Program-made: the position numbers and the translations under genes | The notes under the pieces: model-generated | What the model was told of the DNA's origin: nothing | Seen by the model: the letters and a program-made list of their open reading frames with translations, nothing else | Databases searched by the model: none | Shown here: in pieces, positions 1 to 64,000 of the stretch | How positions within the stretch are numbered: position 1 is the first letter of the stretch | How the letters are laid out: each line of letters starts with the position of its first letter | NCBI GenBank assembly: GCA_023248955.1 | Contig: JAHFDP010000006.1 | Location: forward strand, 15,825 to 79,824 | DNA: 64,000 nt | DNA from: Deltaproteobacteria bacterium | GTDB taxonomy: Bacteria; Myxococcota; Myxococcia; Myxococcales; JAHFDP01 | Direction: 5' to 3'

Positions 1-202
1 TTGGTGGACGCCGACGGGAGCCGCGCCACTCGTTGCGTTTTGGTCGCAAGGAACAAGGCCGTCACCGATGGCGATCGACGCTTCTGCCTTCGTCCGCTTG
101 GCCACGTCCCGCTTGGCTTACCGCGCGCCGGATCCGCCACCGCCCACGCCGCCGCGTCCGGTGGTGAAGCATACGAAGCATCGCAAGCGGCGTCGGAAGT
201 AA
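1..202 (+). CDS. C-terminal end of an unidentified protein (partial)
   Basis: An open frame enters from the left edge (codons in phase with base 2) and stops at TAA 200-202. The visible tail is Pro-rich (a PDPPPPTPPRP stretch) and then strongly basic, ending in HRKRRRK. That pattern is typical of a real C-terminal tail rather than a random frame, but no domain is visible. Another frame is also open across this stretch and runs into the repeat at 217, so the frame choice is uncertain. Function unknown. Confidence 0.35.
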   Translation, partial: WWTPTGAAPLVAFWSQGTRPSPMAIDASAFVRLATSRLAYRAPDPPPPTPPRPVVKHTKHRKRRRK

Positions 203-216
203 GACCGCGCCCTCCG

Positions 217-405
217 CTAGTGTCAGAAGTTCGCATGATAATTCCGGACGCCAAAGGCGGCCGCGGCGAGGAGTCTCGCCGAAGCCTAGGAGGGGTCCCC
301 GATGGGCTTCGCCCGGCGGGGAGGGGCGGCGAGCCCCTTCCTGACGGCTAGTATCACGAAACGACCGCCGCATTTATGCGGCGAACTTCTGCTCCGGGAT
401 ACTAG
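217..405 (-). repeat. MITE-like palindromic element, copy A
   Basis: First of four related elements (others at 35313, 36353, 43539). It starts with CTAGTGTC...AGAAGTTCGC and ends with GCGAACTTCT...GATACTAG, so its termini are inverted repeats. The core contains GACGCCAAAGGCGGCCGCGG, a GGGGTCCCC block and the inner palindrome CCGCATTTATGCGG. There is no transposase; short frames crossing it are repeat-encoded. It is in the same orientation as copy B and opposite to copies C and D. It ends 44 bp before the higB start. Confidence 0.85.
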
Positions 406-435
406 TACCGCTTGACGTTAGTACCGCACGACGTT
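404..435 (+). promoter_or_regulatory. Tandem 16-bp direct repeat upstream of higBA (possible operator)
   Basis: Two head-to-tail copies of AGTACCGCnnGACGTT (404-419 and 420-435), differing only at two central bases, lie immediately before higB. HigA-type antitoxins usually repress their own operon by binding short repeats at this position, so an operator role is reasonable. That role is inference from position only. Confidence 0.4.
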
Positions 436-449
436 ACTATTCCTGGCAA

Positions 450-731
450 GTGATCGTTTCGTGGAAAAGCGCCGAAGCTGAAAAGATCTGGCTCGGTGAA
501 GTCTCTCGCCGTCTCCCGGGAGACATCCAGGACGTCGCCCGACGGAAGCTTCGCATGTTGAACAACGCTCAGAACCTTGCCGACCTACGAATCCCGCCGA
601 ACAACCGCCTCGAGGCGTTGAAAGGCGATCGCGCTGGACAACACAGCATTCGGATCAACGATCAATGGCGAATCTGTTTCGTTTGGATCGGCACCGACGC
701 GAAAAATGTCGAAATCGTCGATTACCACTGA
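450..731 (+). CDS. higB: HigB-like toxin (RelE/ParE superfamily mRNA interferase)
   Basis: This 93-aa protein starts at GTG. It has the size and layout of HigB/'plasmid maintenance killer' toxins: an N-terminal helical region, the segment NRLEALKGDRAGQHSIRIND, and the C-terminal strand pair WRICFVW...VEIVDYH, which are the hallmark of the family. Such toxins cleave ribosome-bound mRNA. The gene sits 8 bp upstream of a HigA-type antitoxin in the toxin-first order typical of higBA. Expected regulation is repression by the HigA-HigB complex, possibly at the direct repeat just upstream. Assignment by family resemblance is firm; the target is inferred. Confidence 0.9.
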   Translation: MIVSWKSAEAEKIWLGEVSRRLPGDIQDVARRKLRMLNNAQNLADLRIPPNNRLEALKGDRAGQHSIRINDQWRICFVWIGTDAKNVEIVDYH

Positions 732-739
732 GGTCACAA

Positions 740-1042
740 ATGGCTGCTAAACGCGGACTGCGCAACATCCACCCCGGCGAGGTTCTCCGGGAAGAGTTCG
801 TCAAGCCGCTTGGGCTGACGTCTTACCGCTTGGCCAAGGAGATCCACGTTCCGCTCACACGCGTCGCGGAGCTTTTGCACGAGCGCCGCTCCATAACCGC
901 AGATACGGCGCTTCGGCTGTCGCGTTTTTTTGGGACGACCGCAAAATTCTGGCTTGGGTTGCAGGAGGATTTCGATCTCGAGATGCAGAGTCGAGGGAAG
1001 GTCCGCGACCTCTCGAGAATTCACCCGTTCCGAGCGGCGTGA
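740..1042 (+). CDS. higA: HigA-like antitoxin (XRE-type helix-turn-helix)
   Basis: This 100-aa protein starts with MAAKRGLRNIHPGEVLREEF; the motif HPGEVLxEEF is the signature of the VapI/HigA antitoxin family. It continues with an HTH (YRLAKEIHVPLTRVAELL) and the conserved C-terminal FGTTAKFWLGLQ segment. It neutralises HigB and normally represses the operon. The ATG at 740 was chosen over an upstream in-frame start at 665 because the latter lies inside higB and the family motif begins directly after 740. The spacing of 8 bp from higB suggests co-transcription. Confidence 0.92.
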   Translation: MAAKRGLRNIHPGEVLREEFVKPLGLTSYRLAKEIHVPLTRVAELLHERRSITADTALRLSRFFGTTAKFWLGLQEDFDLEMQSRGKVRDLSRIHPFRAA

Positions 1043-1046
1043 TCCG

Positions 1047-2873
1047 TTAATCCACCGTCACCAGCGCAAATTTATCGCCAGCCTGATCGACCTGGTTCAC
1101 TTTGTAATTTGCGCCTAGCGTCTGCTTCAGCCCCGCAAGTCGGTTGTGCTCCACGATGACCCACTTGCGTCCAGGCTGCGCCGCGAGTTGCTGCATGAGC
1201 GCCGTGTCCTTCACCTGCCGCACCGTGTTGCGCGAGTAGAACGTCTCGCCGCGCCAGTTCATGTAGTAGGCGATGATCGGTTCGTCTGGCTTTGCCTGCT
1301 CGAGATAGGTCCAGAAAATTTCGCGCTGCGTCCAATGTGGCGTCAACGCGCGCCAGTGAAACCAGCTCAAGTAAAACGCGAACACCAGCGCTGTTCCGTA
1401 GGCCGCGCCGGTGACAAAAAGGCGGTTTGGTTTTGGCTCCGTTTCCGCACGACGCGATCCAAACGACTCGAGCAGCGTCACGACGAATGGCCACAGCGCA
1501 ACCACGGCGCCGCCGACAAAAATCGCGCGAAACCAGTTGCGCGGATCGACTTCGCGATCGGGATACGGGCGTTCGTAGTTGTAAACGAAGAGATCGGTGA
1601 GGTGCTTGGGCGTCATGAAAAGGTTGTTGGCGATCAGCGCGAACAGCACGCCACCGAGAAGCAGCGCCACCGCTTCCGCGCGCACGCCATTGGTCAGCAC
1701 GCGGTCGAGCCACAGTGCGCAGAGAATAAGGAGCGGCGGCAGAATCGGAAAACAGTAGTGGTGAAATTTCGTCGCCGAGAGCGTGAAGACCGCGAAGCTG
1801 ATCGCTGCCCACAGCACCAGCAAGAGCCGCACGCGGCTTTCGCGCGAACGATCGCTGATGCTCGTGCGGAACATTTCCGAGAGCGCGCCGGGCACCGCGG
1901 CCACCCAGGGGAAGACGCCGAAGCCAAGCTGTTCGATGAAGTAGATGAACGTTCCGCCGGGCGTTGTGGTGTGCACGCCATAGAGAAAACGGTTGATGTT
2001 GTCGTGGCGAAGTCGCTCGAGAAATGTTTTCGACTCGTCGTCCTTGCCGTCGAAGACCAGCATGGCGGTGTACCAGGGCGCGGCGATGGCGCCGACGACC
2101 AGCGCGCCGGAGAAGAGACGCAGTTTTTTGAGCATCGACCATTCGCCGGTGAGGAGGATGTAGGCCAGCATGGTCGCACCGGGCAGCGCGATGCCGAGCG
2201 ACTCTTTGGCCAGCGTGCCGAGGCCAACGCACGCATAGAAGGTGTAGAGCCAGCCGACTTGCGGCTCTTCCCGCTCGAACAGCGCGAGGATAAGGCAACA
2301 AAATCCGATGGTGTTGATGGCCACGAAAGGCCCGTCGGTGACCGCTTGCCGCGCGAGCAGCACGAACATCGGACAAGTTGCCAGCGCGATCGCAGCGAGG
2401 ATTCCCACGCGACGTGAAAAAATTCGGCCCATGGTAATACAAACGAATACAAGCTCGGCGATCGCGAGCAGTGCGTAGGGAAGTCGCACGCACCACTCGG
2501 TGGCCACGCTCACACCGCGCGAGGGATCGGCGCCCAAGCCCGCGCCGTGGTTGGTGCCGGCGAGCAGCATCGACACCGCGTCCATCCAGAGCGTGAGCAC
2601 CGGCTTGGAATAGAAGTAGGCGTTTTCCCAATAGGGATGCACGAAGTCTTGGCGCGCAATCATGGCGCGGCCCACTTCGCCGTAGTGCGGTTCCCAGGGA
2701 TCCCAGAACCCGACCGCGCCGAGCCAGGGCAGAAAGAGCAGCGCACCGAGGAGAAGCACGGCGATGGCAGTTTGCCGTTCGGTGGGAAGCGAAAGCCACT
2801 GCGCGAGCAGCCCGTCGGACGTCGCGAGCGCGACGGGAGCGGACTCAACATTTTTCGGTCGAGGCACGGCCAT
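1047..2873 (-). CDS. ArnT/PMT-like membrane glycosyltransferase (GT39/GT83 type)
   Basis: This 608-aa integral membrane protein has about a dozen hydrophobic segments. The first loop carries the family's catalytic-type acidic motif in GFWDPWEPHYGEVGRAM, followed by the ENAYFYSKPVLTLWMDA region that in ArnT-like enzymes lines the lipid-phosphate-sugar site. The C-terminal part is a soluble periplasmic domain (about residues 480-608). Such enzymes move a sugar from a polyprenyl phosphate donor to lipid A, protein or another acceptor at the periplasmic face; acceptor and sugar cannot be told here. It converges on higA with only 4 bp between them and diverges from the FHA gene on its other side. 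Confidence 0.8.
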   Translation of the reverse strand: MAVPRPKNVESAPVALATSDGLLAQWLSLPTERQTAIAVLLLGALLFLPWLGAVGFWDPWEPHYGEVGRAMIARQDFVHPYWENAYFYSKPVLTLWMDAVSMLLAGTNHGAGLGADPSRGVSVATEWCVRLPYALLAIAELVFVCITMGRIFSRRVGILAAIALATCPMFVLLARQAVTDGPFVAINTIGFCCLILALFEREEPQVGWLYTFYACVGLGTLAKESLGIALPGATMLAYILLTGEWSMLKKLRLFSGALVVGAIAAPWYTAMLVFDGKDDESKTFLERLRHDNINRFLYGVHTTTPGGTFIYFIEQLGFGVFPWVAAVPGALSEMFRTSISDRSRESRVRLLLVLWAAISFAVFTLSATKFHHYCFPILPPLLILCALWLDRVLTNGVRAEAVALLLGGVLFALIANNLFMTPKHLTDLFVYNYERPYPDREVDPRNWFRAIFVGGAVVALWPFVVTLLESFGSRRAETEPKPNRLFVTGAAYGTALVFAFYLSWFHWRALTPHWTQREIFWTYLEQAKPDEPIIAYYMNWRGETFYSRNTVRQVKDTALMQQLAAQPGRKWVIVEHNRLAGLKQTLGANYKVNQVDQAGDKFALVTVD

Positions 2874-2978
2874 GCTGCGCGTCTACCGCGTTTTCCGGCT
2901 TGCGGCTACCACAGCGAAACTTGCTGCGAATCTAGCCCAATCCGAGACCTATGTTACGATTTAGACTGCGGAGGCTAA

Positions 2979-4898
2979 TTGAAGCTCATCATCGAAGATG
3001 ACGAGGGCCGCACCACGGTCGTACCCTTCGTTCGAGACGAAATCACCATCGGCCGCCAAGAAGGCAACACGATTCGGTTGACCGAGCGCAACGTCTCGCG
3101 ACGCCACGCGCGGCTTTCGAAACTCGGCGGCAACATCATGGTCGAGGATCTCGGCAGCTTCACCGGTGTGCGCGTCAACGGTCAGCGCATCACCGCCCGC
3201 ACCACGATTCACGAGGGCGATCTCGTTGAGATCGGTGACTACGATCTCAACTTTCAAGAGACGTCGGAAGTCACGGCCACGCCGGTGGCGCACGCTCCCG
3301 CGGCGTATGCCGACGAGGAGTCCACCGCACCGATGGAGCGCACACCTCCGGCAACGCGGCCTCCCAATGGTGCGTCACCGTTTGCGCAACTTGATGACGA
3401 AGAAGGCAGCACCACCTCGCCGGGCATGCGCGCGCCGCCCGAACCGCATGCGTCGCACGGTGTCACAGCCGTGGTTCGCCTATCGGACGTGCATCCGGGG
3501 CTGCCGGAACGCGAAATTTACGACTTGCCAAAAAATCAAGTGCCGCGCTTGGTGGGTTTTGCCGGGGCGTTGCGCGGTCGTGAATTTTTTCTGCTTCGAT
3601 CGGAAGTGCGCATCGGCCGTACCGAGGAAAACGACATTCAGATCGACCACCCGTCGATGTCGCGACAACACGCCCGGCTTCAGCGGCAAGACGACGGGTC
3701 GTGGAAGGTGAGCGACAACCGGAGCGCCAACGGCGTGCGTCTCAATGGCGAGGATTACCAAATCGCGACGGTGCGCCACGACGACACGTTGGAGCTGGGG
3801 TATGTGAAGTTTCGATTCGTGATGCCGGGGCTGCCCTTCGAAATGCCCGAGGAGACGACGGGATCCTCCGAGGTTTCCGAGCCGACGCGCACGACGGTGG
3901 TGGAGCGAAGGTATCGGCCCTGGCTGATCGGCGTAACGCTTGTGGGAGGACTCGTGCTCGCCGGCTCTGGTGCGCTGCTCTTGCTTCGAACGTCGCCGGT
4001 CAAGAGCGAGCGCACGGAAACCGACACGGCCGCGGCGCAACTTGTCCACGCGGGTCAGCGTGCATTTCTCCAAGATGATTTCGTGACCGCCAGCGAGAAT
4101 TTCCGCAGAGCGCAAAACCTCGATCCGACGTTGGCCGTTCCACAGCGCGCAAAGGCCAGCGCGGAGCTAAGCAACCAACTTGCTTTTCGCGCAATGAATG
4201 CGGCCATCGCGCGCGGCGATTGGGATGTGGCCTGGGACGCGTTGCCGAAAATTCCCGCCGACTCGGCGTTTTTCGTTCGCGGCAAAGAGCGCGAGAGCGA
4301 AATCAAGCGCGGCTATTTAGGCCTGCACGTCGAACGCATGAGCGGCGCGATGCAGGCCGGTCGTTGGGCGGACTGCCTGCAGGAAGGCAACTTGGTGCAG
4401 CTCGCCGATCCGGAAAATGCGACCGCCCGGTTGGCGATCGCGCAGTGCACACGTGAAACGGAGAAGGCCAGCGCGCCGAAGACCGTGGTGCGCGCGCCGG
4501 CGAAAGCGTTGCCACCCAAAGTGGTCGCCTCCGCCGACGAGGAAAAACCGGAAGCACCCGTAGAGACGCCGCCGGCGCCACCACCGCCCGCCGTCGCGCC
4601 GGCACTGAATGCGCTGGAAGCTCGCGCCGACGATCTCATCAAGAACGCCGGCGCCAAAACGTTGAGCAACGCCGATCTCGACGGCGCGGTTCACGACTAC
4701 CTCGAAGCGGTCGCGCTCAAGCCACCCGATGCGCTGCTGGCGAAAGCCTACCGTGGTTTGGGAATTACCTACGCGCGGCAGGGCGCCATGCCGCAAGCCG
4801 CCCACTACTACGAGCTCTATTTGCCGCTCTGCACGAACGCCAAAGAGAAGGCCAGTCTCGAAAAAATGTTGGCGGACTTCAAACGGCAAGGCCCATAG
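2979..4898 (+). CDS. Double-FHA domain transmembrane protein with TPR-like C-terminus
   Basis: This 639-aa protein has two forkhead-associated domains: residues about 1-95 (TIGRQEGN...SRRHARL...NGQRI) and about 188-280 (IGRTEEND...SMSRQHARL...SANGVRLNG). Both keep the GR, SxxH and N residues needed to bind phosphothreonine. A Pro-rich linker separates them, one transmembrane helix follows at about 313-335, then helical repeats of TPR type and a final TPR-like pair (AKAYRGLGITYARQG...AAHYYELYLPLC). The TTG start is chosen because GCGGAGG stands 5 nt upstream. It probably reads Ser/Thr-kinase signals and assembles partners on the membrane; the partner is unknown. A Hanks-type kinase lies at 22850. 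Confidence 0.85.
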   Translation: MKLIIEDDEGRTTVVPFVRDEITIGRQEGNTIRLTERNVSRRHARLSKLGGNIMVEDLGSFTGVRVNGQRITARTTIHEGDLVEIGDYDLNFQETSEVTATPVAHAPAAYADEESTAPMERTPPATRPPNGASPFAQLDDEEGSTTSPGMRAPPEPHASHGVTAVVRLSDVHPGLPEREIYDLPKNQVPRLVGFAGALRGREFFLLRSEVRIGRTEENDIQIDHPSMSRQHARLQRQDDGSWKVSDNRSANGVRLNGEDYQIATVRHDDTLELGYVKFRFVMPGLPFEMPEETTGSSEVSEPTRTTVVERRYRPWLIGVTLVGGLVLAGSGALLLLRTSPVKSERTETDTAAAQLVHAGQRAFLQDDFVTASENFRRAQNLDPTLAVPQRAKASAELSNQLAFRAMNAAIARGDWDVAWDALPKIPADSAFFVRGKERESEIKRGYLGLHVERMSGAMQAGRWADCLQEGNLVQLADPENATARLAIAQCTRETEKASAPKTVVRAPAKALPPKVVASADEEKPEAPVETPPAPPPPAVAPALNALEARADDLIKNAGAKTLSNADLDGAVHDYLEAVALKPPDALLAKAYRGLGITYARQGAMPQAAHYYELYLPLCTNAKEKASLEKMLADFKRQGP

Positions 4899-4909
4899 CT
4901 ATTCAATAG

Positions 4910-5122
4910 CTACTCGACGATCGCCAGCACATCGCCCTCGGCGACCGCTTGGCCTTCTTTGCAACGCAGCTCTTTGAGCACGCCAGCGCTGGGCGCTTCG
5001 ACTGGCATTTCCATCTTCATCGACTCGATGATGATGATCACTTCGCCCGCGGCAATCGCGTCGCCGATCTTTTTTTCGATCTTCCAAATGGTGCCGGTGA
5101 TGTGCGCGGGAACGTTGGGCAT
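4910..5122 (-). CDS. Stand-alone biotinyl/lipoyl attachment domain protein (BCCP-like)
   Basis: This 70-aa protein is a single biotinyl fold. The hairpin ESMKMEMP contains the canonical biotinylated Lys in the M-K-M motif, flanked by GDAIAAGEVIIII and GVLKELRCKEGQAVAEGDVL, the two half-motifs of the domain. It would carry carboxyl groups for a biotin-dependent carboxylase (acetyl-, propionyl-CoA or pyruvate type). No carboxylase subunits are adjacent, so its partners must be encoded elsewhere. Single-domain forms of this kind are known in deltaproteobacteria. Confidence 0.9.
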   Translation of the reverse strand: MPNVPAHITGTIWKIEKKIGDAIAAGEVIIIIESMKMEMPVEAPSAGVLKELRCKEGQAVAEGDVLAIVE

Positions 5123-5315
5123 GATGAGAAAGTCCTCTCGAGAAAAAGCGTTTCCAGGTCACCGGCAGCGCGAAACATTAGAATCCGTACCCTACCAAGG
5201 TCACCTGGTGAACGGCGGAACATTCGCGCCTGAAGTCAAGCGCAGTATCGCGAGCCGGATCCTTGACCCCGCGAGAAAACCAGCGCTACAGTCGATTGTA
5301 TCCAAAGGGGTGAGC

Positions 5316-5729
5316 GTGCCGGAGCGAAATGCAAAACGCGGCGTGGTTCGCACCAACGGAAAATTTCCGCGCCCGGTTTCAGGAACGGTTGTCAGCCTCG
5401 CCGTGGAACGCGGCCGCCGGAAGTTGCGCGGTTATGAATCGCGCATTCGCATCGGCCTCGACAGCAACCGCACCACGATGGGGCTGCTCTTCAAATCGGG
5501 ACTGCTCTTCACGCGCCAGGGCACGCGCGCCGGCCGCGATCTACTGCTCTTGCACCAGCACCTGCTGAAAGTTGCGGACGTGCTGTCGACGATGAGTCTG
5601 GTCGGTGGAACGACGCCGCGGGAGCAGCAAACTTCGGCGGAGATGTACAGCGAGCTGGATTCGCTTTTGGCGAAGTCTGCACAGCTCGCGCAGCGGACGG
5701 ATGAGTATCTGGCGACGGTTCGCGAGTAG
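5316..5729 (+). CDS. Conserved-looking small protein of unknown function
   Basis: The predicted product is 137 aa and basic at the N-terminus (NAKRGVVRTNGKFPRP). It contains a central strand-rich part (RKLRGYESRIRIGLDSNRTTMGLLFKSGLLFTRQG) and a helical C-terminus (LLLHQHLLKVADVLSTMS ... LAKSAQLAQRTDEYLATV). I do not recognise the family. GTG 5316 was chosen because AAAGGGG sits 5 nt upstream; GTG 5310 is an alternative. It lies between divergent biotinyl-domain and convergent pilR genes and is probably monocistronic. Confidence 0.55.
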   Translation: MPERNAKRGVVRTNGKFPRPVSGTVVSLAVERGRRKLRGYESRIRIGLDSNRTTMGLLFKSGLLFTRQGTRAGRDLLLLHQHLLKVADVLSTMSLVGGTTPREQQTSAEMYSELDSLLAKSAQLAQRTDEYLATVRE

Positions 5730-5731
5730 GG

Positions 5732-7105
5732 TTATTCCGCTTCGTCGTCGTCGCCTTCATTGTTTATTTTCTTCCAGCGGTGCCGGAATTGCCGGAACGT
5801 AATTCCAAGTAACGCGGCGGCATCCTTCTTGACCCCTTTGGCGCGATCGAGTGCGGCGAGCAGATAACCGCGTTCGATTTCGCCCAGCCGAGCTTCGAGA
5901 TCGAAATGCTCGCTGAGCTCCAACACGGGACTGGTCGATGGCCGCAATGGGCCCGGGAGTGCAGCGGCGCCGATCTCGTCGCCTTCGGCGAGTGTCACGG
6001 CGCGTTCGATCAAGTTTTCCAGCTCGCGGACGTTCCCTGGAAACGCGTACGCGTCGAGCCGCTGACGGGCTTCGGCGGTGAGCCGCATCGGTGAACGGCC
6101 AAGCTGCGCGCAGGTTCGGACAATGAAATGTTGCGCCAACAACGGCACGTCCTCGGGACGCGCGCGCAGTGGCGGGACGTGAATGCGCACGACGTCGAGC
6201 CTGTAGAAAAGATCTTCGCGGAAGCGGCCGGCCTTGACGTCGGCGGCGAGATCACGGTTGGTGGCGGCGATGATGCGCACATCCACCTCGACGTCTTTAG
6301 TAGCTCCGACGGGGCGCACGCGCTTTTCCTGAATGGCGCGCAAGAGTGACACCTGCGAGGTCAACGGGAGTTCGCCGATTTCGTCGAGGAAGAGCGTTCC
6401 ACCATTCGCGGCGCCGAAGACGCCGGGTTTGGCTTCCTTGGCATCGGTGAAGGCGCCTTTCAAGTGGCCGAAGAGTTCGCTCTCGATCAGGTTCGCGGGA
6501 ATCGCTCCGCAGTTCACCGGCACGAAGGGACCGGTCTTGCGACTCTGCGCGTGAATGGCGCGCGCCACCAGCTCTTTGCCAGTCCCGCTCTCGCCGGTGA
6601 TGAGCACGGTGGTCCGCGTCGGCGCCACTTTGTCGACCAGCTGGTAGACCGCGCGCATTGCCGCCGACTTGCCGATGATGCCGTCCGGGTGTTGCGCGGC
6701 GAGCTTCGAGCGGAGCAGCACGTTCTCGAGCACCAGCGCGCGTTTCTCCAACGCTTTCTGCACCACGACGTTCAGCTCGTCGACCTTGAACGGCTTGATC
6801 AGATAGTCGTGCGCGCCGGCCTTCATGGCCTGCACGGCGTTTTCCGTCGTGGCAAACGCGGTGATGACGATGACTTCCGTTTGTGGATCTTTTTCTTTTA
6901 CCCGCGACAACACCGCGAGACCGTCGGGGCGACCGGCGCCCAGGTTGATGTCGGTGATGGTGAGATCAAATCGCTCGCGTTCCAGCAACGTGAACGCCGC
7001 CTCCGCATGGAGTGCCACGGTAACTTCGTGACCACTTTTGTGCAGCAAAATGTCCAGGAACTCGCGCATCGAGCGCTCGTCGTCGACGATCAGAATGCGC
7101 GCCAT
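5732..7105 (-). CDS. pilR: Sigma-54-dependent response regulator, PilR-like
   Basis: This 457-aa protein has NtrC architecture. The receiver domain (1-115) has the acidic pair DDE near the start, the phospho-acceptor Asp in LTITDINLG and Lys in YLIKPF. The AAA+ domain (about 140-380) has Walker A GESGTGKE and the sigma-54-contacting GAFTDA loop. A Fis-type HTH (KKDAAALLGITFRQFRHRWKK) ends the protein. Its ATG overlaps the stop of the adjacent histidine kinase by one base (TAATG), so the pair is translationally coupled. Placement directly downstream of pilB-pilT-pilC indicates PilR, which in relatives activates pilA transcription; pilA is not in this window. Confidence 0.9.
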   Translation of the reverse strand: MARILIVDDERSMREFLDILLHKSGHEVTVALHAEAAFTLLERERFDLTITDINLGAGRPDGLAVLSRVKEKDPQTEVIVITAFATTENAVQAMKAGAHDYLIKPFKVDELNVVVQKALEKRALVLENVLLRSKLAAQHPDGIIGKSAAMRAVYQLVDKVAPTRTTVLITGESGTGKELVARAIHAQSRKTGPFVPVNCGAIPANLIESELFGHLKGAFTDAKEAKPGVFGAANGGTLFLDEIGELPLTSQVSLLRAIQEKRVRPVGATKDVEVDVRIIAATNRDLAADVKAGRFREDLFYRLDVVRIHVPPLRARPEDVPLLAQHFIVRTCAQLGRSPMRLTAEARQRLDAYAFPGNVRELENLIERAVTLAEGDEIGAAALPGPLRPSTSPVLELSEHFDLEARLGEIERGYLLAALDRAKGVKKDAAALLGITFRQFRHRWKKINNEGDDDEAE

Positions 7106-8802
7106 TACGAAGCCTGCGTCAGCCGCGTGTTCTTGAGCGGCAGCTTGATCGAAAACCGACTTCCGCGGCCGCGCTCGCTCTGAACTTCCACACGGCCGCC
7201 GAGACCATCCACGATGCGGTGCACCGTCGCCAAGCCGAGACCCGTTCCGGCCGGCTTGGTGGTGAAAAACGGCTCGAAGAGGTGCGGCATGTCACTTGAC
7301 AAAATGCCTTCACCTTCATCTTCCACCTGCACCACCGCGTAGGGGCCCTGCGCAAAGGCGCGCACCGTGGCGGCGCCGCCGTTGGGCATCGCCTGCACCG
7401 CGTTGACGAGCAGATTCCAGAGCACCTGGCGTAGCTGATCCGCATCGGCGCGCACCACAACGAAACGATCCACCAGCGGCCGCAGCGTTGCTTTTCCAGC
7501 GGTGGGCGCGTTGGCAAACACGCCAAGGGTTTCCTCTACAAGCGATCCCAGGTCAACTTCCGAGAGTTGCGGCGACGCGGGCCGCGCGAAGGCGAGAAAA
7601 TCGGTCACCAACGCGTTGAGGCGTTCGCCTTCACGCATCACGATGTCGAACAGGCGATTGTTGTCGGGAGAAAGTTGCAGACCACTTCGCAACAGCTCCA
7701 CCGATCCGCACATCGACGCCAGCGGATTGCGAATTTCGTGCGCGAGACCGGCCGCGAGCCGCCCGGCTGCGGCAAGTCCCTCCGCGCGGCGGACGGCTTC
7801 CTCCATGCGCCGAAGCGTCGTGAGATCTTCGAGCATGATGGCGGTGCCGCGTGCCGGCGCCGTAAGCGGTGAAACGAAAAAGGCAACCGGCTGCGTGCCC
7901 CCGCGTAAGGTCGCTTCACCGTGCGCTTTCCCCGCGGCAGCAGCCGCCGCACACGCCGCCGAGAGAAGCGGAAACGTGGCCACCAGATCGCGCCCGCTGA
8001 TTTCTTCCGTCTGCGCACCGGCCATCTGCAAAGCGGCGGGATTCATGAAGGTGATTTTTCCGTCGGCGTCAGTGGTCAAAATCCCAGAGTGAATCGACTG
8101 CACGATCGATCCGTGCAACGCAGAGAGTTCGGCGAGGTCGGCTTGCGATTCGGTGAGCTGTTCACCCGCGCGCTGCACCTGCTCCGCGAGATAGCTCGAC
8201 AATCCAGCGGTGAGGACAAACGCCGATCCGTTGACAAAAAGGCCGAGCACGAAGCGCGGAAGTGGGACTGATTCAGGCGCAAGGTAAGACGCCGCCGGCG
8301 GCATGATGCCGGTGCGCAATCCAACCGCCACCACCGCGAACGTCGCCGCACTGGCAATCGCCGAGCTGACCGCACCGCTTCGGGGCAACACGATCGACGC
8401 GTTCACGATGGCCAGCGGATAAAAAATCGTGAAGAGCGATTCCGATCCGCCGGTCAAATAGACGAGAAACGAAGCGATGCACACATCGCCAGCAACCTGC
8501 CAGAAAGCCAGTGAATCGAGGCGGCGCCAGCGTTTGAGCGCCACAATGTAGCCGAGCGACAACGCATAAATGCCGCCGATGAGCCCGTAGAGCAGACCGG
8601 GAACGGTGCTGATGAGCGGCTCGGGCCGGCCCCCTAGACCAATGGTGGCAAGCAGGAGCGCGGTGACGGTGAGAAGACGAAACGCGGTAAGCCAGACGAG
8701 TTTCCGATAGAGGGCGTCGTCTGAGTAGGGGACCCGTCCCCCACCGCCATCCGGGGTTCGATAGCCGGGCGGACTGGCTCCGCCCCCTGGCTTACTTCTC
8801 AA
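7105..8802 (-). CDS. pilS: Membrane sensor histidine kinase, PilS-like
   Basis: This 565-aa protein has about six N-terminal transmembrane helices (residues about 35-215), a coiled linker, a PAS-like domain (GILTTDADGKITFMNPAALQMAG) and a HisKA-HATPase core. The H-box is AGLAHEIRNPLASM, with ATP-lid boxes (LWNLLVNAVQAM, DEGEGI, GTGLGLATVHRIV). It is the cognate kinase for the downstream pilR. The frame begins with TTG overlapping the pilC stop (TTGA). The first 25 or so residues (GGGASPP...TPDGGGGRVP) are encoded by a repeat also found inside ribF, so the native start may be further in. Confidence 0.88.
   Translation of the reverse strand: MRSKPGGGASPPGYRTPDGGGGRVPYSDDALYRKLVWLTAFRLLTVTALLLATIGLGGRPEPLISTVPGLLYGLIGGIYALSLGYIVALKRWRRLDSLAFWQVAGDVCIASFLVYLTGGSESLFTIFYPLAIVNASIVLPRSGAVSSAIASAATFAVVAVGLRTGIMPPAASYLAPESVPLPRFVLGLFVNGSAFVLTAGLSSYLAEQVQRAGEQLTESQADLAELSALHGSIVQSIHSGILTTDADGKITFMNPAALQMAGAQTEEISGRDLVATFPLLSAACAAAAAAGKAHGEATLRGGTQPVAFFVSPLTAPARGTAIMLEDLTTLRRMEEAVRRAEGLAAAGRLAAGLAHEIRNPLASMCGSVELLRSGLQLSPDNNRLFDIVMREGERLNALVTDFLAFARPASPQLSEVDLGSLVEETLGVFANAPTAGKATLRPLVDRFVVVRADADQLRQVLWNLLVNAVQAMPNGGAATVRAFAQGPYAVVQVEDEGEGILSSDMPHLFEPFFTTKPAGTGLGLATVHRIVDGLGGRVEVQSERGRGSRFSIKLPLKNTRLTQAS
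8717..8793 (-). repeat. GC-rich repeat inside the 5' end of pilS (same family as in ribF)
   Basis: Read on the minus strand this stretch runs GCCAGGGGGCGGAGCCAG ... TGGCGGTGGGGGACGGG ... TCAGACGAC. The same order of blocks occurs on the plus strand at 13143-13254 (GCCAGGGGGAGGAGCCAG ... TGGCGGAGGGGGATGGG ... CAGAATCCGAC). The shared blocks and spacing show a dispersed repeat family. Here it encodes a Gly/Pro-rich N-terminus for PilS and includes the TTG start region. Confidence 0.7.
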
Positions 8803-10067
8803 TGCACGTTCCCGGCGATCGTGAAGATCGGCAGGTACATCGCCACCAGAAATCCGCCGACCACGCCGCCCAGGATCACCATCATGAACGGCTCGATGAG
8901 GCTGGTCAGCGCGGCCACTGCGGTGTCAACTTCCTCGTCATAAAAATCGGCGATCTTACCGAGCATGGCGTCCATGGCGCCGGTCGCCTCGCCGACCGAG
9001 ATCATCTGCACCACCATCGACGGAAAAATATTGGTCTCCATCAGCGGCTGCGCGATCGTCTTGCCCTCGGAGATCTTTTCGCGCGTGTAGTAGATGCCCT
9101 TCTCCACTGTTCGGTTGCCGGCGGTTTTGGCCACCACTTCCAGCGCGTCGAGAATGGGAACGCCCGAGGAGATCATCACGCCCAGCGTTCGCGTGAAGCG
9201 CGCCACCGCCACCTTGCGTATGACCATGCCAATGAGTGGCGTCTTCAGAATATACTTGTCAAAAATTTCGCGCCCTCGGGGATTGGCGATGAAGGCGCGA
9301 ACGGAGACGACAACCGCGGCGCCTCCTATCAGCAGGTAGACGCCATAACTCACGAGCCAGTGCGACATGTTGATGATGAACGCCGTGGGCGCGGGCATGG
9401 TACCACCGAAGTCTTTGAACATCTTTTCGAACGTCGGCGTCACGAAGACGAGCAGCACCACGGTCACGATCACGGCGATGCCGAGCACCGAAACCGGATA
9501 GGTGAGCGCGCCTTTGACTTTGCTTTTGAGCTTCTCGGCTTTTTCGATCTGCAGCGCGAGCCGATTCATGATGGTGTCGAGAATGCCGCCCACTTCGCCG
9601 GCGGCGACCAGCTGTGTGTAGAGCTCGTCGAAGGCCTTGGGGTGGTCGCGGAGCGCGTCCGCGAACGTGGCGCCCGACTCGACTTTGCCTTTCACTTTGT
9701 AAAGCACGTCGCGAAATGTCGCGTTGTCGGTTTGACCCGCGAGGATGTCGAGGCACTGCACCAGCGGCAAACCCGCGTCCATCATGGTCGCGAACTGGCG
9801 CGTGAAAATGACCAGCGACTTTTTGTCGACGCCGCCGCCGAATCCACCGGGCAATTTGAAACCGCCGCCCTTTTTCGTCACCTTGGTCGGCGTCAACTGC
9901 ATCTGCTTGAGCCGGCCTTCGACCGCTTCTTTGTCGGTCGCCTCCATCTCTCCTTTTTTGATTTCGCCTTTTTTGTCTTTGGCTTCCCAGAGCCACAAGG
10001 GGTTCTTGGGCGCCGCCGCTTCGCCGCCGCGTGGTTTCACCTGCGCATTGGCCGCCGCATCCGCCAC
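8799..10067 (-). CDS. pilC: Type IV pilus inner-membrane platform protein PilC
   Basis: This 422-aa protein starts with a soluble region containing the PilC/GspF N-terminal signature (WLWEAKDKKGEIKKGEMEATDKEAVEGRLKQM). Two T2SSF domains follow (TRQFATMMDAGLPLVQCLDIL and TRTLGVMISSGVPILDALEVV), each ending in transmembrane helices. PilC is the platform on which PilB and PilT act to extend and retract the pilus. The GTG start overlaps the pilT stop by one base and the gene's stop overlaps pilS by four bases, so the block is one operon running pilB-pilT-pilC-pilS-pilR. Confidence 0.95.
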   Translation of the reverse strand: MADAAANAQVKPRGGEAAAPKNPLWLWEAKDKKGEIKKGEMEATDKEAVEGRLKQMQLTPTKVTKKGGGFKLPGGFGGGVDKKSLVIFTRQFATMMDAGLPLVQCLDILAGQTDNATFRDVLYKVKGKVESGATFADALRDHPKAFDELYTQLVAAGEVGGILDTIMNRLALQIEKAEKLKSKVKGALTYPVSVLGIAVIVTVVLLVFVTPTFEKMFKDFGGTMPAPTAFIINMSHWLVSYGVYLLIGGAAVVVSVRAFIANPRGREIFDKYILKTPLIGMVIRKVAVARFTRTLGVMISSGVPILDALEVVAKTAGNRTVEKGIYYTREKISEGKTIAQPLMETNIFPSMVVQMISVGEATGAMDAMLGKIADFYDEEVDTAVAALTSLIEPFMMVILGGVVGGFLVAMYLPIFTIAGNVH

Positions 10068-11158
10068 TACTGCGGCCCCGGCCGCTTGGCCACGCCACCC
10101 GCAGCCATCATGTTTTTCAGCTCTTCCGGTTCGGAACTGCGGCCCAACGCATCGTCGTAACTGATCAGCTTCTTTTGGTAGAGCGCGACCAGCGATTGGT
10201 TGAACGTCTGCATGCCAAATTTGGCCTGCCCGACCTGCATCTGCGAATAGATCTGGTGAATCTTGTCCTCGCGGATCAGGTTGCGGATGGCTGCGTTGGG
10301 GATGAGCACCTCGAGCGCCAGCGCGCGCCCCGCTCCTCCGAGCTTGGGAATCAAGTTTTGGCTGAGCACGCCTTCGAGCACGAAGGAAAGTTGCGCGCGC
10401 ACTTGCGACTGCTGGTACGGCGGAAAAACATCGACGATGCGGCTGATGGTCTGCACCGCGCTGTTGGTGTGCAGCGTGCCGAGCGCGAGGTGACCCGTTT
10501 CGGAAACAACCAGCGCCGCTTCGATCGTTTCCAGATCGCGCATTTCGCCGATCAGCACCACGTCGGGATCTTGGCGCAAAATATATTTAAGCGCCTTCTT
10601 GAAACTGTGCGTATCGGCGCCGACTTCCCGCTGATTCACCACGCAGTTTTTGTGCGGATGCAAATACTCAATTGGATCTTCCACGGTCACGATGTGCTCG
10701 TGCCGCTCGTTGTTGATCTTGTCGATGATCGACGCCAGTGTGGTGGACTTGCCCGAACCCGTGGGACCGGTCACCAGCACCAAGCCGCGCGGTTTCTTGG
10801 CCAGCTCCGCCACCACCGGCGGCAAACCCAGCTCGGTGAAAGAAAGGATATTAAATGGAATCGTTCGAAAAGCGGCCGCCACCGCGCCACGCTGCAGAAA
10901 AATGTTGGCACGAAATCGAGACAGCCCCTTCACGCCGAACGAGAGATCGAGCTCGTTCTCCTCTTCAAAGTGGTGCTTCTGCGCGTCGGTGAGGATCGAG
11001 TAGCAGATCTGCTTGGTTTCCATCGGCGTCATCGGCGTGGTCTTGAGCGGCACCAGCCGACCGTCGATGCGCAACTGCGGCGCGGAGCCCGTGGTGATGT
11101 GCAGGTCGGAAGCGCCCTTCTCGACCATCGCTTTCAAAAGCTGGTGCAGGTTGGGCAA
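10067..11158 (-). CDS. pilT: Type IV pilus retraction ATPase PilT
   Basis: This 363-aa protein has the full PilT set: N-terminal PAS-like domain (LLKAMVEKGASDLHITTGSAP), Walker A GPTGSGKSTT, Asp box, Walker B region (RQDPDVVLIGEMRD), and His box (TGHLALGTLHTNSA). The AIRNLIRE motif near the C-terminus is specific to retraction ATPases, separating it from PilB. It powers pilus disassembly. It follows pilB by 12 bp and overlaps pilC. Confidence 0.96.
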   Translation of the reverse strand: MPNLHQLLKAMVEKGASDLHITTGSAPQLRIDGRLVPLKTTPMTPMETKQICYSILTDAQKHHFEEENELDLSFGVKGLSRFRANIFLQRGAVAAAFRTIPFNILSFTELGLPPVVAELAKKPRGLVLVTGPTGSGKSTTLASIIDKINNERHEHIVTVEDPIEYLHPHKNCVVNQREVGADTHSFKKALKYILRQDPDVVLIGEMRDLETIEAALVVSETGHLALGTLHTNSAVQTISRIVDVFPPYQQSQVRAQLSFVLEGVLSQNLIPKLGGAGRALALEVLIPNAAIRNLIREDKIHQIYSQMQVGQAKFGMQTFNQSLVALYQKKLISYDDALGRSSEPEELKNMMAAGGVAKRPGPQ

Positions 11159-11170
11159 CGGTCTACCGCC

Positions 11171-12880
11171 TTATTTGTTGACGTCAGGAGCCGTGTTTCC
11201 CACGACCTCTTCGATGGTCGTCATCCCAAGTTTCATTTTGGCCAAGCCCGCCATGCGCAGCGTCTGCATGCCAGCGCGAATGGCGCCGTTCTTCACTTCG
11301 GCGGTCGAGGCGCCGTTGATGACGAGCTCCTTGATCGGATCCCACATCGGCATCACTTCGTAGAGCGCGACGCGGCCCTTGTAGCCACGGTTGTTGCACT
11401 TCTCGCAGCCGGCCGGTTCGTAGAGCTGAAACGTGCCCACCTCTTCCGGCTTGATGCCGATGTCGGTCAGCGCCGACGGCGGAACGTCCGCGGGCTTTTT
11501 GCACTCGGCGCAGAGCCGCCGCGCGAGCCGTTGGGCCAAGATCAAGTTGAGCGACGAGCAGACCAGAAACGGCTCGATGCCCATGTTGAGCAAGCGCGAC
11601 ACCGTGCCCGGCGCGTCGTTGGTGTGTAGCGTCGAGAGCACCAGGTGACCCGTGAGCGCGGCCTTGATGGCGATTTCCGCCGTCTCGAAGTCACGAATTT
11701 CGCCCACCATGATGATGTCGGGGTCTTGCCGCAAAAACGATCGCAGCGCCGCCGCGAAGTTGAGCCCGATGTCCTCCTTCATCTGCACCTGGTTGATGCC
11801 GGCGAAGTTGAATTCGACCGGATCCTCGGCGGTGGAGATGTTGTCGGAAGTCTTGTTGAGCGACGCGAGCGCGGAATAGAGCGTGGTGGTTTTCCCAGAG
11901 CCGGTGGGGCCCGTCACCAGCACCATTCCGTACGGGCGATCGATCGCTTCCTGAAACCAATCCAGCGGCTCCTTGTCGAAGCCCAACTTGGTCATGTCCA
12001 ACTGCAAGTTGGACTTGTCGAGCAGACGGAGCACAATCTTTTCGCCGAAGAGCGTCGGACAGACCGAGACGCGAAAATCCATCTCGCGGCCTTTGCCCAG
12101 CTTCAATTTGATGCGGCCGTCCTGCGGCAAACGGCGCTCGGAGATGTCGAGCGAGGCCATGATTTTGAGCCGGCTGATGATGGCGTTGCGCAACTTCATC
12201 GGTGGCTTCATGGCCTCGAACAAAACGCCGTCCACGCGGAAGCGCACGCGGAACTCTTTTTCGTACGGCTCGATGTGAATGTCGCTGGCGCCCTTCTTGA
12301 TGGCGTCGAGCAGAATCAAGTTGACGAGCTTGACGACCGGCGCTTCCTCGGCCGACTTGGCCATGTCGTCGAGGTTGACGCCCTCTTCGGATTCCTTCTC
12401 GACGCCGATTTCGCCTTCGTCGAAACCCTCCATGACCTCTTCGTAGGAGGGCGCTTTTTCGCCGTAATATTTTTCGATCGATTCCTTGATGGCCTGCTCG
12501 CTGGCGACCACCACTTCCACGTTGTAGCCGGTGACGAATTTGATGTCGTCCACCGCAAATATATTCGATGGATCGCTCATGGCCAGGATGAGCGACGACC
12601 CCGCGCGGTTCACCGGAAGGCACTGGTGCTTCTCGGCAACTTCCTTGCTGACCAGCTTGATCACCTCCGGATCGATCTCGAACTCTTTGAGATTGACCGA
12701 AGGAACGCCGTACTGCTTCGAGAGAAAATTGGTGAGATCGGCCTCGGCGAGGAAGCCCATTTTCGTGAGGTGGTAGCCGATGCGGCCGCCACTTTTGGTT
12801 TGGCTCTCCGTGGCCTGCTGCAATTGCTGCAAGCTGATCAGGTTTTCGCGGACGAGCAGCTCACCGAGACGACCTGCCAT
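11171..12880 (-). CDS. pilB: Type IV pilus assembly ATPase PilB
   Basis: This 569-aa protein carries an N-terminal MshEN/GspE-N domain (LGELLVRENLISLQQLQQA) and the catalytic GspE core with Walker A GPTGSGKTTTLYSAL and Walker B (RQDPDIIMVGEIRD). The tetracysteine zinc motif CAECKK ... CEKCNNRGYKGR is typical of extension ATPases. It drives pilus polymerisation through PilC. It is first in the leftward operon; the 69-bp gap to ribF, AT-rich with CTTAAAAAATACGATTC, is the likely promoter region. Confidence 0.96.
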   Translation of the reverse strand: MAGRLGELLVRENLISLQQLQQATESQTKSGGRIGYHLTKMGFLAEADLTNFLSKQYGVPSVNLKEFEIDPEVIKLVSKEVAEKHQCLPVNRAGSSLILAMSDPSNIFAVDDIKFVTGYNVEVVVASEQAIKESIEKYYGEKAPSYEEVMEGFDEGEIGVEKESEEGVNLDDMAKSAEEAPVVKLVNLILLDAIKKGASDIHIEPYEKEFRVRFRVDGVLFEAMKPPMKLRNAIISRLKIMASLDISERRLPQDGRIKLKLGKGREMDFRVSVCPTLFGEKIVLRLLDKSNLQLDMTKLGFDKEPLDWFQEAIDRPYGMVLVTGPTGSGKTTTLYSALASLNKTSDNISTAEDPVEFNFAGINQVQMKEDIGLNFAAALRSFLRQDPDIIMVGEIRDFETAEIAIKAALTGHLVLSTLHTNDAPGTVSRLLNMGIEPFLVCSSLNLILAQRLARRLCAECKKPADVPPSALTDIGIKPEEVGTFQLYEPAGCEKCNNRGYKGRVALYEVMPMWDPIKELVINGASTAEVKNGAIRAGMQTLRMAGLAKMKLGMTTIEEVVGNTAPDVNK

Positions 12881-12949
12881 GAAGGACGGGCTCCGTTTAG
12901 CTTAAAAAATACGATTCTTAACATTGTAACTTTATGCGTTTAGGCGGGG

Positions 12950-14017
12950 TTAGGTCAAAAGTCCGCGTGCTTCGTCGATGTCGCGGGCGATCTGTTCACG
13001 CAGCGCGTCGACGCTGGGAAATTTTCGCTCCACCCGCAGACGTTGGATGAACTCCACGCGCAGCGTTTGGCCGTACAAATCTCCAGAATAATCTATTAAG
13101 TGTACCTCAACCTGCAAAGGCGAACGCGCCAACGACGCGAGCGACGGAAGGAGCGAGCCAGGGGGAGGAGCCAGCCCAGCTTCGCTGGGTGGCGGAGGGG
13201 GATGGGTCCCCCTCTCAGAATCCGACGGAAGGAGCGAGCCAGGGGGAGGAGCCACCGCTGGAAACACATCAGGCAAAAACGTCGGATTAATTCCAATGTT
13301 CGCCGCGCCGGAAATCGACGGCCCCTTCATTCCGATTCGCACGCGCACCGCATAGACACCAAGTCCCGGCACCAACTCGTTTTCGATGGCCAAGTTAGCG
13401 GTAGGGAATCCCAACTTTTTGCCGCGCCCCACGCCGCGCACCACCTTGCCGTCGACGTCGAACGGGCGACCCAGCAGTTGGGCCGCGGCTTCCACGCGAC
13501 CTTCGGTGATGAATCCTCGCACGCGTGTCGAGCTAACCACGAGTCCGCCGGTTTGCACGGGACCAATGCGTTCCACCGCGGCGCCGTGCGTCTGCGCGGC
13601 TTCGCGCAGTGTGGTGACATCGCCCGCGCGGCCACGGCCGTAGGAAAAATCGTAACCGACGACCACTTCGGAAAGTCCCGTCGCGAAGAGCGCCGCGGCG
13701 AACGCGTCCGGTGGCGTGGCGGCGAACGCGGCATCGAACGGTTGCACGATGGCCGCGTCGATTCCGCAAGCGGCCGCCAATTCCAATTTTCGCGCGGTGG
13801 TGCAGATGAGCGGCGGGGCTAGTGCGGGCGCCAGCACTTTGGCCGGATGCGGATCGAAAGTCAGCATCACGGATTCGCCACCGCGCGGATGCGCAAGCGT
13901 CGCCGCACGTTCGAGCAGCCGCCGATGGCCGAGGTGCACGCCGTCGAAATTTCCCACCGCGATGGAGGACCGCGAAAGTTGGCCACGCGCCGCGGCGAGC
14001 GAGGAGAAGACGCGCAC
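12950..14017 (-). CDS. ribF: Riboflavin kinase / FAD synthetase RibF, with repeat-encoded insertion
   Basis: This 355-aa protein makes FMN and then FAD. The N-terminal FAD-synthetase nucleotidyltransferase domain has GNFDGVHLGHRRLL and the STRVRGFITEGRVEAA motif. The C-terminal riboflavin-kinase domain has GRPFDVDGKVVRGVGRGKKLGFPTAN and EVHLIDYSGDLYGQTLRVEFIQRLR. Between NIGINPTF and the EVHL strand, where the family normally has a short loop, sit about 45 Pro/Gly/Ser-rich residues including two APPPGSLLPS copies. These come from a DNA repeat (13143-13254). The insertion keeps the frame and all catalytic motifs, so the enzyme is probably active. Confidence 0.95.
   Translation of the reverse strand: MRVFSSLAAARGQLSRSSIAVGNFDGVHLGHRRLLERAATLAHPRGGESVMLTFDPHPAKVLAPALAPPLICTTARKLELAAACGIDAAIVQPFDAAFAATPPDAFAAALFATGLSEVVVGYDFSYGRGRAGDVTTLREAAQTHGAAVERIGPVQTGGLVVSSTRVRGFITEGRVEAAAQLLGRPFDVDGKVVRGVGRGKKLGFPTANLAIENELVPGLGVYAVRVRIGMKGPSISGAANIGINPTFLPDVFPAVAPPPGSLLPSDSERGTHPPPPPSEAGLAPPPGSLLPSLASLARSPLQVEVHLIDYSGDLYGQTLRVEFIQRLRVERKFPSVDALREQIARDIDEARGLLT
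13143..13254 (+). repeat. In-frame repeat insertion within ribF
   Basis: The block GACGGAAGGAGCGAGCCAG... (31 bp in all) occurs twice, at 13143-13173 and 13224-13254. The offset is 81 bp (27 codons), so the reading frame is kept. Between the two copies lies a TGGCGGAGGGGGATGGG segment that matches the repeat at 8717-8793 in pilS. It encodes the APPPGSLLPS peptide twice in the RibF insertion. Confidence 0.8.
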
Positions 14018-14049
14018 GCGGGAAAGCTTACCACCAGGCTCCGGGTTAC

Positions 14050-14910
14050 ATGCCGTATACTCGCGTCGTGTCCGACGTTCATTTCCTCCGCGACGCGCCG
14101 CTCTTCTCCGGCCTCGACGAACGCGATCTCGAGCAACTTCTAATCGTTTGCGAACACCGCACCTTCGTCTCCGGAAAGCGCCTGTTTCACCAAGGCGACG
14201 ACTGCGACGGGCTCTACGTGCTCACGCGCGGCGAAGTGAGAATTAGCATTTTGAGTCAGGGCCAGGAGTTGATTTTTTCCGTCCTGAAAGCCGGCGAAAC
14301 CTTCGGTGAACTGGCGCTGCTCGATGGCCAGCGCCGCAGCGCCGACGCCACCGCCGTGGGTGAAGCCGCGGTCGTCGTCGTTCCGCGCGAAGCGTTTCTA
14401 ACTTTCGTGGCCAGCCGTCCCCGTGTCGGCGCGCAACTGCTGGCGGTGCTCTCTGGCCGCTTGCGCGCTTCCGACGAAACGCTGCGTGGCCTGGCCACCA
14501 AGAACGCCAACGAGGCGGTCGCCGAAGCGCTGACCTTTGGCGATCGCATCGCCGATCTCATCGCGCGCTTCGGCGGATCGTGGTGGTTCATCGGCGCCTT
14601 CTCCGCGCTGGTGGCACTGTGGATGGGGCTGAACTTGATTCCGTCCGCCAAAAAGTTCGACGAATATCCGTTTCAATTTTTGAATCTGGTATTGGCGATT
14701 CTGGCCGCGCTGCAGGCGCCGATCATCATGATGAGTCAAAATCGCCAGAGCGCGAAAGACAAGATTCAGTCCGATCTCGATTATCAGGTAAATCTGAAGA
14801 ATGAGCTGCAGATTAAACGGCTGCACGAAAAACTGGATTCGATGCACGCCGCGCAGTTGGCGGAGATTCGGGATTTGAAGCGGGAGGATGGGTCGCAACG
14901 AACGGCGTAG
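14050..14910 (+). CDS. Cyclic-nucleotide-binding domain protein fused to DUF1003 membrane domain
   Basis: The product is 286 aa. Residues about 10-125 form a CRP-like cNMP-binding barrel (PLFSGLDERDLEQLL, GEVRISILSQGQEL, GETFGELALLDGQRRSADATA, with the phosphate-binding cassette GELALLDGQRR). A DUF1003 domain follows: two transmembrane helices around WWFIGAFSALVALWMGLNL and FQFLNLVLAILAALQAP with the IIMMSQNRQSAKDK motif, then a C-terminal coiled coil. A role in nucleotide-sensitive membrane signalling is likely but unproven. GTG 14068 is an alternative start. It diverges from ribF, overlapping nothing. Confidence 0.8.
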   Translation: MPYTRVVSDVHFLRDAPLFSGLDERDLEQLLIVCEHRTFVSGKRLFHQGDDCDGLYVLTRGEVRISILSQGQELIFSVLKAGETFGELALLDGQRRSADATAVGEAAVVVVPREAFLTFVASRPRVGAQLLAVLSGRLRASDETLRGLATKNANEAVAEALTFGDRIADLIARFGGSWWFIGAFSALVALWMGLNLIPSAKKFDEYPFQFLNLVLAILAALQAPIIMMSQNRQSAKDKIQSDLDYQVNLKNELQIKRLHEKLDSMHAAQLAEIRDLKREDGSQRTA

Positions 14911-14972
14911 GCGACGCTATTTCTTGTTCGCATGTACCGTAACTACTCTGACATCCGGTTCGATGCGGGAGC

Positions 14973-16643
14973 CTACTCGAAGAAACTTCGCATAATGTCA
15001 TTTCGAAAAACCAGCAGCGTCAGCGCCGCCAGCAGCGCCAAGCCAACTGCATTCGCGATCTCCCGAAACCGAATCGACAGCGGCCGCCGCCGTACCGACT
15101 CCACGCCCGCGGCGAAAATGTGCCACCCGTCCAGCACCGGAATGGGGAGCAGATTCATCAGGCCCAAGTTCACGCTGATGACGCCCATGGTCCAGAAAAA
15201 CGCGTCCCAGCCCACCTCCGCGCTCTTCGCTGCAACTTGGTAGAGCAAAATCGGACCGCCGATCGTCTCATAGCTGATGCGGCCTTGCAGGATGCGCAGG
15301 ATGCCTAGCGTCATCACGCGAATCAACTCAACAAGCTTCTGCGCCGCCAGCCGCGCGGCCTTGAGCGGGCCGTTGGCGACGCGCACCGTTTCGCCGGCGA
15401 CGATGCTTTCGGGGCGAGAGTCGGCGAGGAGACCGACCTGCGCGGTCAGCACACGCGCGCCCATCTGGTCACGCTGCAATTTGTAGGTTGGATGCACCAC
15501 ACTGTCGTGCACGCCGTCGCCCGAACGCACTTGAACGGTCAGCGTCTCGTGATGCGCATCTGACGACGCGCGCAGTGCGTGATCGACATCGTCCCAAGTC
15601 GTCACGGAACGACCGTCGATACTCAAAATCTTGTCGCCGCGCAGTAGCCCCGCCGTCGCTGCTGGCGAGCCAGCTTCCACACCGTAAAGATACAGCTCCT
15701 CGGATTCCAGACCATGCACCACCGGCCCCGGCGTCAGCGTCGCGGCGATCGGTTTGCCCTCGCGCTGCAAGTCGACCTTTGCTCCGCGCCTTCGCGCTCC
15801 GCCCGTCGCCAGCAAAGCTGGCTCCTCCGTATTAAATGTATCTCGCTTCGAGATGAGCGCCGCCGCTAACGCTTCGTAAGTCTCCACCGTTTTCCCGTCG
15901 AGACGAACGATGCGATCGAACGTAGCCAGACCGGCCAGCGCCGCCGGCGATCCAGGAATCACGCCGATGATCGGCGCATGCGCATAGGGCGCGATGCCAA
16001 TTCTTCCACGCCGACCGGGCTCGACCGGATTGTCATCCGCATCCGAAGCCGCGGTCACCGTCACGGAGATTTTTTGCCCCGCGCGCTCGAGCGCCAACGC
16101 CAGCGCCTGCCCAGGACGATGTTCGATGGCGTCGCGTAGATCGTTGAAGTCCTGCGTCGCTACGCCATCTACTGAAAGGATTCGATCGCCCGGCTGCACA
16201 CCCGCCAGCGCCGCAGGTCGCCCCGGCACCACGTACCCAATGCGCGTCGACGGGACGTCGTGCGGAACCAGAAACAGCCCGAAGTAGAGCAGCAAAGGAA
16301 AGACGAGATTGAACGCCGGACCAGCCACCGCAATGAGTCCGCGCACCAGCGGCGTCTGCTCGAGAAACCCGCGTCCAGCATCGGCGGGATCGATCTCCTG
16401 CCCCGGAACGTCACCCGCCATTTTCACGTAACCACCGAGCGGCAGCATCGCCAGTCGGTATTCGGTTTCACCGCGCGTAAACGCAAAAATGCGCGGACCA
16501 AATCCGATGCTGAATTTCAGCACCTTCACGCGAAAAAACTTGGCCACCAGGAAATGGCCGAGCTCGTGCACGAAGACGAGCCCGCACAAGAGCACCACCA
16601 ACGGCACCACTTTCATGACCAGCCCGGGCATGTCCCTCAGCAT
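14973..16643 (-). CDS. rseP: Site-2 intramembrane metalloprotease RseP with three PDZ-like domains
   Basis: This 556-aa protein has the zinc motif HELGH in its first transmembrane helix (about residues 26-30) and the second active-site motif NLLPIPVLDGWHI near the C-terminus. Between them are three PDZ-like units (IGYVVPGRPAALAGVQPGDRI, IGVIPGSPAALAGLATFDRI, YGVEAGSPAATAGLLRGDKI). RseP cuts anti-sigma factors and signal-peptide remnants in the inner membrane. E. coli RseP has two PDZ domains, so this is an expanded form. It is separated from cdsA-uppS by one gene and no dxr is seen between them. ATG at 16643 and a second Met shortly after are both possible starts. Confidence 0.93.
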   Translation of the reverse strand: MLRDMPGLVMKVVPLVVLLCGLVFVHELGHFLVAKFFRVKVLKFSIGFGPRIFAFTRGETEYRLAMLPLGGYVKMAGDVPGQEIDPADAGRGFLEQTPLVRGLIAVAGPAFNLVFPLLLYFGLFLVPHDVPSTRIGYVVPGRPAALAGVQPGDRILSVDGVATQDFNDLRDAIEHRPGQALALALERAGQKISVTVTAASDADDNPVEPGRRGRIGIAPYAHAPIIGVIPGSPAALAGLATFDRIVRLDGKTVETYEALAAALISKRDTFNTEEPALLATGGARRRGAKVDLQREGKPIAATLTPGPVVHGLESEELYLYGVEAGSPAATAGLLRGDKILSIDGRSVTTWDDVDHALRASSDAHHETLTVQVRSGDGVHDSVVHPTYKLQRDQMGARVLTAQVGLLADSRPESIVAGETVRVANGPLKAARLAAQKLVELIRVMTLGILRILQGRISYETIGGPILLYQVAAKSAEVGWDAFFWTMGVISVNLGLMNLLPIPVLDGWHIFAAGVESVRRRPLSIRFREIANAVGLALLAALTLLVFRNDIMRSFFE

Positions 16644-16709
16644 AAGTCAGACGCGACGCGAACGCTTGCCGGTTGACGCTCGCGGCGCCCGCGGTGTAGC
16701 GAAAAGCGC

Positions 16710-17372
16710 ATGCTCGCACTCCTGCTTGCCGCCGCGACCGCCGCATCTGCTGACCATCACCTCGCCTTCGAAATCGGGCTTGGCGGAGGTGGCCTGGCCA
16801 TGGAATCGGCGAACGTGCTCATGGACGACATCAACCGTAGCGCACAGGGCGGCACGCTGGACGGCGCACCCGCGCACCTTGGCCACGAGCTGCATTTCGA
16901 TCTCGCGCTCCGCTGGACCACGCCTTGGCACGTCGGGCTGCGCACCGGACTCGGCATCGGCGGCGGCTTTCCCACGGAAAAAATCGGCAACGAGACGCTG
17001 ACCAATTGGGTCGCGCTGCTGGAAATTCCGGTCGTCGTCTCCTGGTCGGAAGAGTGGCTCGAAGGCCGCCTCGCCACGCAAGCGGGCGTGGGTCCCGACA
17101 TCGTGGCGCTGACTGTGAATGGCTGGGATTGCAACGGTTGCAACATCCACGCGGAAGAGGTCGATCCCTTCGTCGGGTACGTTTTCGAAGCCGCGGGGCA
17201 ATGGTGGTTCAAGCCTTGGTTCGCACTCGGGCTATCGCTCGATTATCGCGATGCTGTCGGTGGGCCGATGCACGAACGCAACGGCACCACGCAGATTGGG
17301 CCGCACGCGCCCTACCAGCTCGATTTCTCGGGCGCGCGTGCGGTCGGCACGCTCGACTTGCGGTTTTTCTAA
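16710..17372 (+). CDS. Secreted/outer-membrane beta-barrel-like protein of unknown function
   Basis: This 220-aa protein begins with a short hydrophobic signal (MLALLLAAATAASADHH). It then has repeated amphipathic strands with Gly, aromatic and acidic residues (FEIGLGGGGLAM, LHFDLALRWTTPWHVGLRTGLGIGGGF, QWWFKPWFALGLSLDYRDAVG) and ends in a terminal Phe (LDLRFF), as outer-membrane barrels do. A CNGCN motif lies at about residues 140-144. No named family is recognised. It faces cdsA and overlaps its 3' end by 4 bp. Confidence 0.6.
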   Translation: MLALLLAAATAASADHHLAFEIGLGGGGLAMESANVLMDDINRSAQGGTLDGAPAHLGHELHFDLALRWTTPWHVGLRTGLGIGGGFPTEKIGNETLTNWVALLEIPVVVSWSEEWLEGRLATQAGVGPDIVALTVNGWDCNGCNIHAEEVDPFVGYVFEAAGQWWFKPWFALGLSLDYRDAVGGPMHERNGTTQIGPHAPYQLDFSGARAVGTLDLRFF

Positions 17373-18193
17373 AGCAGATTCGCGACGAGCAAAACGAACG
17401 GCGCCACGAACAGCAGCGCGTCAACGCGGTCGAGCACGCCGCCGTGGCCTGGCAAAAGATGGCTCGAATCCTTGGCACCGAACGCACGTTTGAGCATCGA
17501 CTCGGAAAGATCGCCGAGTGGCCCCAACACCGACGCACCCGCGCCAATGAGCACCGCCATGGCAACGGGCAACTCTGCCACGAGCCAGAAATGCTGCACC
17601 ACCAGCGCACCCGCAACCGCAGCGAGAAGCCCGCCGACAGCGCCTTCCCACGTCTTGGCTGGGCTAATTTTTGGATAGAGCTTCACGCGACCGAACGCGC
17701 GTCCCGCAAAGTAGGCGCCGGTGTCGTTGGCCCATGTTGCGGTGAGCGCGAGCACAACCCAAAAGGGACCTTTGGCGCGCAAGAGCACCAGCGTCGAGAG
17801 AAGGAGCCCCGGATAGAGACAACCGAAAAGGCCCAGCGCCACGCGGCGGGGAGCGTCGCGCAAGGCCTCCGCATCCTCGTGATCGATGGCCAGAAGCCGC
17901 TCGATAAAGAACGCGATCACGGCGATGCTGGCAACGGCGGCGATCGAGAAAGCCTGCCACGCCAAGAGTGCAGCGATCGGAAGAAGCGCCGCTGCAATGG
18001 CTCCGATGGCGGCCGCGGCGGAGTTTTTTTCGCCCAGTGCCATGCCGTAAAACTCGCGCGCACCAAGCCCCGCAGCCAGCGCGAGCAGAATGGCAAACGG
18101 CCAACCGCCGAGCACGATCAGCCACACGACGAGCGGCAGACCGACGAGCGCCGTCACCACGCGCCAGAGGAGATTTTGATTTTGCGCGGTCAT
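17369..18193 (-). CDS. cdsA: Phosphatidate cytidylyltransferase
   Basis: This 274-aa protein has about seven transmembrane helices and the CdsA signature near the C-terminus (SESMLKRAFGAKDSSHLLPGHGG followed by VLDRVD). It makes CDP-diacylglycerol from phosphatidate and CTP for phospholipid synthesis in the inner membrane. Its ATG overlaps the uppS stop by 4 nt, giving the usual uppS-cdsA operon. Confidence 0.95.
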   Translation of the reverse strand: MTAQNQNLLWRVVTALVGLPLVVWLIVLGGWPFAILLALAAGLGAREFYGMALGEKNSAAAAIGAIAAALLPIAALLAWQAFSIAAVASIAVIAFFIERLLAIDHEDAEALRDAPRRVALGLFGCLYPGLLLSTLVLLRAKGPFWVVLALTATWANDTGAYFAGRAFGRVKLYPKISPAKTWEGAVGGLLAAVAGALVVQHFWLVAELPVAMAVLIGAGASVLGPLGDLSESMLKRAFGAKDSSHLLPGHGGVLDRVDALLFVAPFVLLVANLL

Positions 18194-18969
18194 TTCGCCG
18201 CCACTTTTCCAAAGCGACGATCGCGCAGCTGAAAGTCGGCAATCGCGGCGAGCAGATCCGCTTCGCGAAAATCGGGCCACAAAATGTCGGTGATGAAAAG
18301 CTCGGCGTAGGCGATTTGCCAGAGGAGAAAATTGGAAAGCCGCCGCTCGCCGGAGGTGCGGATGACGAGATCGGGATCGGGCAGTTCGCGCGTCCAGAGC
18401 GCACGTGAAAAACGCGATTCGTCGATATCGCTTGCGCGAATTTCGCCGCGTGCCGCTGACTCCACCAACGCACGCGTTGCCGCCAAAATCTCTTCGCGAC
18501 CGCCGTACGACAACGCCAGCGTCAACGCCATGCCGCGACCACCCGCCGATGCCAGGCACAACTCTTCGAGCGGCGTGCGCACCTGCCGCGGCAGTCGCGT
18601 CAAGTCGCCGATGGCGCGCAACCGGATGCCATTGTCCAGCACCTCGGCGCGCTCGCCCTGGATGTACTCGACCAGCAGATCCATCAACGCCGTCACTTCT
18701 CCCGGCGGCCGCAACCAATTCTGCGAGGAGAAGGCGTAGACCGTCAGCGCCTCAACACCCAGCCGTCGCGCCGCGCGCGTGACCGCCTTCATCGACTCGC
18801 TGCCCGCGCGATGTCCTTCCGTCCGCGGCAATCCGCGCTGCGCGGCCCAGCGACCGTTGCCGTCCATGATGATGGCCACGTGGCGCGGAAGCGGCCGCGC
18901 CAGCACGCGTGCGCGCAGGTCGGCCAGAGCCAGAGCGGAGTCGCGGTCAGTGTCAGAAGACGTGGACAA
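18190..18969 (-). CDS. uppS: Isoprenyl (undecaprenyl) diphosphate synthase
   Basis: This 259-aa cis-prenyltransferase has the catalytic Asp in HVAIIMDGNGRWA (about residue 36), then the GHRAGSESM helix, YAFSSQNWLRP, and the C-terminal PDPDLVIRTSGERRLSNFLLWQ and FREADLL motifs. It elongates farnesyl diphosphate to the C55 carrier used for peptidoglycan and polysaccharide synthesis. It is the first gene of the uppS-cdsA unit. Confidence 0.95.
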   Translation of the reverse strand: MSTSSDTDRDSALALADLRARVLARPLPRHVAIIMDGNGRWAAQRGLPRTEGHRAGSESMKAVTRAARRLGVEALTVYAFSSQNWLRPPGEVTALMDLLVEYIQGERAEVLDNGIRLRAIGDLTRLPRQVRTPLEELCLASAGGRGMALTLALSYGGREEILAATRALVESAARGEIRASDIDESRFSRALWTRELPDPDLVIRTSGERRLSNFLLWQIAYAELFITDILWPDFREADLLAAIADFQLRDRRFGKVAAK

Positions 18970-18990
18970 GCGGACTGTCCTACAAAAAAA

Positions 18991-19932
18991 TCAGCGCAGC
19001 GTCATCTCGATGGTGCGCCGAAGCGTCACCGGCGCTTCGTAGGCACATTTCGTGAGCGACTCGTCGCAGCCACCTTTCGAGCGAAGCGTCAGCGGATTGT
19101 CCATGCTGGCGTGCTCGATGCGCCCGTCGCTGCGCCGCACCTGCGCCTTCACCACGAACCGCTCGACGCCCCAGATCGCGCCGAAACCATCGGCAGCCTT
19201 CTGCACCTGCTGAAAATTGTTGACCGTGCCCGGAACGACCGGCCTCTCCATCCACGGACGTTGCAGCATGAGCCGCTGCTCCGCGGGCGGCTCGAACGAA
19301 GTTTCGATGGTCGCCGTGGTGTCGGTCAAGCCAACGAGCCGGTAGGTGATCTGAATCGCGTCCTGCCCGACCGAGGCGCTGGCGGTGTTGCCCCAATCCC
19401 CGATTTTTGGTTCCGGTACCACGTGCACATCGCCAACCCTGTGCAGTTGCCGTACGCCCGCCTGCGGAAAGACCGCGACGAGGAAGGTGTGGAGGTCCGT
19501 CACCCAACTCGTCATCTGCTTGTCGATCCCTGAGATGTCGGGCAGCTTCATCGATCCTTTCGGCGCATCGTCGGCGATGGAAACTTCGTACGGCGGAACG
19601 GTGGCAACGGCTGCCGCTCCGTCGAAGACGTTGCCGCCCTTTCTCTCCGAGAGGCGCTCGAACCGAATGCGTTCGCGCAGCGGCGGTGGACCAACCACTT
19701 CGTGGATTGACGATGCGTCGGTAACGCTCGTCACGACGCCGTTCACCGCGTAGTGGCGCTGCAAGTCGTAGCGGTAGGTCTCGCCCAGCGTGTAAACGCG
19801 GTGCAGGTCGAGGTCCGGAGGTGGCGCGGCTTGAACTGGCTGCGAGGCTTGAACGTGCGTCGTGGCGCAGGCACCAACGGCGAGCAGCAACGCGGCCCCT
19901 CGGCCGATAATGATTCTCATAATCATCCTCAA
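18991..19932 (-). CDS. Secreted lipoprotein of unknown function
   Basis: This 313-aa protein starts with a lipoprotein-type signal (IIIGRGAALLLAVGAC, lipidation at the Cys). The mature part is Pro-rich at first, then a strand-rich domain (LGETYRYDLQRHYAVNGV ... PLRERIRFERLSE ... TYRLVGLTDTTATIETSFE). It resembles uncharacterised exported proteins measuring threshold or binding functions, but I cannot name the family. Three alternative ATGs lie in the first eight codons, overlapped by a Fur-box-like sequence, and a further AT-rich direct repeat sits upstream. Confidence 0.6.
   Translation of the reverse strand: MRMIMRIIIGRGAALLLAVGACATTHVQASQPVQAAPPPDLDLHRVYTLGETYRYDLQRHYAVNGVVTSVTDASSIHEVVGPPPLRERIRFERLSERKGGNVFDGAAAVATVPPYEVSIADDAPKGSMKLPDISGIDKQMTSWVTDLHTFLVAVFPQAGVRQLHRVGDVHVVPEPKIGDWGNTASASVGQDAIQITYRLVGLTDTTATIETSFEPPAEQRLMLQRPWMERPVVPGTVNNFQQVQKAADGFGAIWGVERFVVKAQVRRSDGRIEHASMDNPLTLRSKGGCDESLTKCAYEAPVTLRRTIEMTLR
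19906..19924. promoter_or_regulatory. Fur-box-like palindrome over the start of the lipoprotein gene
   Basis: GATAATGATTCTCATAATC agrees with the classical 19-bp Fur consensus GATAATGATAATCATTATC at 16 positions by my hand count. It overlaps the first codons of the gene at 18991-19932. Iron-dependent repression would follow if a Fur protein binds here. A pure coding coincidence is possible because it encodes an Ile/Met-rich start. Confidence 0.45.
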
Positions 19933-19943
19933 AATGTTCTCAG

Positions 19944-19968
19944 TTGATTCTCATTCTCAATTTCAATT
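19944..19968. promoter_or_regulatory. Direct-repeat copy 1: TTGATTCTCATTCTCAATTT
   Basis: This AT-rich stretch (GATTCTCATTCTCAATTTCA and flanks) is repeated almost identically at 22759-22781. Each copy lies upstream of a leftward lipoprotein gene. The core resembles half of a Fur box (TGAGAATGAGAATCA on the other strand). A shared regulator binding site is the simplest reading. The rest of the 104-bp gap 19933-20036 shows no gene. Confidence 0.45.
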
Positions 19969-20036
19969 TGGGGGCGCGTTTGGTTCAGTCCTGCCATGGC
20001 GCGCGATCTAAGGCGACACCACGGACCAGCTACCGC

Positions 20037-21176
20037 TTAAAAACAAACACCGGCGTTGCAGACGCAGCTAGCGCACTGTGTCTGAATGGTGCACGGGGCG
20101 CCGTAGTACAGCGTGCCGCAGCCTCCGCCTCCGCCACCCCCTCCACTGGCCACGCTTCCTGAAAGCGGCCAAGTCACCGAACCGCCACCGTTTCCGATCG
20201 ACGAAGCAAACGCGGCCACGCGCAGCGTTCCGCTGTAGCTCGTACCCGGAACGGGATTCCCACTCGGCGCCGGAAATTGAACCGCAAATGTACAGCTCTG
20301 ACCACCGGCCAGCGACACGCCCGAGCAATAGTCATTGGAAAGTGTGAAGGTCGAATCGCCGGTGATTTGGATGGACAGGGGCGTGGTGATGGCCACATTG
20401 CCTCCCGTATTGCGGCAAGTGAACGTATTGGAGGTCGTTGCGCTCACAGTTCCAAAGGTACCGGCGCCGTAGGGGCAATCGAAATTCGGACTGGGAAGAA
20501 ACGTGACCGTCGTGGTGGGGGTGATCAACGGAGAGACAAAGCTAACTGTCTTCAGCTCCGCGGTGGTGCTGGCGAGCGTGCATGCGGAGATCCCGGTGCT
20601 CGTGGAAACACTGCATGCCGAGAGCGTGTTGCCGGTGCCCGTGACCGAAAGAACCGGCATCACGCCGGACACCGGATGCTGGTTGATGTCGAGCAGCGTC
20701 ACGGTGATCGCACTCTGCGTGATGCCGTTGGCGGCGATGCCTGTCGAAGGCGTCGCCACGATCGTGGAGTTGTTCGACGGCCCACTGCTGACCGGCGCCA
20801 CGCGGTGCATAGCAAGGCGCCAGTGGGCGACGTTGCCAGTCACGATCGTGTCCGTGAGCGGATCGCTGGCCCAACTTGCCGCGAGCGCGCTCGACCAGTC
20901 GCTGCACGCCTGTGCATACGCTTGCGCGTTCACGGTGACCGGACCCGTCGGCAGGTTTTTCAGCGCGAAAAATGCACCCGCACCCGGCGTGACGTCGAAG
21001 CGCGCATCGACGGTGGTGCCGCCCTGCACCACGAAGCGCCAGCACAAGACGCCGGCGGGTACGGTGCTCAGCCGCGCCTCGGCGTGATCAAGGTGCAACG
21101 CCGGCGTCGGGTCGCTCGTGACGCCACAGGCAAGAACCAAGAGCAAAACTGCAAACGCAGAGCGAGGAAGGCGCAT
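20037..21176 (-). CDS. Exported lipoprotein with Ig-like/bacterial-surface domains and Gly-rich Cys-knot tail
   Basis: The product is 379 aa, with a lipoprotein signal (MRLPRSAFAVLLLVLACG). The N-terminal domain (residues about 25-150) is shared with the next gene's protein (LSTVPAGVLCW...TVDARFDVTPGAGAF). It is followed by an invasin/Big-1-like Ig domain (NNSTIVATPSTGIAANGITQ), a second beta-sandwich (TPLSIQITGDSTFTL), and a tail of eight Gly then a Cys-rich end (CGTLYYGAP, CASCVCNAGVCF). The frame stays open upstream to 22190, but that part only mirrors the RCC1 gene. Probably outer-membrane anchored and surface exposed. Confidence 0.75.
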   Translation of the reverse strand: MRLPRSAFAVLLLVLACGVTSDPTPALHLDHAEARLSTVPAGVLCWRFVVQGGTTVDARFDVTPGAGAFFALKNLPTGPVTVNAQAYAQACSDWSSALAASWASDPLTDTIVTGNVAHWRLAMHRVAPVSSGPSNNSTIVATPSTGIAANGITQSAITVTLLDINQHPVSGVMPVLSVTGTGNTLSACSVSTSTGISACTLASTTAELKTVSFVSPLITPTTTVTFLPSPNFDCPYGAGTFGTVSATTSNTFTCRNTGGNVAITTPLSIQITGDSTFTLSNDYCSGVSLAGGQSCTFAVQFPAPSGNPVPGTSYSGTLRVAAFASSIGNGGGSVTWPLSGSVASGGGGGGGGCGTLYYGAPCTIQTQCASCVCNAGVCF

Positions 21177-21199
21177 GAAAGCCCGATGAATCTCCGAAA

Positions 21200-22672
21200 T
21201 TACGGGAGTCCTACGACCCGTACCGGCGTCTTGCTGTCGACGGTGCTGTTGTTGCCGAGTTGGCCACTGGAGTTCGAGCCCCAGCAGGAGACCGAGTGAT
21301 CCGAAAGCATCACGCACGAAGAGTTGATTCCCATCGTGGCGACTTTGGCAGTGGAGATTCCTGGCACTACGCTTGGGGTGGCGCTGGTGGTGGTGCTGTT
21401 GTTGCCGAGCTGGCCGCTCGGGTTGTAGCCCCAACACGAAACCGAGCCGTCGCTCTTGACCACGCATTCGTGATAGGCTTCGCCAGAGCCGGCTACACCC
21501 AGCGCGACTACGCCTGCCAAGCCTGCGACGGTGGTTGGCGTTCCGTTCGCGGTCGGCGGGCCCGGAACTTGGGAGCCCAGGCCCTCGCCCCAGCACTGGA
21601 CCGTGGCATCCGCCAAAAGAGCGCAGGCGGACGTGTTGGGCATCGAAAGGGCGGTAACGGGTGCCGACAATCCGGCGATTGCGACGGGAACGTACTGGGT
21701 GCCCGAGACCGAAGAACCGAGAATCTGGTACGACTGGCTGCCCCAGCAGGCGACCGTTCCGTCCGTCTTGAGCGCGCAGAAACTTCCGGTACAACCAGCG
21801 ACCGCGACCGCGCCGGTCAGGCCGGATACCGCGACCGGTGTCGTCGTAGACGCAGCAACGTTGGCTCCGAGCACATGGCTGCTGTTGAGGCCCCAACAGA
21901 CAACCGTTCCATCCTGCTTGATCGCGCAGTTCGTCTGGTCGTTGGCGGCCAGGGCCGTGATCCCGGTCAGTCCGCCGGCGACGAGCGGGACGGCAGAGGA
22001 CGTCGAGGTGGCGTTGTTCCCAAGCTGACCGGAACTGTTGGACCCCCAGCAGCCCACAGTCCCGTCGCTTTTCAGAGCACAGACATGGTTGCTTCCAACG
22101 GCGACTGTTTTGACTCCCGAGAGATTGGACACGGCAACCGGCGTGAGGTTGTTGGCGGGAGCTGATGACGACATGTTCGATCCCCAACAAGCCACCGTGC
22201 CGTCTTGCTTCACCACGCAGGCCTGGCCCCCGCCCGCACCGAGAAGGCCGGCGAAGTCGTCCGGAAAATCCACGGTCACCTGGGCGGTGCCAACCAAGCT
22301 GGGCCGGCGCATATGCAGGTGGACCTGAGCGACCTCGCCAACAGCCAGCGCCGCTGTGACCGGGTCTGCAACCCAGGTTGGCGGCGTGTTTGCCACGACC
22401 GCGCTGCAGGCGCCAGCAAACGCCTGCGCGCTGATGGAGGCCTGCGCGTCGGGCGGCGCGAAAATGGTCAGCGTCGCACTGGCGCCCGGAGTCACATCAA
22501 AGCGCTGATCGACGGTGTGCCCGCTGGCCAGCACCAAGACGTCCACGCAGCGCACGTCGGAGGGAACGCTAGAGAGCGCCACCTGTGCCTGCGCGGTAGC
22601 GTCGGGCGTGTTGTTTCCACCACTCTGTGTACAGGCGGTAACGGCAAGAACGGCGGCAATCAGTCGGCGCAT
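21200..22672 (-). CDS. RCC1-repeat (beta-propeller) lipoprotein
   Basis: The product is 490 aa, with a short lipoprotein signal (MRRLIAAVLAVTAC). A conserved N-terminal domain (about 30-145) is shared with the downstream lipoprotein. Seven or so RCC1-type blades follow, each with the pattern C-x-L-K-x-D-G-T-V-x-C-W-G-x-N-x-x-G-Q-L-G-N-N. Each blade has paired Cys residues, suggesting disulfides in an exported propeller. Such proteins are abundant in myxobacteria; ligand unknown. It lies 23 bp upstream of the 20037-21176 gene, so the two are probably co-transcribed. Confidence 0.85.
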   Translation of the reverse strand: MRRLIAAVLAVTACTQSGGNNTPDATAQAQVALSSVPSDVRCVDVLVLASGHTVDQRFDVTPGASATLTIFAPPDAQASISAQAFAGACSAVVANTPPTWVADPVTAALAVGEVAQVHLHMRRPSLVGTAQVTVDFPDDFAGLLGAGGGQACVVKQDGTVACWGSNMSSSAPANNLTPVAVSNLSGVKTVAVGSNHVCALKSDGTVGCWGSNSSGQLGNNATSTSSAVPLVAGGLTGITALAANDQTNCAIKQDGTVVCWGLNSSHVLGANVAASTTTPVAVSGLTGAVAVAGCTGSFCALKTDGTVACWGSQSYQILGSSVSGTQYVPVAIAGLSAPVTALSMPNTSACALLADATVQCWGEGLGSQVPGPPTANGTPTTVAGLAGVVALGVAGSGEAYHECVVKSDGSVSCWGYNPSGQLGNNSTTTSATPSVVPGISTAKVATMGINSSCVMLSDHSVSCWGSNSSGQLGNNSTVDSKTPVRVVGLP

Positions 22673-22752
22673 GGAGTCCCCTCGTTTCGAGTGGAAAGCA
22701 GCCTACAGCATTCTCCAGGCCGTTTGTTCGAATATCAACAGGATTTAAAATC

Positions 22753-22781
22753 GATAACGATTCTCATTCTCAATTTCAATT
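22753..22781. promoter_or_regulatory. Fur-box-like site and direct-repeat copy 2
   Basis: GATAACGATTCTCATTCTC (22753-22771) matches the Fur consensus at 15 of 19 positions by hand count. It overlaps the 22759-22781 copy of the sequence also found at 19944. It lies in the 177-bp gap between the leftward RCC1 gene and the rightward kinase gene and could control either. The same gap also holds a tandem TTGGCAGAACCTG duplication near 22810-22838. Confidence 0.5.
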
Positions 22782-22849
22782 CCGGTGCGCGATGTCATTT
22801 CTCGTCTCTTGGCAGAACCTGTCTTGGCAGAACCTGCTATTCCTTTTCG

Positions 22850-23863
22850 ATGCAACGCCTCGGGCCTTACGCCATAGAGCGGCCGGTCGGTCAGGGTGGG
22901 CTCGGGTCCGTCTACCGCGCCATCGACGAACGCACCGGCGGTACCGTAGCCCTCAAGGTGCTCTCCGACGGATCGCCCAGCGCGGCGGCGCGACTACGCC
23001 GTGAATTCTCCTCGCTAGCGAATCTGCGCCACGCCAATCTCGTCGCGCTCCTCGACTGCGGAGAAGCCGATGGTCAGCTCTATCTTGCCATGGAGTTCAT
23101 CGAGGGGACGACGCTGCGCGGGCATCTTGCGCTCGGCGCTCTTTCAGCTTTCTCGGAACATTCCACCGACAAATCGGCTTGGGCGGAAGCAACAACCGAG
23201 GGCCATTCGACGGGGCCTGCGAATCCCGGTTTCGATCTTTACGCGCTCGACGCCGAGCCGGACTCGGAAGCGCTGCTCGCCGCCGCCAAAGCGGGACGCC
23301 AAGAAGAAACGGGCGAGATCGCTACCCTTCCCGACTCCGTGCTTACCTCGCTCAATGCCCCCGCGCGAATAGCGCGCCTGCGTGAGGGCCTAGCGCAAAT
23401 TTGCCGCGGCCTTTCGGCGCTGCATGAACGGGGCCTGGTGCATCGAGATTTGAAACCCGGCAACGTTCTGGTGAACGCCACTGGCACCGTGAAATTGGCC
23501 GACTTCGGGCTCGTCAAACCAACCGCCGCCGCCGAGCAGGATACGGAAACCACCGCCGTCGGCGCCGTTGTCGGCACCTACCGCTACATGGCGCCGGAGC
23601 AGGCCCGCGGCGAGCCGGTCGATCACCGCGCCGATCTCTATTCGCTGGGCGCGCTTCTTTACGAGCTGCTCGCGGGACGCCCGCCCTTCGTGGACGCCTC
23701 ACGGTTGGCGCTGGCCCATGCGGTGTGCCACCGCGAGCCGCCGCCACTGTCGCTGCTCAATCCCGAAGCGCCGCTCGACCTCTGCGCGCTGGCACATCGG
23801 CTCCTGGCGAAGAATCCAGCCGATCGGCCGCAGAGCGTTGCCGACGTTCTCGCGTCGCTTTAG
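22850..23863 (+). CDS. Hanks-type Ser/Thr protein kinase
   Basis: This 337-aa kinase consists of a catalytic domain only. The ATP loop is GQGGLGSVYRA, with catalytic Lys in VALKVL, HRDLKPGN loop, DFG in ADFGLVKP and MAPEQ activation-segment end. There is no transmembrane or sensor domain. Between strands and helix in the N-lobe/hinge region it has an unusual insertion of about 60 residues (EHSTDKSAWAEATTEGHSTG to EETGEIATLPDSV), rich in Ser, Thr, Glu and Ala. It may phosphorylate Thr residues read by FHA proteins such as that at 2979. Confidence 0.9.
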   Translation: MQRLGPYAIERPVGQGGLGSVYRAIDERTGGTVALKVLSDGSPSAAARLRREFSSLANLRHANLVALLDCGEADGQLYLAMEFIEGTTLRGHLALGALSAFSEHSTDKSAWAEATTEGHSTGPANPGFDLYALDAEPDSEALLAAAKAGRQEETGEIATLPDSVLTSLNAPARIARLREGLAQICRGLSALHERGLVHRDLKPGNVLVNATGTVKLADFGLVKPTAAAEQDTETTAVGAVVGTYRYMAPEQARGEPVDHRADLYSLGALLYELLAGRPPFVDASRLALAHAVCHREPPPLSLLNPEAPLDLCALAHRLLAKNPADRPQSVADVLASL

Positions 23864-23953
23864 CGGAACTTCGAATCCGCGGCAGGCCGCTTGCATTACC
23901 TGCAGGCAACGGATCCACGCTCAGAGTGAGCAGGTCCCGAAGCGAGGACGCAG

Positions 23954-24109
23954 ATGCTGACATTCCTGTCGTGGCTGAGGCGCAATAAAGTTACCGAAGA
24001 GGCCGCGGAGCCGGATTTCGTCGCCGGCGAAGGTGCGCGCGTCTACTCGCTTGAAGCATACCGGCGCAGCCGGAAGAGCCCTAAGCCCAAGCCGACGCAA
24101 GCGGCTTAG
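23954..24109 (+). CDS. Small basic protein, 51 aa, unknown
   Basis: The ORF opens with ATG and a plausible GCGAGGACGC region before it, encoding MLTFLSWLRRNKVTEEAAEPDF... and ending in a Lys/Pro-rich tail (RKSPKPKPTQAA). No family is recognised. The stop overlaps the converging tlpA-like gene's end by 4 bp, a common arrangement for real genes. Existence is moderately likely; function unknown. Confidence 0.45.
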   Translation: MLTFLSWLRRNKVTEEAAEPDFVAGEGARVYSLEAYRRSRKSPKPKPTQAA

Positions 24110-24636
24110 CAGCCCGCGCCCACCCGGGGAGGAATCAGCGGCTTGAGCTCCCGCTCGAGTCGACCGCGACTCAGCGCGCCGCTGTAGGAAAAGGTTACGT
24201 TGCCTTTGGGGTCGATCAGAAACGTCGTCGGCAAACCCTCCACGTGCCAACGCTCGCTCGTCGCGTCGTCATCGAGTAGCACCGGATAAGTGATGCCGTG
24301 CTTTTGCGCAAAGGCGGCGACGTCGGCCGTTTCGCCGGAGTTGACCGCCACACCCAGCATCTCGAAACAGTCGCTTTTGTGATCTTCGCGAACCTGCACC
24401 AGATCGGGCAATTCCGCTCGGCAGGGCTCGCACCAGCTGGCCCAGAAGTTCACCGCCACGGCTTTACCGCGGTAGGCGGAGAGATCGACTTTGGTGCCGC
24501 GCAGATCGGTCAAAGCCAGTACCGGCGCGGGTCCGCGCACGTGCGGGCTGGCTTGAAAAAATGTCACTTGGGCGACGACAACCACCAGGAGCGCCAAAAT
24601 GGCCCATTTTGCGACGTGCTGCGCCCGGCTGGTCAT
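24106..24636 (-). CDS. TlpA/ResA-like membrane-anchored thioredoxin
   Basis: This 176-aa protein has an N-terminal membrane anchor (WAILALLVVVVAQVTFF) and an AhpC/TSA-like thioredoxin domain. The redox motif is WCEPC in NFWASWCEPCRAELPDL, and the cis-Pro region is GLPTTFLIDPKGNV. It faces the periplasm and would reduce or oxidise disulfides, for example in cytochrome c maturation. The terminal residues are VGAGC. No cytochrome biogenesis genes are adjacent. Confidence 0.9.
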   Translation of the reverse strand: MTSRAQHVAKWAILALLVVVVAQVTFFQASPHVRGPAPVLALTDLRGTKVDLSAYRGKAVAVNFWASWCEPCRAELPDLVQVREDHKSDCFEMLGVAVNSGETADVAAFAQKHGITYPVLLDDDATSERWHVEGLPTTFLIDPKGNVTFSYSGALSRGRLERELKPLIPPRVGAGC

Positions 24637-24796
24637 GGAGCGAGTTTGTCATCCCCGATTGCGCCGCGCAACGGACCGGAGAGAGGTTGGGCGCACATCA
24701 ACGGGGGAAACCGTCGTTACGACCGTACGTTTTCGAGCGTAACGAGCCGTTCTTGGACGACGGTGAGGATTGCGGCGATGGACGAAGCCTCGTCCA

Positions 24797-25243
24797 TCAA
24801 GGCTTTGGCAAACCATTCGTCGCCAAACTCGCATTCGAGTAGCCGCCGTCATTGGTCACCTCTTGGCCAAGCCACGGTCCGGCCTCCGGTAGCGGTTCGT
24901 CTTCGCGATCCAGTTCGCATTCCGCTAGCCACAGTCCGTCGAGCGGCGCGTCGAAGCGATCGATCTCCCAACGGCCGAATTGAAAACGTGTCTTGGAAAG
25001 CTTCGCCTTGCACAACGCCAGCATCGCCTTCGCCTCCTCGGCGGGAATCGAGTATTCGAACTCGTCGCGGGTGCGGTGAAGCGTCGGCCCTTTGATGGTG
25101 AGCTTCCCCTGCACGTTCTCGATGACCCGAACGCGCACGACTGGCGCGGTACTCAAATAACCCTGCGCGTAGTGCTTGCCGCGCCCAAGCGGCGGCAACT
25201 TTTTTTCGTCGACGAGAAAGCGGCGCTCAATTTCTTTCGGCAT
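24797..25243 (-). CDS. CYTH-domain triphosphate tunnel protein
   Basis: This 148-aa protein opens with MPKEIERRFLV, matching the CYTH EXEXK motif except that the last Lys is Arg (EIERR). The body has the alternating charged strands of the tunnel fold (VRVRVI, KLTIKGP, DEFEYSIP, KTRFQFGRWEIDRF, LWLAECELD). Family members hydrolyse tripolyphosphate or make cAMP. Which activity applies is unclear, and the K-to-R change may affect it. The 160-bp gap to the tlpA-like gene shows no feature. Confidence 0.85.
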   Translation of the reverse strand: MPKEIERRFLVDEKKLPPLGRGKHYAQGYLSTAPVVRVRVIENVQGKLTIKGPTLHRTRDEFEYSIPAEEAKAMLALCKAKLSKTRFQFGRWEIDRFDAPLDGLWLAECELDREDEPLPEAGPWLGQEVTNDGGYSNASLATNGLPKP

Positions 25244-25367
25244 GCCGTCAAATTAGCATCGCGTGCACGATTTCTCACGGATGCGATCGCCAGTGGGCCC
25301 GCTCCCTTGACTTCGCAGCGGGGCGACGCCTAGCTTCCGCCCCGCAAGGAAATCTCAAGGAGGATTT

Positions 25368-25589
25368 TTGTCCGAGAAGGAAGAAGCAATCGAAGTGTCC
25401 GGCACAGTCCGCGAGGAGCTCGCCGGCGGCAACTACAAAGTCGAGCTCGAGAACAAGCACAACGTCCTCGCCTACGCCAGCGGCAAGATGCGCAAATTCA
25501 AAATCCGCATTCTCCCCGGCGACCGCGTGAAGATCGAACTCTCGCCTTACGACTTGACGCGCGGCCGCATCACCTACCGCGAAAAGTAA
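25368..25589 (+). CDS. infA: Translation initiation factor IF-1
   Basis: This 73-aa S1/OB-fold protein ([50 protein letters not shown]) is a close match to IF-1 along its whole length. It blocks the A site during 30S initiation. The start is TTG, supported by a strong AAGGAGG at 25357-25363. A 14-bp tandem duplication (CGCGAAAAGTAAGA) spans the stop codon. It is monocistronic or leads into pckA. Confidence 0.96.
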
Positions 25590-25657
25590 GACGCGAAAAG
25601 TAAGACGGGTCAATCCGGCGGCGCTGCTGCCCTTAGCCTCACCACACGGAGTCGTTC

Positions 25658-27238
25658 ATGAGCCAGCCCATTCCCACCGACGGCCTCACCAACACCAAAG
25701 CTGCGCACTGGAATCTCTCGGCCGCGCGGCTCTATGAAGAGGCCGTGCGGCGTGGCGAAGGGATGGCGGCCGAGGGCGGTGCGCTGGTGGTGTCGACCAC
25801 GCCGCGCACGGGCCGCAGCCCCAACGACAAGTTCATCGTCAAGGATGCCGAGACGGCGTCGAAGGTGAATTGGGGCAAGCAGAATCGCGCCATCACCTCC
25901 GCGCAATTCGAGGTGCTTCATCAGCGCGCGCTGGCCTATTTGCAAAACCGCGATGTGTTCGTGCTGGACGCGCACGCGGGCGCGGATCCGCACTACCGCT
26001 TGCCGATTCGCGTGATCACCGAGACCGCGTGGCACAACCTCTTCGCGCGAAATCTCTTCATTCCCGCCGAGGCGACAAGCGGCGCGCCGGCCAGCGGACA
26101 CGTTCCGCAGTTCACCGTCATCAACGTCCCCAATATGCACGCGGCGGGCGCGGCAGACGGGCTCTCCAGTGAAGCGTTCGTGCTCGTCGATTTCACCAAG
26201 CGCGTCATTCTCATCGGCGGCACTCGCTATGCGGGCGAGATCAAAAAGTCGATCTTTACGGTGATGAATTACCTCTGCCCGCAGAAGGGCGTTCTGCCGA
26301 TGCATTCGTCGGCCAACATCGGCGTGGATGGATCAACCACCGTCTTTTTCGGACTCTCCGGCACCGGCAAGACCACGCTCTCGGCCGATCCCACGTGCAA
26401 GTTGATCGGCGACGACGAGCACGGCTGGAGCGACGATGGCGTCTTCAACTTCGAAGGCGGTTGCTACGCCAAAGTGATTCGCCTCTCGCCGAGCGCGGAA
26501 CCGGAGATCTACGCGACCACACGCACCTTCGGCACAGTGCTGGAAAACGTCACCATCGATCCGACGTCGCGTGCGATCGATCTCGACAGCGAGGCCGCCA
26601 CGGAAAACACACGCGCGGCCTATCCACTGCGCTTCATTCCGAACCACGAGCCCAAAGGCATGGGCCCGCATCCGAAGAACATCGTCATGCTTTGCGCCGA
26701 TGCGTTCGGCGTGTTGCCACCGATCTCGAAGCTCACCGCGGCGCAGGCGCGCTACCACTTTCTCTCGGGCTATACGGCGAAAGTCGCGGGCACCGAGGCG
26801 GGCGTGAAGGAGCCGAGCGCGACTTTTTCCACCTGTTACGGCGCGCCGTTTTTCCCGATGCATCCAAGCGTCTACGCCAAAATGCTCGGCGAAAAAATTC
26901 AGCGGCACGGCGTGCAAGCGTGGCTCGTCAACACTGGCTGGGTCGGCGGGCCGTACGGAACGGGCAAGCGGATTTCCATCGCGCACACGCGCGCGCTCTT
27001 GCACGCGGCGCTGTCGGGCCAGCTCAAGGACGTGAAGACGGTGACGCATCCGGTGTTCAACCTCGAGGTGCCGGTCAGCGTCCCAGGCGTGCCGAATGAA
27101 ATTCTGCGGCCGCGCGACAGCTGGAGCGATCCGAAGGCATACGATGCGAAGGCGGCGCATCTCGCGAAACTCTTCATCGAGAATTTCGGTCAGTACGAAG
27201 CGCCCGACTTGGTGGCCGCGGGACCGCGCTCGGCCTAG
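25658..27238 (+). CDS. pckA: Phosphoenolpyruvate carboxykinase (ATP)
   Basis: This 526-aa enzyme converts oxaloacetate and ATP to PEP, CO2 and ADP (gluconeogenesis). Hallmarks are RSPNDKF, the kinase-1a P-loop GLSGTGKTTLSADP, kinase-2 LIGDDEHGWSDDGVFNFEGGCYAK, and the ATP-binding LVNTGWVGGPYGTGKRI. Length and motif order are those of ATP-dependent enzymes rather than GTP-dependent ones. It is the last housekeeping gene before the accessory region. Confidence 0.97.
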   Translation: MSQPIPTDGLTNTKAAHWNLSAARLYEEAVRRGEGMAAEGGALVVSTTPRTGRSPNDKFIVKDAETASKVNWGKQNRAITSAQFEVLHQRALAYLQNRDVFVLDAHAGADPHYRLPIRVITETAWHNLFARNLFIPAEATSGAPASGHVPQFTVINVPNMHAAGAADGLSSEAFVLVDFTKRVILIGGTRYAGEIKKSIFTVMNYLCPQKGVLPMHSSANIGVDGSTTVFFGLSGTGKTTLSADPTCKLIGDDEHGWSDDGVFNFEGGCYAKVIRLSPSAEPEIYATTRTFGTVLENVTIDPTSRAIDLDSEAATENTRAAYPLRFIPNHEPKGMGPHPKNIVMLCADAFGVLPPISKLTAAQARYHFLSGYTAKVAGTEAGVKEPSATFSTCYGAPFFPMHPSVYAKMLGEKIQRHGVQAWLVNTGWVGGPYGTGKRISIAHTRALLHAALSGQLKDVKTVTHPVFNLEVPVSVPGVPNEILRPRDSWSDPKAYDAKAAHLAKLFIENFGQYEAPDLVAAGPRSA

Positions 27239-27510
27239 CAGGTTGTTGAAAAACAAAACCGAAGCGACGACGGCAGGTTAAGGATTGTTGTTGGTTTTGT
27301 AATTATTTAATATAATATTCTTGCCGCGTGTGCCTCGCACAAGAGCATGATCAAACGCAGCGACCTCGACAAGAATGGGCTCCCACCGCCGCCACCTGCG
27401 GGCGGGCGCAATGCGTGGGTCGACTTCAAAGGCAGGTCTCGACGGGCACGAGCGAGCGCGAAGCCGCGCACCATCTCGTCGTCCACGAATGCGCGCAGGG
27501 CCGAACCCAG
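27239..27510. other. AT-rich gap with possible gene remnant, left edge of the accessory region
   Basis: This 272-bp gap contains a sharply AT-rich run (TTATTTAATATAATATTC, 27305-27322) in otherwise GC-rich DNA. After it, an ATG at 27347 opens a frame (MIKRSDLDKNGLPPPPPAGG...) that continues only as antisense to the permease gene. The first 50 codons look protein-like, so this may be the stump of a gene cut by insertion of the neighbouring cluster. No integrase or attachment site is recognised. Confidence 0.35.
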
Positions 27511-28581
27511 TTACGGTGTGAAGACCGCGCCCACCGTAACCGCGAACAGAAAAATACCGCCCGCGAGCGCAACCGCCACCGCCGGCCGCGTCTCGCGCGC
27601 CAGAACGAAGAGCGACGGCAGGTTGATTATCGGACCCGCGAACAGGAGCGCCACCGCGGCACCAGCCGGAGCGCCCATCTTGATCAACAAGAGTGCAAGC
27701 GGGATCTCGAAGAAGGTCGGCAGCGCGACCAGCACCGCTATCAGGGAAACCATCGCCACGGTGGTGAGGCCGCCGACCTGCCCCTGCCGCAGCACCATCG
27801 GCAGCGCCAAGCTCGACAACAGAACGCCCACGACGATGAGTGGCACCGTCACGAGCGCCATAGTGCCAATCGAACGGGCGAGTCGCAGCGCCATTGCGCC
27901 ACCGCTTCGCATCTCGTCGGCCGGCTCGTCCCCATCCGCCTTAAGCGCGCCGCGAAGTGTTGGCGATTCGAAGATGCGCCCCACCAGTGCGGCGAGACCC
28001 AGAACCGTCAGCAGTGCGAGCCCTAATCGCGCCAATGCAATCGGGAGCGGGAAGAGAAAAAAGGTCAGCACCAGCGCCGCCACGTTCAATCCTGGCGACG
28101 CCAACATCACACCCAAGGCGGGCCCAAGCCGCGCACCACGCTCGTAGACGCTCGTGAAGATCGGCGTCGCGCAACAGGAGCAGAGCATCAGGGGCGCTCC
28201 CGCTAGCGCACAGACGAGCTGCTGGCGAATCGGCCGTTCGCCCAGAATGCGCCGAACCCACTTGGGCGAAATAAATGCCCGCAGCGAGCCGCCGATGAGA
28301 ACGCCGAACAGCAACGCCGGCCAAATCGCTCGAAAGTAGAAGAGCGTTGGGGCCAAAATCTCACCGCTGGAGAGGCGATCGATCGGCTTTACGAGCAGCC
28401 CCGTTGTGTAGACGCTCCGCACAGTCGCTAAGCTGGCGCTCCATTTGTAGGTAAACAGGCTAGCGGTGATCGCAAGCGTCAAAACCAGTCCACCCATGAT
28501 GTAGGGCCTCGCCGTCTGCGCTGTTTCGAGATCAGATCCGCTCGGCGTAAGTGTGGATACGGCCTGTGTAGATGGTGTCAT
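27511..28581 (-). CDS. ArsP/YraQ-family permease (putative organoarsenical efflux)
   Basis: This 356-aa membrane protein has about eight helices. It belongs to the SO_0444/YraQ/ArsP permease family, shown by the conserved LVCALAGAPLMLCSCCATPIF segment with its Cys trio and by ASPGLNVAALVLTFFLFP and GPIINLPSLFVLAR. ArsP members export trivalent organoarsenicals such as methylarsenite using membrane Cys residues. The link to arsenic here rests on the ArsM-like, radical SAM and phosphorylase genes 8-11 kb away in the same accessory region. Export of another soft metal or metalloid is possible. Confidence 0.8.
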   Translation of the reverse strand: MTPSTQAVSTLTPSGSDLETAQTARPYIMGGLVLTLAITASLFTYKWSASLATVRSVYTTGLLVKPIDRLSSGEILAPTLFYFRAIWPALLFGVLIGGSLRAFISPKWVRRILGERPIRQQLVCALAGAPLMLCSCCATPIFTSVYERGARLGPALGVMLASPGLNVAALVLTFFLFPLPIALARLGLALLTVLGLAALVGRIFESPTLRGALKADGDEPADEMRSGGAMALRLARSIGTMALVTVPLIVVGVLLSSLALPMVLRQGQVGGLTTVAMVSLIAVLVALPTFFEIPLALLLIKMGAPAGAAVALLFAGPIINLPSLFVLARETRPAVAVALAGGIFLFAVTVGAVFTP

Positions 28582-28622
28582 GAACGACCTTTCCCATTTG
28601 GGCTATTCGCGTTGTCTAGTGA

Positions 28623-29342
28623 TCAGCGCACCTCCAGCGTCAGCTGAATCTGATCGCTGGAGATGCACCCCTCGCTGGTACCTACCAGGGTGTAGACGTA
28701 GCTCCCAGCAAGCTTGGGTGCCGCAAATGTTCGCGACCAGACACCGTCAGAAAATCCGCCGCCTTGACTCCCCCTCGAGGGAGGATCCAGTGCCATGCTC
28801 ATTCCCAACGCGGGTGCCACCGCCAAAATCTCCTCGGAAAGTGGATCCGCAAAGGAAGCGGCGGCAGCGTTTACCTTGATGGTCACTGCGGCACCTGGAG
28901 AGACCGTCGCTAACGAGAGAGTGGCCCCGTTCAGCGTCGGACGAGCGTCACGCGCCAAAAGCGGCTCCTGCTTGATATCAACTACCCCACCATGTTTGAC
29001 CTTCGCCGATCCATAGCGAAAACCCGGCGTGAACACATGCAACCCCACGGTGCCGCAGGGGACATTAAGGGAAAAATTGCCGTTGACATCGGCCTGACCA
29101 CCGTAAACATAACTCGGGTTGGCGCGTGAAGTGTCAGGGTTCGTGACATAAAGGCCGTCCCTTTCGATTGCCAAAAGGGCGTTGGGAACCCCTTCGCTTC
29201 CTCCGTCACTGGCGCCACCGTTGAGAACGCGTCCGCGCAGATTGAGCACACCTGCGCTACAACGGGGAAGGACCTCTGCGTCAGGCTGGCAGCCCATCAA
29301 CGCTTCCAAAGAAATGGCGATCATCGCGAGACAGAGCTTCAT
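28623..29342 (-). CDS. Lipoprotein with carboxypeptidase-regulatory-like beta-sandwich
   Basis: The product is 239 aa, with signal MKLCLAMIAISLEALMGC (lipidation at Cys). The domain (LRGRVLNGG...GVPNALLAIERDG...GQADVNGNFSLNVPCGTVGLHVFTPGF) is the CarboxypepD-regulatory-like fold. The C-terminal domain is Ig-like (SLATVSPGAAVTIKV ... SYVYTLVGTSEGCISSDQIQLTLEV). The ATG at 29342 is chosen because the signal peptide begins there, although the frame stays open to 29585. It lies 41 bp from the permease gene. Its 5' end overlaps the divergent cytochrome gene by 29 bp. Confidence 0.7.
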   Translation of the reverse strand: MKLCLAMIAISLEALMGCQPDAEVLPRCSAGVLNLRGRVLNGGASDGGSEGVPNALLAIERDGLYVTNPDTSRANPSYVYGGQADVNGNFSLNVPCGTVGLHVFTPGFRYGSAKVKHGGVVDIKQEPLLARDARPTLNGATLSLATVSPGAAVTIKVNAAAASFADPLSEEILAVAPALGMSMALDPPSRGSQGGGFSDGVWSRTFAAPKLAGSYVYTLVGTSEGCISSDQIQLTLEVR

Positions 29343-29751
29343 AACAAGCCTCTTGATAGGTGGTTTCTCTCTTTGGATCTGCCTCGCATGCGCTCCACCG
29401 AAGCGCTCACGGCCGATCACCGCCTGCGCGGATGGCAACCCCGTCCGCGAACGCCACGGTACCGACTGTCTCTGCTGCCATGCCGAGGAGTTTGGCGTCG
29501 CCGGATCGATCGATCTGGCAGGACCCAAAATCACCATGGTGATCGTCGAAGATTCGGCTGGACAACGCGCCGAAATGGCGCCCAATCCCTATGGAAACTA
29601 CTTCCGCCATCTGCAGCTCGTGCCACCTTTGCGCGCGATGGTGTTGGGATCCAGTGGCAAGACGAGCTCCATGCAAGAGCCCATTGAGACGGGCTCCTGC
29701 AACAGCTGCCACGGGCAGGGTGGGCTGCCGCAGGTTCGCGGACCCGACTAA
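29314..29751 (+). CDS. Small exported c-type cytochrome-like protein with two CxxCH motifs
   Basis: The product is 145 aa. An N-terminal hydrophobic signal (FITSLLIGGFSLWICLAC) may be a lipoprotein signal. Two heme-attachment motifs are visible, CLCCH (about residue 49) and CNSCH (about residue 133), in a sequence too short for a classical class I fold. It may carry two hemes c in the periplasm and pass electrons to or from the neighbouring Rieske protein. The ATG at 29314 overlaps the opposite-strand lipoprotein start; an in-frame TTG at about 29353 would shorten the signal. Confidence 0.65.
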   Translation: MAIIARQSFITSLLIGGFSLWICLACAPPKRSRPITACADGNPVRERHGTDCLCCHAEEFGVAGSIDLAGPKITMVIVEDSAGQRAEMAPNPYGNYFRHLQLVPPLRAMVLGSSGKTSSMQEPIETGSCNSCHGQGGLPQVRGPD

Positions 29752-29755
29752 TTTT

Positions 29756-30628
29756 CTATTTTCCACGGCAGCCAACGCTCGCATCGCCGCAGACATCAAC
29801 GATCACCGCGTCTCCCTGTCTCGTCGCGCGGTAGAGCGTGAGCGAGCGTTGCGCAGGTCCTTGGGTGACAGTGCCGTCCAACGTGTACTTCGATCCATGG
29901 CAGGGGCACTCGAGATCGCCCCTCACACCAATGTGCTCGACAACGCAGCCCAGATGGGTGCAGGTCGCATCGACCGCAGAGTAGGTGCCATCCGCTAGCG
30001 CAATCACGAGAAGCGGCTTGCCCAGTCCCCCGGAAACACCCATCACTGAGCCGCCGGGCGAGCCCAGCTGCGCAAACATGCCGAGTGGGAAAACCACCTG
30101 ACCATCTTTGAGCGCAGGAAACGAGGCGTCGCCGGAGAGAAGATTGATCGCAAGCAGACCGAAAGTGGCGGATGCCGGGGTGGCGTCATAGACCGCACCA
30201 TAAATCTTGATACCGCTCTTGGCCGGCGGAAACAACACAGCGCCCGTCTCGAAATTGAAACGCGATCCGTGGCAGGGGCACTCCACCTCGTTGTCCTCGG
30301 GCACAAACCCAACGGGGCAACCTGCGTGGGTGCAGAGCCCTGACAATGCGCGAAAAGTATCCGGAGTGGCCGCCTCCTTCACGCGCACCACGAGGAGCGG
30401 ATGCGACTCTAAGCCAGCGGGGCGAATGGTGAGCGCGCCCCCCGCATGCGTCAACGCGGGATAGAGCCCGACGGTGAGGTTGATTAGACCGGCAACCGGC
30501 GCATCGACGTCGGTCACCGGAGGCGGGTGTACGCGGCGGGAAACGCAGCCCGGCAAAATGGGAACCGCAGCCGCTGTTCCACCCAGCGTCACCGCTGTTT
30601 TTAGAAAATCACGTCGTGAGCTGTTCAA
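29756..30628 (-). CDS. Tat-exported protein with two tandem Rieske [2Fe-2S] domains
   Basis: The product is 290 aa. The TTG start follows AAGGGGG and opens NSSRRDFLKTAV, a twin-arginine signal (SRRDFLK) ending in a lipobox-like PGC. Two Rieske cluster motifs follow: CTHAGCPVGF...CPCHGSRF (about residue 120) and CTHLGCVVEH...CPCHGSKY (about residue 235). Each has the paired C-x-H and C-x-x-H ligands. Tandem Rieske domains in one chain are uncommon. It sits between a b-type and a c-type cytochrome, so electron transfer in the periplasm is likely. Arsenite oxidase also uses a Rieske subunit, but no molybdopterin subunit is present here. Confidence 0.8.
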   Translation of the reverse strand: MNSSRRDFLKTAVTLGGTAAAVPILPGCVSRRVHPPPVTDVDAPVAGLINLTVGLYPALTHAGGALTIRPAGLESHPLLVVRVKEAATPDTFRALSGLCTHAGCPVGFVPEDNEVECPCHGSRFNFETGAVLFPPAKSGIKIYGAVYDATPASATFGLLAINLLSGDASFPALKDGQVVFPLGMFAQLGSPGGSVMGVSGGLGKPLLVIALADGTYSAVDATCTHLGCVVEHIGVRGDLECPCHGSKYTLDGTVTQGPAQRSLTLYRATRQGDAVIVDVCGDASVGCRGK

Positions 30629-30638
30629 GCCGCCCCCT

Positions 30639-31304
30639 TCAAAAAAGCCATGCGACGGCTCCCACCGTGAGCGCACCCAGCGTGGTGAATCCTACGATTT
30701 GGTGCGCCGTCACCAGGTTAGGCTGTGCCAAAGATCCATCGAGGTTCGCAGCGACAATTCCGAGCGCAAGTTGAGCGAGCATTCCCACCGTCGCCGCGGC
30801 CATGGAAACCTTGTGAACCGTCGACGGATCGAGGCGATCAAAACGCAGCTTCTTCGGATAGGGATCGGGCGCGAAATAGCCCAACGTCCCGACGCTGGTA
30901 AAAAGAACGCTGGTGGTGATCACAAGCCCCGTGTGGAGATTGTAGTAGCGGCGCGTGTAGCCCTTCTCCCCATACTTGTCGACCAGGTTGAGCTCCCCCA
31001 CGACCGTGGTCGCAACCATGCTCGCGAGAAGACCCAACCCGAGCGCCTGGTGCACGTTGAGCATTTTGCGACGGAGCCACACCTCTTTGTCCGTCTGCGC
31101 GCCTTTTTCGGCCAACTCGGCAACGGAGGGATGCGTGGCATCGTCGAGAAGATCGAAATCCGCTTCGGACTTTGTTGCCTCAGCCGGCGCGGGTGGCGAC
31201 GCTTCTTGAGGCGTCGAAGACTCAGCGTGAACAGTGCGCGACGCGAGCAGGAACAGGACGGCCAGTGCAAGAATGAGCTTCCTGGCCATTTTTTTCTTAT
31301 ACAT
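30639..31304 (-). CDS. Four-helix membrane protein, cytochrome b561-like
   Basis: This 221-aa protein begins with a Lys-rich signal (MYKKKMARKLILALAVLFLLAS). It has an acidic periplasmic stretch, then four helices each beginning near a His (NVHQALGLG, NLHTGLVIT, TVHKVSMAAA, TAHQIVGF), as in b561-type diheme proteins. It could pass electrons from quinol to the Rieske protein encoded next to it (10 bp away). Heme binding is inferred only from His placement. Confidence 0.65.
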   Translation of the reverse strand: MYKKKMARKLILALAVLFLLASRTVHAESSTPQEASPPAPAEATKSEADFDLLDDATHPSVAELAEKGAQTDKEVWLRRKMLNVHQALGLGLLASMVATTVVGELNLVDKYGEKGYTRRYYNLHTGLVITTSVLFTSVGTLGYFAPDPYPKKLRFDRLDPSTVHKVSMAAATVGMLAQLALGIVAANLDGSLAQPNLVTAHQIVGFTTLGALTVGAVAWLF

Positions 31305-31315
31305 TAGGCAGCCAC

Positions 31316-32788
31316 TTGAAAACCACCCGAAACGAACCTGGATCTGGTCACCATCCGATCGTCCTAGCACACCCGCTTTTGCCCTGGATTGTTGGTTTTC
31401 TGGGCTTGGCCATGTTCGCCTGGTCACTTCTGCGGCACCAACACTTCGGCTCTTCGGCGCTGGATTTGGGAGCCTACGAATCGGTCTTCTGGAGCCTCGG
31501 CCAACGTGGCTCCCTCAACAACTCCATCGAGCGCATGCACCAATGGTCGGCGCATTTCGAAGTCGGGCTGTTGCCTCTCTGGTTGCCCTACCGATTTTTT
31601 CCCTCGGTGGCGTGGTTGTTTGCGCTGCAGGCTGCCTGCTGCGCGAGCGCGGGTCTCTTTCTTGAGCGCCTGGCCCGCCGCGCGCTGGGTGACAGCCGCG
31701 CTGCGCTCGTCTGCGCTGTGACAATGCTCCTCACTCCGCAGTTCCTGCTGGCGCAGGTCGATGACTTCCACAGCATCACGCTCTGCGCGCTGCCGATCTC
31801 GATTCTCCTCTGCGGTATCGATGAGGATCGGCCGGTGCTTCTCTGGACCGGCGCATGGGGTGCGCTCCTTCTGCGTGAGCAGATGGGCCTGGCCGTGATC
31901 GGCGCCGCGCTCGCCTGGATAGTCGTTCACGGGGGAAAGCGGTTTTTTCAGGCAGCACTCTTGAGTGGAGTCGGACTCGGCGTATTTCTAGCCGAGGTGC
32001 ACTGGCTGATCCCCCACTTCGCAAGCCAAGGCCCCTTTCGCTATCTCGCGCACTACCAGCGCGTCGGCGGCAGTCTCGGTGCCGCGGCGCGGCTGGCGCT
32101 CTCTCATCCGCTGCGGTTTGGGCTGCTCCTCTTCGAGGGCGAACGTCCTATCTACATTTGGGAGCTCGCCCACTTCGGTCTTCCGCTCATTGCACTCGGT
32201 TTCGTCGCCCCGCGAAAACTCGCTTGGCCGCTTCTATTGGCCACACCGCTCCTGGTGGTCCAGCTCCTCGCGGGCAAGAAAGAAGTTTGGAGCATCCACT
32301 TCCAGTATGGCGCCCCGGTCGTGCCAGCACTCACGGCGGCGGTGGTGCTGGCAATCGCCTGGCTCTACCGCCGTTCGAGAACGCAGGGGAAACTCGCCCT
32401 CGCGGGTTGGCTCTTCGGCACGGTAGGAATGCTTCTACCCAATGCACTAACACCCTTAACCCACGCTGGAGGGCCCCTCGATTTGGCCTTTGGCCGATCG
32501 CCGCGCGCCGCGGCCTTATCGAACCTATTGGCCCTCATTCCACCAACCGCTTCCGTGAGTGCGCAGGATGGAATCGCCCCTCACCTGGCGGATCGCGCCG
32601 TGATTCATCAGTGGCCGGATGGGGAGTCGGAGGATCGCTTCGTGGCGCTGGATGTGGATGGCCTGAGCAACAACGTGAAGAACGAGTCGCCGGCCCAGGC
32701 AGCCGCGCGGCTGCGAAACGACCCGAATTTTAGGATAAGCGTAGACGAAGCGGGCGTGCTGCTCGCTGAACGTATCGAGAGGAACTAG
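31316..32788 (+). CDS. DUF2079-family integral membrane protein
   Basis: This 490-aa protein has about ten helices. It carries the DUF2079 pattern: LDLGAYESVFWSLGQRG near the N-terminus, HFEVGLLPLWLPYRFFPSVAWLFALQ, LLTPQFLLAQVDDFHSITLCALPI and HFQYGAPVVPAL. The family looks like a polyprenyl-phosphate-dependent glycosyltransferase but no activity is established. TTG start; it diverges from the b561-like gene with 11 bp between starts and leads the rightward sugar-gene operon, 12 bp ahead of the epimerase. Confidence 0.75.
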   Translation: MKTTRNEPGSGHHPIVLAHPLLPWIVGFLGLAMFAWSLLRHQHFGSSALDLGAYESVFWSLGQRGSLNNSIERMHQWSAHFEVGLLPLWLPYRFFPSVAWLFALQAACCASAGLFLERLARRALGDSRAALVCAVTMLLTPQFLLAQVDDFHSITLCALPISILLCGIDEDRPVLLWTGAWGALLLREQMGLAVIGAALAWIVVHGGKRFFQAALLSGVGLGVFLAEVHWLIPHFASQGPFRYLAHYQRVGGSLGAAARLALSHPLRFGLLLFEGERPIYIWELAHFGLPLIALGFVAPRKLAWPLLLATPLLVVQLLAGKKEVWSIHFQYGAPVVPALTAAVVLAIAWLYRRSRTQGKLALAGWLFGTVGMLLPNALTPLTHAGGPLDLAFGRSPRAAALSNLLALIPPTASVSAQDGIAPHLADRAVIHQWPDGESEDRFVALDVDGLSNNVKNESPAQAAARLRNDPNFRISVDEAGVLLAERIERN

Positions 32789-32800
32789 GAGCGTGTTCTC

Positions 32801-33940
32801 ATGACAAAACTGGCGCTGGTCACAGGTGGAGCGGGTTTCGTCGGTTCGCATCTGGTGGACGCGCTCGTCGCAGAGGGAACGAACGTGCGGGTGCTCGACA
32901 ACCTCCTTTTGCAGGCTCATCCGACCGGCAAGGCTCGGTTTCTTTCACCTGGTGCCGAATTGCTGATCGGAGATCTTCGCGATCGACCAACCGTGGACCG
33001 CGCGCTGGCTGGCGCCGAGCTGGTGTTTCACCTCGGTGGGCTCGTTGGCAATGGTCAATCGATGTACGACGTCCAACGCTACGTGGACCACAATTCGGTC
33101 GGCACCGCCGTGCTGATCGAGGCCATGCTGGCGCGGCGTGTGCAGTTTTCGCGTCTGGTTGTCGCCTCGTCGATGGTGGTCTACGGCGACGGTGCTTACG
33201 ACTGCATCGAGCACGGACGCGCACACCGTGTGCGGCGACCCATAGAGAGACTCTCGCAATCCATCTGGGAGCCGCTTTGTTCCCGCTGCGATCGCACGGT
33301 GACGCCCACCGCGACTTCCGAGGAGCATCCGCTCGCGCCCACAAGCACCTACGCCATCTCGAAACGCGACCAGGAAGAACTCGCGCTGGTGCTCGGACGT
33401 ACGCACGATCTGCCGACAGTCGCGCTGCGTTTTCTCAACGTGTATGGATCGCGCCAAGCGCTTGGCAATCCCTACACGGGCGTGGCCGCGGTCATCGCCA
33501 ACCGCATTCTGCACGGCAAGGCGCCGATCATCTTCGAAGATGGAGCGCAGCGTCGCGATTTCACCCACGTCTCGGATGTGGTCGCTGCAAATCTTCTGGC
33601 CGCGCGCGCTCCAGCCGAGGCACACTATGAGGCGTTCAATGTGGGAACGGGGCGCTCGGTCACCATTCTCGACCTTGCACAACGCATCGCAACCGGGCTC
33701 GGACGCACCCAAAAGGTTGTTCCGAGCGGCGGTTTTCGCGCCGGAGATATTCGCCACTGCTTCGCCGACGTGAAAAAGGCCCAGCGGCTCCTTGGGTTCA
33801 CTGCAAAGACAACACTGGAGCAGGGAATGAGCGAACTTCTGGGCTGGGCGACCGGTGAACGGACCGAGGACAAAAGCGATGAGGCCACCGCCGAGTTGGC
33901 ACAACGTAAGCTCATTCGCTGGGTCGGAGAGCAGCGTTGA
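32801..33940 (+). CDS. NAD-dependent sugar epimerase/dehydratase (extended SDR)
   Basis: This 379-aa protein has the Rossmann motif TGGAGFVGSHLVDAL (GxxGxxG), VLDNLL for the adenine ribose, and the active-site YAISKRDQE (YxxxK) with an upstream Ser (VVASSMVVYG). Such enzymes remodel NDP-sugars. An insertion around residues 145-175 has Cys pair LCSRCD, unusual for the family. In this cluster it may prepare or alter the sugar of the final product. AGGAGC precedes the ATG, and the stop overlaps the next gene's TTG (TTGA). Confidence 0.85.
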   Translation: MTKLALVTGGAGFVGSHLVDALVAEGTNVRVLDNLLLQAHPTGKARFLSPGAELLIGDLRDRPTVDRALAGAELVFHLGGLVGNGQSMYDVQRYVDHNSVGTAVLIEAMLARRVQFSRLVVASSMVVYGDGAYDCIEHGRAHRVRRPIERLSQSIWEPLCSRCDRTVTPTATSEEHPLAPTSTYAISKRDQEELALVLGRTHDLPTVALRFLNVYGSRQALGNPYTGVAAVIANRILHGKAPIIFEDGAQRRDFTHVSDVVAANLLAARAPAEAHYEAFNVGTGRSVTILDLAQRIATGLGRTQKVVPSGGFRAGDIRHCFADVKKAQRLLGFTAKTTLEQGMSELLGWATGERTEDKSDEATAELAQRKLIRWVGEQR

Positions 33941-34614
33941 CCTGCATCGGCGTGATGGCGCGTGCTCCGCTGCCCGGGCGCTGCAAGACGCGCCTAGCGC
34001 GAACGTTAGGGGATGCACAAGCCGCGAATCTCTACAAAGCCATGTTTCTCGACACGCTGGACGCCCTAGGCGTGGTGGGCGCAACACGGCAAGTCGTTCT
34101 CGCCGCTCCCGAAGACGACGGCGTAGCGGTGCTGCGCACGATGGTCCCCAAAAACTGGGAAGTCATCGCCCAGCACGGCACCGATCTGGGCGAGCGGCTG
34201 CGCAACGGATTTTCCGATCTCGCCCCTGAGGGACCGGTGGTCCTCGTCGACAGCGATTCGCCAACGCTGCCGATCGCGCCGCTTGCCGAGGCGCTTAGCC
34301 GCTTTTGGAATTCCCACAACGTGCTCCTGGGCCCCTGTGACGACGGTGGGTATTACCTCATCGGTCTCACCTCGATTCGGTCCGGCGAGCTCGGGGTTCT
34401 TTCAGATATTCCCTGGAGCACGAGCGGTGTACTGGCGGCGACACGAAAGCGATGCCACGAGCTTCGCCTCGACGTGACCGAGCTTCCGGTCTGGTACGAC
34501 GTCGATGACGCGGCATCGTTGGCGCGCTTTTCTGCCGAACTATCCGCAACTCCCGAGAGAGCGGCACGCTGCACGGCGGTCTTGGCCGCTCGGAGTGAAA
34601 CGTGGACAGCCTGA
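33937..34614 (+). CDS. DUF2064 transferase, 'rSAM/selenodomain-associated transferase 1' type (TIGR04282)
   Basis: The product is 225 aa. The cofC/nucleotidyltransferase-like fold has MARAPLPGRCKTRLARTLG at the N-terminus, VVLVDSDSPTLP and GPCDDGGYYLIGLT in the core, and IPWSTSGVL near the end. This family was named because it co-occurs with a radical SAM enzyme, a second transferase and a phosphorylase in clusters that often contain a selenocysteine protein. All those partners are present here. Its exact reaction is not established. The TTG start overlaps the epimerase stop. Confidence 0.85.
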   Translation: MTCIGVMARAPLPGRCKTRLARTLGDAQAANLYKAMFLDTLDALGVVGATRQVVLAAPEDDGVAVLRTMVPKNWEVIAQHGTDLGERLRNGFSDLAPEGPVVLVDSDSPTLPIAPLAEALSRFWNSHNVLLGPCDDGGYYLIGLTSIRSGELGVLSDIPWSTSGVLAATRKRCHELRLDVTELPVWYDVDDAASLARFSAELSATPERAARCTAVLAARSETWTA

Positions 34615-35315
34615 CCTTCGCCATCATTCCGGCGCTCAACGAGGAGGAAAACGTCGAAGCAGTCATCCGCGGAATCGGCCCCGCCGTGGATCGTGTGGTG
34701 CTGGTGGACAACGGCAGCAGTGACCAGACCGCCGCGCGCGCGCAGAAGGCGGGTGCCGACGTGGTGAGCGCACCGGAACGTGGCTACGGCGCCGCCTGCT
34801 TCGCGGGAATCGCGCACAGCAAAGCGCTGGGCGCGGACTACCTGCTCTTGTTGGATGCGGACGGGAGCGACGATCCGGCCGACGCGCCAAGGCTCCTTGC
34901 GGCTGTGCGCAACGGAAACGCGGATCTCGCTTTGGGCACACGGACCCGCGCGCTCTGCGAAAAGGGCGCGATGACCTTCACGCAACGCTGGGGAAACTGG
35001 CTCGCCCCGCGGCTCATGCGCCTCGCCACCGGCGCCCGCTGTTCCGATCTTCCACCGTTCAAGGCGATCCGCGCCAGCGCACTCGACAAGCTTTTGCTCA
35101 CCGAACGGGGCCATGGGTTCACCATCGAGCTGCTCTTCGAAGCGCACGCGCGCGGGCTCAAAGTGGTCGAGCTACCTGTGCGCTGCAGAGTGCGTCGCGG
35201 CGGCAAGTCGAAGGTCTCGGGAACACTCTGGGGAACGCTACAGGCGAGCGCTAGGATCATTGCAATCATTGGCCGACGGCGGCTGAAAAAGAGAGAAACG
35301 CATGACACTGGTTAG
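34602..35315 (+). CDS. Family-2 glycosyltransferase (selenodomain-associated transferase 2 / UGP-like)
   Basis: This 237-aa GT-A protein has the motifs FAIIPALNEEENVEAVI, VVLVDNGSSD, GYGAACFAGI and the metal-binding DADGSDDP. It lacks transmembrane helices. It overlaps the transferase-1 gene by 13 bp. It may add a sugar or glycerol-type group to the 5-deoxyribose intermediate released by the phosphorylase, by analogy with arsenosugar clusters. Its last codons (HDTG, TAG) abut repeat copy B, so the native C-terminus may have been trimmed. Confidence 0.8.
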   Translation: MDSLTFAIIPALNEEENVEAVIRGIGPAVDRVVLVDNGSSDQTAARAQKAGADVVSAPERGYGAACFAGIAHSKALGADYLLLLDADGSDDPADAPRLLAAVRNGNADLALGTRTRALCEKGAMTFTQRWGNWLAPRLMRLATGARCSDLPPFKAIRASALDKLLLTERGHGFTIELLFEAHARGLKVVELPVRCRVRRGGKSKVSGTLWGTLQASARIIAIIGRRRLKKRETHDTG

Positions 35316-35494
35316 CAAGTTCGCATGATAATTCCGGACGCCAAAGGCGGCCGCGGCGCGGAGTCGCGCCGAAGCCAGGAGGGGTCCCCGGCGAGCTTTG
35401 CTCGACGGGGAGGGGCGGCGAGCCCCTTCCAGATGGCCAGTGTCCCGAAACGACCGCCGCATTTATGCGGCGAACTTTTGTTCCGGGACACTAG
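35313..35494 (-). repeat. MITE-like palindromic element, copy B
   Basis: Same orientation as copy A. It contains AAGTTCGCATGATAATTCC at the left, the shared core (GACGCCAAAGGCGGCCGCGG, GGGGTCCCC) and the right end GCGAACTTTTGTTCCGGGAC then ACTAG. The left terminus is degraded compared with A and D. It provides the stop of the upstream transferase and lies over the start of the phosphorylase gene. Confidence 0.85.
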
Positions 35495-36356
35495 GGTTGG
35501 AATCATCGGCGGCACCGGATTGGAATCGGCGCTAGGTGCGCTTGCCGAGGGCCGTTCGCATGAGCTGTCGACGCCGTTTGGGCGACCATCTGGGCCGATA
35601 GTCACCGGCGAGGTCGAGGGCGTTCCCGTAGCCTTGCTCGCCCGACACGGACCCGGCCATCTTTTGAACCCCTCCCAAGTTCCCTACCGCGCGAACATCT
35701 TCGCCATGAAGATGCTCGGCGTTACGCACCTGCTCGCCACAGGGGCCGTAGGCAGTCTGCGAGAAAAAATCAGACCAGGCGAACTGCTGATCCCCGATCA
35801 GGTGATCGACCGAACCTTTCGCCGCGCGACGACCTTTTTCGATGATCTGGCCGTGCATGTTGAGCTGGCCTCCCCGTTTTGTCCCACGCTGCGGGCTGCG
35901 CTCATTGAAGTCGGCAAGAAAAGCAGGGTCCCTGTTCATCGCGACGGAACCTATCTGGCAATGGAGGGACCGCAGTTTTCCACCCGCGCAGAGAGCGAGC
36001 TGCACCGTGCCTGGGGTGCCGATCTGGTGGGCATGACCGCAATGCCCGAAGCGAAGTTGGCCCGGGAGGCGGAACTCTGTTACGCGATGGTAGCGCTGGT
36101 CACCGATTATGACTGTTGGCGCCCGCCGCGAGCTGCGATCGAGCAGCAGGAGCTCTTGCGAGAAATTATCGGCAACCTCGAGCGAGCAAGCGCCAACGCT
36201 ATTGCCTTAATACGTAAGACACTGAGGAAACTTGCAGCAACCGCGCGCCAGCCATGCCGTTGCCAATCGGCGTTAACACTCGGTATCTGGTCGGACCGGG
36301 AGCGCATCTCGCAAGAAACGCGCGATCGACTCGGTCCACTCTTGGCGCGGCACTAG
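35478..36356 (+). CDS. 5'-methylthioadenosine phosphorylase-like enzyme (PNP family)
   Basis: The product is 292 aa from the TTG at 35478. The body has VGIIGGTGLESA, the phosphate and ribose sites (LLARHGPGH), the signature YLAMEGPQFSTRAESELHR and VTDYDCW. The last motif has the two Asp that mark MTA rather than purine nucleosides. It cleaves 5'-substituted adenosines to adenine and a ribose-1-phosphate. In arsenosugar-type pathways an enzyme of this kind would act on the 5'-arsino-adenosine. The native start is missing: all in-frame starts (35325, 35433, 35478) lie within copy B, and the stop TAG is within the CTAG end of copy C. Confidence 0.88.
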   Translation: MFRDTRVGIIGGTGLESALGALAEGRSHELSTPFGRPSGPIVTGEVEGVPVALLARHGPGHLLNPSQVPYRANIFAMKMLGVTHLLATGAVGSLREKIRPGELLIPDQVIDRTFRRATTFFDDLAVHVELASPFCPTLRAALIEVGKKSRVPVHRDGTYLAMEGPQFSTRAESELHRAWGADLVGMTAMPEAKLAREAELCYAMVALVTDYDCWRPPRAAIEQQELLREIIGNLERASANAIALIRKTLRKLAATARQPCRCQSALTLGIWSDRERISQETRDRLGPLLARH

Positions 36357-36549
36357 TGTCCTGTTCTAGAAGTTCGCCGCATAAATGCGGCGGTCGTTTT
36401 GGGGACACTAGCCGTCTGGAAGGGGCTCGCCGCCCCTCCCCGCCGGGCGAAGCCCATCGGGGACCCCACCTAAGCTTCGGCGAGACTCCTCGCCGCGGCC
36501 GCCTTTGGCGTCCGGAATTATCAAACTGACTTTTGGGACAGGACACTAG
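36353..36549 (+). repeat. MITE-like palindromic element, copy C
   Basis: Opposite orientation to copy B. It begins CTAGTGTCC...AGAAGTTCGCCGCATAAATGCGG and ends ...GGAATTATCAAACTG...GGACACTAG. The core is the reverse complement of copies A and B. Its first bases form the stop codon of the phosphorylase gene. It ends 10 bp before the hairpin that follows the radical SAM gene. Confidence 0.85.
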
Positions 36550-36559
36550 CTGATTTTCT

Positions 36560-36575
36560 GCATCCGACCGGATGC
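36560..36575 (-). promoter_or_regulatory. Candidate SECIS hairpin after the radical SAM UGA
   Basis: On the minus strand GCATCC-GGTC-GGATGC forms a perfect 6-bp stem with loop GGUC. The stem starts 14 nt, and the loop 20 nt, after the UGA at 36592-36590. The GGUC loop matches the loop core of the E. coli fdhF SECIS, and the spacing fits the 16-37 nt UGA-to-loop range of bacterial SECIS models. There is no U-run after it, which argues against a terminator. Confidence 0.7.
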
Positions 36576-36583
36576 GGGTCGCT

Positions 36584-37504
36584 CTAGCCTCACCGAAAGG
36601 GCTGCAGGGGAGATGCGGTCCGCGCGAGGCTGATCCGCGTCACCTCCTCCAGCGCGCGTTTGAGCGATCCCGTGTCGGCGGAAACGAGCAGATCCGAATC
36701 CGTTCCCGCCGGATGCCAGAAAATTCCGCTGGCATCGACCGTGAGCTCCGGAACGAGATCGGCCTTACCGACGGCCATTCCCTCCTCCGAAAAACCGCGC
36801 CGTAAGAGCGGGCGAACGATGTGGTCCGCCTCGCCTATCTGAAGCCGATCGCGGACAAAGCGACGCAGCGCGACCACTTTGGGCGCTAATTCCGGCGTCA
36901 CCGTGCTGGCGACGCGCAGCTGAAAACCCGCCGCGCGAAGCGCATCCATGGCGTCAACGGTACGCTGCCACGTTCCCTCACCGCGGTACTTGTCATGTAG
37001 ACCAGGTTGGTCATCGTCGACCGAGACTTGAATAAAAAGATTGGCGTGGTTGACCGCCAAGAGCTTTTCCAGCCGGCGCCCGCGCGCAAGCAGCGCATTG
37101 GTCAAGAGCGTGGTTCGCACGTGGGGTGTTGCAAGGCTAATCATCTCGAAAATCTCATCGAGCAGAAGCGGCTCGCCGCCCGTCAGAAAAAGCTCGCGAA
37201 CGCCCAGCTGGCGCGCTTCGTTGAAGAGCGTGCGAAACCGATCGAGCCCCAACGCACGCCGCTCGGCATAGGGATTAGACGAGACCAGACAGTAGGCACA
37301 CTGCAGATTGCAGTCGTAGTTGGTGTAGATCCAGAGGCGCGCGGGGAGTTCTATCGAGAGATGGGCACTGTCCGATTTGTCCACCCAGCGAGCGCAGGCG
37401 GCGCAGTAACGGCCTAGCCGCAGCCAACTTCCGTCATCAAACGCGCGCATGGCGTTCTCGTCGGAGCCAACGGCAGGAACCTCGCTTTGGGGTGAATCGG
37501 TCAT
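36584..37504 (-). CDS. Radical SAM enzyme, probably ending in Sec-Gly
   Basis: The product is 304 aa up to the UGA and 306 aa if it is read as selenocysteine (Sec305-Gly306-UAG). The N-terminal part has a CAAC pair (about residues 34-37), then the [4Fe-4S]-AdoMet motif CNLQCAYC (CX3CX2C, about residue 65). The barrel motifs ELFLTGGEPLLL and TLLTNALL and strand FIQVSVDDD follow. It is not a clear ArsS: its cluster motif and C-terminus differ from the TIGR04167 pattern as I know it. Given the ArsM-like, phosphorylase and transferase-1/2 neighbours, it may attach a 5'-deoxyadenosyl or similar group to methylated arsenic. It lies 4 bp after the methyltransferase gene, so the two are coupled. A SECIS-like hairpin follows the UGA. 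Confidence 0.8.
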
Positions 37505-37508
37505 CGAA

Positions 37509-39023
37509 TCAATCGCGCGTGGCGCTCCAGAGGTTTTGGCCGGTTGCCTGCTGTACGTTAGAAAATCCCGCCGCGACGATCAACGTGCGAAGCTCATCGG
37601 CGGTGAGCAGCCCAGCCTGTTCTGTAATCCATAGACCGGGCTGCGAGCGGACGAGCCAGGGTTTGACGACTTGTGTTACCGCGTCCGCAATAACCAGACG
37701 GCCTCCTTTCCGCAGCACGCGCCACATTTCACGCAGCACTCTGCCCTTGTCCACGCAGCAGAGATTCACCACCCCATTGGCCATCACCACATCGGCGCTT
37801 CCGTCTTCTGTCGGGAGCTGTTCCGCATAACCCTTGAGAAATTTGAGCTGGGACAACCGGCCCGCGACGTGCTGGGCTTTGCGCAAAAGCTCCTCGACCA
37901 TTTCGACGCCAAGCACTCTGCCGCTTTCGCCCACGGCCTTCGCCGCGAGCAACGCATCCAGCCCGCCGCCGCTTCCAACATCAACTACCCGTTCACCAGG
38001 CCGCAGCGCGCCTGCGTGCACAACATGCCCCATTCCAGCGCACAGGAGAACGGCCGCGCTGGGAACGCCCACCAGTTCCTCCTGCCGATAACCAAGCGCA
38101 CGCGCATGAGCCGGTCCCATCGGTAAAAGGTGCGTCCGACCCGGAAACAGCGCCACTTTCGCCATCTCCCGCTGCCAGGCCTGCTGCACCTTTCGCTCGT
38201 CGACGGCCGCTGCGCGACTTCCCACTTGGGCTGGGCGCGGACCGGGACGCGTGGCAAGTAGCAGCAGGGCTTGCGACTCCTTGGCTCCGGTGCGCGCATT
38301 CCTGCCCCGTTGCAACACCTCCACGGAATCGAACCCCCGCTCCCGCAAAAGGTCGAGTAGCGCTGCATCCAGCAGCGCGCCACCGATTCAACGAAACCAA
38401 TCCGAAAGCGAATGGCCCCGATCGGGAGGCAATGGCTCACGGAGTGCTATTTCTGCGAGGAGAAACCGTCCGCCGGGGCGCAGAATGCGAAACACCTCAT
38501 CCAGCACCTCTTCTTTGGCCGCGGAGAGATTGAGAATGCCGTTGGCGGTCACCCAGTCAGCACTGGCGTCGAGAAGACCCGTGTCGGAGACTAGCCTCTC
38601 CAGAATTTCGACGTGAGGCTGATCCATGAGCTTGACATTTTGACGAGCGCGCGCAGCCATCTCGGGCGCGAAATCCACCGCCACAACACGTCCTCGCGGC
38701 CCGGACATGAGACCAAGAATCAGCGCGTCCAGCCCGCCTCCGCAACCGAGATCCACCACGGTGTCACCGGGATGCACGTCGGCAAAAAGTGCGGGCGTCC
38801 CAACGCCGGTGAAGGCTTCCACCGCACCCGCCGGCAGCTGATTGAGGAGCGCCGCGGGATAGCCCAGCGCCTCGGCAAAGGGTCGGCCGACACGAAAGCC
38901 CCAATCCCCCGTTGGCTCGCGTGACACATCCGAATATCGCTGCTGAACTGCGCTTCGTAAATCGGCGCTGGACATTCCGGAAGGAGTGCTTTGCGAGCTG
39001 TCGACCATTGGGATTTCGACCAT
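37509..39023 (-). CDS. Tandem ArsM-like methyltransferase with in-frame UGA (candidate selenoprotein)
   Basis: Read through the UGA at 38390-38388 the protein is 504 aa with Sec at 212. Domain 1 (about 20-240) has the ArsM pattern: VDLGCGGGLDA AdoMet motif (90-100), ANGILNL (where ArsM has SNCVINL) and W-F-R-Sec-I-G-G-A-L, aligning Sec with the arsenite-binding Cys of W-x-x-C-x-x-G-A-L. Domain 2 (about 265-504) repeats the fold with VVDVGSGGGLDA (346-356), ANGVVNLCC and WITEQAGLL, lacking that Cys. Without read-through domain 1 would lose its last strands and domain 2 would start mid-fold. ATG 39023 is preferred because AAAGGTGA precedes it. It methylates arsenic or a related metalloid by inference. 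A perfect hairpin follows the UGA. Confidence 0.78.
38360..38378 (-). promoter_or_regulatory. Candidate SECIS hairpin in the ArsM-like gene
   Basis: On the minus strand GCGCTGC-TGGAT-GCAGCGC makes a perfect 7-bp stem and 5-nt loop containing G at its second position. The stem begins 9 nt and the loop 16 nt after the UGA. This fits bacterial SECIS rules (close stem, small G-containing apical loop, 16-37 nt to the loop). The sequence also encodes protein (GGALLDAAL), so it is under dual constraint. Confidence 0.7.
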
Positions 39024-39258
39024 CACGTCACCTTTCGAAGGCCATGTCGCGATGCTACCACCGCTGCCTGGCTCCACCTTGGAGACATTGAACGCGGGTG
39101 TACTATCAGCGTCGACGTTGAGATCCGTCACATCGTTGCCCCCGATAGTCCTCGGTCACTGCCGTTGTTGGTGACCTGGACACCCACGATAGCTCGTCCA
39201 ATCGTATCGGTCGCCAGTTGCACGTTCCAGGCAGGTCGAAATCCGCCGTCGCCCATCT

Positions 39259-39621
39259 TCATGATGCGCACCTTGGGATCTGTCGTGGAGACCCGGGTTC
39301 CGGGCTGCTTTTCCTCCGGCTTGACTGGCTGACGTTCCGATTGCCGCGCTGGGAAACGGCGCTGGCGCAGGCTGCAGTTTGCTGGGCAATCTGCTTGGCC
39401 GTATCGTACTTACCCTCAAGCGCGGTCCGAACATCGCGGTCGAAACGCACTTTGCTCGTCGCAATTTCACGAAGAGACAAAACGCACGGCTTGTTCTTGC
39501 TGGTCTCGATGATTGGCCGAGCACCCGCCATCAGCTGCCGCGTGCGCTTGGTCGCCAAAAGGACCAGCGCAAATCGGTTCGGAATGAGGGGCAGGCAACC
39601 TTCAACGGTTACGCGGGCCAT
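39259..39621 (-). CDS. rpoZ: RNA polymerase omega subunit
   Basis: The 120-aa product from ATG 39621 reads [20 protein letters not shown] then [10 protein letters not shown], the RpoZ signature. It continues with the conserved [19 protein letters not shown] segment and a long basic, Ser-rich tail not needed for the fold. It promotes polymerase assembly. The frame is open upstream to 39738 but the family start is clear. The 235-bp gap to the methyltransferase start (39024-39258) shows no gene and probably holds its promoter. Confidence 0.93.
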
Positions 39622-39658
39622 GGAGACTCTTAAAGGCCTTAGCGGTACACTCCCGGTC

Positions 39659-40138
39659 GTGAAGAGATTCGCCCTGGCGACCTGCCTGCTCGCAACTGCG
39701 TGCGAAAGCAAAATCGTGCAGCAGCAACCGTGCACCACCTGCCCAGACGTCTCGGGAACATACCAAGCTGACGACTACTCAAAAGCGGGCACAGGCGCGT
39801 GCCAGGCGTTTCAATTCGTGAGCTCGACGTTCCCATTTGCACTCACGCAAGTCGGAGGCAACCAGCTCAGCTTCGACAGCCCGTTCGCGCAAACAAAAGG
39901 TAGCGCCTTGGCGCGAATGTCCGGCACGCTGGCCTCGGACCTCTCCGCAAAGTTTCCCGCCGTTCCCGTCGCGGGCCCAACCGGCGCCCCGGTGATGGTG
40001 AGCTTTTCCGGAAAGTTTGGTGGCTCGTCCGGCAACCGAACATTCGACGGGAGCTACGTGGCCATCCAAGAAAATTGCACGTTCGAAGCGCCGCAACACT
40101 GGACGCAGGTCAACGAAACCGACGGCGGGATCCCATAG
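39659..40138 (+). CDS. Small secreted lipoprotein, unknown
   Basis: The product is 159 aa from GTG 39659, with lipoprotein signal [15 protein letters not shown]-like ([17 protein letters not shown], lipidation at the second Cys). The mature part begins with [17 protein letters not shown] and has a lipocalin-like strand pattern ([50 protein letters not shown]). I do not recognise a family. It diverges from rpoZ with a 37-bp gap. Confidence 0.65.
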
Positions 40139-40184
40139 CAACGCAGCTTGACAGCTTGTTCAACGCAGGCCAGCTTCGCGCGCC

Positions 40185-41177
40185 ATGCGCCTCCGCATCC
40201 TTTTTCACGATCACTGTTTCGACGGCGCGGCCAGCGCGGCCACGTTCACCCGCTTTTTTCGCGATCGCATCGACCGAAACGTCGACGTGAATTACGTCGG
40301 GCTTTCGCACGGCACGGGCAACGTTTTTCCGAACGATGCGTTTAGCGGCGACGAAAATGCGGTGCTCGATTTTCGTTACTCGCAAAATCCGCGGCTGACT
40401 TGGTGGTTCGATCACCACCAGAGTGCGTTTGAAACGACGGCCGATGAGGCACATTTTCGCGCCACGCGTGCGCCGGACGATGCCGCACTCGGAATTCGTC
40501 CGCATAAGTTTTGGGATCCCACCGTGAAGAGTTGCACGCGCTATTTGGCGCGCCTCGCCACCGAGCGCTACGGCTTCGACGCGTCGCCACTGGCGGAGTT
40601 GGTGCACTGGGCGGAGATCATCGATGGCGCGCTCTTCCCGACACCGCGCATGGCCGTAGAACTCTCCGAGCCCGCGCTCCAATTGATGATGCTGCTCGAA
40701 GCGAGCAAGGATCCGACGCTCATTCCGCGCATCATCATCGATCTCGCCGAGCGGACGCTGTCGGAAGTGATCGCGCAGCCCTACGTGCAAACGCCGCTCG
40801 GGCCGCTTTACGAGAAACATCTTTCGGTGGTCCGCGCAGTGCGCGAACGCGCGCGCTGCGAAGATCGCGTGGCCACGTACGACCTGTGCGATCTCGGGAT
40901 CGAGGCCGCTAACAAATTCATCGCGTACGATCGTTTCCCCGAATGCCTCTACATCGTGGCCGTGACCTGTGGGGAGAAACGCGTGAAGATCAGCGTCGGC
41001 TCGAATCCATGGTCGCAGCGCGATCGCCGCCACAATCTCGCTGCGATTTGTGAGCGCTACGGCGGCGGTGGTCATCCGGCAGTGGGCGCGATCTCCTTCG
41101 CGCGTGATCGCGTCGAAGACGCACGGCAAACGGCGCGAGACATCGTCGCGCTCCTTCGTACGCCACCGGCAATCTAG
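40185..41177 (+). CDS. DHH-family phosphoesterase
   Basis: This 330-aa protein has an N-terminal HDHCFDGAASAATF motif, a WWFDHHQSAFE motif (the DHH signature, metal ligands) and a C-terminal DHHA1-type motif YGGGGHPAVGAI that binds the substrate phosphate. The family includes oligoribonucleases and cyclic-dinucleotide phosphodiesterases. The single-domain layout here resembles NrnA/exopolyphosphatase-like members more than RecJ. Substrate not assignable. It is followed closely by the YdcF-like gene. Confidence 0.85.
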   Translation: MRLRILFHDHCFDGAASAATFTRFFRDRIDRNVDVNYVGLSHGTGNVFPNDAFSGDENAVLDFRYSQNPRLTWWFDHHQSAFETTADEAHFRATRAPDDAALGIRPHKFWDPTVKSCTRYLARLATERYGFDASPLAELVHWAEIIDGALFPTPRMAVELSEPALQLMMLLEASKDPTLIPRIIIDLAERTLSEVIAQPYVQTPLGPLYEKHLSVVRAVRERARCEDRVATYDLCDLGIEAANKFIAYDRFPECLYIVAVTCGEKRVKISVGSNPWSQRDRRHNLAAICERYGGGGHPAVGAISFARDRVEDARQTARDIVALLRTPPAI

Positions 41178-41184
41178 GGGTCCT

Positions 41185-41835
41185 TTGGTTTCCGCATCTC
41201 TCCTCCGCGTGTCCCGCACAATCGCCGCCGCGCTGATCGCGTCTTCGTGCGTTCTCGCGATCGTGGCCTTCACGCCACTCACACTCTGGGTGTTGCCGAT
41301 TTTCCGACCCGAGCGCGCGACGCCCGGACAGCCCCCTCCGCAAGGCACCGCGCTAATCGTTCTCGGCACGGCCGTTCGCGACGACGGATCGTTGGACGTC
41401 GAAGCAACCGAACGTATCGACGCTGCTCTCGAAGGTTGGAAAAGTGGCGCCGCGCCGCTGGTGGTCTTCTCCGGAGGTACCGACACCAACGGCTACAACG
41501 AAGCATCGGTCATGAAGCAGCGCGCAATCGAGGACGGGCTGCCGACGCAAGCCGCGATTCTTGAGGCGCGCTCCGAGAACACGCATGAGAACGCCTGCTT
41601 CACCGCAGATCTGCTGCGCGGCCAAATTTCGGGACAGGTGATCGTGGTGACGCAGCCGTATCATCTCGGGCGCGCCCTGCGCATGTTCGCGCATTGTGGA
41701 CTACCCGCTGCGCCTTGGCCCATTCGGCATAGCTATGCCTACACCGGCTTCCCGCGCGATCGGTTGCGGCTTGCATTCACGGAGTCCCGCGAAACGCTGG
41801 CGTGGATCAAGGCGTGGCTGCGCAGATGGATTTAG
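41185..41835 (+). CDS. YdcF/DUF218-like membrane-anchored protein
   Basis: The product is 216 aa. One N-terminal transmembrane segment (IAAALIASSCVLAIVAFTPL) precedes a DUF218 domain with ALIVLGTAVRDDG, VVFSGGTD, EARSENTHENA and VIVVTQPYHLGRALRMF. The N-x-x-E-N and Y/H residues mark the conserved pocket. Members act on cell-envelope precursors (SanA, ElyC types). The TTG start lies 7 bp after the DHH gene's stop; alternatives exist nearby. It overlaps the deacetylase gene by 10 bp. Confidence 0.75.
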   Translation: MVSASLLRVSRTIAAALIASSCVLAIVAFTPLTLWVLPIFRPERATPGQPPPQGTALIVLGTAVRDDGSLDVEATERIDAALEGWKSGAAPLVVFSGGTDTNGYNEASVMKQRAIEDGLPTQAAILEARSENTHENACFTADLLRGQISGQVIVVTQPYHLGRALRMFAHCGLPAAPWPIRHSYAYTGFPRDRLRLAFTESRETLAWIKAWLRRWI

Positions 41836-42650
41836 CCGTGGCGCCGCGGCTCGCTTCGACGTGGGGAGAACCGGCGCTTTTCTTATCGCTGATAGCGAGC
41901 CTCGCCATCTCGTTGGCCGCGTGCCTGTTTTCGGTTCCGATCTGGGTGATCGCGTTTGTATTCGTTTTGAGTGTATTTGTAATCACGACCGGCGTGGCGG
42001 TTCCGACGTCTGGTGTGTTTGCACGACCCATCGTTGCGGCCGAAACCACACGCCCCGAGATCGCGCTCACCTTCGACGACGGTCCCGATCCGATCCACAC
42101 GCCACCGATTCTTGACCTACTGGAGTCGCGCGGCCATCGCGCCACTTTTTTCGTGATCGGCAATCGAGCGGCACGGCAGCCCGCGCTGCTCGCCGACATG
42201 GCGCGGCGCGGACATGAGCTAGCGAATCACTCGTATGCACACGCATACACCACACCGTTTCTTTCGCCCGCGCGGTTGGCGCGTGAGCTCGTTCAGACCA
42301 ATGCGATCCTCGAGGCCGCGAGCGGTCAGCGTCCGCGCTGGTTTCGCCCTCCGGTAGGTCTGCTTTCTCCGCGTGTGGCCGCCGCCGCCAAGCTGGCGCA
42401 ACTCTCGCTCGTCGCCTGGACCGCGACCGCTCGCGATGGGACCGCGCGCACGAATGCGACGAACGCGGTCGAGCGACTTTCGCGCAAGCTCACGCCCGGC
42501 GCGATTCTGGTGCTGCACGACGCGGCAATTCGAGGCGACCGGACGCCGATTGCGCGCGCAACGCTGAGCGACCTGCTCGATCGTCTCGACGAAAAGAAAC
42601 TTCGGTCGGTAACGCTAAGCGAGCTGCTCGCCGACTCGCCAGGCAGCTAA
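41826..42650 (+). CDS. Membrane-anchored polysaccharide deacetylase (NodB-type)
   Basis: This 274-aa protein has two N-terminal hydrophobic helices (ALFLSLIASLAISLAACLFS, IWVIAFVFVLSVFVITTG) and a NodB domain. Catalytic motifs are ALTFDDGPDP, HELANHSYAH (metal His), RWFRPPVG, and the terminal LVLHDAAIRGDR. It removes N-acetyl groups from peptidoglycan or an exopolysaccharide at the outer side of the inner membrane. ATG 41826 is chosen; a GTG at 41802 is in frame. The coupling with the YdcF-like protein supports an envelope role. Confidence 0.88.
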   Translation: MDLAVAPRLASTWGEPALFLSLIASLAISLAACLFSVPIWVIAFVFVLSVFVITTGVAVPTSGVFARPIVAAETTRPEIALTFDDGPDPIHTPPILDLLESRGHRATFFVIGNRAARQPALLADMARRGHELANHSYAHAYTTPFLSPARLARELVQTNAILEAASGQRPRWFRPPVGLLSPRVAAAAKLAQLSLVAWTATARDGTARTNATNAVERLSRKLTPGAILVLHDAAIRGDRTPIARATLSDLLDRLDEKKLRSVTLSELLADSPGS

Positions 42651-42704
42651 TCACTCCGCGTTATCGGCGTTACTCGAATCGTTGGCGCGCGAACCGTTCC
42701 GGGT

Positions 42705-43229
42705 CTAATGCGGAAACCCGCTCGCCGCCTTGATTGCACGCATCGCGACGAACATCGTCGTTGGTCGCGGCCGGGCCTCCGACTGCCCTTCGAGCGCTTC
42801 GCATGCGACGAACCCGTACTTCGCATAGAAGTTAATCGCATCCGGTTTGGCATCGACAACCACGCCGGCGCAGCCGTAGTCGTCCGCCATCTTTGCGCCG
42901 AGCTTGAACACGAAACGAAGAAGCTGACTTCCGAGCCCGTGGGACTGCGCTGATCGGTCGACCGCAAGCCTAGCGAGCCGAAGGATCGGCAAGGGATAGC
43001 GCGGCATCTTCTTTCGCGCCGCGACGGGGAGATCGTCGATGTCGATCTGGCTTGGAGCGACAGTCGCGAAGCCAAGGACGCGCCTCTCCCGGACCGCGAC
43101 GTAAGTCACGCCCAGGTAATGTCGGAACTGATTCTGGCCAGCGTATTTGTGAAAAAAGAGGTCGAGGACTTCATCACCTGACGCAAACGCTGTTCGGTCG
43201 TCGCTCGGCCACAGAGCCCTAATCTCCAT
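42705..43229 (-). CDS. GNAT acetyltransferase, toxin of a type II TA pair
   Basis: This 174-aa GNAT protein has FHKYAGQNQFRHYLGVTYVAV, RLARLAVDRSAQSHGLGSQLL (acetyl-CoA loop Q-x-x-G-x-G) and CAGVVVDAKPDAINFYAKYGF, matching the TacT/AtaT class that acetylates aminoacyl-tRNA. It overlaps by 11 bp the end of an RHH-type gene, the classic antitoxin-toxin order. Identification as a toxin rests on this pairing. Confidence 0.85.
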   Translation of the reverse strand: MEIRALWPSDDRTAFASGDEVLDLFFHKYAGQNQFRHYLGVTYVAVRERRVLGFATVAPSQIDIDDLPVAARKKMPRYPLPILRLARLAVDRSAQSHGLGSQLLRFVFKLGAKMADDYGCAGVVVDAKPDAINFYAKYGFVACEALEGQSEARPRPTTMFVAMRAIKAASGFPH

Positions 43230-43488
43230 TGCGCATCAGGTCACGCAAAGCGGATGTCGGCTTACCGGATTTCATCTGTTTGAGGATCGCCTCGCCGGTC
43301 TTCCGGGAAACGACGATTCGAGGATGGACGATGAACTCCGTCGGTAGCTCGTCGAGCGCCTGCATGTGGTGCAACAGCGCCTGCTCCAGAAAACGCCCCT
43401 TTTTTACGCCAGTCGTCCGGACATGCCGCTCGAGCAGGTCCCTGGTCGTTTTCGAGATGATCGCGGAAATTTGGGTTTCTTTGAGCAT
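43219..43488 (-). CDS. RHH/DUF-type antitoxin paired with the GNAT toxin
   Basis: This 89-aa protein opens with ETQISAIISKTTRDLLERHVRTTGVKKGRFLEQALLHHM, a ribbon-helix-helix DNA-binding pattern, followed by a toxin-wrapping C-terminus (IVVSRKTGEAILKQMKSGK). It overlaps the toxin by 11 bp. It probably represses its own promoter, in the 51-bp gap before repeat copy D. Confidence 0.8.
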   Translation of the reverse strand: MLKETQISAIISKTTRDLLERHVRTTGVKKGRFLEQALLHHMQALDELPTEFIVHPRIVVSRKTGEAILKQMKSGKPTSALRDLMRNGD

Positions 43489-43538
43489 ACGTATTATCCG
43501 TAGATGAATCTACATTTTTGTATGAACATGTCAATACG

Positions 43539-43733
43539 CTAGTGTCCCAGAATAGAAGTTCGCCGCATAAATGCGGCGGTCGTTTCGGGACACTAGCCGT
43601 CTTGAAGGGGCTCGCCGCCCCTCCCCGCCGGGCGAAGCCCATCGGGGACCCCTCCCTGCTCCGGCGAGACTCCTCGCCGCGGCCGCCTCTGGCGTCCCGA
43701 ATTATCATGCGAACTTCTGTTCCAGGAAACTAG
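43539..43733 (+). repeat. MITE-like palindromic element, copy D (most complete)
   Basis: This is a 195-bp element. Left end CTAGTGTCCCAGAATAG...AAGTTCGC and right end GCGAACTTCTGTTCC...GGAAACTAG are inverted repeats of about 25 bp. The left 58 bp is also self-complementary (CTAGTGTCCC with GGGACACTAG around CCGCATAAATGCGG). The middle holds GGGGACCCCTCC and GCGGCCGCC. There is no ORF with coding features. It sits 51 bp upstream of the antitoxin start and 10 bp from the TonB receptor gene's end. Confidence 0.88.
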
Positions 43734-43742
43734 GGCGAACGT

Positions 43743-46109
43743 TCAGTACTCGCCGCGCACCCCGAGAAATGGGCGAATCGGGAGGTGATTGAACGTCCCC
43801 GCCACCGGCGGAACACCTCCCGCGAAATCACCCTTTCCATAAATCTGCGCGAACTCATTCTGCGCGTTGGTCACGTTCAAAAGCTCCGCATACCAAGCCA
43901 TCGGCAGCGCCCACGCGGAAAAACGCCGCTGCACGCGTACCGAAGCTTCAAAGAAGGTCGGATAGCGCGCGCTGTTCGTCGCTCCAAAGATCGGAACGAA
44001 TTTTTTCTGCGTTTCGTCGCGCGTAAATCCGAGCACCGACGTGAAAGGACGGCCGGTGTGAAAAGTCGCCTGCGCAGCAAGAAGCCAATCGTCGGTCGGT
44101 GTCCACGACACATGCGCCGCCAGCGTTACGCGCTGATCCCACGGTGCCGGATAACGTTCGCGTCCCGTGGCGAGTGGATTTTCGCGATCCGAATAGACGA
44201 ACCCGCTCGACGCGCCATAAGCCCAACGGCGCGTGCGGCCAAGTAGCAAAAGATCGACGCCACGCGCGAATCCGCTGCCAATGCTTTGGTAAACTGGCTG
44301 GCCTGCGGCTATCGCGCGCTGCACGCCAACTTGCGAATCGGGATTCACCGCCAGTTGATCGAGCCACTTGCCCCACGCTTCGAGACGCAGGAGTCCAATC
44401 GGCACCAACTGCTCGAGACCAAGCACCACTTGCACCGAACGCTCCGGCGAGAGCGACGGATTGCCATAGGTCGGATCGCGCAGCAGCGGACTTCCTACCC
44501 GCTCGGTAACCATGCCTGCCGAAAGTTTGAGCACACCGCCGGTCGACAATTCTTGCGCGAGTGCACCGCGCACGACATAGAGCGGCGTCGACGTGTCCGC
44601 CGCTTCTAGCCGCGCACCGCTCTCGAGCGAGAACCCTGCCCACGGACGAAAGAGATGCTCCGCATAAATCGCCGCGCCGTGCTGCGTGATCTGCGGACTC
44701 AGATTCAGATTGGCCGCGCCGGTGTCCACGATCGGAAGCGACGCCCACGGGGCAACGTTGCGGGTGTCCGGAAGCTCGCCCGTGAAAATGTAACGCTGAT
44801 GCGCGAGCTGCGCACCGATCAGCAAGCGATGTCGTTCCGAAAAGGGCAGCGTCAAATCAGCGCGAAACAACTCCATTTGGCGCGTGACATCACGCGCGAA
44901 AGAAATGTCGCTGGCCACCGCGGTGTGATCGGCGTCGTGCGTGATCGCGGCCGTGAGCGACAACGCGCGGGCCGCACCGAGATCGATGCGATCGCGAAGC
45001 ATCCCGAGCTGCAACACGTTGGAGAGTTGAAGCCCGCCGGCGAAATTCACGAGCAGCTCCTCGCCCGGCTTGATCACGAACGACAGGCCGTCCGACGATC
45101 GCAAATACATGGCGTTGATCTCGTGATGCCCGCGATGAAAATTCACGCGGCCCAAATATTCGCCGATGTCTGGAGCGACATAATTTTGCCCGACCAAATG
45201 CAACGCACGCATTCCTGCGAAATAGAGCTCGTAGTAGCTGCGCCGTGCAGCAATCATTGCGCTGAGTCCGTCCACACCAGTCGGCGCCTCCGCGCGCAGT
45301 TTTGCCGTGTTCATCGAAACATCCGCCTCGACGTGCGGACGCGTCGCGTCGCCGTTGGCGTAAGCAACATCGAGCACACCTGACAGTGCGGGCGCGAACG
45401 ACGCCGGCGCAGTGCCCGCGTAAAACTGCGCGGATTCGATCAGCATCGGATTGAACACCGTGGCAAACCCACCAAGATGAAATGGATTCGAAAGCGGCAC
45501 GCCATCGAGCGAAAAGAGCACTTCGTTGGGACCGCCTCCGCGCACAAAAAAAGTGGCGAGAAGATCGGGATCGGCGGCGACGCCGGGCAACGTGTCCACC
45601 ACGCGCGAAATATCCTCGAGCGCACCCGGTGTGCGGTCCACGTCGGCGCGCGAAATTTCGAAGTGGCTGACCGTCGGCGTGTGATCGACCGTGGGCGCGT
45701 CGGGAAGAAAAGAACGCGACGCGACGATGGTGGCTTCGAAATGAGGAATTGGTTTCGTCTCTTCGGCGACCGGCGCGGGTGCTGGTGCAACGGGTTTCGG
45801 CGGCGGCACAAACGTTATCGTCATCTCGATCAGCGCGGCCGCGGGATGCCCGTCCCGTTGCGCGGCGGTGAACGTGCAATGCGTCACGGCATCCAGCGCG
45901 GCGGCATCGAACGCGCGGCTTAGTGGCTGAACGATCACCGCGCTCTTTACTTGCGCGGAAGCATCGAGCATTACGCGCACCACGAGCTGCCCGCCAACGG
46001 CCGTCGCGCGCTCGCTTTCGGGGAAAACCGGCGGCGGACACTTCGCCGTCGCGGGAACGACGATCTCCGCGGCTGCAGCGAGAAGTGTGGCGACGAACGG
46101 TGCGATCAC
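43743..46109 (-). CDS. TonB-dependent outer-membrane receptor with N-terminal TonB-C-like domain
   Basis: The product is 788 aa. After a signal peptide (MIAPFVATLLAAAAEI), residues about 20-110 form a TonB C-terminal-like domain (CPPPVFPESERATAVGGQLVVRVMLD...FDAAALDAVTHCTFTAAQRDG). A Pro-rich linker follows, then a plug (EDISRVVDTLPGVAADPDLLATFFVRGGGPNEVLFSLDGVPL) and a long beta-barrel ending in FLGVRGEY. The combination of a TonB-C-like domain with its receptor in one chain is seen in some deltaproteobacteria. Ligand unknown. It is the terminal gene next to the aryl-polyene operon but is separated by a repeat. Confidence 0.88.
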   Translation of the reverse strand: MIAPFVATLLAAAAEIVVPATAKCPPPVFPESERATAVGGQLVVRVMLDASAQVKSAVIVQPLSRAFDAAALDAVTHCTFTAAQRDGHPAAALIEMTITFVPPPKPVAPAPAPVAEETKPIPHFEATIVASRSFLPDAPTVDHTPTVSHFEISRADVDRTPGALEDISRVVDTLPGVAADPDLLATFFVRGGGPNEVLFSLDGVPLSNPFHLGGFATVFNPMLIESAQFYAGTAPASFAPALSGVLDVAYANGDATRPHVEADVSMNTAKLRAEAPTGVDGLSAMIAARRSYYELYFAGMRALHLVGQNYVAPDIGEYLGRVNFHRGHHEINAMYLRSSDGLSFVIKPGEELLVNFAGGLQLSNVLQLGMLRDRIDLGAARALSLTAAITHDADHTAVASDISFARDVTRQMELFRADLTLPFSERHRLLIGAQLAHQRYIFTGELPDTRNVAPWASLPIVDTGAANLNLSPQITQHGAAIYAEHLFRPWAGFSLESGARLEAADTSTPLYVVRGALAQELSTGGVLKLSAGMVTERVGSPLLRDPTYGNPSLSPERSVQVVLGLEQLVPIGLLRLEAWGKWLDQLAVNPDSQVGVQRAIAAGQPVYQSIGSGFARGVDLLLLGRTRRWAYGASSGFVYSDRENPLATGRERYPAPWDQRVTLAAHVSWTPTDDWLLAAQATFHTGRPFTSVLGFTRDETQKKFVPIFGATNSARYPTFFEASVRVQRRFSAWALPMAWYAELLNVTNAQNEFAQIYGKGDFAGGVPPVAGTFNHLPIRPFLGVRGEY

Positions 46110-46160
46110 GTTTGCGCATCAGACATAGGAACGGGGCCTGTCTTTGCTTGCATCCGCTCC

Positions 46161-46238
46161 GTCATGGCCGGCCGAAGAGCCGGCCATCCACACGCATCGA
46201 GACCTCCGTGGATGGCCGGGTCAAGCCCGGCCATGACG
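46161..46238. repeat. REP-like palindromic repeat, copy 1
   Basis: GTCATGGCCGGCCGAAGAG...CGGCCATCCAC and GTGGATGGCCGGGTCAAG...CCCGGCCATGAC form a long imperfect palindrome. A related element occurs at 51764-51858. It lies in the 163-bp gap between the TonB receptor gene and the flavoprotein gene and could fold as a strong hairpin at the 3' end of the operon. Confidence 0.8.
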
Positions 46239-46272
46239 AGCATGGACAAAATCGTTTGTAGGATGCGCGCGA

Positions 46273-47490
46273 TCACGCCGCGAGCCGTGCGACCTGCGCC
46301 ACTTTGCGTTCATGCTGCGCAACGAACGGATTGCTCTCGTCCCACACGTAGCCCGCGAGCACCGAGCAGATCATTCGCTTCACGGACTCCGCCACGACCG
46401 GTGAGAAAAAAATGCGCGGCAATGTTCCGTCGTACCAGGTGCTCACATAGGTGCGAAACACGTTGGTGCCAAGTTTCATGGGACGCGCGTAGTCGCTCTC
46501 CCAGTCAACCGATTCGCCGGCGAGCTGTCGCATCACCGCTTTCGAGGCGCGATTCGCGGAGGCCAGCGCCAGCGTCACGCCGGACGAAAAAACCGGATCC
46601 AAAAATTCGGTGGCGTTGCCGACCAAGCAGAAGTTGTCGCCGTGAACGCGTTTTACCGAGCAGGCGTAGCCTTCGAGCACACGCGGCGGAAAAATAAATT
46701 CCGTGTCGACGAGCCGCGCCAGATTGTGATCGCTCGCGATTACCGCCCGCAAACACGCCTCGGAATCCGCCGGAAATTGCGCAAACACGCCGCTGTCGCC
46801 GACCACGCCGTACGACGTGACGCCATTGCTAAACGGAATGATCCAGACCCACGCGCCGCCCTTCGGCAACACTACCCAGATGCGGTTGACTTCCGGTCCC
46901 TCCGGACGCCGATCGCCGCGCAGGTGCGTGAACACCGCTTTGCGTTGCGGAAAATTCGACGGTGCATCGAGCGACAAGAGGCGCGGCAACACGCGGCCGT
47001 AGCCACTGGCGTCGATCACGAACCGCGCGGAAATTTCCTGCGCGTGCCCTTCGCGATCGACGACCGTCGCCTTCGGCTTGCTCGACAAATCGACGGCCGT
47101 CACTTCCTGCTCGTAAGCGAACGGCACTCCACGCGCGGCCACGGCATCGGCAAGCGTCTTATCGAAATCCGCGCGCGGAACTTGCCACGTGTGATCCCAA
47201 CCGTTGGTGTGCTGATCGCGAAAATTGAAATCGCAGCGATCATCACCGCGTAAAAAAAGCGCGCCACGTTTGATGATGTAGTCGCGCGCGCGCACGGCCT
47301 CGAGGAGATTCGCTTCGGCCAAGAGATCCATGCAGTGCGGCAACAGACTTTCGCCAATCACGAATCGCGGAAAGTTCTGCTTCTCCACCACCGCCACCGA
47401 ATACCCGGCCTGCGAAAGCAGTGCTGCCGACGAGGACCCTGCTGGCCCTGCGCCGATGACAAGCACATCACATGAGCGAGGCAGATCCAT
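46273..47490 (-). CDS. FAD-dependent oxidoreductase, flavin-halogenase-like
   Basis: This 405-aa protein has the FAD motif VLVIGAGPAGSSSAALLSQAG at the N-terminus, then QVPRADFDKTL and VIDASGYGRVL. The WVWIIP segment matches the W-x-W-x-I-P motif of flavin-dependent halogenases, and GNATEFLDPVFSSG closes the FAD site. Xanthomonadin, a brominated aryl polyene, is made with a related flavoprotein, so halogenation or oxidation of the polyene head or chain is plausible. ATG overlaps the upstream ketosynthase stop (ATGA). It is the last gene of the operon. Confidence 0.85.
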   Translation of the reverse strand: MDLPRSCDVLVIGAGPAGSSSAALLSQAGYSVAVVEKQNFPRFVIGESLLPHCMDLLAEANLLEAVRARDYIIKRGALFLRGDDRCDFNFRDQHTNGWDHTWQVPRADFDKTLADAVAARGVPFAYEQEVTAVDLSSKPKATVVDREGHAQEISARFVIDASGYGRVLPRLLSLDAPSNFPQRKAVFTHLRGDRRPEGPEVNRIWVVLPKGGAWVWIIPFSNGVTSYGVVGDSGVFAQFPADSEACLRAVIASDHNLARLVDTEFIFPPRVLEGYACSVKRVHGDNFCLVGNATEFLDPVFSSGVTLALASANRASKAVMRQLAGESVDWESDYARPMKLGTNVFRTYVSTWYDGTLPRIFFSPVVAESVKRMICSVLAGYVWDESNPFVAQHERKVAQVARLAA

Positions 47491-48716
47491 CAGACACTCC
47501 GGAGAATCAGCGACGTGTTGATGCCGCCAAAGGCGAAATTGTTGTTCATCACCGTGCGCGGCCGCGCATCGCGAACGTCACCGCGCAAATAGTTGAGCGG
47601 CGCACAGCGTTCGTCGACCGTTTCCAAATTGCGCGTGGGCGCCAAAAATTTGTCGCGCATCATGGCCAAGCAAAACGCGACTTCGATCGCACCGCATGCG
47701 CCCAGCGTGTGACCGGTGTTGCTCTTCGTCGAGCTGACCGGCACTTCGCCGCCAACCGACTCGAGCGTGGCGATGCTTTCGGCGATGTCGCCCAGTTCCG
47801 TCGCAGTGCCATGCGCGTTGACGTAGTCGATGTTGTCCGCCGCCGTACCCGCGTCCTTGAGCGCGCGCCGCATGGCACCGGCCATTCCGATGGCCGATGG
47901 ATTCGTCACGTGGCTTCCGTCGCAGTTGGTGCCGAACCCAATCACCTCGGCGTGAATGTGCGCCCCGCGTGCCCGCGCGCGATCGTAACTTTCGAGCACC
48001 ACCGTTCCCGCGCCCTCGCCAACGACCAGCCCGTCGCGCTGCGAATCAAATGGACGCGGCGCCAATTCGGGACGCGTGTTGTACCTCGTTGACGTGGCGT
48101 AAAGAATGTCGAACACACCGGCGTGCATGAAGTGCAGCTCTTCCGCGCCGCCGCAAATCATGACGTCTTGAAAGCCGTGCTTCACCGCTTCGTAGCCGTA
48201 GCCGATCGCTTGGCTCGCGCTGACGCACGCGGCGCAGGTGGTGATGATGCGGCCCTGAATGCCGTAGTACATCGCCAAGTTCGCGGCACAGGTGTGGCTC
48301 ATGAACTTCAGGTAGGAGCTCGAGAGCAGCCCCTTCAAACTGTTGTTTACGAAGAGCTTGCGGCAAAAATCTTCCAGCTCCGACGACGATCCGTGCGTGG
48401 AACCGTAGGCGAGACCAACGTCGCCGGAGCCGAGCTCTTCGGCTGTGAGCCCTGCTTCCTCGACGGCGCGATCAGACGCATACGCCGACAGAAGCGCCAC
48501 GCGCCCCATGGTGCGAATTTTTTTGCGCGGGTAAGTCGAAAAATCGAGATCGCTCACCGGCGCGGCGAGTCGCGTCGCCAAATTGCCGTATTGGTCCCAA
48601 CTGTCTTGCGTGCAGATGCCGTGGCGTCCTTCGCGGAGCGAGAGAGACACCGCGTCGAGCGAATTTCCAATGGGACTCGCCAGCCCAACTCCGGTGATGA
48701 CGACACGACGACTCAC
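47490..48716 (-). CDS. Beta-ketoacyl-ACP synthase (FabF-like, ApeO/ApeR type)
   Basis: This 408-aa condensing enzyme has its active-site Cys in ITTCAACVSASQAIGYG (about residue 165). His residues are in YVNAHGTATELGD and SSTKSNTGHTLGACG, completing the Cys-His-His triad. It extends the polyene chain with malonyl-ACP. The start is GTG 48716, overlapping the ketoreductase stop (GTGA). The C-terminal NNNFAFGGINTSLIL is standard for the family. Confidence 0.92.
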   Translation of the reverse strand: MSRRVVITGVGLASPIGNSLDAVSLSLREGRHGICTQDSWDQYGNLATRLAAPVSDLDFSTYPRKKIRTMGRVALLSAYASDRAVEEAGLTAEELGSGDVGLAYGSTHGSSSELEDFCRKLFVNNSLKGLLSSSYLKFMSHTCAANLAMYYGIQGRIITTCAACVSASQAIGYGYEAVKHGFQDVMICGGAEELHFMHAGVFDILYATSTRYNTRPELAPRPFDSQRDGLVVGEGAGTVVLESYDRARARGAHIHAEVIGFGTNCDGSHVTNPSAIGMAGAMRRALKDAGTAADNIDYVNAHGTATELGDIAESIATLESVGGEVPVSSTKSNTGHTLGACGAIEVAFCLAMMRDKFLAPTRNLETVDERCAPLNYLRGDVRDARPRTVMNNNFAFGGINTSLILRSV

Positions 48717-49450
48717 GCGAGCCCCCCGTTGATGCCGATCACCTGCCCCGTGATGTAGGTCGCGCGATCGCTGGCGAGGAACGCGGCGAGATCGGCCACC
48801 TCGCGCGGCTGCCCGAGGCGCTGCATGGGAATCAGCGGCACGATGTGCTCGAGCGGCGCGTTCTGAATCATCTCCGTCTCGATGAGACCCGGCGCGATCG
48901 CGTTCACCGTGACGTTGCGCTTGGCCAGCTCCTGCGCCAACGCGCGCGTCGCGCCGATGAGCCCCGCCTTGGCCGCCGAATAGTTGACCTGCCCGCGGTT
49001 GCCGGTCACGCCGGAGACCGACGCGATATTCACAATACGACCCCAGCGGCGCCGGACCATCGGCATCACCAGCGGCCGCGTCACATTGTAGAACCCGTCC
49101 AACGTCGTTCGCGTCACCACGTTCCAATCCTCTTCGTTGATCAACGGAAACGCCGCGTCGCGCGCCACGCCCGCGTTGTTCACGAGAATTCCGATCGGCC
49201 GCTGATCCGCGAGCAGGCGCTCCAGCGCAGCGCTGGTCGCAGCGGCGTCCGCAACATCGAACGGCACGAGCTCTACTTGGCCACCGGTCGATTCGATACG
49301 CGCTTTGACCGCCTCGGCCGCCGCGTGATTGGAGCGATAGTTGAGAATGATGGGATGTCCTGCCGCGGCGAGTGCGTCGGCAATCGCTGCGCCGATGCCA
49401 CGGCTTCCACCCGTGATCAACGCACGGCACGCTGAATTTTTTTCGCTCAT
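48713..49450 (-). CDS. 3-oxoacyl-ACP reductase (FabG-like, ApeQ type)
   Basis: This 245-aa SDR has the cofactor motif ITGGSRGIGAAIA, NNAG, and the catalytic triad Ser in NIASVSGVTG, Tyr and Lys in VNYSAAKAG. It reduces the beta-keto group in each elongation cycle. The ATG overlaps the dehydratase gene by 4 bp (ATGA). Confidence 0.93.
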   Translation of the reverse strand: MSEKNSACRALITGGSRGIGAAIADALAAAGHPIILNYRSNHAAAEAVKARIESTGGQVELVPFDVADAAATSAALERLLADQRPIGILVNNAGVARDAAFPLINEEDWNVVTRTTLDGFYNVTRPLVMPMVRRRWGRIVNIASVSGVTGNRGQVNYSAAKAGLIGATRALAQELAKRNVTVNAIAPGLIETEMIQNAPLEHIVPLIPMQRLGQPREVADLAAFLASDRATYITGQVIGINGGLA

Positions 49451-49878
49451 GCGCGGTCCGTTTCCTCGAGCTGGCCTTGGTACACTGAAAGCTGCGCCTG
49501 CGCGATTCGTTCCTCGCCGCGGAGGGCCACGCATTCGAAATTGCCAAGCAGTGCTTCGCCCCAACGCCGACGCGCCTGCACTTCGACCTCATCGCCGATC
49601 GCGAGCGATTCGATCTCGAGCAACATTTGTCGGCACGAAATCAGGTAGCCGAGCTTGACCGGTTCGCCGCGCTGTTGCGCTTGCGCACCGGCATACGCAG
49701 CAATGCTCTGCGCCATGTATTCGAGCAGAAGAAGCGCTGGCACGCGTCCCTCCTCGACGAACGGCGACGATTCGCGAATCACCGCGCGCGTCACCACGCT
49801 CTCGTCGTCCCACGCGACGATCTCGTCAAGGAGCGACATTGGCGCTCGATGCGGAACCAGTTCGCTGATCGGGATCAA
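49447..49878 (-). CDS. 3-hydroxyacyl-ACP dehydratase, hotdog fold (ApeP type)
   Basis: The product is 143 aa from the TTG at 49878: IPISELVPHRAPMSLLDEI ... EEGRVPALLLLEYMAQSIAAYAGAQ, the FabZ/FabA-like hotdog of aryl-polyene clusters. It removes water from the 3-hydroxyacyl chain to give the conjugated double bonds. TTG is preferred over an ATG at 49908 because it gives the TTGA overlap seen throughout this operon and begins just before the conserved LVPHR motif. Confidence 0.88.
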   Translation of the reverse strand: MIPISELVPHRAPMSLLDEIVAWDDESVVTRAVIRESSPFVEEGRVPALLLLEYMAQSIAAYAGAQAQQRGEPVKLGYLISCRQMLLEIESLAIGDEVEVQARRRWGEALLGNFECVALRGEERIAQAQLSVYQGQLEETDRA

Positions 49879-50582
49879 GCGGGCTCCGGTATTACATCGA
49901 TGATACATCCGTGATCGGTCGAAAATGACAGTGCAATCGGTCCCGCGCGACGCTCACGAATCGCGGACACCAGTCCCAGCGACGGCGCCACAGGTGTGGT
50001 CGAAAACGCGGGCGGGACCAGACACGGCGCGGACCCGCGACGCCACTGGTCGAGCCGCGCAAACGAACCGCGACGTTTTTCTCGCGAAAGAAGAAACGCC
50101 GTCGCCATCGGCGAAAGTCCGGGCCGATTGAACGGCGCTCCCGGCGCTTCCTCCGACAACACGAGCAAGACCTCGCCACCGCGCTCGTCTAGCAATCCAA
50201 AGCACTCGAGCAGTCCCATGGCCACCGTCTCGTTGCCCGCGGAAATCGCCGTCGAAACGGCGCGGTTGCCAGTCGCGATCGAAAGCGTGCCCGAGGCGGT
50301 GTTGTTCACGCTGCCGGAAAAACGCGCCGGTGAATATTGGCCGTCGGCGGTGAGCATCTCCAGGAGCGCCACCAGCGTTTCGCTCTCGCCGTAAGCGGTT
50401 CCGTAAACGGTGGGAACGTACGCCAAGATTTCTGCTGGTGCCGCCTCGGCCATCACCGCGGCCGCCATGCGCGTGAGCAGACTGGCGCGGCGCGCGAGTC
50501 GTGAGGGCAAGAGCGCGCAGCTCGGTTCCGCCGATACTTCCGGCGTCCACACACCGACGCCCGTGACGTAAGCGGATGTCAC
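49875..50582 (-). CDS. Ketosynthase-like chain-length-factor partner (ApeC type, no active Cys)
   Basis: The product is 235 aa from GTG 50582. It matches the N-terminal half of ketosynthases (VTGVGVWTPE, MAAAVMAEAAP, GTAYGESETLVALLEML, RFSGSVNNTASGTLSIATGN). The active-site Cys is replaced in NTASGTLS and the His motifs are absent. In aryl-polyene systems such proteins dimerise with a true ketosynthase as a chain length factor. It is coupled to both neighbours by 4-bp overlaps. Confidence 0.85.
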   Translation of the reverse strand: MTSAYVTGVGVWTPEVSAEPSCALLPSRLARRASLLTRMAAAVMAEAAPAEILAYVPTVYGTAYGESETLVALLEMLTADGQYSPARFSGSVNNTASGTLSIATGNRAVSTAISAGNETVAMGLLECFGLLDERGGEVLLVLSEEAPGAPFNRPGLSPMATAFLLSREKRRGSFARLDQWRRGSAPCLVPPAFSTTPVAPSLGLVSAIRERRAGPIALSFSTDHGCIIDVIPEPA

Positions 50583-51748
50583 GCATTCGCTCCGAAGAGC
50601 ACGCTCACGTTGCTTCCTCCAAACGCGAAGGAGTTGCTCAGCACGTGACGACAACGCCGCGCCAGCCGCTGCGGGTTCACGCGAATCTTGAGCGCGGGGT
50701 CCACCGGATCGCAACCGATGCTTGCCGGAATCCATCCGCGCTCGAGCGCAGCGACCGCGAAGATGGCCTCCGTCGCACCGGCCGCGCCGAGCAGATGGCC
50801 CGTGTAACCTTTCGTCGAGGCCACCGGCACATCGCCGCCGAAGAGCGCGCGAATTGCCGAGGCCTCGGCAGCATCGTTAAGCAAAGTCGCGGTGCCGTGC
50901 GCATTGATGTGATCGATCTGCGCTGGTGCAAGCTGGGCCTGCGCTAGCGCTTGTTCCATCGCCGCGCGCGCACCTGCACCGTCGGGACGGGGCGCGGTCA
51001 TGTGGTGCCCGTCGGAAGTTTCACCGACGCCGAGCAACCGCGCCAACGCTTCGCCTTCGCGCTCCAGGAGCAGCAGCGCGCCACCTTCGCCAATGTTCAG
51101 CCCCGCGCGATCTTGCGCGAAGGGCCGACAGGCGCGCGGCGACAAAACCTCAAGACTGTGAAATCCGCGCAGCGTGGTCTGACACAAGCTATCGACCCCG
51201 CCGACGAGAACGGCATCGCACAAATTCGCGCGCAGCAGTCGCCGCGCGGTGCCGAAGACTTTTCCGCTCGAGGAACAGGCGGTCGAGATCACGAACGCTG
51301 GTCCCGCGAGTCCCGTTCGCGCGCGAATGACGTCGAGCACGGCGTGCGGTGCATGCTGGCGATCCCAGTCGTAACCAGCGGGAAGTTGGCCAACGCGTTT
51401 GAATTCGCCGAAAGCGCGCTCAGTCGATTCGATCCCGGAGGTGCTGGTGCCAATCACGATGGCCACGCGCTCAGCGCCCCAGCGTTGTCGCGCGCGCGCT
51501 ATCGGCGTCACGAGCTCGCCGAGCACCCGCCAGGCGATGCGCGTTTGTCGGTTGTCGAATGCCGCAAACGCTGCGGGCAACGAATCGAGTGGCCCGACCA
51601 ATTCGCCCGTGGTCGCCGCGAATGGAAGGTCGAGTGAGCAGGTTTTGAGGCCGCTCTTTCCCGCTTCCAGCGCGCGCAAAACATCCGCGGTCGCGACACC
51701 GAGCGCGTTGCACAATGCGTAAGCTGTAATGGGTGTGCCCGAAAACAT
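50579..51748 (-). CDS. Beta-ketoacyl-ACP synthase (FabB-like, ApeO type)
   Basis: This 389-aa protein has the active Cys in VISTACSSSGKVFG, with His in HINAHGTATLLND and ASTKGYTGHLLGA. It is the second true ketosynthase of the cluster and likely partners with the Cys-less protein encoded next. The ATG is at 51748; upstream open frame is repeat-derived. The preceding 223-bp gap (51749-51971) holds the REP-like repeat copy 2. Confidence 0.92.
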   Translation of the reverse strand: MFSGTPITAYALCNALGVATADVLRALEAGKSGLKTCSLDLPFAATTGELVGPLDSLPAAFAAFDNRQTRIAWRVLGELVTPIARARQRWGAERVAIVIGTSTSGIESTERAFGEFKRVGQLPAGYDWDRQHAPHAVLDVIRARTGLAGPAFVISTACSSSGKVFGTARRLLRANLCDAVLVGGVDSLCQTTLRGFHSLEVLSPRACRPFAQDRAGLNIGEGGALLLLEREGEALARLLGVGETSDGHHMTAPRPDGAGARAAMEQALAQAQLAPAQIDHINAHGTATLLNDAAEASAIRALFGGDVPVASTKGYTGHLLGAAGATEAIFAVAALERGWIPASIGCDPVDPALKIRVNPQRLARRCRHVLSNSFAFGGSNVSVLFGANA

Positions 51749-51763
51749 TTTCAGTAACAGCCC

Positions 51764-51858
51764 GTCATGGCCGGGCTTGACCCGGCCATCCACGAGGATT
51801 TCGATGCACGTGGATGGCCTCCCCGGGCTTGACCCGGGGATCGGCGGCCGGCCATGAC
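51764..51858. repeat. REP-like palindromic repeat, copy 2
   Basis: Contains GTCATGGCCGGGCTTGACCC, GGCCATCCACG, its inverted partner CGTGGATGGCC, then CCCCGGGCTTGACCCGGGG and CGGCCGGCCATGAC. The outer GTCATGGCCGG/CCGGCCATGAC arms match copy 1 at 46161. The sequence is strongly self-complementary and lies between the last ketosynthase and the tandem secreted proteins. Confidence 0.8.
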
Positions 51859-51971
51859 GACTGGTGTGCCAGACTGAACGGATACCATTTTCAATCCATG
51901 AAAGAGAACGCTGCACAAACCATAACGCGGCCGCGCCGCGCCCTACAATTGCCGAGCCGACTGGGGCCTGC

Positions 51972-52988
51972 CTACTCCGACTGCTCAATGGCCTTGTTGT
52001 GCCAGCGAAAGAGGTCCCAGAAGATCAGCGCCGAGGCGCCAACGCCGACCAGCGTTCCGATTCCCTTCATCTGCGAGGCGCTTGAACTACTCCCAGAGAT
52101 GACTTGGTCATTCAAGATGGTGGGCTCCAACGATTTGCCGAGCGCGTAAAAAGTCGCCGCGAAACCAAGTCCTCCGATCCCAACAAACAGCGGCGCATGA
52201 CCGCGGTGATCGATTTTGTACGTGGTCTGCGAATTCGCAACCGTGAGCGATTGCGAAAATTCATGATCGCCCAACGCGTGAAGCGTCGTTTCGCCGAGCG
52301 GAAATGCCGGAAGATCGCAAACCTGTTTTTCGCTCACATCGCAGGTGCGTTCACCTCCGGTGGCTGCCAAGTGGAGTTGATAAGAAGCATTGTTGTCTGC
52401 CACGACAAATTTCAAGCGCGGCCCCGACGATTTCGAAAGTTCGGCCTTGGGCTCCGGTATCGGCGGCGGCGCAACCTGCTTCACGGGCGCCGCGGCGACG
52501 ACGACGGGCTCCGCTACTTCCCGCCGAAATAATTTCTCCGCCGCTTTTCGCAACGCATTTACCGCTTCGATGGAATTGCACTGCGGGCATTGCGCACTCT
52601 GCGCGGCGGCGACTTCGCCCGTCGTGACATCGGAGAGCCGCACCGCGATGAAAGTGGTCGTGTCGAGCTTGCGTACGCTGCCAGAGAGAAGAAATTGCAC
52701 TTGCAACAACCGCCCCGCTTCGACGGCGCAACTCTCGTCGCATTTGTCGGAGGCGTTGAATTTTTGTTCATTCAAAATCGCCTGCATCTGCGCGCGATCC
52801 TGCACGCGGTATTTCGACGCAGTCACCGCGGCATCGCGCAACGTCTCGTTGCAGACGTCGAGAAAATCGCCGCTGATGCCTTGCCCCGCGGCAAGATCGA
52901 GAACGCCCATGGTCGGACGTTGATCCGCCGGCGCGGCGGCCACGAGCGAAAAAATGGCGAACGTGGAAAAAAGAAAGCGGCGTTTCAT
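51972..52988 (-). CDS. Secreted protein with CsgG/GNA1162-like domain, paralogue 2
   Basis: The product is 338 aa, with a signal peptide (MKRRFLFSTFAIFSLVAAAPA). Residues about 25-165 look like the CsgG-type nucleotide-fold domain (RPTMGVLDLAAGQGISG, YRVQDRAQMQAILNEQKFNASDKCDESC, AGRLLQVQFLLSGSVRKLD, VRLSDVTTGEVAAAQ). A Pro-rich linker, a strand-rich domain with Cys residues and a C-terminal membrane-like segment (FVGIGGLGFAATFYALG ... RWHNKAIEQ) follow. It is the downstream copy of a tandem pair, 3 bp from the other, inside the aryl-polyene operon. Role unknown. Confidence 0.7.
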   Translation of the reverse strand: MKRRFLFSTFAIFSLVAAAPADQRPTMGVLDLAAGQGISGDFLDVCNETLRDAAVTASKYRVQDRAQMQAILNEQKFNASDKCDESCAVEAGRLLQVQFLLSGSVRKLDTTTFIAVRLSDVTTGEVAAAQSAQCPQCNSIEAVNALRKAAEKLFRREVAEPVVVAAAPVKQVAPPPIPEPKAELSKSSGPRLKFVVADNNASYQLHLAATGGERTCDVSEKQVCDLPAFPLGETTLHALGDHEFSQSLTVANSQTTYKIDHRGHAPLFVGIGGLGFAATFYALGKSLEPTILNDQVISGSSSSASQMKGIGTLVGVGASALIFWDLFRWHNKAIEQSE

Positions 52989-52990
52989 TT

Positions 52991-54031
52991 CTAATCCTGC
53001 TCGATCGCTTTGTTGTGCCAACGCACAGCATCCCAGATGATCAGACCACCCGAGCCCATGGCGACAACCAGACCACCCGTGGTCCCGCTCCCGTCGACGC
53101 TGCTAACGCTAGCACCCATGATGATCACGCCGAGGACCACGCCAACGATTCCCACCACCATCGGGGCGCGACCTCGATGCTCGATCTTATAGGTCGCTTG
53201 CGGATGCTCGAGGGTAATGGACTGACTGAAATGGCTGTCGCCGGTGGAGGTGAGATCCACATCACCCAGCGGAACGCCCGCCAACTCGCACGGCTTTCCC
53301 TCACTGACATCGCACGTGTGCTTGGTTCCGTTGGAAGCGGCCAATTCCAATTGATAACTGTTCTCGGAAAGAAATTTCACGTGCCCGGTCAGCGCCACCG
53401 GCACCGGCTTCTCCACGACGGGCGCGGATTTTTCCGGCGCCGGCACGGCCTTGCTCTCCGGCGCTTCGTCCGCGTTCTTTTTGTGCAGCGCTTTCGCAAG
53501 CCGTGCGAAGAGGCCCGGCTCGTCGCCGTGGGCCGCGTCACTGCTCACTTCCCCGGTGACGCCGAGAAGTTTTCCCGCCGCTTTGCGAACCGTATTGACC
53601 ACCTCAATCGGGCTGCACTGTGGGCACTGCGTCGTTTCGGTGCTGGCCACTTCGCCAGTGGTCACATCGGTGAGCCGAACGGCCACGAAGTAGGTGGTGT
53701 CGAGTCGCCGCACGCTTCCCGAAAGCAAGAACGAAACCTGCAAAAGCCGTCCCGCTTCCACCGCGCAACTTTCGTCGCAGCGATCGGAGGCGTTGATTTT
53801 CTGCTGACCCAAAATAGCGTCCATCTGCGCGCGATCCTGCACACGGTACTTCGCGGCGGAGACGGCTACGTCGCGCAGCGTTTCGTTGCACACCTCAACG
53901 AGATCGCTGGTCATCCCCTTGCTCGTGACCATGTCGAGCACACCGAGCGTGGGACGCGCATCGGGTGTGGCTGGCGCGGCCGCCAAACAGAGAACCGCGG
54001 GAAGAAGTGCGAGCATTGGGCGCATGGTCAT
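52991..54031 (-). CDS. Secreted protein with CsgG/GNA1162-like domain, paralogue 1
   Basis: The product is 346 aa. It has the same layout as its downstream neighbour: signal, N-terminal domain with YRVQDRAQMDAILGQQKINASDRCDESC, Pro/Lys-rich linker, then a beta domain (VKFLSENSYQLELAASNGTKHTCDVSEG) and C-terminal helix (VVGIVGVVLGVIIMGASV ... VRWHNKAIEQD). High identity in the N-terminal domain and last residues proves tandem duplication. Such proteins are not standard in aryl-polyene clusters. Confidence 0.7.
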   Translation of the reverse strand: MTMRPMLALLPAVLCLAAAPATPDARPTLGVLDMVTSKGMTSDLVEVCNETLRDVAVSAAKYRVQDRAQMDAILGQQKINASDRCDESCAVEAGRLLQVSFLLSGSVRRLDTTYFVAVRLTDVTTGEVASTETTQCPQCSPIEVVNTVRKAAGKLLGVTGEVSSDAAHGDEPGLFARLAKALHKKNADEAPESKAVPAPEKSAPVVEKPVPVALTGHVKFLSENSYQLELAASNGTKHTCDVSEGKPCELAGVPLGDVDLTSTGDSHFSQSITLEHPQATYKIEHRGRAPMVVGIVGVVLGVIIMGASVSSVDGSGTTGGLVVAMGSGGLIIWDAVRWHNKAIEQD

Positions 54032-54063
54032 GTCCGGTATCGGAAACTCTTACGAGAACGTCG

Positions 54064-54684
54064 TCACGGGGATACACCATTTCGCAAGAGCGGTTCCTCG
54101 CTAACCGTTTCAATCGTCAACTGATAAGCGAACCAGCCATTGTCAAGCACGAGCCGTTTCGGCGAAAGGCCCGGCGCCATTCCACCGTCGTAACGAATCA
54201 CGATCTCTCCCGGCGGTTGGCCGTCGAGGCGAGCGAAGTGACGCTCGAGCAAGCGGCCGCCGGACCAGACTTCGCGCAGATGTTCGCCGTTACGATCGAT
54301 TGCGTGTTCGCCGTCCGAGAGAACGCCGTCTCCGATTCCGCCAAAATAGGTGCGGTGAATGTCTTGCAAGACGAAGCGCGGCGGAAACGGCGGATCGCGG
54401 GGAAGAAAAGATTGGAAGGAAACTTCGCGGCCGCGCTGCTCGAGCACGAAGGCTTTTCCGAACGGAAGAAGTCCGATCAGCGTGAGTGTGTCGTCCTGTT
54501 TTTGGAGAACCGCTTCGAAACTTCGAACTTCATTTCCGTAGCGCGCGGTGATCTGCTGGCGCCGCACGAATGCGCCGGGGTGGTCGGATGGCGATGTGAG
54601 CTCGCCTGGATAGTCGACCATCAACGTCGGGGGCGATCGCGCGGCCGCGCAAGAGACGCAGAAAATCAGTACGACGATTTTCAT
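54064..54684 (-). CDS. DUF3261 lipoprotein of the aryl-polyene cluster
   Basis: This 206-aa protein has a short signal with lipobox (MKIVVLIFCVSCAAA). The DUF3261 domain is visible in ARYGNEVRSFEAVLQKQDDTLTLIGLLPFGKAFVLEQRGREVSFQSF and the DIHRTYFGG motif. Its product is an outer-membrane lipoprotein routinely encoded next to LolA-like and MMPL proteins in these clusters, suggesting a role in moving the polyene lipid outward. ATG overlaps the MMPL stop (ATGA). Confidence 0.85.
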   Translation of the reverse strand: MKIVVLIFCVSCAAARSPPTLMVDYPGELTSPSDHPGAFVRRQQITARYGNEVRSFEAVLQKQDDTLTLIGLLPFGKAFVLEQRGREVSFQSFLPRDPPFPPRFVLQDIHRTYFGGIGDGVLSDGEHAIDRNGEHLREVWSGGRLLERHFARLDGQPPGEIVIRYDGGMAPGLSPKRLVLDNGWFAYQLTIETVSEEPLLRNGVSP

Positions 54685-57035
54685 GATTCCGTCTCGTGTG
54701 GCAACAGCGCCAATGCTGTCGGCGCTAGCACGAACGAAAGCAAAATGCCGAGCCCCGTGGTGAGTCCGATGGCCCGCAGCGCCGGGATCTCCGACATCGC
54801 GAGAAGTCCAAAGCTTGCCACCGCGGTGAGGCAACACATCGCCACGCTCATCGCGGCCGCGGGCTGATCGCGCACATCGCGCGCTGCGAGCAAAAAGATG
54901 GCGTAGTCCTCGCCCATGCTGAGCACGAGCAAGAGCGACACCACGTGCAAAAGATTTGTCTGCACACCAGAGAGTGCCAAGAGCGCCAGCGTGGTCGCAG
55001 CGGCCAGCAGTGCTGGAAGCCCTGCCGCCAGCGTGAATCCGACGCGTCGATAACGCGCGAAGAGGAGCAAGAACACCACGAGTACACCCACCACGAGGAG
55101 CGTCTGCGTCCGTGTTCGCGCCGAAGCGTAGACGGCGGCAAGCATGCCTTGCTGATCAAAAAAATGAACGCCGGGAAGGCCTGCTAAACGCGATTCAAGC
55201 GCGACGGCATCGCGGACGCCGCGCAACAACGTGATGATGCCGACACGGCCACCCAGATCGGCGCGAAATGGTCGCAGCAGATCGCCGAGCGGTGAGCGCA
55301 ACAGTTCCGACGCGGAAAGTGCCTTCGGAAGATCAGTCGACGCCGCTAGAAACGCGGTGAACCCCGACGCGCGAAATCCCGCCTGCTCCAGCGCCGACAC
55401 CGTGCGTGTTCCCAGATTGAGAACATTCGCGACCTGCGCCAAGTTGCGGCGCTGCAAATCCTCGCTGAACAAAATGTCATGTGCGGAGCTGAAATCCTCG
55501 AGCAGGCCGTCGCGCCTGGCCGTCACCAGCCGCGCGTAGACGCGATCGTTTTGCTCGAGCGCCGCCGCGTCATCTTCGGCAACGGTGATCACTAACCGGC
55601 CGCCGTCCATGCGCGACACCTGCGCGCGAACACGATCGTCCTCCGCCAGAAGTCGCGCGTTGATCGGCGTTAGCACGGAGGGATCGTCGGACCAGGAGAG
55701 CCGCGACCAGCCCAGCGCGCAGGCCACCACCGCTGCCACGGGAATGAGGAGCAGCGGCCGGCGCCAACGAGAAAGCGTGCGCAACGTGCGCGCCAGCCGA
55801 TCGGCCGCACGACGGTGAAGAAGCGTCGGCGTTGGTTTCGCGAGCGACAACGCGGGCAAAAACCAAAACGTCGCCGCCAACGCCGCGAGAATTCCGACGG
55901 TGGCGAAAACCGCGATTTCTCGAATTCCCGGAAATGACGTCCAGGCCAACCCGGCAAAACCCGCCACCGTGGTCGACGCGCCAAGAAGGAGCGCGCCACG
56001 CACGCGCGCCAGTGTCGCCCACGGTCCATTGGTGGCCGGAGCGAGTGCATGCTGGTTCAAAAAAAGAATCGGGTAGTCGACCGCAACGCCGATCAGCGTC
56101 GATCCAAACGCTAGCGTGATGCCGTGGAGTCCGCCAAAGATAACGATGCCCGCAGCAGTGGCGGCGACGAAACCTGCCACGAGCGGCAAAAACGAAAGCG
56201 CCAGCGCGCGCAGCGAGCGAAAAAAGGCCACGAAGAGCAGCACCAGCGCGATGGTCGAGAAGGTGGAGATGCGGCTCATGTCGGCGCGAATGACACGCTC
56301 GGCATCCACGGCGAATCGATTCACGCCGCTTTTTTCCAGGCGAAGCGCGCCGCCGTGCGCAGTGTTAATCGCGGCGAATGCGGAATCGATCGCGGCAAGA
56401 AGCGGCGCCTGCTTTTCGCTGTCGAACGGCGCGCTTTTCGAAGCGAGGAACAGGATGGCGTGACGTCCGTCGGTGGTGACGAATTGGCCATCCTGCACGG
56501 TGAGCGGTCCGCGCTGCGACGTCTGCAATCGCTTGAGCTGCGCGGGAAACGAGAGGAGCGGATCCGCGCCCGCGAGTCGCGCGACAAGCGGCGCCATTGG
56601 TAACGACAACTGCCGTTTCAGCTCTTGCGCTGCGGCTGCAAGGCCCGCATCGGAAAGCCGCTGCGGCAACTCACGTTCGGGATCTTCCGACAACATCGCC
56701 AGCCGGTGCGGAAAGAAGAGTCTGTAGTAGGCCTCGAATTCATCCTCGGCCACACCGTTGCGGAGCGAGGCCACTTCCGGATTCGCGCGAAGTTTTTCGG
56801 CGAGCGCGCGCGCGGCAGCGATTGCTTGCTCTGCATCTTTCGCTTCGATGCTGAGAATCATGGTGCGGGTCAGCGTGGAATCGACGAGCTGTCGCGCGAT
56901 CTCCGCCAACTCACGGTCGCCCGTGCTCGGCAAAAAATGCGTGATGTCTGTTCTGACCTTGAGTCGAAGTGCGCAGAAAATCGCGAGGAGCAGCACCATC
57001 GCCGCGCCAATTACAACGCGCGTGCGATCGCTCAT
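54681..57035 (-). CDS. MMPL/RND-family lipid exporter (ApeM-like)
   Basis: This 784-aa protein has two sets of helices, each preceded by a large periplasmic loop. The first helix is VVIGAAMVLLLAIFCALRL. It has GVAVDYPILFLNQH and SMGEDYAIFLLAARDV, the Asp-containing transmembrane motifs that carry protons in RND/MMPL pumps. It probably exports the aryl-polyene glycerolipid across the inner membrane. It is coupled to LolA-like and DUF3261 genes by 4-bp overlaps. Confidence 0.9.
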   Translation of the reverse strand: MSDRTRVVIGAAMVLLLAIFCALRLKVRTDITHFLPSTGDRELAEIARQLVDSTLTRTMILSIEAKDAEQAIAAARALAEKLRANPEVASLRNGVAEDEFEAYYRLFFPHRLAMLSEDPERELPQRLSDAGLAAAAQELKRQLSLPMAPLVARLAGADPLLSFPAQLKRLQTSQRGPLTVQDGQFVTTDGRHAILFLASKSAPFDSEKQAPLLAAIDSAFAAINTAHGGALRLEKSGVNRFAVDAERVIRADMSRISTFSTIALVLLFVAFFRSLRALALSFLPLVAGFVAATAAGIVIFGGLHGITLAFGSTLIGVAVDYPILFLNQHALAPATNGPWATLARVRGALLLGASTTVAGFAGLAWTSFPGIREIAVFATVGILAALAATFWFLPALSLAKPTPTLLHRRAADRLARTLRTLSRWRRPLLLIPVAAVVACALGWSRLSWSDDPSVLTPINARLLAEDDRVRAQVSRMDGGRLVITVAEDDAAALEQNDRVYARLVTARRDGLLEDFSSAHDILFSEDLQRRNLAQVANVLNLGTRTVSALEQAGFRASGFTAFLAASTDLPKALSASELLRSPLGDLLRPFRADLGGRVGIITLLRGVRDAVALESRLAGLPGVHFFDQQGMLAAVYASARTRTQTLLVVGVLVVFLLLFARYRRVGFTLAAGLPALLAAATTLALLALSGVQTNLLHVVSLLLVLSMGEDYAIFLLAARDVRDQPAAAMSVAMCCLTAVASFGLLAMSEIPALRAIGLTTGLGILLSFVLAPTALALLPHETES

Positions 57036-57643
57036 GGCGCAGGCAGCCGAAACAACCGCGGCAGCTCTTCACTCGAGAAACGGCGCGTTGCATTGACGTC
57101 CGTGAAGACGGTGACGGTCTCGTCGCCACCGACTTCCACCACGCGCATGCGCTCAAGCACCACGCCCTTGCCGACCATTTCCAGACGTTCAATCACCTGG
57201 GCAACCTGCTTCACTTTCGGTTTCAGCATGAGCGACCAGCCCGTGCCCGTCGGCTTCCAATTGATTTCGTAAATCGCGTCCAACGAGGCGCGATCACCTT
57301 CGAGAAGTTTCAAAAAACTGTCCACGAAAAGCCGCGCCACGGGATTGGCGGAGAGCGACAACGACTCGCTGCCGTGTGCGTCGCCGAAGGAGAGCTGGCC
57401 GCGATCGATGAGCACAGCAGAAACGATCGGCGTCGTGGTTTGTCGCAAGAAACGTTGGGGCGGCGCGAATCGAATGACGCCTTCGGAGATCAGCGGTGAC
57501 GCGAGCAGCCTAAGGTGTTTCTCCTCGCGGAAACGCGCCTCGAGTCCAGGCACGGCGCGGAATTGGGCGAGCAGCGCGTCCAGTGAATCGGCAATTGGCG
57601 CGGTCGGCAGTCCCGCCAAAAGAAGCAACGCGAACATTCTCAT
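57032..57643 (-). CDS. LolA-like outer-membrane lipoprotein carrier of the aryl-polyene cluster
   Basis: This 203-aa protein has a signal peptide (MRMFALLLLAGLPTAPIAD) and the LolA half-barrel pattern (LLAQFRAVPGLEARFREEKHL, GVIRFAPPQRFLRQTT, SLLAN-type SLSANPVARLFVDSFLKLLEGD). It likely carries the polyene lipid across the periplasm from the MMPL pump. Start ATG 57643 chosen because the signal starts there; GTA-like upstream frame ignored. Confidence 0.85.
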   Translation of the reverse strand: MRMFALLLLAGLPTAPIADSLDALLAQFRAVPGLEARFREEKHLRLLASPLISEGVIRFAPPQRFLRQTTTPIVSAVLIDRGQLSFGDAHGSESLSLSANPVARLFVDSFLKLLEGDRASLDAIYEINWKPTGTGWSLMLKPKVKQVAQVIERLEMVGKGVVLERMRVVEVGGDETVTVFTDVNATRRFSSEELPRLFRLPAP

Positions 57644-59181
57644 GGCCAATCGATCGTTCCAATCGGCAGCGTGTTTTCGCGCAACGCTGTGAGCGTCCAC
57701 TGAATATCGCCATCCATGGCGCGATCAGCGGTGTTGGAGGAAATCTGCGTACGCACCGCTTCGCGCAAGGCCAGGCTTCGCGCGTGACATCCTTCGCCGC
57801 CGCGCACATCGACCGCCTGGCAGAGGGCGAGAAGGTGAATCGACGCCACCGTTTCGGTCAGTTCGATCACGCGCAGCGCATCACGCGCGGCGATGGTGCC
57901 CATGCTGACCTTGTCTTGGTTGTGGCACTCGGTGCTGCGCGAAAACGAAGTGGCCGGCATGGTGAGTTTTAGCGCTTCCGCCGTCAGCGCGGAGGCTGTG
58001 ATCTGCATCGCCTTGAAGCCGTGGTGAGCCACGCTGTCGGCGCCGCGACGCGCGACCAAGTTCGCGGGAAGTCCGCCGTTCATCGACGGTGTGCAGATGA
58101 GCGCAAGCTGACGATCCAAAAGATCGGCGATGCTGGCCACCGCGGTTTTCAGCGCATCCATGGCAAAGCCAACGTGGCCGCCGTAGAAATTTCCACCGTG
58201 CAGCACGTCGCCTGTCTCCGCGTCGACGAGCGGATTGTCGTTGGCGCTGTTGAGCTCGGTCTCCAACGTCTGCTTGAAAAAGGGGAACGCGTCGAGCAGC
58301 ACGCCGATCACGTGCGGCGCGCAACGAATCGAATAGCGATCCTGCACGCGACCCGTTCGCGTTTGGCCGGGGACGAAGCCAATGTCCTCGCGAATCCAAC
58401 GTGCACAAGCGCCTTGTCCGGGAAAGGGTTTCGCGACAAAAAGACGATCGTCGAAGTGGCCGGGGTTGCCACGCGTAACGTCGGAGGCCATCGCCGTCAG
58501 ACTCGCCGCAAGACGCGAAAGACGAATCGCTTGATCCAACGCCAGGCAACCGAGCGCCGTCATGACGCTGGTGCCGTTCATGAGGGCCAGCGCCTCTTTC
58601 GGATGCAGTGCCAGCGGCGTCAAACCTTCCGCGGCCAGCGCGACCGACGCGGAAACGACTGATCGCTTGTAATACACGTCGCGTTCGCCCACCAACGTCG
58701 CGGCAACGTAGGAGAGCGGCGTCAGATCGCCGCTGGCGCCAACCGACCCTTCCGCGGGGATGCGCGGCAAGAGGCGACGGTTGAGCAGATCCGCGAGTCG
58801 CTGCAACACCACCTCGCGTACCGCCGACCATCCCTGGCCCAAGGACGCCAGCCGCACCGTCACCACCGCTGCGGATTCCGTTTCCGAGAGAAAACGCCCA
58901 GTCCCGCACCCGTGCAGCCGCACCAGGTTCTGCTGCATCTGTGCGGCCAACTCCTCGGCTACCGGTGTTTCGCAAGAATCGCCGACGCCCGTGCTGACAC
59001 CGTAAACCGTGCGCCCCGAGCGCAAATGCGTCGCGATGTGATCGACACCTGCGTTGATGCGCCGGCGCCAAGCGGGATCTTCCGAGAGCACGACACGCGC
59101 TTCACCGTTCGCGATTGTCTTCACCGCTTGGAGCGTCAACGGCGCCGGCCCAATTTCCAAACTAGACATTTTATCAAGCAT
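57640..59181 (-). CDS. Aromatic amino acid ammonia-lyase (HAL/TAL-like) for the head group
   Basis: This 513-aa protein has the MIO-forming Ala-Ser-Gly in SVGASGDLTPLSY (149-151), Tyr in YGVSTGVGD and the catalytic NMG-type patterns (FYGGHVGFAMD, LNSANDNPLVD, QDKVSMGTIAARDALRV). The selectivity loop reads NLVRLHGCGTG. It is neither the S-H of histidine lyases nor the H-L of tyrosine lyases, and matches the lyases of aryl-polyene clusters. It should supply a hydroxycinnamate-type or related starter. It overlaps the acyltransferase gene by 8 bp. Confidence 0.88.
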   Translation of the reverse strand: MLDKMSSLEIGPAPLTLQAVKTIANGEARVVLSEDPAWRRRINAGVDHIATHLRSGRTVYGVSTGVGDSCETPVAEELAAQMQQNLVRLHGCGTGRFLSETESAAVVTVRLASLGQGWSAVREVVLQRLADLLNRRLLPRIPAEGSVGASGDLTPLSYVAATLVGERDVYYKRSVVSASVALAAEGLTPLALHPKEALALMNGTSVMTALGCLALDQAIRLSRLAASLTAMASDVTRGNPGHFDDRLFVAKPFPGQGACARWIREDIGFVPGQTRTGRVQDRYSIRCAPHVIGVLLDAFPFFKQTLETELNSANDNPLVDAETGDVLHGGNFYGGHVGFAMDALKTAVASIADLLDRQLALICTPSMNGGLPANLVARRGADSVAHHGFKAMQITASALTAEALKLTMPATSFSRSTECHNQDKVSMGTIAARDALRVIELTETVASIHLLALCQAVDVRGGEGCHARSLALREAVRTQISSNTADRAMDGDIQWTLTALRENTLPIGTIDWP

Positions 59182-60079
59182 CGCTTTGTGCCCACGGGTC
59201 GAAGAAGTTGAACCAATTGTCCGGTGCGAGTCGGCAGTAGTGCTCCAACCGCGCTGCGTAGCGCTGAACCTGGGCGCGCAGCCCAGCTTCGCGATCGCGC
59301 CGCGGCAGCTCAAGCTTTTCCAGAAAAGGTTCGCAGAAAAATTCGTAGCGGTTGGGCGAACGGTAGAGACCGAGCGTCAGATAGACGGGACAGCCGAGCA
59401 TCGCGGCGAGCAGGTAGGGCCCCGTCGGAAACCGGACCGGACCACCGAGAAAATCGACCGTCGCGAAGCGATCGTTTTTGGCGACACGGTCCCCGAGGAT
59501 GGCCACGATCTGCCCAGACTCGACCAGCTCTTTGACGCGCAGAATCGAATCGATGCTGCTCGGATCGATTTCGATGGCGCGCGGCGGGTGCTTGGTGTCG
59601 AGGCCGCGCAGCACCGCGTTCACCTTCCGCGCGTTGCCGGTGTAGGTCAAAATGTTGATCGGCAATTCGCGCGCATCAGCCAACACGCGCATGGCTTCGA
59701 AGCTGCCCAGGTGGGCGCCAAGCAAGATCGCGCCTCGCCGCGAATCGCGCAGCGCGCGCAGATGATCAAAACCCTGCGACCCGATTTCGAAATGCTCGTG
59801 GCGGCCGCGCAAAAGAAAGATGCGGTCCAGGGACGCCTCGGCGAAATGCAGGATGTGGCGATAGATCATGCCGAAGGTCACGCGGGCGTGCAGGCGCTCG
59901 AGATAACGGCGGGAGGCGCGCCGCGCGTTGACGTGTACCAACGCGTAATACAATGCAATCGGTTGTAATATCGCTCGACCGACGCCCCGTCCTAGCGCCG
60001 TGCAAACGAAAAGCAAAAAACGAATCCCCAGCACGGTGCCACGCTCGGAAATCGTTAGCCAAGACGCGTCGTGGTTCAT
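59174..60079 (-). CDS. Lysophospholipid-type acyltransferase (LPLAT, HtrB-like)
   Basis: This 301-aa protein has an N-terminal membrane stretch (GIRFLLFVCTALGRGVG) and the LPLAT/HtrB pattern (GAILLGAHLGSFEAMRVL with the catalytic His). ILGDRVAKNDRF and GPVRFPTGPYLLAAMLGCPVYL follow. It probably attaches the polyene to a lipid anchor together with the PlsC-like protein at the head of the operon. ATGA overlap with the GT2 gene. Confidence 0.87.
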   Translation of the reverse strand: MNHDASWLTISERGTVLGIRFLLFVCTALGRGVGRAILQPIALYYALVHVNARRASRRYLERLHARVTFGMIYRHILHFAEASLDRIFLLRGRHEHFEIGSQGFDHLRALRDSRRGAILLGAHLGSFEAMRVLADARELPINILTYTGNARKVNAVLRGLDTKHPPRAIEIDPSSIDSILRVKELVESGQIVAILGDRVAKNDRFATVDFLGGPVRFPTGPYLLAAMLGCPVYLTLGLYRSPNRYEFFCEPFLEKLELPRRDREAGLRAQVQRYAARLEHYCRLAPDNWFNFFDPWAQSDA

Positions 60080-60828
60080 GGTGACATTTCCGCGCGCGCG
60101 CCGCGCCGCCGCAACGGCCAGAGAAAGAAACGCAAGAGGCCTTGCACGCAAAGGCGTGTGTGAAGCCAGCTGATGCGCGCATTGTCGCGCCACAAACGAA
60201 AATGGGAAACGCCGCCTTCGGCTGCGGGGACGTAGCGCACGCGCGTCGGCAAATTGACGACCGGCACGCGGCTCCACGCCATGCGCACACCGATCTCGAT
60301 GTCGAACTCCATGCCATCGCCGCAGCGTTCCGCCATTGCCGCGGCGAGTGGATAGACACGAAAACCGCACATCGGATCGACGATGGCGCGGCCGCCGGTT
60401 TCGAGCGCGGCCCAGAAGATGGAAACTTGCCGACCCGCCAATCGTCCGCGCGGAACCGTCGCGTCAAAAATCGGATGGCCCAAAATAAGCGCGTCCGGAT
60501 TTTCTTCGGCGCTCGCGAGAAACCGCGGGATGTCGTTCAAGTCGTGCTGATCATCGGCGTCGACTTGCAAAACGTGCGTGTACCCAAGACTGCGCGCGGC
60601 CTCGAATCCGCTCTTGACCGCCGCGCCTTTTCCGCCGTTCACTTTTCGCCGCACCACGTGCGCGAGTTGTTCGGCACCGAGTCGGTCGATCTCCGCTGCC
60701 GCCTCCGCGCCACCGCCGTCATCGACCACCACGATGTCCGCGATTTTCTGTCGCACGCGCTCCACGACGCGGCGAATCGTTGCCGGGTTGTTGAACGTCG
60801 GAATCACCACGCACGGACGAAACATCAC
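60076..60828 (-). CDS. Family-2 glycosyltransferase of the aryl-polyene cluster
   Basis: This 250-aa GT-A protein has CVVIPTFNNPATI, IVVVDDGGG, NGGKGAAVKSGF and the VDADDQHD metal site, with GFRVYPL and DIEIGVRMAW later. It resembles polyprenyl-phosphate sugar transferases and is standard in aryl-polyene clusters. It would add the sugar of the lipid head. Four-base overlaps on both sides. Confidence 0.88.
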   Translation of the reverse strand: MMFRPCVVIPTFNNPATIRRVVERVRQKIADIVVVDDGGGAEAAAEIDRLGAEQLAHVVRRKVNGGKGAAVKSGFEAARSLGYTHVLQVDADDQHDLNDIPRFLASAEENPDALILGHPIFDATVPRGRLAGRQVSIFWAALETGGRAIVDPMCGFRVYPLAAAMAERCGDGMEFDIEIGVRMAWSRVPVVNLPTRVRYVPAAEGGVSHFRLWRDNARISWLHTRLCVQGLLRFFLWPLRRRGARAEMSP

Positions 60829-62534
60829 CTCGCCCCCACCGCGAACAAGAGCGTCCCCGAGCTACACGGTTCACCGCGCCGCGCAATTTGGAACGAGACC
60901 GATGGCTGGTGCTCGCTCCGTTCCAGCAACAAAACGATCGTTTCGTCGGGCCGAATGGGACGGCGGAATTTGATTCGCGCCAAGCTGCGCAGCACGCCGA
61001 GATCGGGCCAGCGTTCGCGGATTTCAGGGACCGCCAAATTCGTCAGTTGCACCACGCCAGCGAGCAACGGCGCGTCTTCGAAGTGGCCGCGGAAAAAAAG
61101 AAGATCGCGCGGAACACCAACTTCCACTTCGCGAATCTCGATTGATTCGCCCGATCGATCTTCGCGGCGTTTCACCTCGAAATCGCGGCGTCCCTCGTCG
61201 AAGAGCGCGAGAAGACGCGCGCGCGTCAGCTTCCCATTCTCCTCGCGCGGAAGGCTTTTCACGAATCGCCAGCGACGCGGCAAGACCACGGGATCGAGCC
61301 ATTGCAAGAGCGATTCGCGAATCGCGGCGGGCGTGCAATCGGGCGCGACCAGCGCGGCGCACACTTCGATTCCGCGCCCGTTCACCGTGGGCAGCGTCAC
61401 CACCGCGGCATCTTGCACACCAGGAACCACGCGCAAACGCGCCTCCAATTCGCCGAGCGCGATGCGCTTGCCCGCCACTTTCACGACATCGTCGAGACGG
61501 CCAAGGTGCTTAAAGCGACCACCCGGCACGAGCTCGATGCGATCCGCGCACGGTTGCGCGTGACCGAGAGATCCCTCCAAAAACGGCGATTCCAAGAGGA
61601 GCTGCCCAGTCGCATCCGCGCCCACGCGAACACCCGGAAGCGGTTGCCACAACTGATTTGAATCTGTCCGGCGCCAGGCGATACCGCCTGTTTCCGAGGA
61701 TCCCAAAATTTCCGTTGCCGCGACGCCGCGCTGCGCGAGTTGCTGCGCGGTGGTCGCATCAAGTGGCGCGCCCGAGGAGAAAACAAAGCGCAGCGCGGGC
61801 CACGTCACCTCGAGTGCCGCGAGGGCGCGAAGGTGCGCCGGCACGCTGACGTGAATCGTTGCGCCATGCGTGCGCCCGAAGGCCTGTACCGCTTCCGCGT
61901 GCAACGGCGTCTCACGAACAAACGCCGCGCCCGCGGAAAGCGGAACGAGCACGCCAAATAGCAACCCATAAATATGGTTCGGCGGAACCGTCGCCAGCAC
62001 GCGATCGCTCGCGCTGATCTCGAACGTCGTTGCCATCAGCGCCGCTTCGCCGAGCAGCTGCGCCGCGGTTTTTCGAACGGCGCGCGGCGCGCCAGTGCTG
62101 CCCGAGGTGTAGACCGTGACGACGTGGCGGCTGGGTTCGAACGTGATTGGTGAAGTAGCGGAGGTCGACCATTCGGTTCCCAGGAGCGCGCGAAGATCAA
62201 GCCCGTCGCGCGCATCGGTGTCGTGCAGCAAAAATCGCACCGCCGGATTCGCCGCGAGCTTCGCGACCATCGCCGGCTGACTCGTCGGCGGTAGCGCCAC
62301 CGCGTGTCCAGCTTGCCACGCCGCACTTAAACCAACCGCAAAGTGATACCGGTCGCCGCAAACGACGAGGACCTCGCTCCCCTCGGTGGCCGCCGGAAGT
62401 CGCGCAGCCACGGCGCGCGCGTCAGCGAAAAGATCGGCGAAGGTTCGCGAGCCCGCGGAGCCCACCGCAACCAGCGCATCCGGAGCAACGCCGCTAAAAA
62501 GATCGAATCGATGCGGCGCCATCCACGCCATCAA
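60825..62534 (-). CDS. AMP-forming acyl-CoA/ACP ligase fused to a hotdog dehydratase domain
   Basis: The product is 569 aa. Residues about 1-440 form an adenylate-forming enzyme with the P-loop VVTVYTSGSTGAPRAVRK, LGSSETGGIAWR, and GRLDDVVKVAGKRI. The final about 120 residues (RREDRSGESIEIREVEVGVPRDLLFFRGHFEDAPLLAGVVQLTNLAVP) are an ApeI-like hotdog with the HF-type motif FFRGHFEDAP. It should activate the aromatic starter for loading onto a carrier protein. The fused dehydratase probably works on the growing chain. It overlaps the carrier-protein gene by 4 bp. Confidence 0.9.
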   Translation of the reverse strand: MMAWMAPHRFDLFSGVAPDALVAVGSAGSRTFADLFADARAVAARLPAATEGSEVLVVCGDRYHFAVGLSAAWQAGHAVALPPTSQPAMVAKLAANPAVRFLLHDTDARDGLDLRALLGTEWSTSATSPITFEPSRHVVTVYTSGSTGAPRAVRKTAAQLLGEAALMATTFEISASDRVLATVPPNHIYGLLFGVLVPLSAGAAFVRETPLHAEAVQAFGRTHGATIHVSVPAHLRALAALEVTWPALRFVFSSGAPLDATTAQQLAQRGVAATEILGSSETGGIAWRRTDSNQLWQPLPGVRVGADATGQLLLESPFLEGSLGHAQPCADRIELVPGGRFKHLGRLDDVVKVAGKRIALGELEARLRVVPGVQDAAVVTLPTVNGRGIEVCAALVAPDCTPAAIRESLLQWLDPVVLPRRWRFVKSLPREENGKLTRARLLALFDEGRRDFEVKRREDRSGESIEIREVEVGVPRDLLFFRGHFEDAPLLAGVVQLTNLAVPEIRERWPDLGVLRSLARIKFRRPIRPDETIVLLLERSEHQPSVSFQIARRGEPCSSGTLLFAVGAR

Positions 62535-62776
62535 CCTTGCAGGTGCTTCTCAACCAGCGACACCACGTCGGTCACCGTGCGCACGCTCTTGAGCGCCGCC
62601 TCGTCCACGCGCCGTCCGGTCATCTCTTGCAGCTTCACCATCATGTCGACGGCGTCGATGCTGTCGAGGCCGAGATCCTCGAACAGTTTGGCGTTGGGCG
62701 TGAGCGCGGAAGGCGAGATCTCAAACATCTCCACCATCATCGTCTCCACTTTTTTCTCGATCTCCGCCCGCGTCAT
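62531..62776 (-). CDS. Acyl carrier protein (aryl-polyene, carrier 2)
   Basis: The product is 81 aa. The phosphopantetheine Ser lies in FEDLGLDSIDAVDMMVKLQE, with typical helix spacing. ATG 62776 overlaps the first carrier's stop (ATGA). Two carriers side by side are usual in aryl-polyene clusters. Confidence 0.93.
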   Translation of the reverse strand: MTRAEIEKKVETMMVEMFEISPSALTPNAKLFEDLGLDSIDAVDMMVKLQEMTGRRVDEAALKSVRTVTDVVSLVEKHLQG

Positions 62777-63036
62777 TTGGTCCCCTGATGCTGCGCGACA
62801 AACGCCGCGAGCGCGCGCACGCTTGCAAAGGCTTGGCGGTTCTTCGCATCGTCCGCGCTGAACTTGATGCCGTATCTTTTGCCGAGCGCCATCGCCAGTT
62901 CGAGTGCGTCGATGGAGTCGAGCCCCAATCCATCGATGAGCAGCGGGGCGGTAGCGTCGATTTCCGCCGGACCCACGTCCTTGAGCATCAGCGCGCTGAC
63001 GATCAGTTCTTTGATTTCTTGTTCGAGCTTCTCCAT
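62773..63036 (-). CDS. Acyl carrier protein (aryl-polyene, carrier 1)
   Basis: The product is 87 aa, with the Ser site in LIDGLGLDSIDALELAMALGKRYG. ATG 63036 is preferred over 63042 because AGGAA then lies about 6 nt upstream. It follows the PlsC-like gene by 44 bp, the largest gap in this half of the operon; a CAATCGTTTGCAATAC stretch there might be regulatory. Confidence 0.92.
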   Translation of the reverse strand: MEKLEQEIKELIVSALMLKDVGPAEIDATAPLLIDGLGLDSIDALELAMALGKRYGIKFSADDAKNRQAFASVRALAAFVAQHQGTK

Positions 63037-63080
63037 CCGCATTTCCTATTGTAATCGTTTGCAATACAATCCACTGAGTA

Positions 63081-63881
63081 TCAGGCTGCCGCCGAGTTCC
63101 CCGCCGAACCGCGCCCAGCCTGCATCTGCTGCTCGAACAGGCCGCGGACCTGCTCCGCCATCACCCGCGCTTCCCCGCCAAACGCCGCCGGATGTTGTTC
63201 CGCCAGCACCGCCATTTTGAACCGCATCGTCCCCGTGGGAACGGTGTACCAGGCCATCCCCTTCATGAGACCCGGCGGTTCGCAGGCGATAAAGAGCGGC
63301 ACCACCGGCACACCGGCGCGGCAACTTATCTCAAAGGCGCCGCGTTTGAAATGGCCGAGCCCTCGCATGGGCGAGCGCGTTCCCTCGGGGAAGACGAGCA
63401 CGGGATCACCCGCTCGCAACCTGGCGATGGCGCCATGCAAAACTGCGGCGCCGGAAATCGCATCGCCCTCGCCGGCGTCGATGTGGTCGCAATAGGTGAG
63501 CAGACGTCCGACCAGGGGGCTTTTGAAGAGCGCGCTCTTGGCCACGCAATAGATCGACGGATACACGGCCAGGATGAGCACCACATCGATCAACGTCGGA
63601 TGGTTTGCCGTCAGCACGAAGGGCCCGTCGGGAAGCTGGCGCCGAATGTCGCGCGGATCGAAATGCACCAGCCGACAAAAATGCATGTAGCCCACATGCA
63701 GCCGAAAACCGCCGCTCACCCACGCGCGACAACGGCGAGCCTGCATGAGGGGATCGCCTTCGTAATAGAAACGCACGGCGGGAAGAATCACCCAGGACAA
63801 CAGCGCGCCGCCCGACCAAAAAAAGAAAAACGCAGTGCCGGACAGCAGAATTCGAATCAGCTTGACGGCGGCGTTTTTCAT
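63081..63881 (-). CDS. 1-acyl-glycerol-phosphate acyltransferase-like protein (PlsC)
   Basis: This 266-aa protein has an N-terminal membrane helix (LLSGTAFFFFWSGGALLSWV). PlsC motifs are NHPTLIDV in place of the usual NHxSxxD (VLTANHPTLID), and VLVFPEGTRSPM. The N-H-x-x-x-x-D spacing is kept. It likely acylates the polyene anchor. It is the first gene of the leftward operon. Confidence 0.87.
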   Translation of the reverse strand: MKNAAVKLIRILLSGTAFFFFWSGGALLSWVILPAVRFYYEGDPLMQARRCRAWVSGGFRLHVGYMHFCRLVHFDPRDIRRQLPDGPFVLTANHPTLIDVVLILAVYPSIYCVAKSALFKSPLVGRLLTYCDHIDAGEGDAISGAAVLHGAIARLRAGDPVLVFPEGTRSPMRGLGHFKRGAFEISCRAGVPVVPLFIACEPPGLMKGMAWYTVPTGTMRFKMAVLAEQHPAAFGGEARVMAEQVRGLFEQQMQAGRGSAGNSAAA

Positions 63882-64000
63882 TGGGTGGAAGGCGCGGGAG
63901 TAGAGAACACCAGCGGAAGAAAAGTCAATGATGGGCGCCCGCTTGCTGGCTTTAGCAACGTTTCTGCATCAGACTGATCGGCCGTCATGACGCTGTTCGC
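63882..64000. other. Promoter-bearing edge of the aryl-polyene operon
   Basis: This 119-bp stretch lies upstream of the operon's first gene. No clear -10/-35 pair is convincing. An ATG at 63987 on the + strand could open a divergent gene, but only four codons are visible and no ribosome-binding site is clear. Confidence 0.25.

Follow-up and report, generated by a model that had tools for sequence, protein, structure and literature searches.

Reading through an in-frame UGA, we found a gene for two tandem ArsM-like methyltransferase domains, in which the UGA stands in place of an ArsM ligand cysteine and is very probably decoded in vivo as selenocysteine (Sec). Sec at this ArsM cysteine column is already known and is not new. 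New here are the tandem arrangement of the two domains, the occurrence of Sec without its Cys72 partner, and the gene neighbourhood. As an explanation of the whole, we consider it likely, judging from the aligned residues and the gene context, that the gene encodes a Sec methyltransferase for an arsenical substrate requiring few ligands, the product of which would be processed further. The term "window" is used for the entire stretch of DNA that was analysed (64,000 nucleotides). Features are given in Table 1.

A tandem methyltransferase gene with an in-frame UGA

The gene starts with an ATG at 39023 and ends with the TGA at 37511-37509, which corresponds to residue 505, yielding a predicted product of 504 residues with Sec at position 212. 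The internal TGA is codon 38390-38388 of the minus strand and, when read through, becomes the U in ...LSDWFR-U-IGGALLDAALLDLL..., followed by 292 open codons up to the terminal stop. Coordinates of the UGA and length of the open frame had been given correctly by the initial annotation; that these 292 codons hold a whole second methyltransferase domain had gone unremarked there. Cysteines of the read-through protein were found at positions 94, 328, 422 and 423 only.

Table 1. Features of the tandem methyltransferase locus (positions within the window).
Feature	Position	Strand	Evidence
Tandem ArsM-like methyltransferase, read-through ORF	37512..39023	-	two methyltransferase stretches (Pfam/NCBIfam scans)
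Domain 1, ArsM-like (residues 1-255)	38259..39023	-	NCBIfam and PDB matches, alignment
In-frame UGA, probable Sec (U212)	38388..38390	-	all homologues in the alignment have Cys or UGA here
SECIS-like hairpin, 7-bp stem, loop UGGAU	38360..38378	-	-13.2 kcal/mol; loop 16 nt past UGA
Domain 2, second ArsM-like methyltransferase (residues 272-504)	37512..38210	-	SAM motif present
Radical SAM protein	36590..37504	-	Rv1681-family relative (NF049973, below cutoff), not ArsS
S-methyl-5'-thioadenosine phosphorylase (MTAP)	35325..36356	+	TIGR01694, 295.5 bits (cutoff 274.85)
GT2-type glycosyltransferase	34602..35315	+	below TIGR04283 cutoff (43.5 bits, cutoff 182)
TIGR04282 "arsenosugar biosynthesis" glycosyltransferase	33937..34614	+	154.9 bits (cutoff 134)
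NAD-dependent sugar epimerase-like protein	32801..33940	+	ORF; family judged from sequence

The predicted structure matched ArsM structures, with a good model for domain 1 and a mixed one for domain 2, and the predicted structure of the whole tandem resembled two-domain phosphoethanolamine methyltransferases only loosely (rmsd about 19). No further tandem turned up in 195 genomes of the same phylum, in a pattern scan of contigs from 84,980 species, in plasmids or in viral contigs; among these sets the tandem form is known from one genome only. Two-piece matches on plasmids were rejected as tandems, since those inspected consisted of one domain matched twice.

Probable selenocysteine at position 212

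In an alignment of 45 sequences the column of the UGA was invariant, carrying either Cys or UGA and never an unrelated residue, and the position of UGA-212 is therefore non-random. Canonical ArsMs, like the nearest clade, had Cys at this column; six genes from the same order (L078-L083) and one further gene from the same phylum (L108) had UGA. We are aware of the fact that 56 contig loci were picked partly by their Cys-codon pattern, so that their uniform Cys is no independent evidence. The homologue searches within the same order and the same phylum read TGA through and are thus free of this selection bias. Alignment with CmArsM and CrArsM placed residue 212 on the Cys of the ECLGGAL motif (CmArsM Cys174), bearing out the earlier proposal that the UGA sits exactly at the ArsM cysteine, and placed a Val on Cys72. 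Mean identity to 31 clade members amounted to 49% past the UGA (residues 213-247) versus 42% before it (residues 21-211). Two of the features by which bacterial selenoproteins are recognised, a UGA at the Cys position of the homologues and a protein sequence kept 3' of it, were thus observed.

The nearest clade of domain 1 shows the motifs FTGAGNP and DWFRCIGGAL and comprises Planctomycetota, Omnitrophota and others, with up to ~47% identity. In the tree, domain 1 fell beside this Cys-type DWFRC clade (Planctomycetota, Omnitrophota); the other UGA group branched separately. The branch of domain 1 is long, so that the tree does not discriminate between independent gain and ancestral Sec.

The stem of the hairpin (GCGCTGC/GCAGCGC, loop TGGAT) begins exactly 9 nt past the UGA, in agreement with the initial annotation, which had described it at the same distance as matching bacterial SECIS geometry. 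The bacterial SECIS model allows a loop of 3-9 nt with a G in its first two positions and a stem of 4-16 bp, at a distance of 16-37 nt from the UGA and with an energy of at most -7.5 (PMC13188914). With a loop of 5 nt, a G at loop position 2, 7 bp, 16 nt and -13.2 kcal/mol, the hairpin lies within all of these limits. An Rfam scan of the window gave no match. The UGA-adjacent hairpin exceeds chance expectation: when the peptide was recoded synonymously 5,000 times, 1.3% of the versions had a model-fitting hairpin of equal stability, as did 1.7% of 3,386 in-frame positions in the ORFs of the window. All 8 distinct UGA genes possessed a hairpin of -10 to -13.6 kcal/mol with the loop 16-17 nt past the UGA. 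For the Cys homologues, a hairpin anywhere in the permitted range reached -10 kcal/mol or below in 1 of 74 cases and -7.5 or below in 6 of 74. Compared to the other UGA genes, the hairpin of the tandem gene showed a U-A to G-C double change with pairing kept. Such double changes occurred at two stem pairs, and 16 of 500 shuffles scored as high; given six rows and the coding constraint, this stem covariation is supportive, not proof.

The genome, which is 95.6% complete, contained selA, selB and selD as well as tRNA-Sec (selC) with the anticodon UCA, the full set that the initial annotation had proposed to look for. Taken together, the conserved column, the conserved downstream sequence, the SECIS hairpin in register with that of the other UGA genes and the complete sel machinery strongly support Sec at UGA-212, which had earlier been called probable. 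SelB and Sec-tRNA would read UGA-212 as Sec, with the hairpin immediately 3' as the signal. In further support, the selD of this genome (L017) contains a UGA in frame (HGAG-U-ACK), followed after 33 nt by a candidate hairpin, so that SelD is probably a selenoprotein itself.

Relation to known ArsM proteins

An arsenite methyltransferase (NF008823, UxxG, WP_011987699.1) is listed as an experimentally verified selenoprotein, with reference to Fomenko et al. (2007), in Table 1 of a 2026 review (PMC13188914). The review also lists three ArsM-fusion selenoproteins, and an earlier survey likewise names ArsM among the selenoprotein families. With the Sec arsenite methyltransferase (PRK11873/NF008823), the tandem protein shares the ArsM Cys column that Sec occupies, the following x-x-G and the single Sec per protein. 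It differs by its two tandem methyltransferase domains, which alone stay below the NF008823 cutoff of 263 (154 bits for domain 1, 159 for domain 2), the 309 bits of the whole protein being the sum of both domains. The best profiles for domain 1 alone were the ArsM fusions NF041537 (AhpD; 196 bits), NF041536 (DUF2284; 168 bits) and NF047649 (UXPK-star; 179 bits), which similarly combine UxxG in the ArsM domain with a C-terminal fusion. Unlike in those fusions, it is another, Sec-free ArsM-like domain that forms the C-terminal part here, and the whole protein with 346, 289 and 300 bits, respectively, scored far below the curated cutoffs of 510, 575 and 460. These three families of fusion selenoproteins reportedly go back to Haft and Tolstoy in 2025. 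The methyltransferase fold and the ECLGGAL-type ligand motif are common to CmArsM, CrArsM, human AS3MT and the tandem protein, which differs from them by Sec for Cys174/156, Val for Cys72/61 and the absence of any Cys after Sec in domain 1.

Metal(loid) ligands and substrate

From the ArsM inventory, a SAM methyltransferase fold, a SAM motif and an aligned residue at the Cys174/156 column were found. Lacking were the Cys72/61 ligand, replaced by Val in domain 1 and Met in domain 2, and the Cys224/206 ligand. Domain 1 thus presents the motif-I Cys94, a Val at the column of CmArsM Cys72, and Sec212; it has no Cys past residue 212 and so no ligand at the Cys224/206 position. In domain 2, Met occupies the Cys72 column and Glu the Cys174 column. 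According to PMC3877260, iAs(III) is bound by three Cys, MMA(III) by two and DMA(III) by one. Set against these needs, the Val at Cys72 and the lack of a Cys after Sec leave the name "arsenic(III) methyltransferase" not established. The earlier reading as a selenium-dependent arsenic methyltransferase therefore divides: its selenoprotein half is strongly supported, its arsenite half less well founded, with the Cys72 and Cys224 ligands missing. As judged from the residues aligned, "arsenite methyltransferase" is the less secure and "selenoprotein" the more secure description of the gene. Apart from the motif-I Cys, Sec is the only soft ligand, so that another soft metalloid or an arsenical already methylated would be at least as plausible a substrate.

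We propose that the selenolate of Sec212 takes the place of the As ligand Cys174/Cys156 in domain 1. There it would position a soft electrophile beside SAM for methyl transfer, and the most likely candidate is a trivalent arsenical. Since Val replaces Cys72 and no Cys follows Sec in domain 1, free arsenite may be a poorer substrate for it than MMA(III), DMA(III) or an alkylated arsenical, for which one or two soft ligands suffice. The second domain is probably a partner or an enzyme for another substrate: its SAM motif is retained, but the ligand columns are occupied by Glu and Met. By isolating Sec from its Cys72 and Cys224 partners, the tandem could reveal what a single selenolate does in metalloid methylation.

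Gene neighbourhood and alternative explanations

Downstream of the tandem gene, the radical SAM protein scored 41.7 bits with ArsS TIGR04167 (cutoff 300), and a search for ArsS across the genome gave none above the cutoff. On the opposite strand, the epimerase-like gene opens a run of sugar genes convergent to the tandem gene. The GT2 protein reached 43.5 bits with TIGR04283 (cutoff 182) and is not of that family. Homology to MTAP starts at about 35487, the first part of this ORF lying within a MITE-like repeat. Like the arsenosugar pathway (ArsM, ArsS TIGR04167, TIGR04282, TIGR04283), the locus brings together ArsM-like, radical SAM, TIGR04282 and GT2 proteins, and beside these arsenosugar-type genes it also has MTAP of the purine nucleoside phosphorylase family. 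It departs from that pathway by a radical SAM protein near NF049973 instead of ArsS and by a GT2 outside TIGR04283. The context of radical SAM, MTAP, TIGR04282 and GT2 suggests further processing towards an organoarsenical, and the methylated product might end in a possibly arsenosugar-like compound. A relative of the radical SAM protein (43%) was found in another genome of the order (L111), 3 kb from TIGR04282 and GT2. Conserved links in the neighbourhood are few, and the organoarsenical pathway is a lead. If the tandem gene is functional, its radical-SAM/TIGR04282/MTAP neighbourhood would tie selenium to organoarsenical biosynthesis and not to simple detoxification.

An ordinary Sec-ArsM for arsenic detoxification, with second domain and neighbours incidental, is possible but doubtful. 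Single-domain UGA homologues in related genomes, one of them (L121) beside an ArsR-like/rhodanese gene, are consistent with it, as is the fact that MTAP and the sugar genes run convergently on the opposite strand and are flanked by MITE-like repeats. Set against this, the start codon of the radical SAM gene lies 4 bp past the stop of the tandem gene, suggesting co-expression, and a UGA within the DWFR-x-IGGA clade was seen nowhere else in the genomes searched. Moreover, TIGR04282 keeps similar company elsewhere: within ~1.5 kb of 29 other loci in the phylum we found GT2 (7/29), ArsM-like (2), MTAP (1) and radical SAM (1) genes.

A selenoprotein methyltransferase with a non-arsenic substrate, whose Sec binds selenium, tellurium, mercury or antimony species or a thiol, appears unlikely. 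In this case the clade that has Ala or Val in place of Cys72 would differ from ArsM in function. The nearest clade and the separate UGA group indeed carry Ala or Val at this column, Cys94 and Cys/Sec212 are the only Cys/Sec positions conserved clade-wide, domain 1 stays below the NF008823 cutoff, and a search of the genome for Acr3 found none above the cutoff. The best-matching curated selenoprotein families and the TIGR04282 neighbour speak for arsenic, by names ("arsenite methyltransferase", "arsenosugar") that are annotations and not tests.

The preferred reading, a Sec methyltransferase for a few-ligand arsenical, can be extended to a complete scheme of selenium-dependent organoarsenical biosynthesis. 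The tandem Sec-methyltransferase would make a methylated arsenical and the non-ArsS radical SAM protein would couple this to an adenosyl group derived from SAM, with an MTAP-like phosphorolysis and a glycosylation as the next steps; taken jointly, these steps are a rather improbable guess drawn from the gene content. A true stop at the UGA, caused by a sequencing error or a recent nonsense mutation, would leave a fragment of 211 residues, with domain 2 perhaps started on its own. This reading would fit the use of UGA as normal stop in this genome, the single occurrence of the tandem and a TTG-started ORF (37509-38348) covering domain 2, but is highly improbable with the UGA on the one invariant Cys column, a hairpin in register with other UGA homologues, full sel machinery and an open, conserved frame beyond.

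Further observations at the locus and in related genomes

The MITE-like repeat of ~180-195 bp with CTAGTGTCC/GGACACTAG ends is present in three copies (35317-35497, 36353-36549, 43536-43733), about 84-96% alike. Two inverted copies bracket the MTAP gene, and the first ~55 codons of the MTAP ORF fall in one of them. Upstream of the tandem gene an rpoZ-like ORF (39259-39738, minus strand) is followed by an apparent transposase remnant at ~39160-39280, which suggests a putative rearrangement boundary.

In L111 (3394-6475), the radical SAM relative directly follows genes for a phosphonate-type substrate-binding protein and an acyl-CoA dehydrogenase-like protein. Another related genome (L119, 6024-10215) combines a 63% identical MTAP, a Cys-type ArsM and a radical SAM/SPASM gene within 4.2 kb. 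In L121 (~7000-8670), the single-domain UGA ArsM-like gene is divergent from a gene that reads as an ArsR-like regulator with a rhodanese-like domain.
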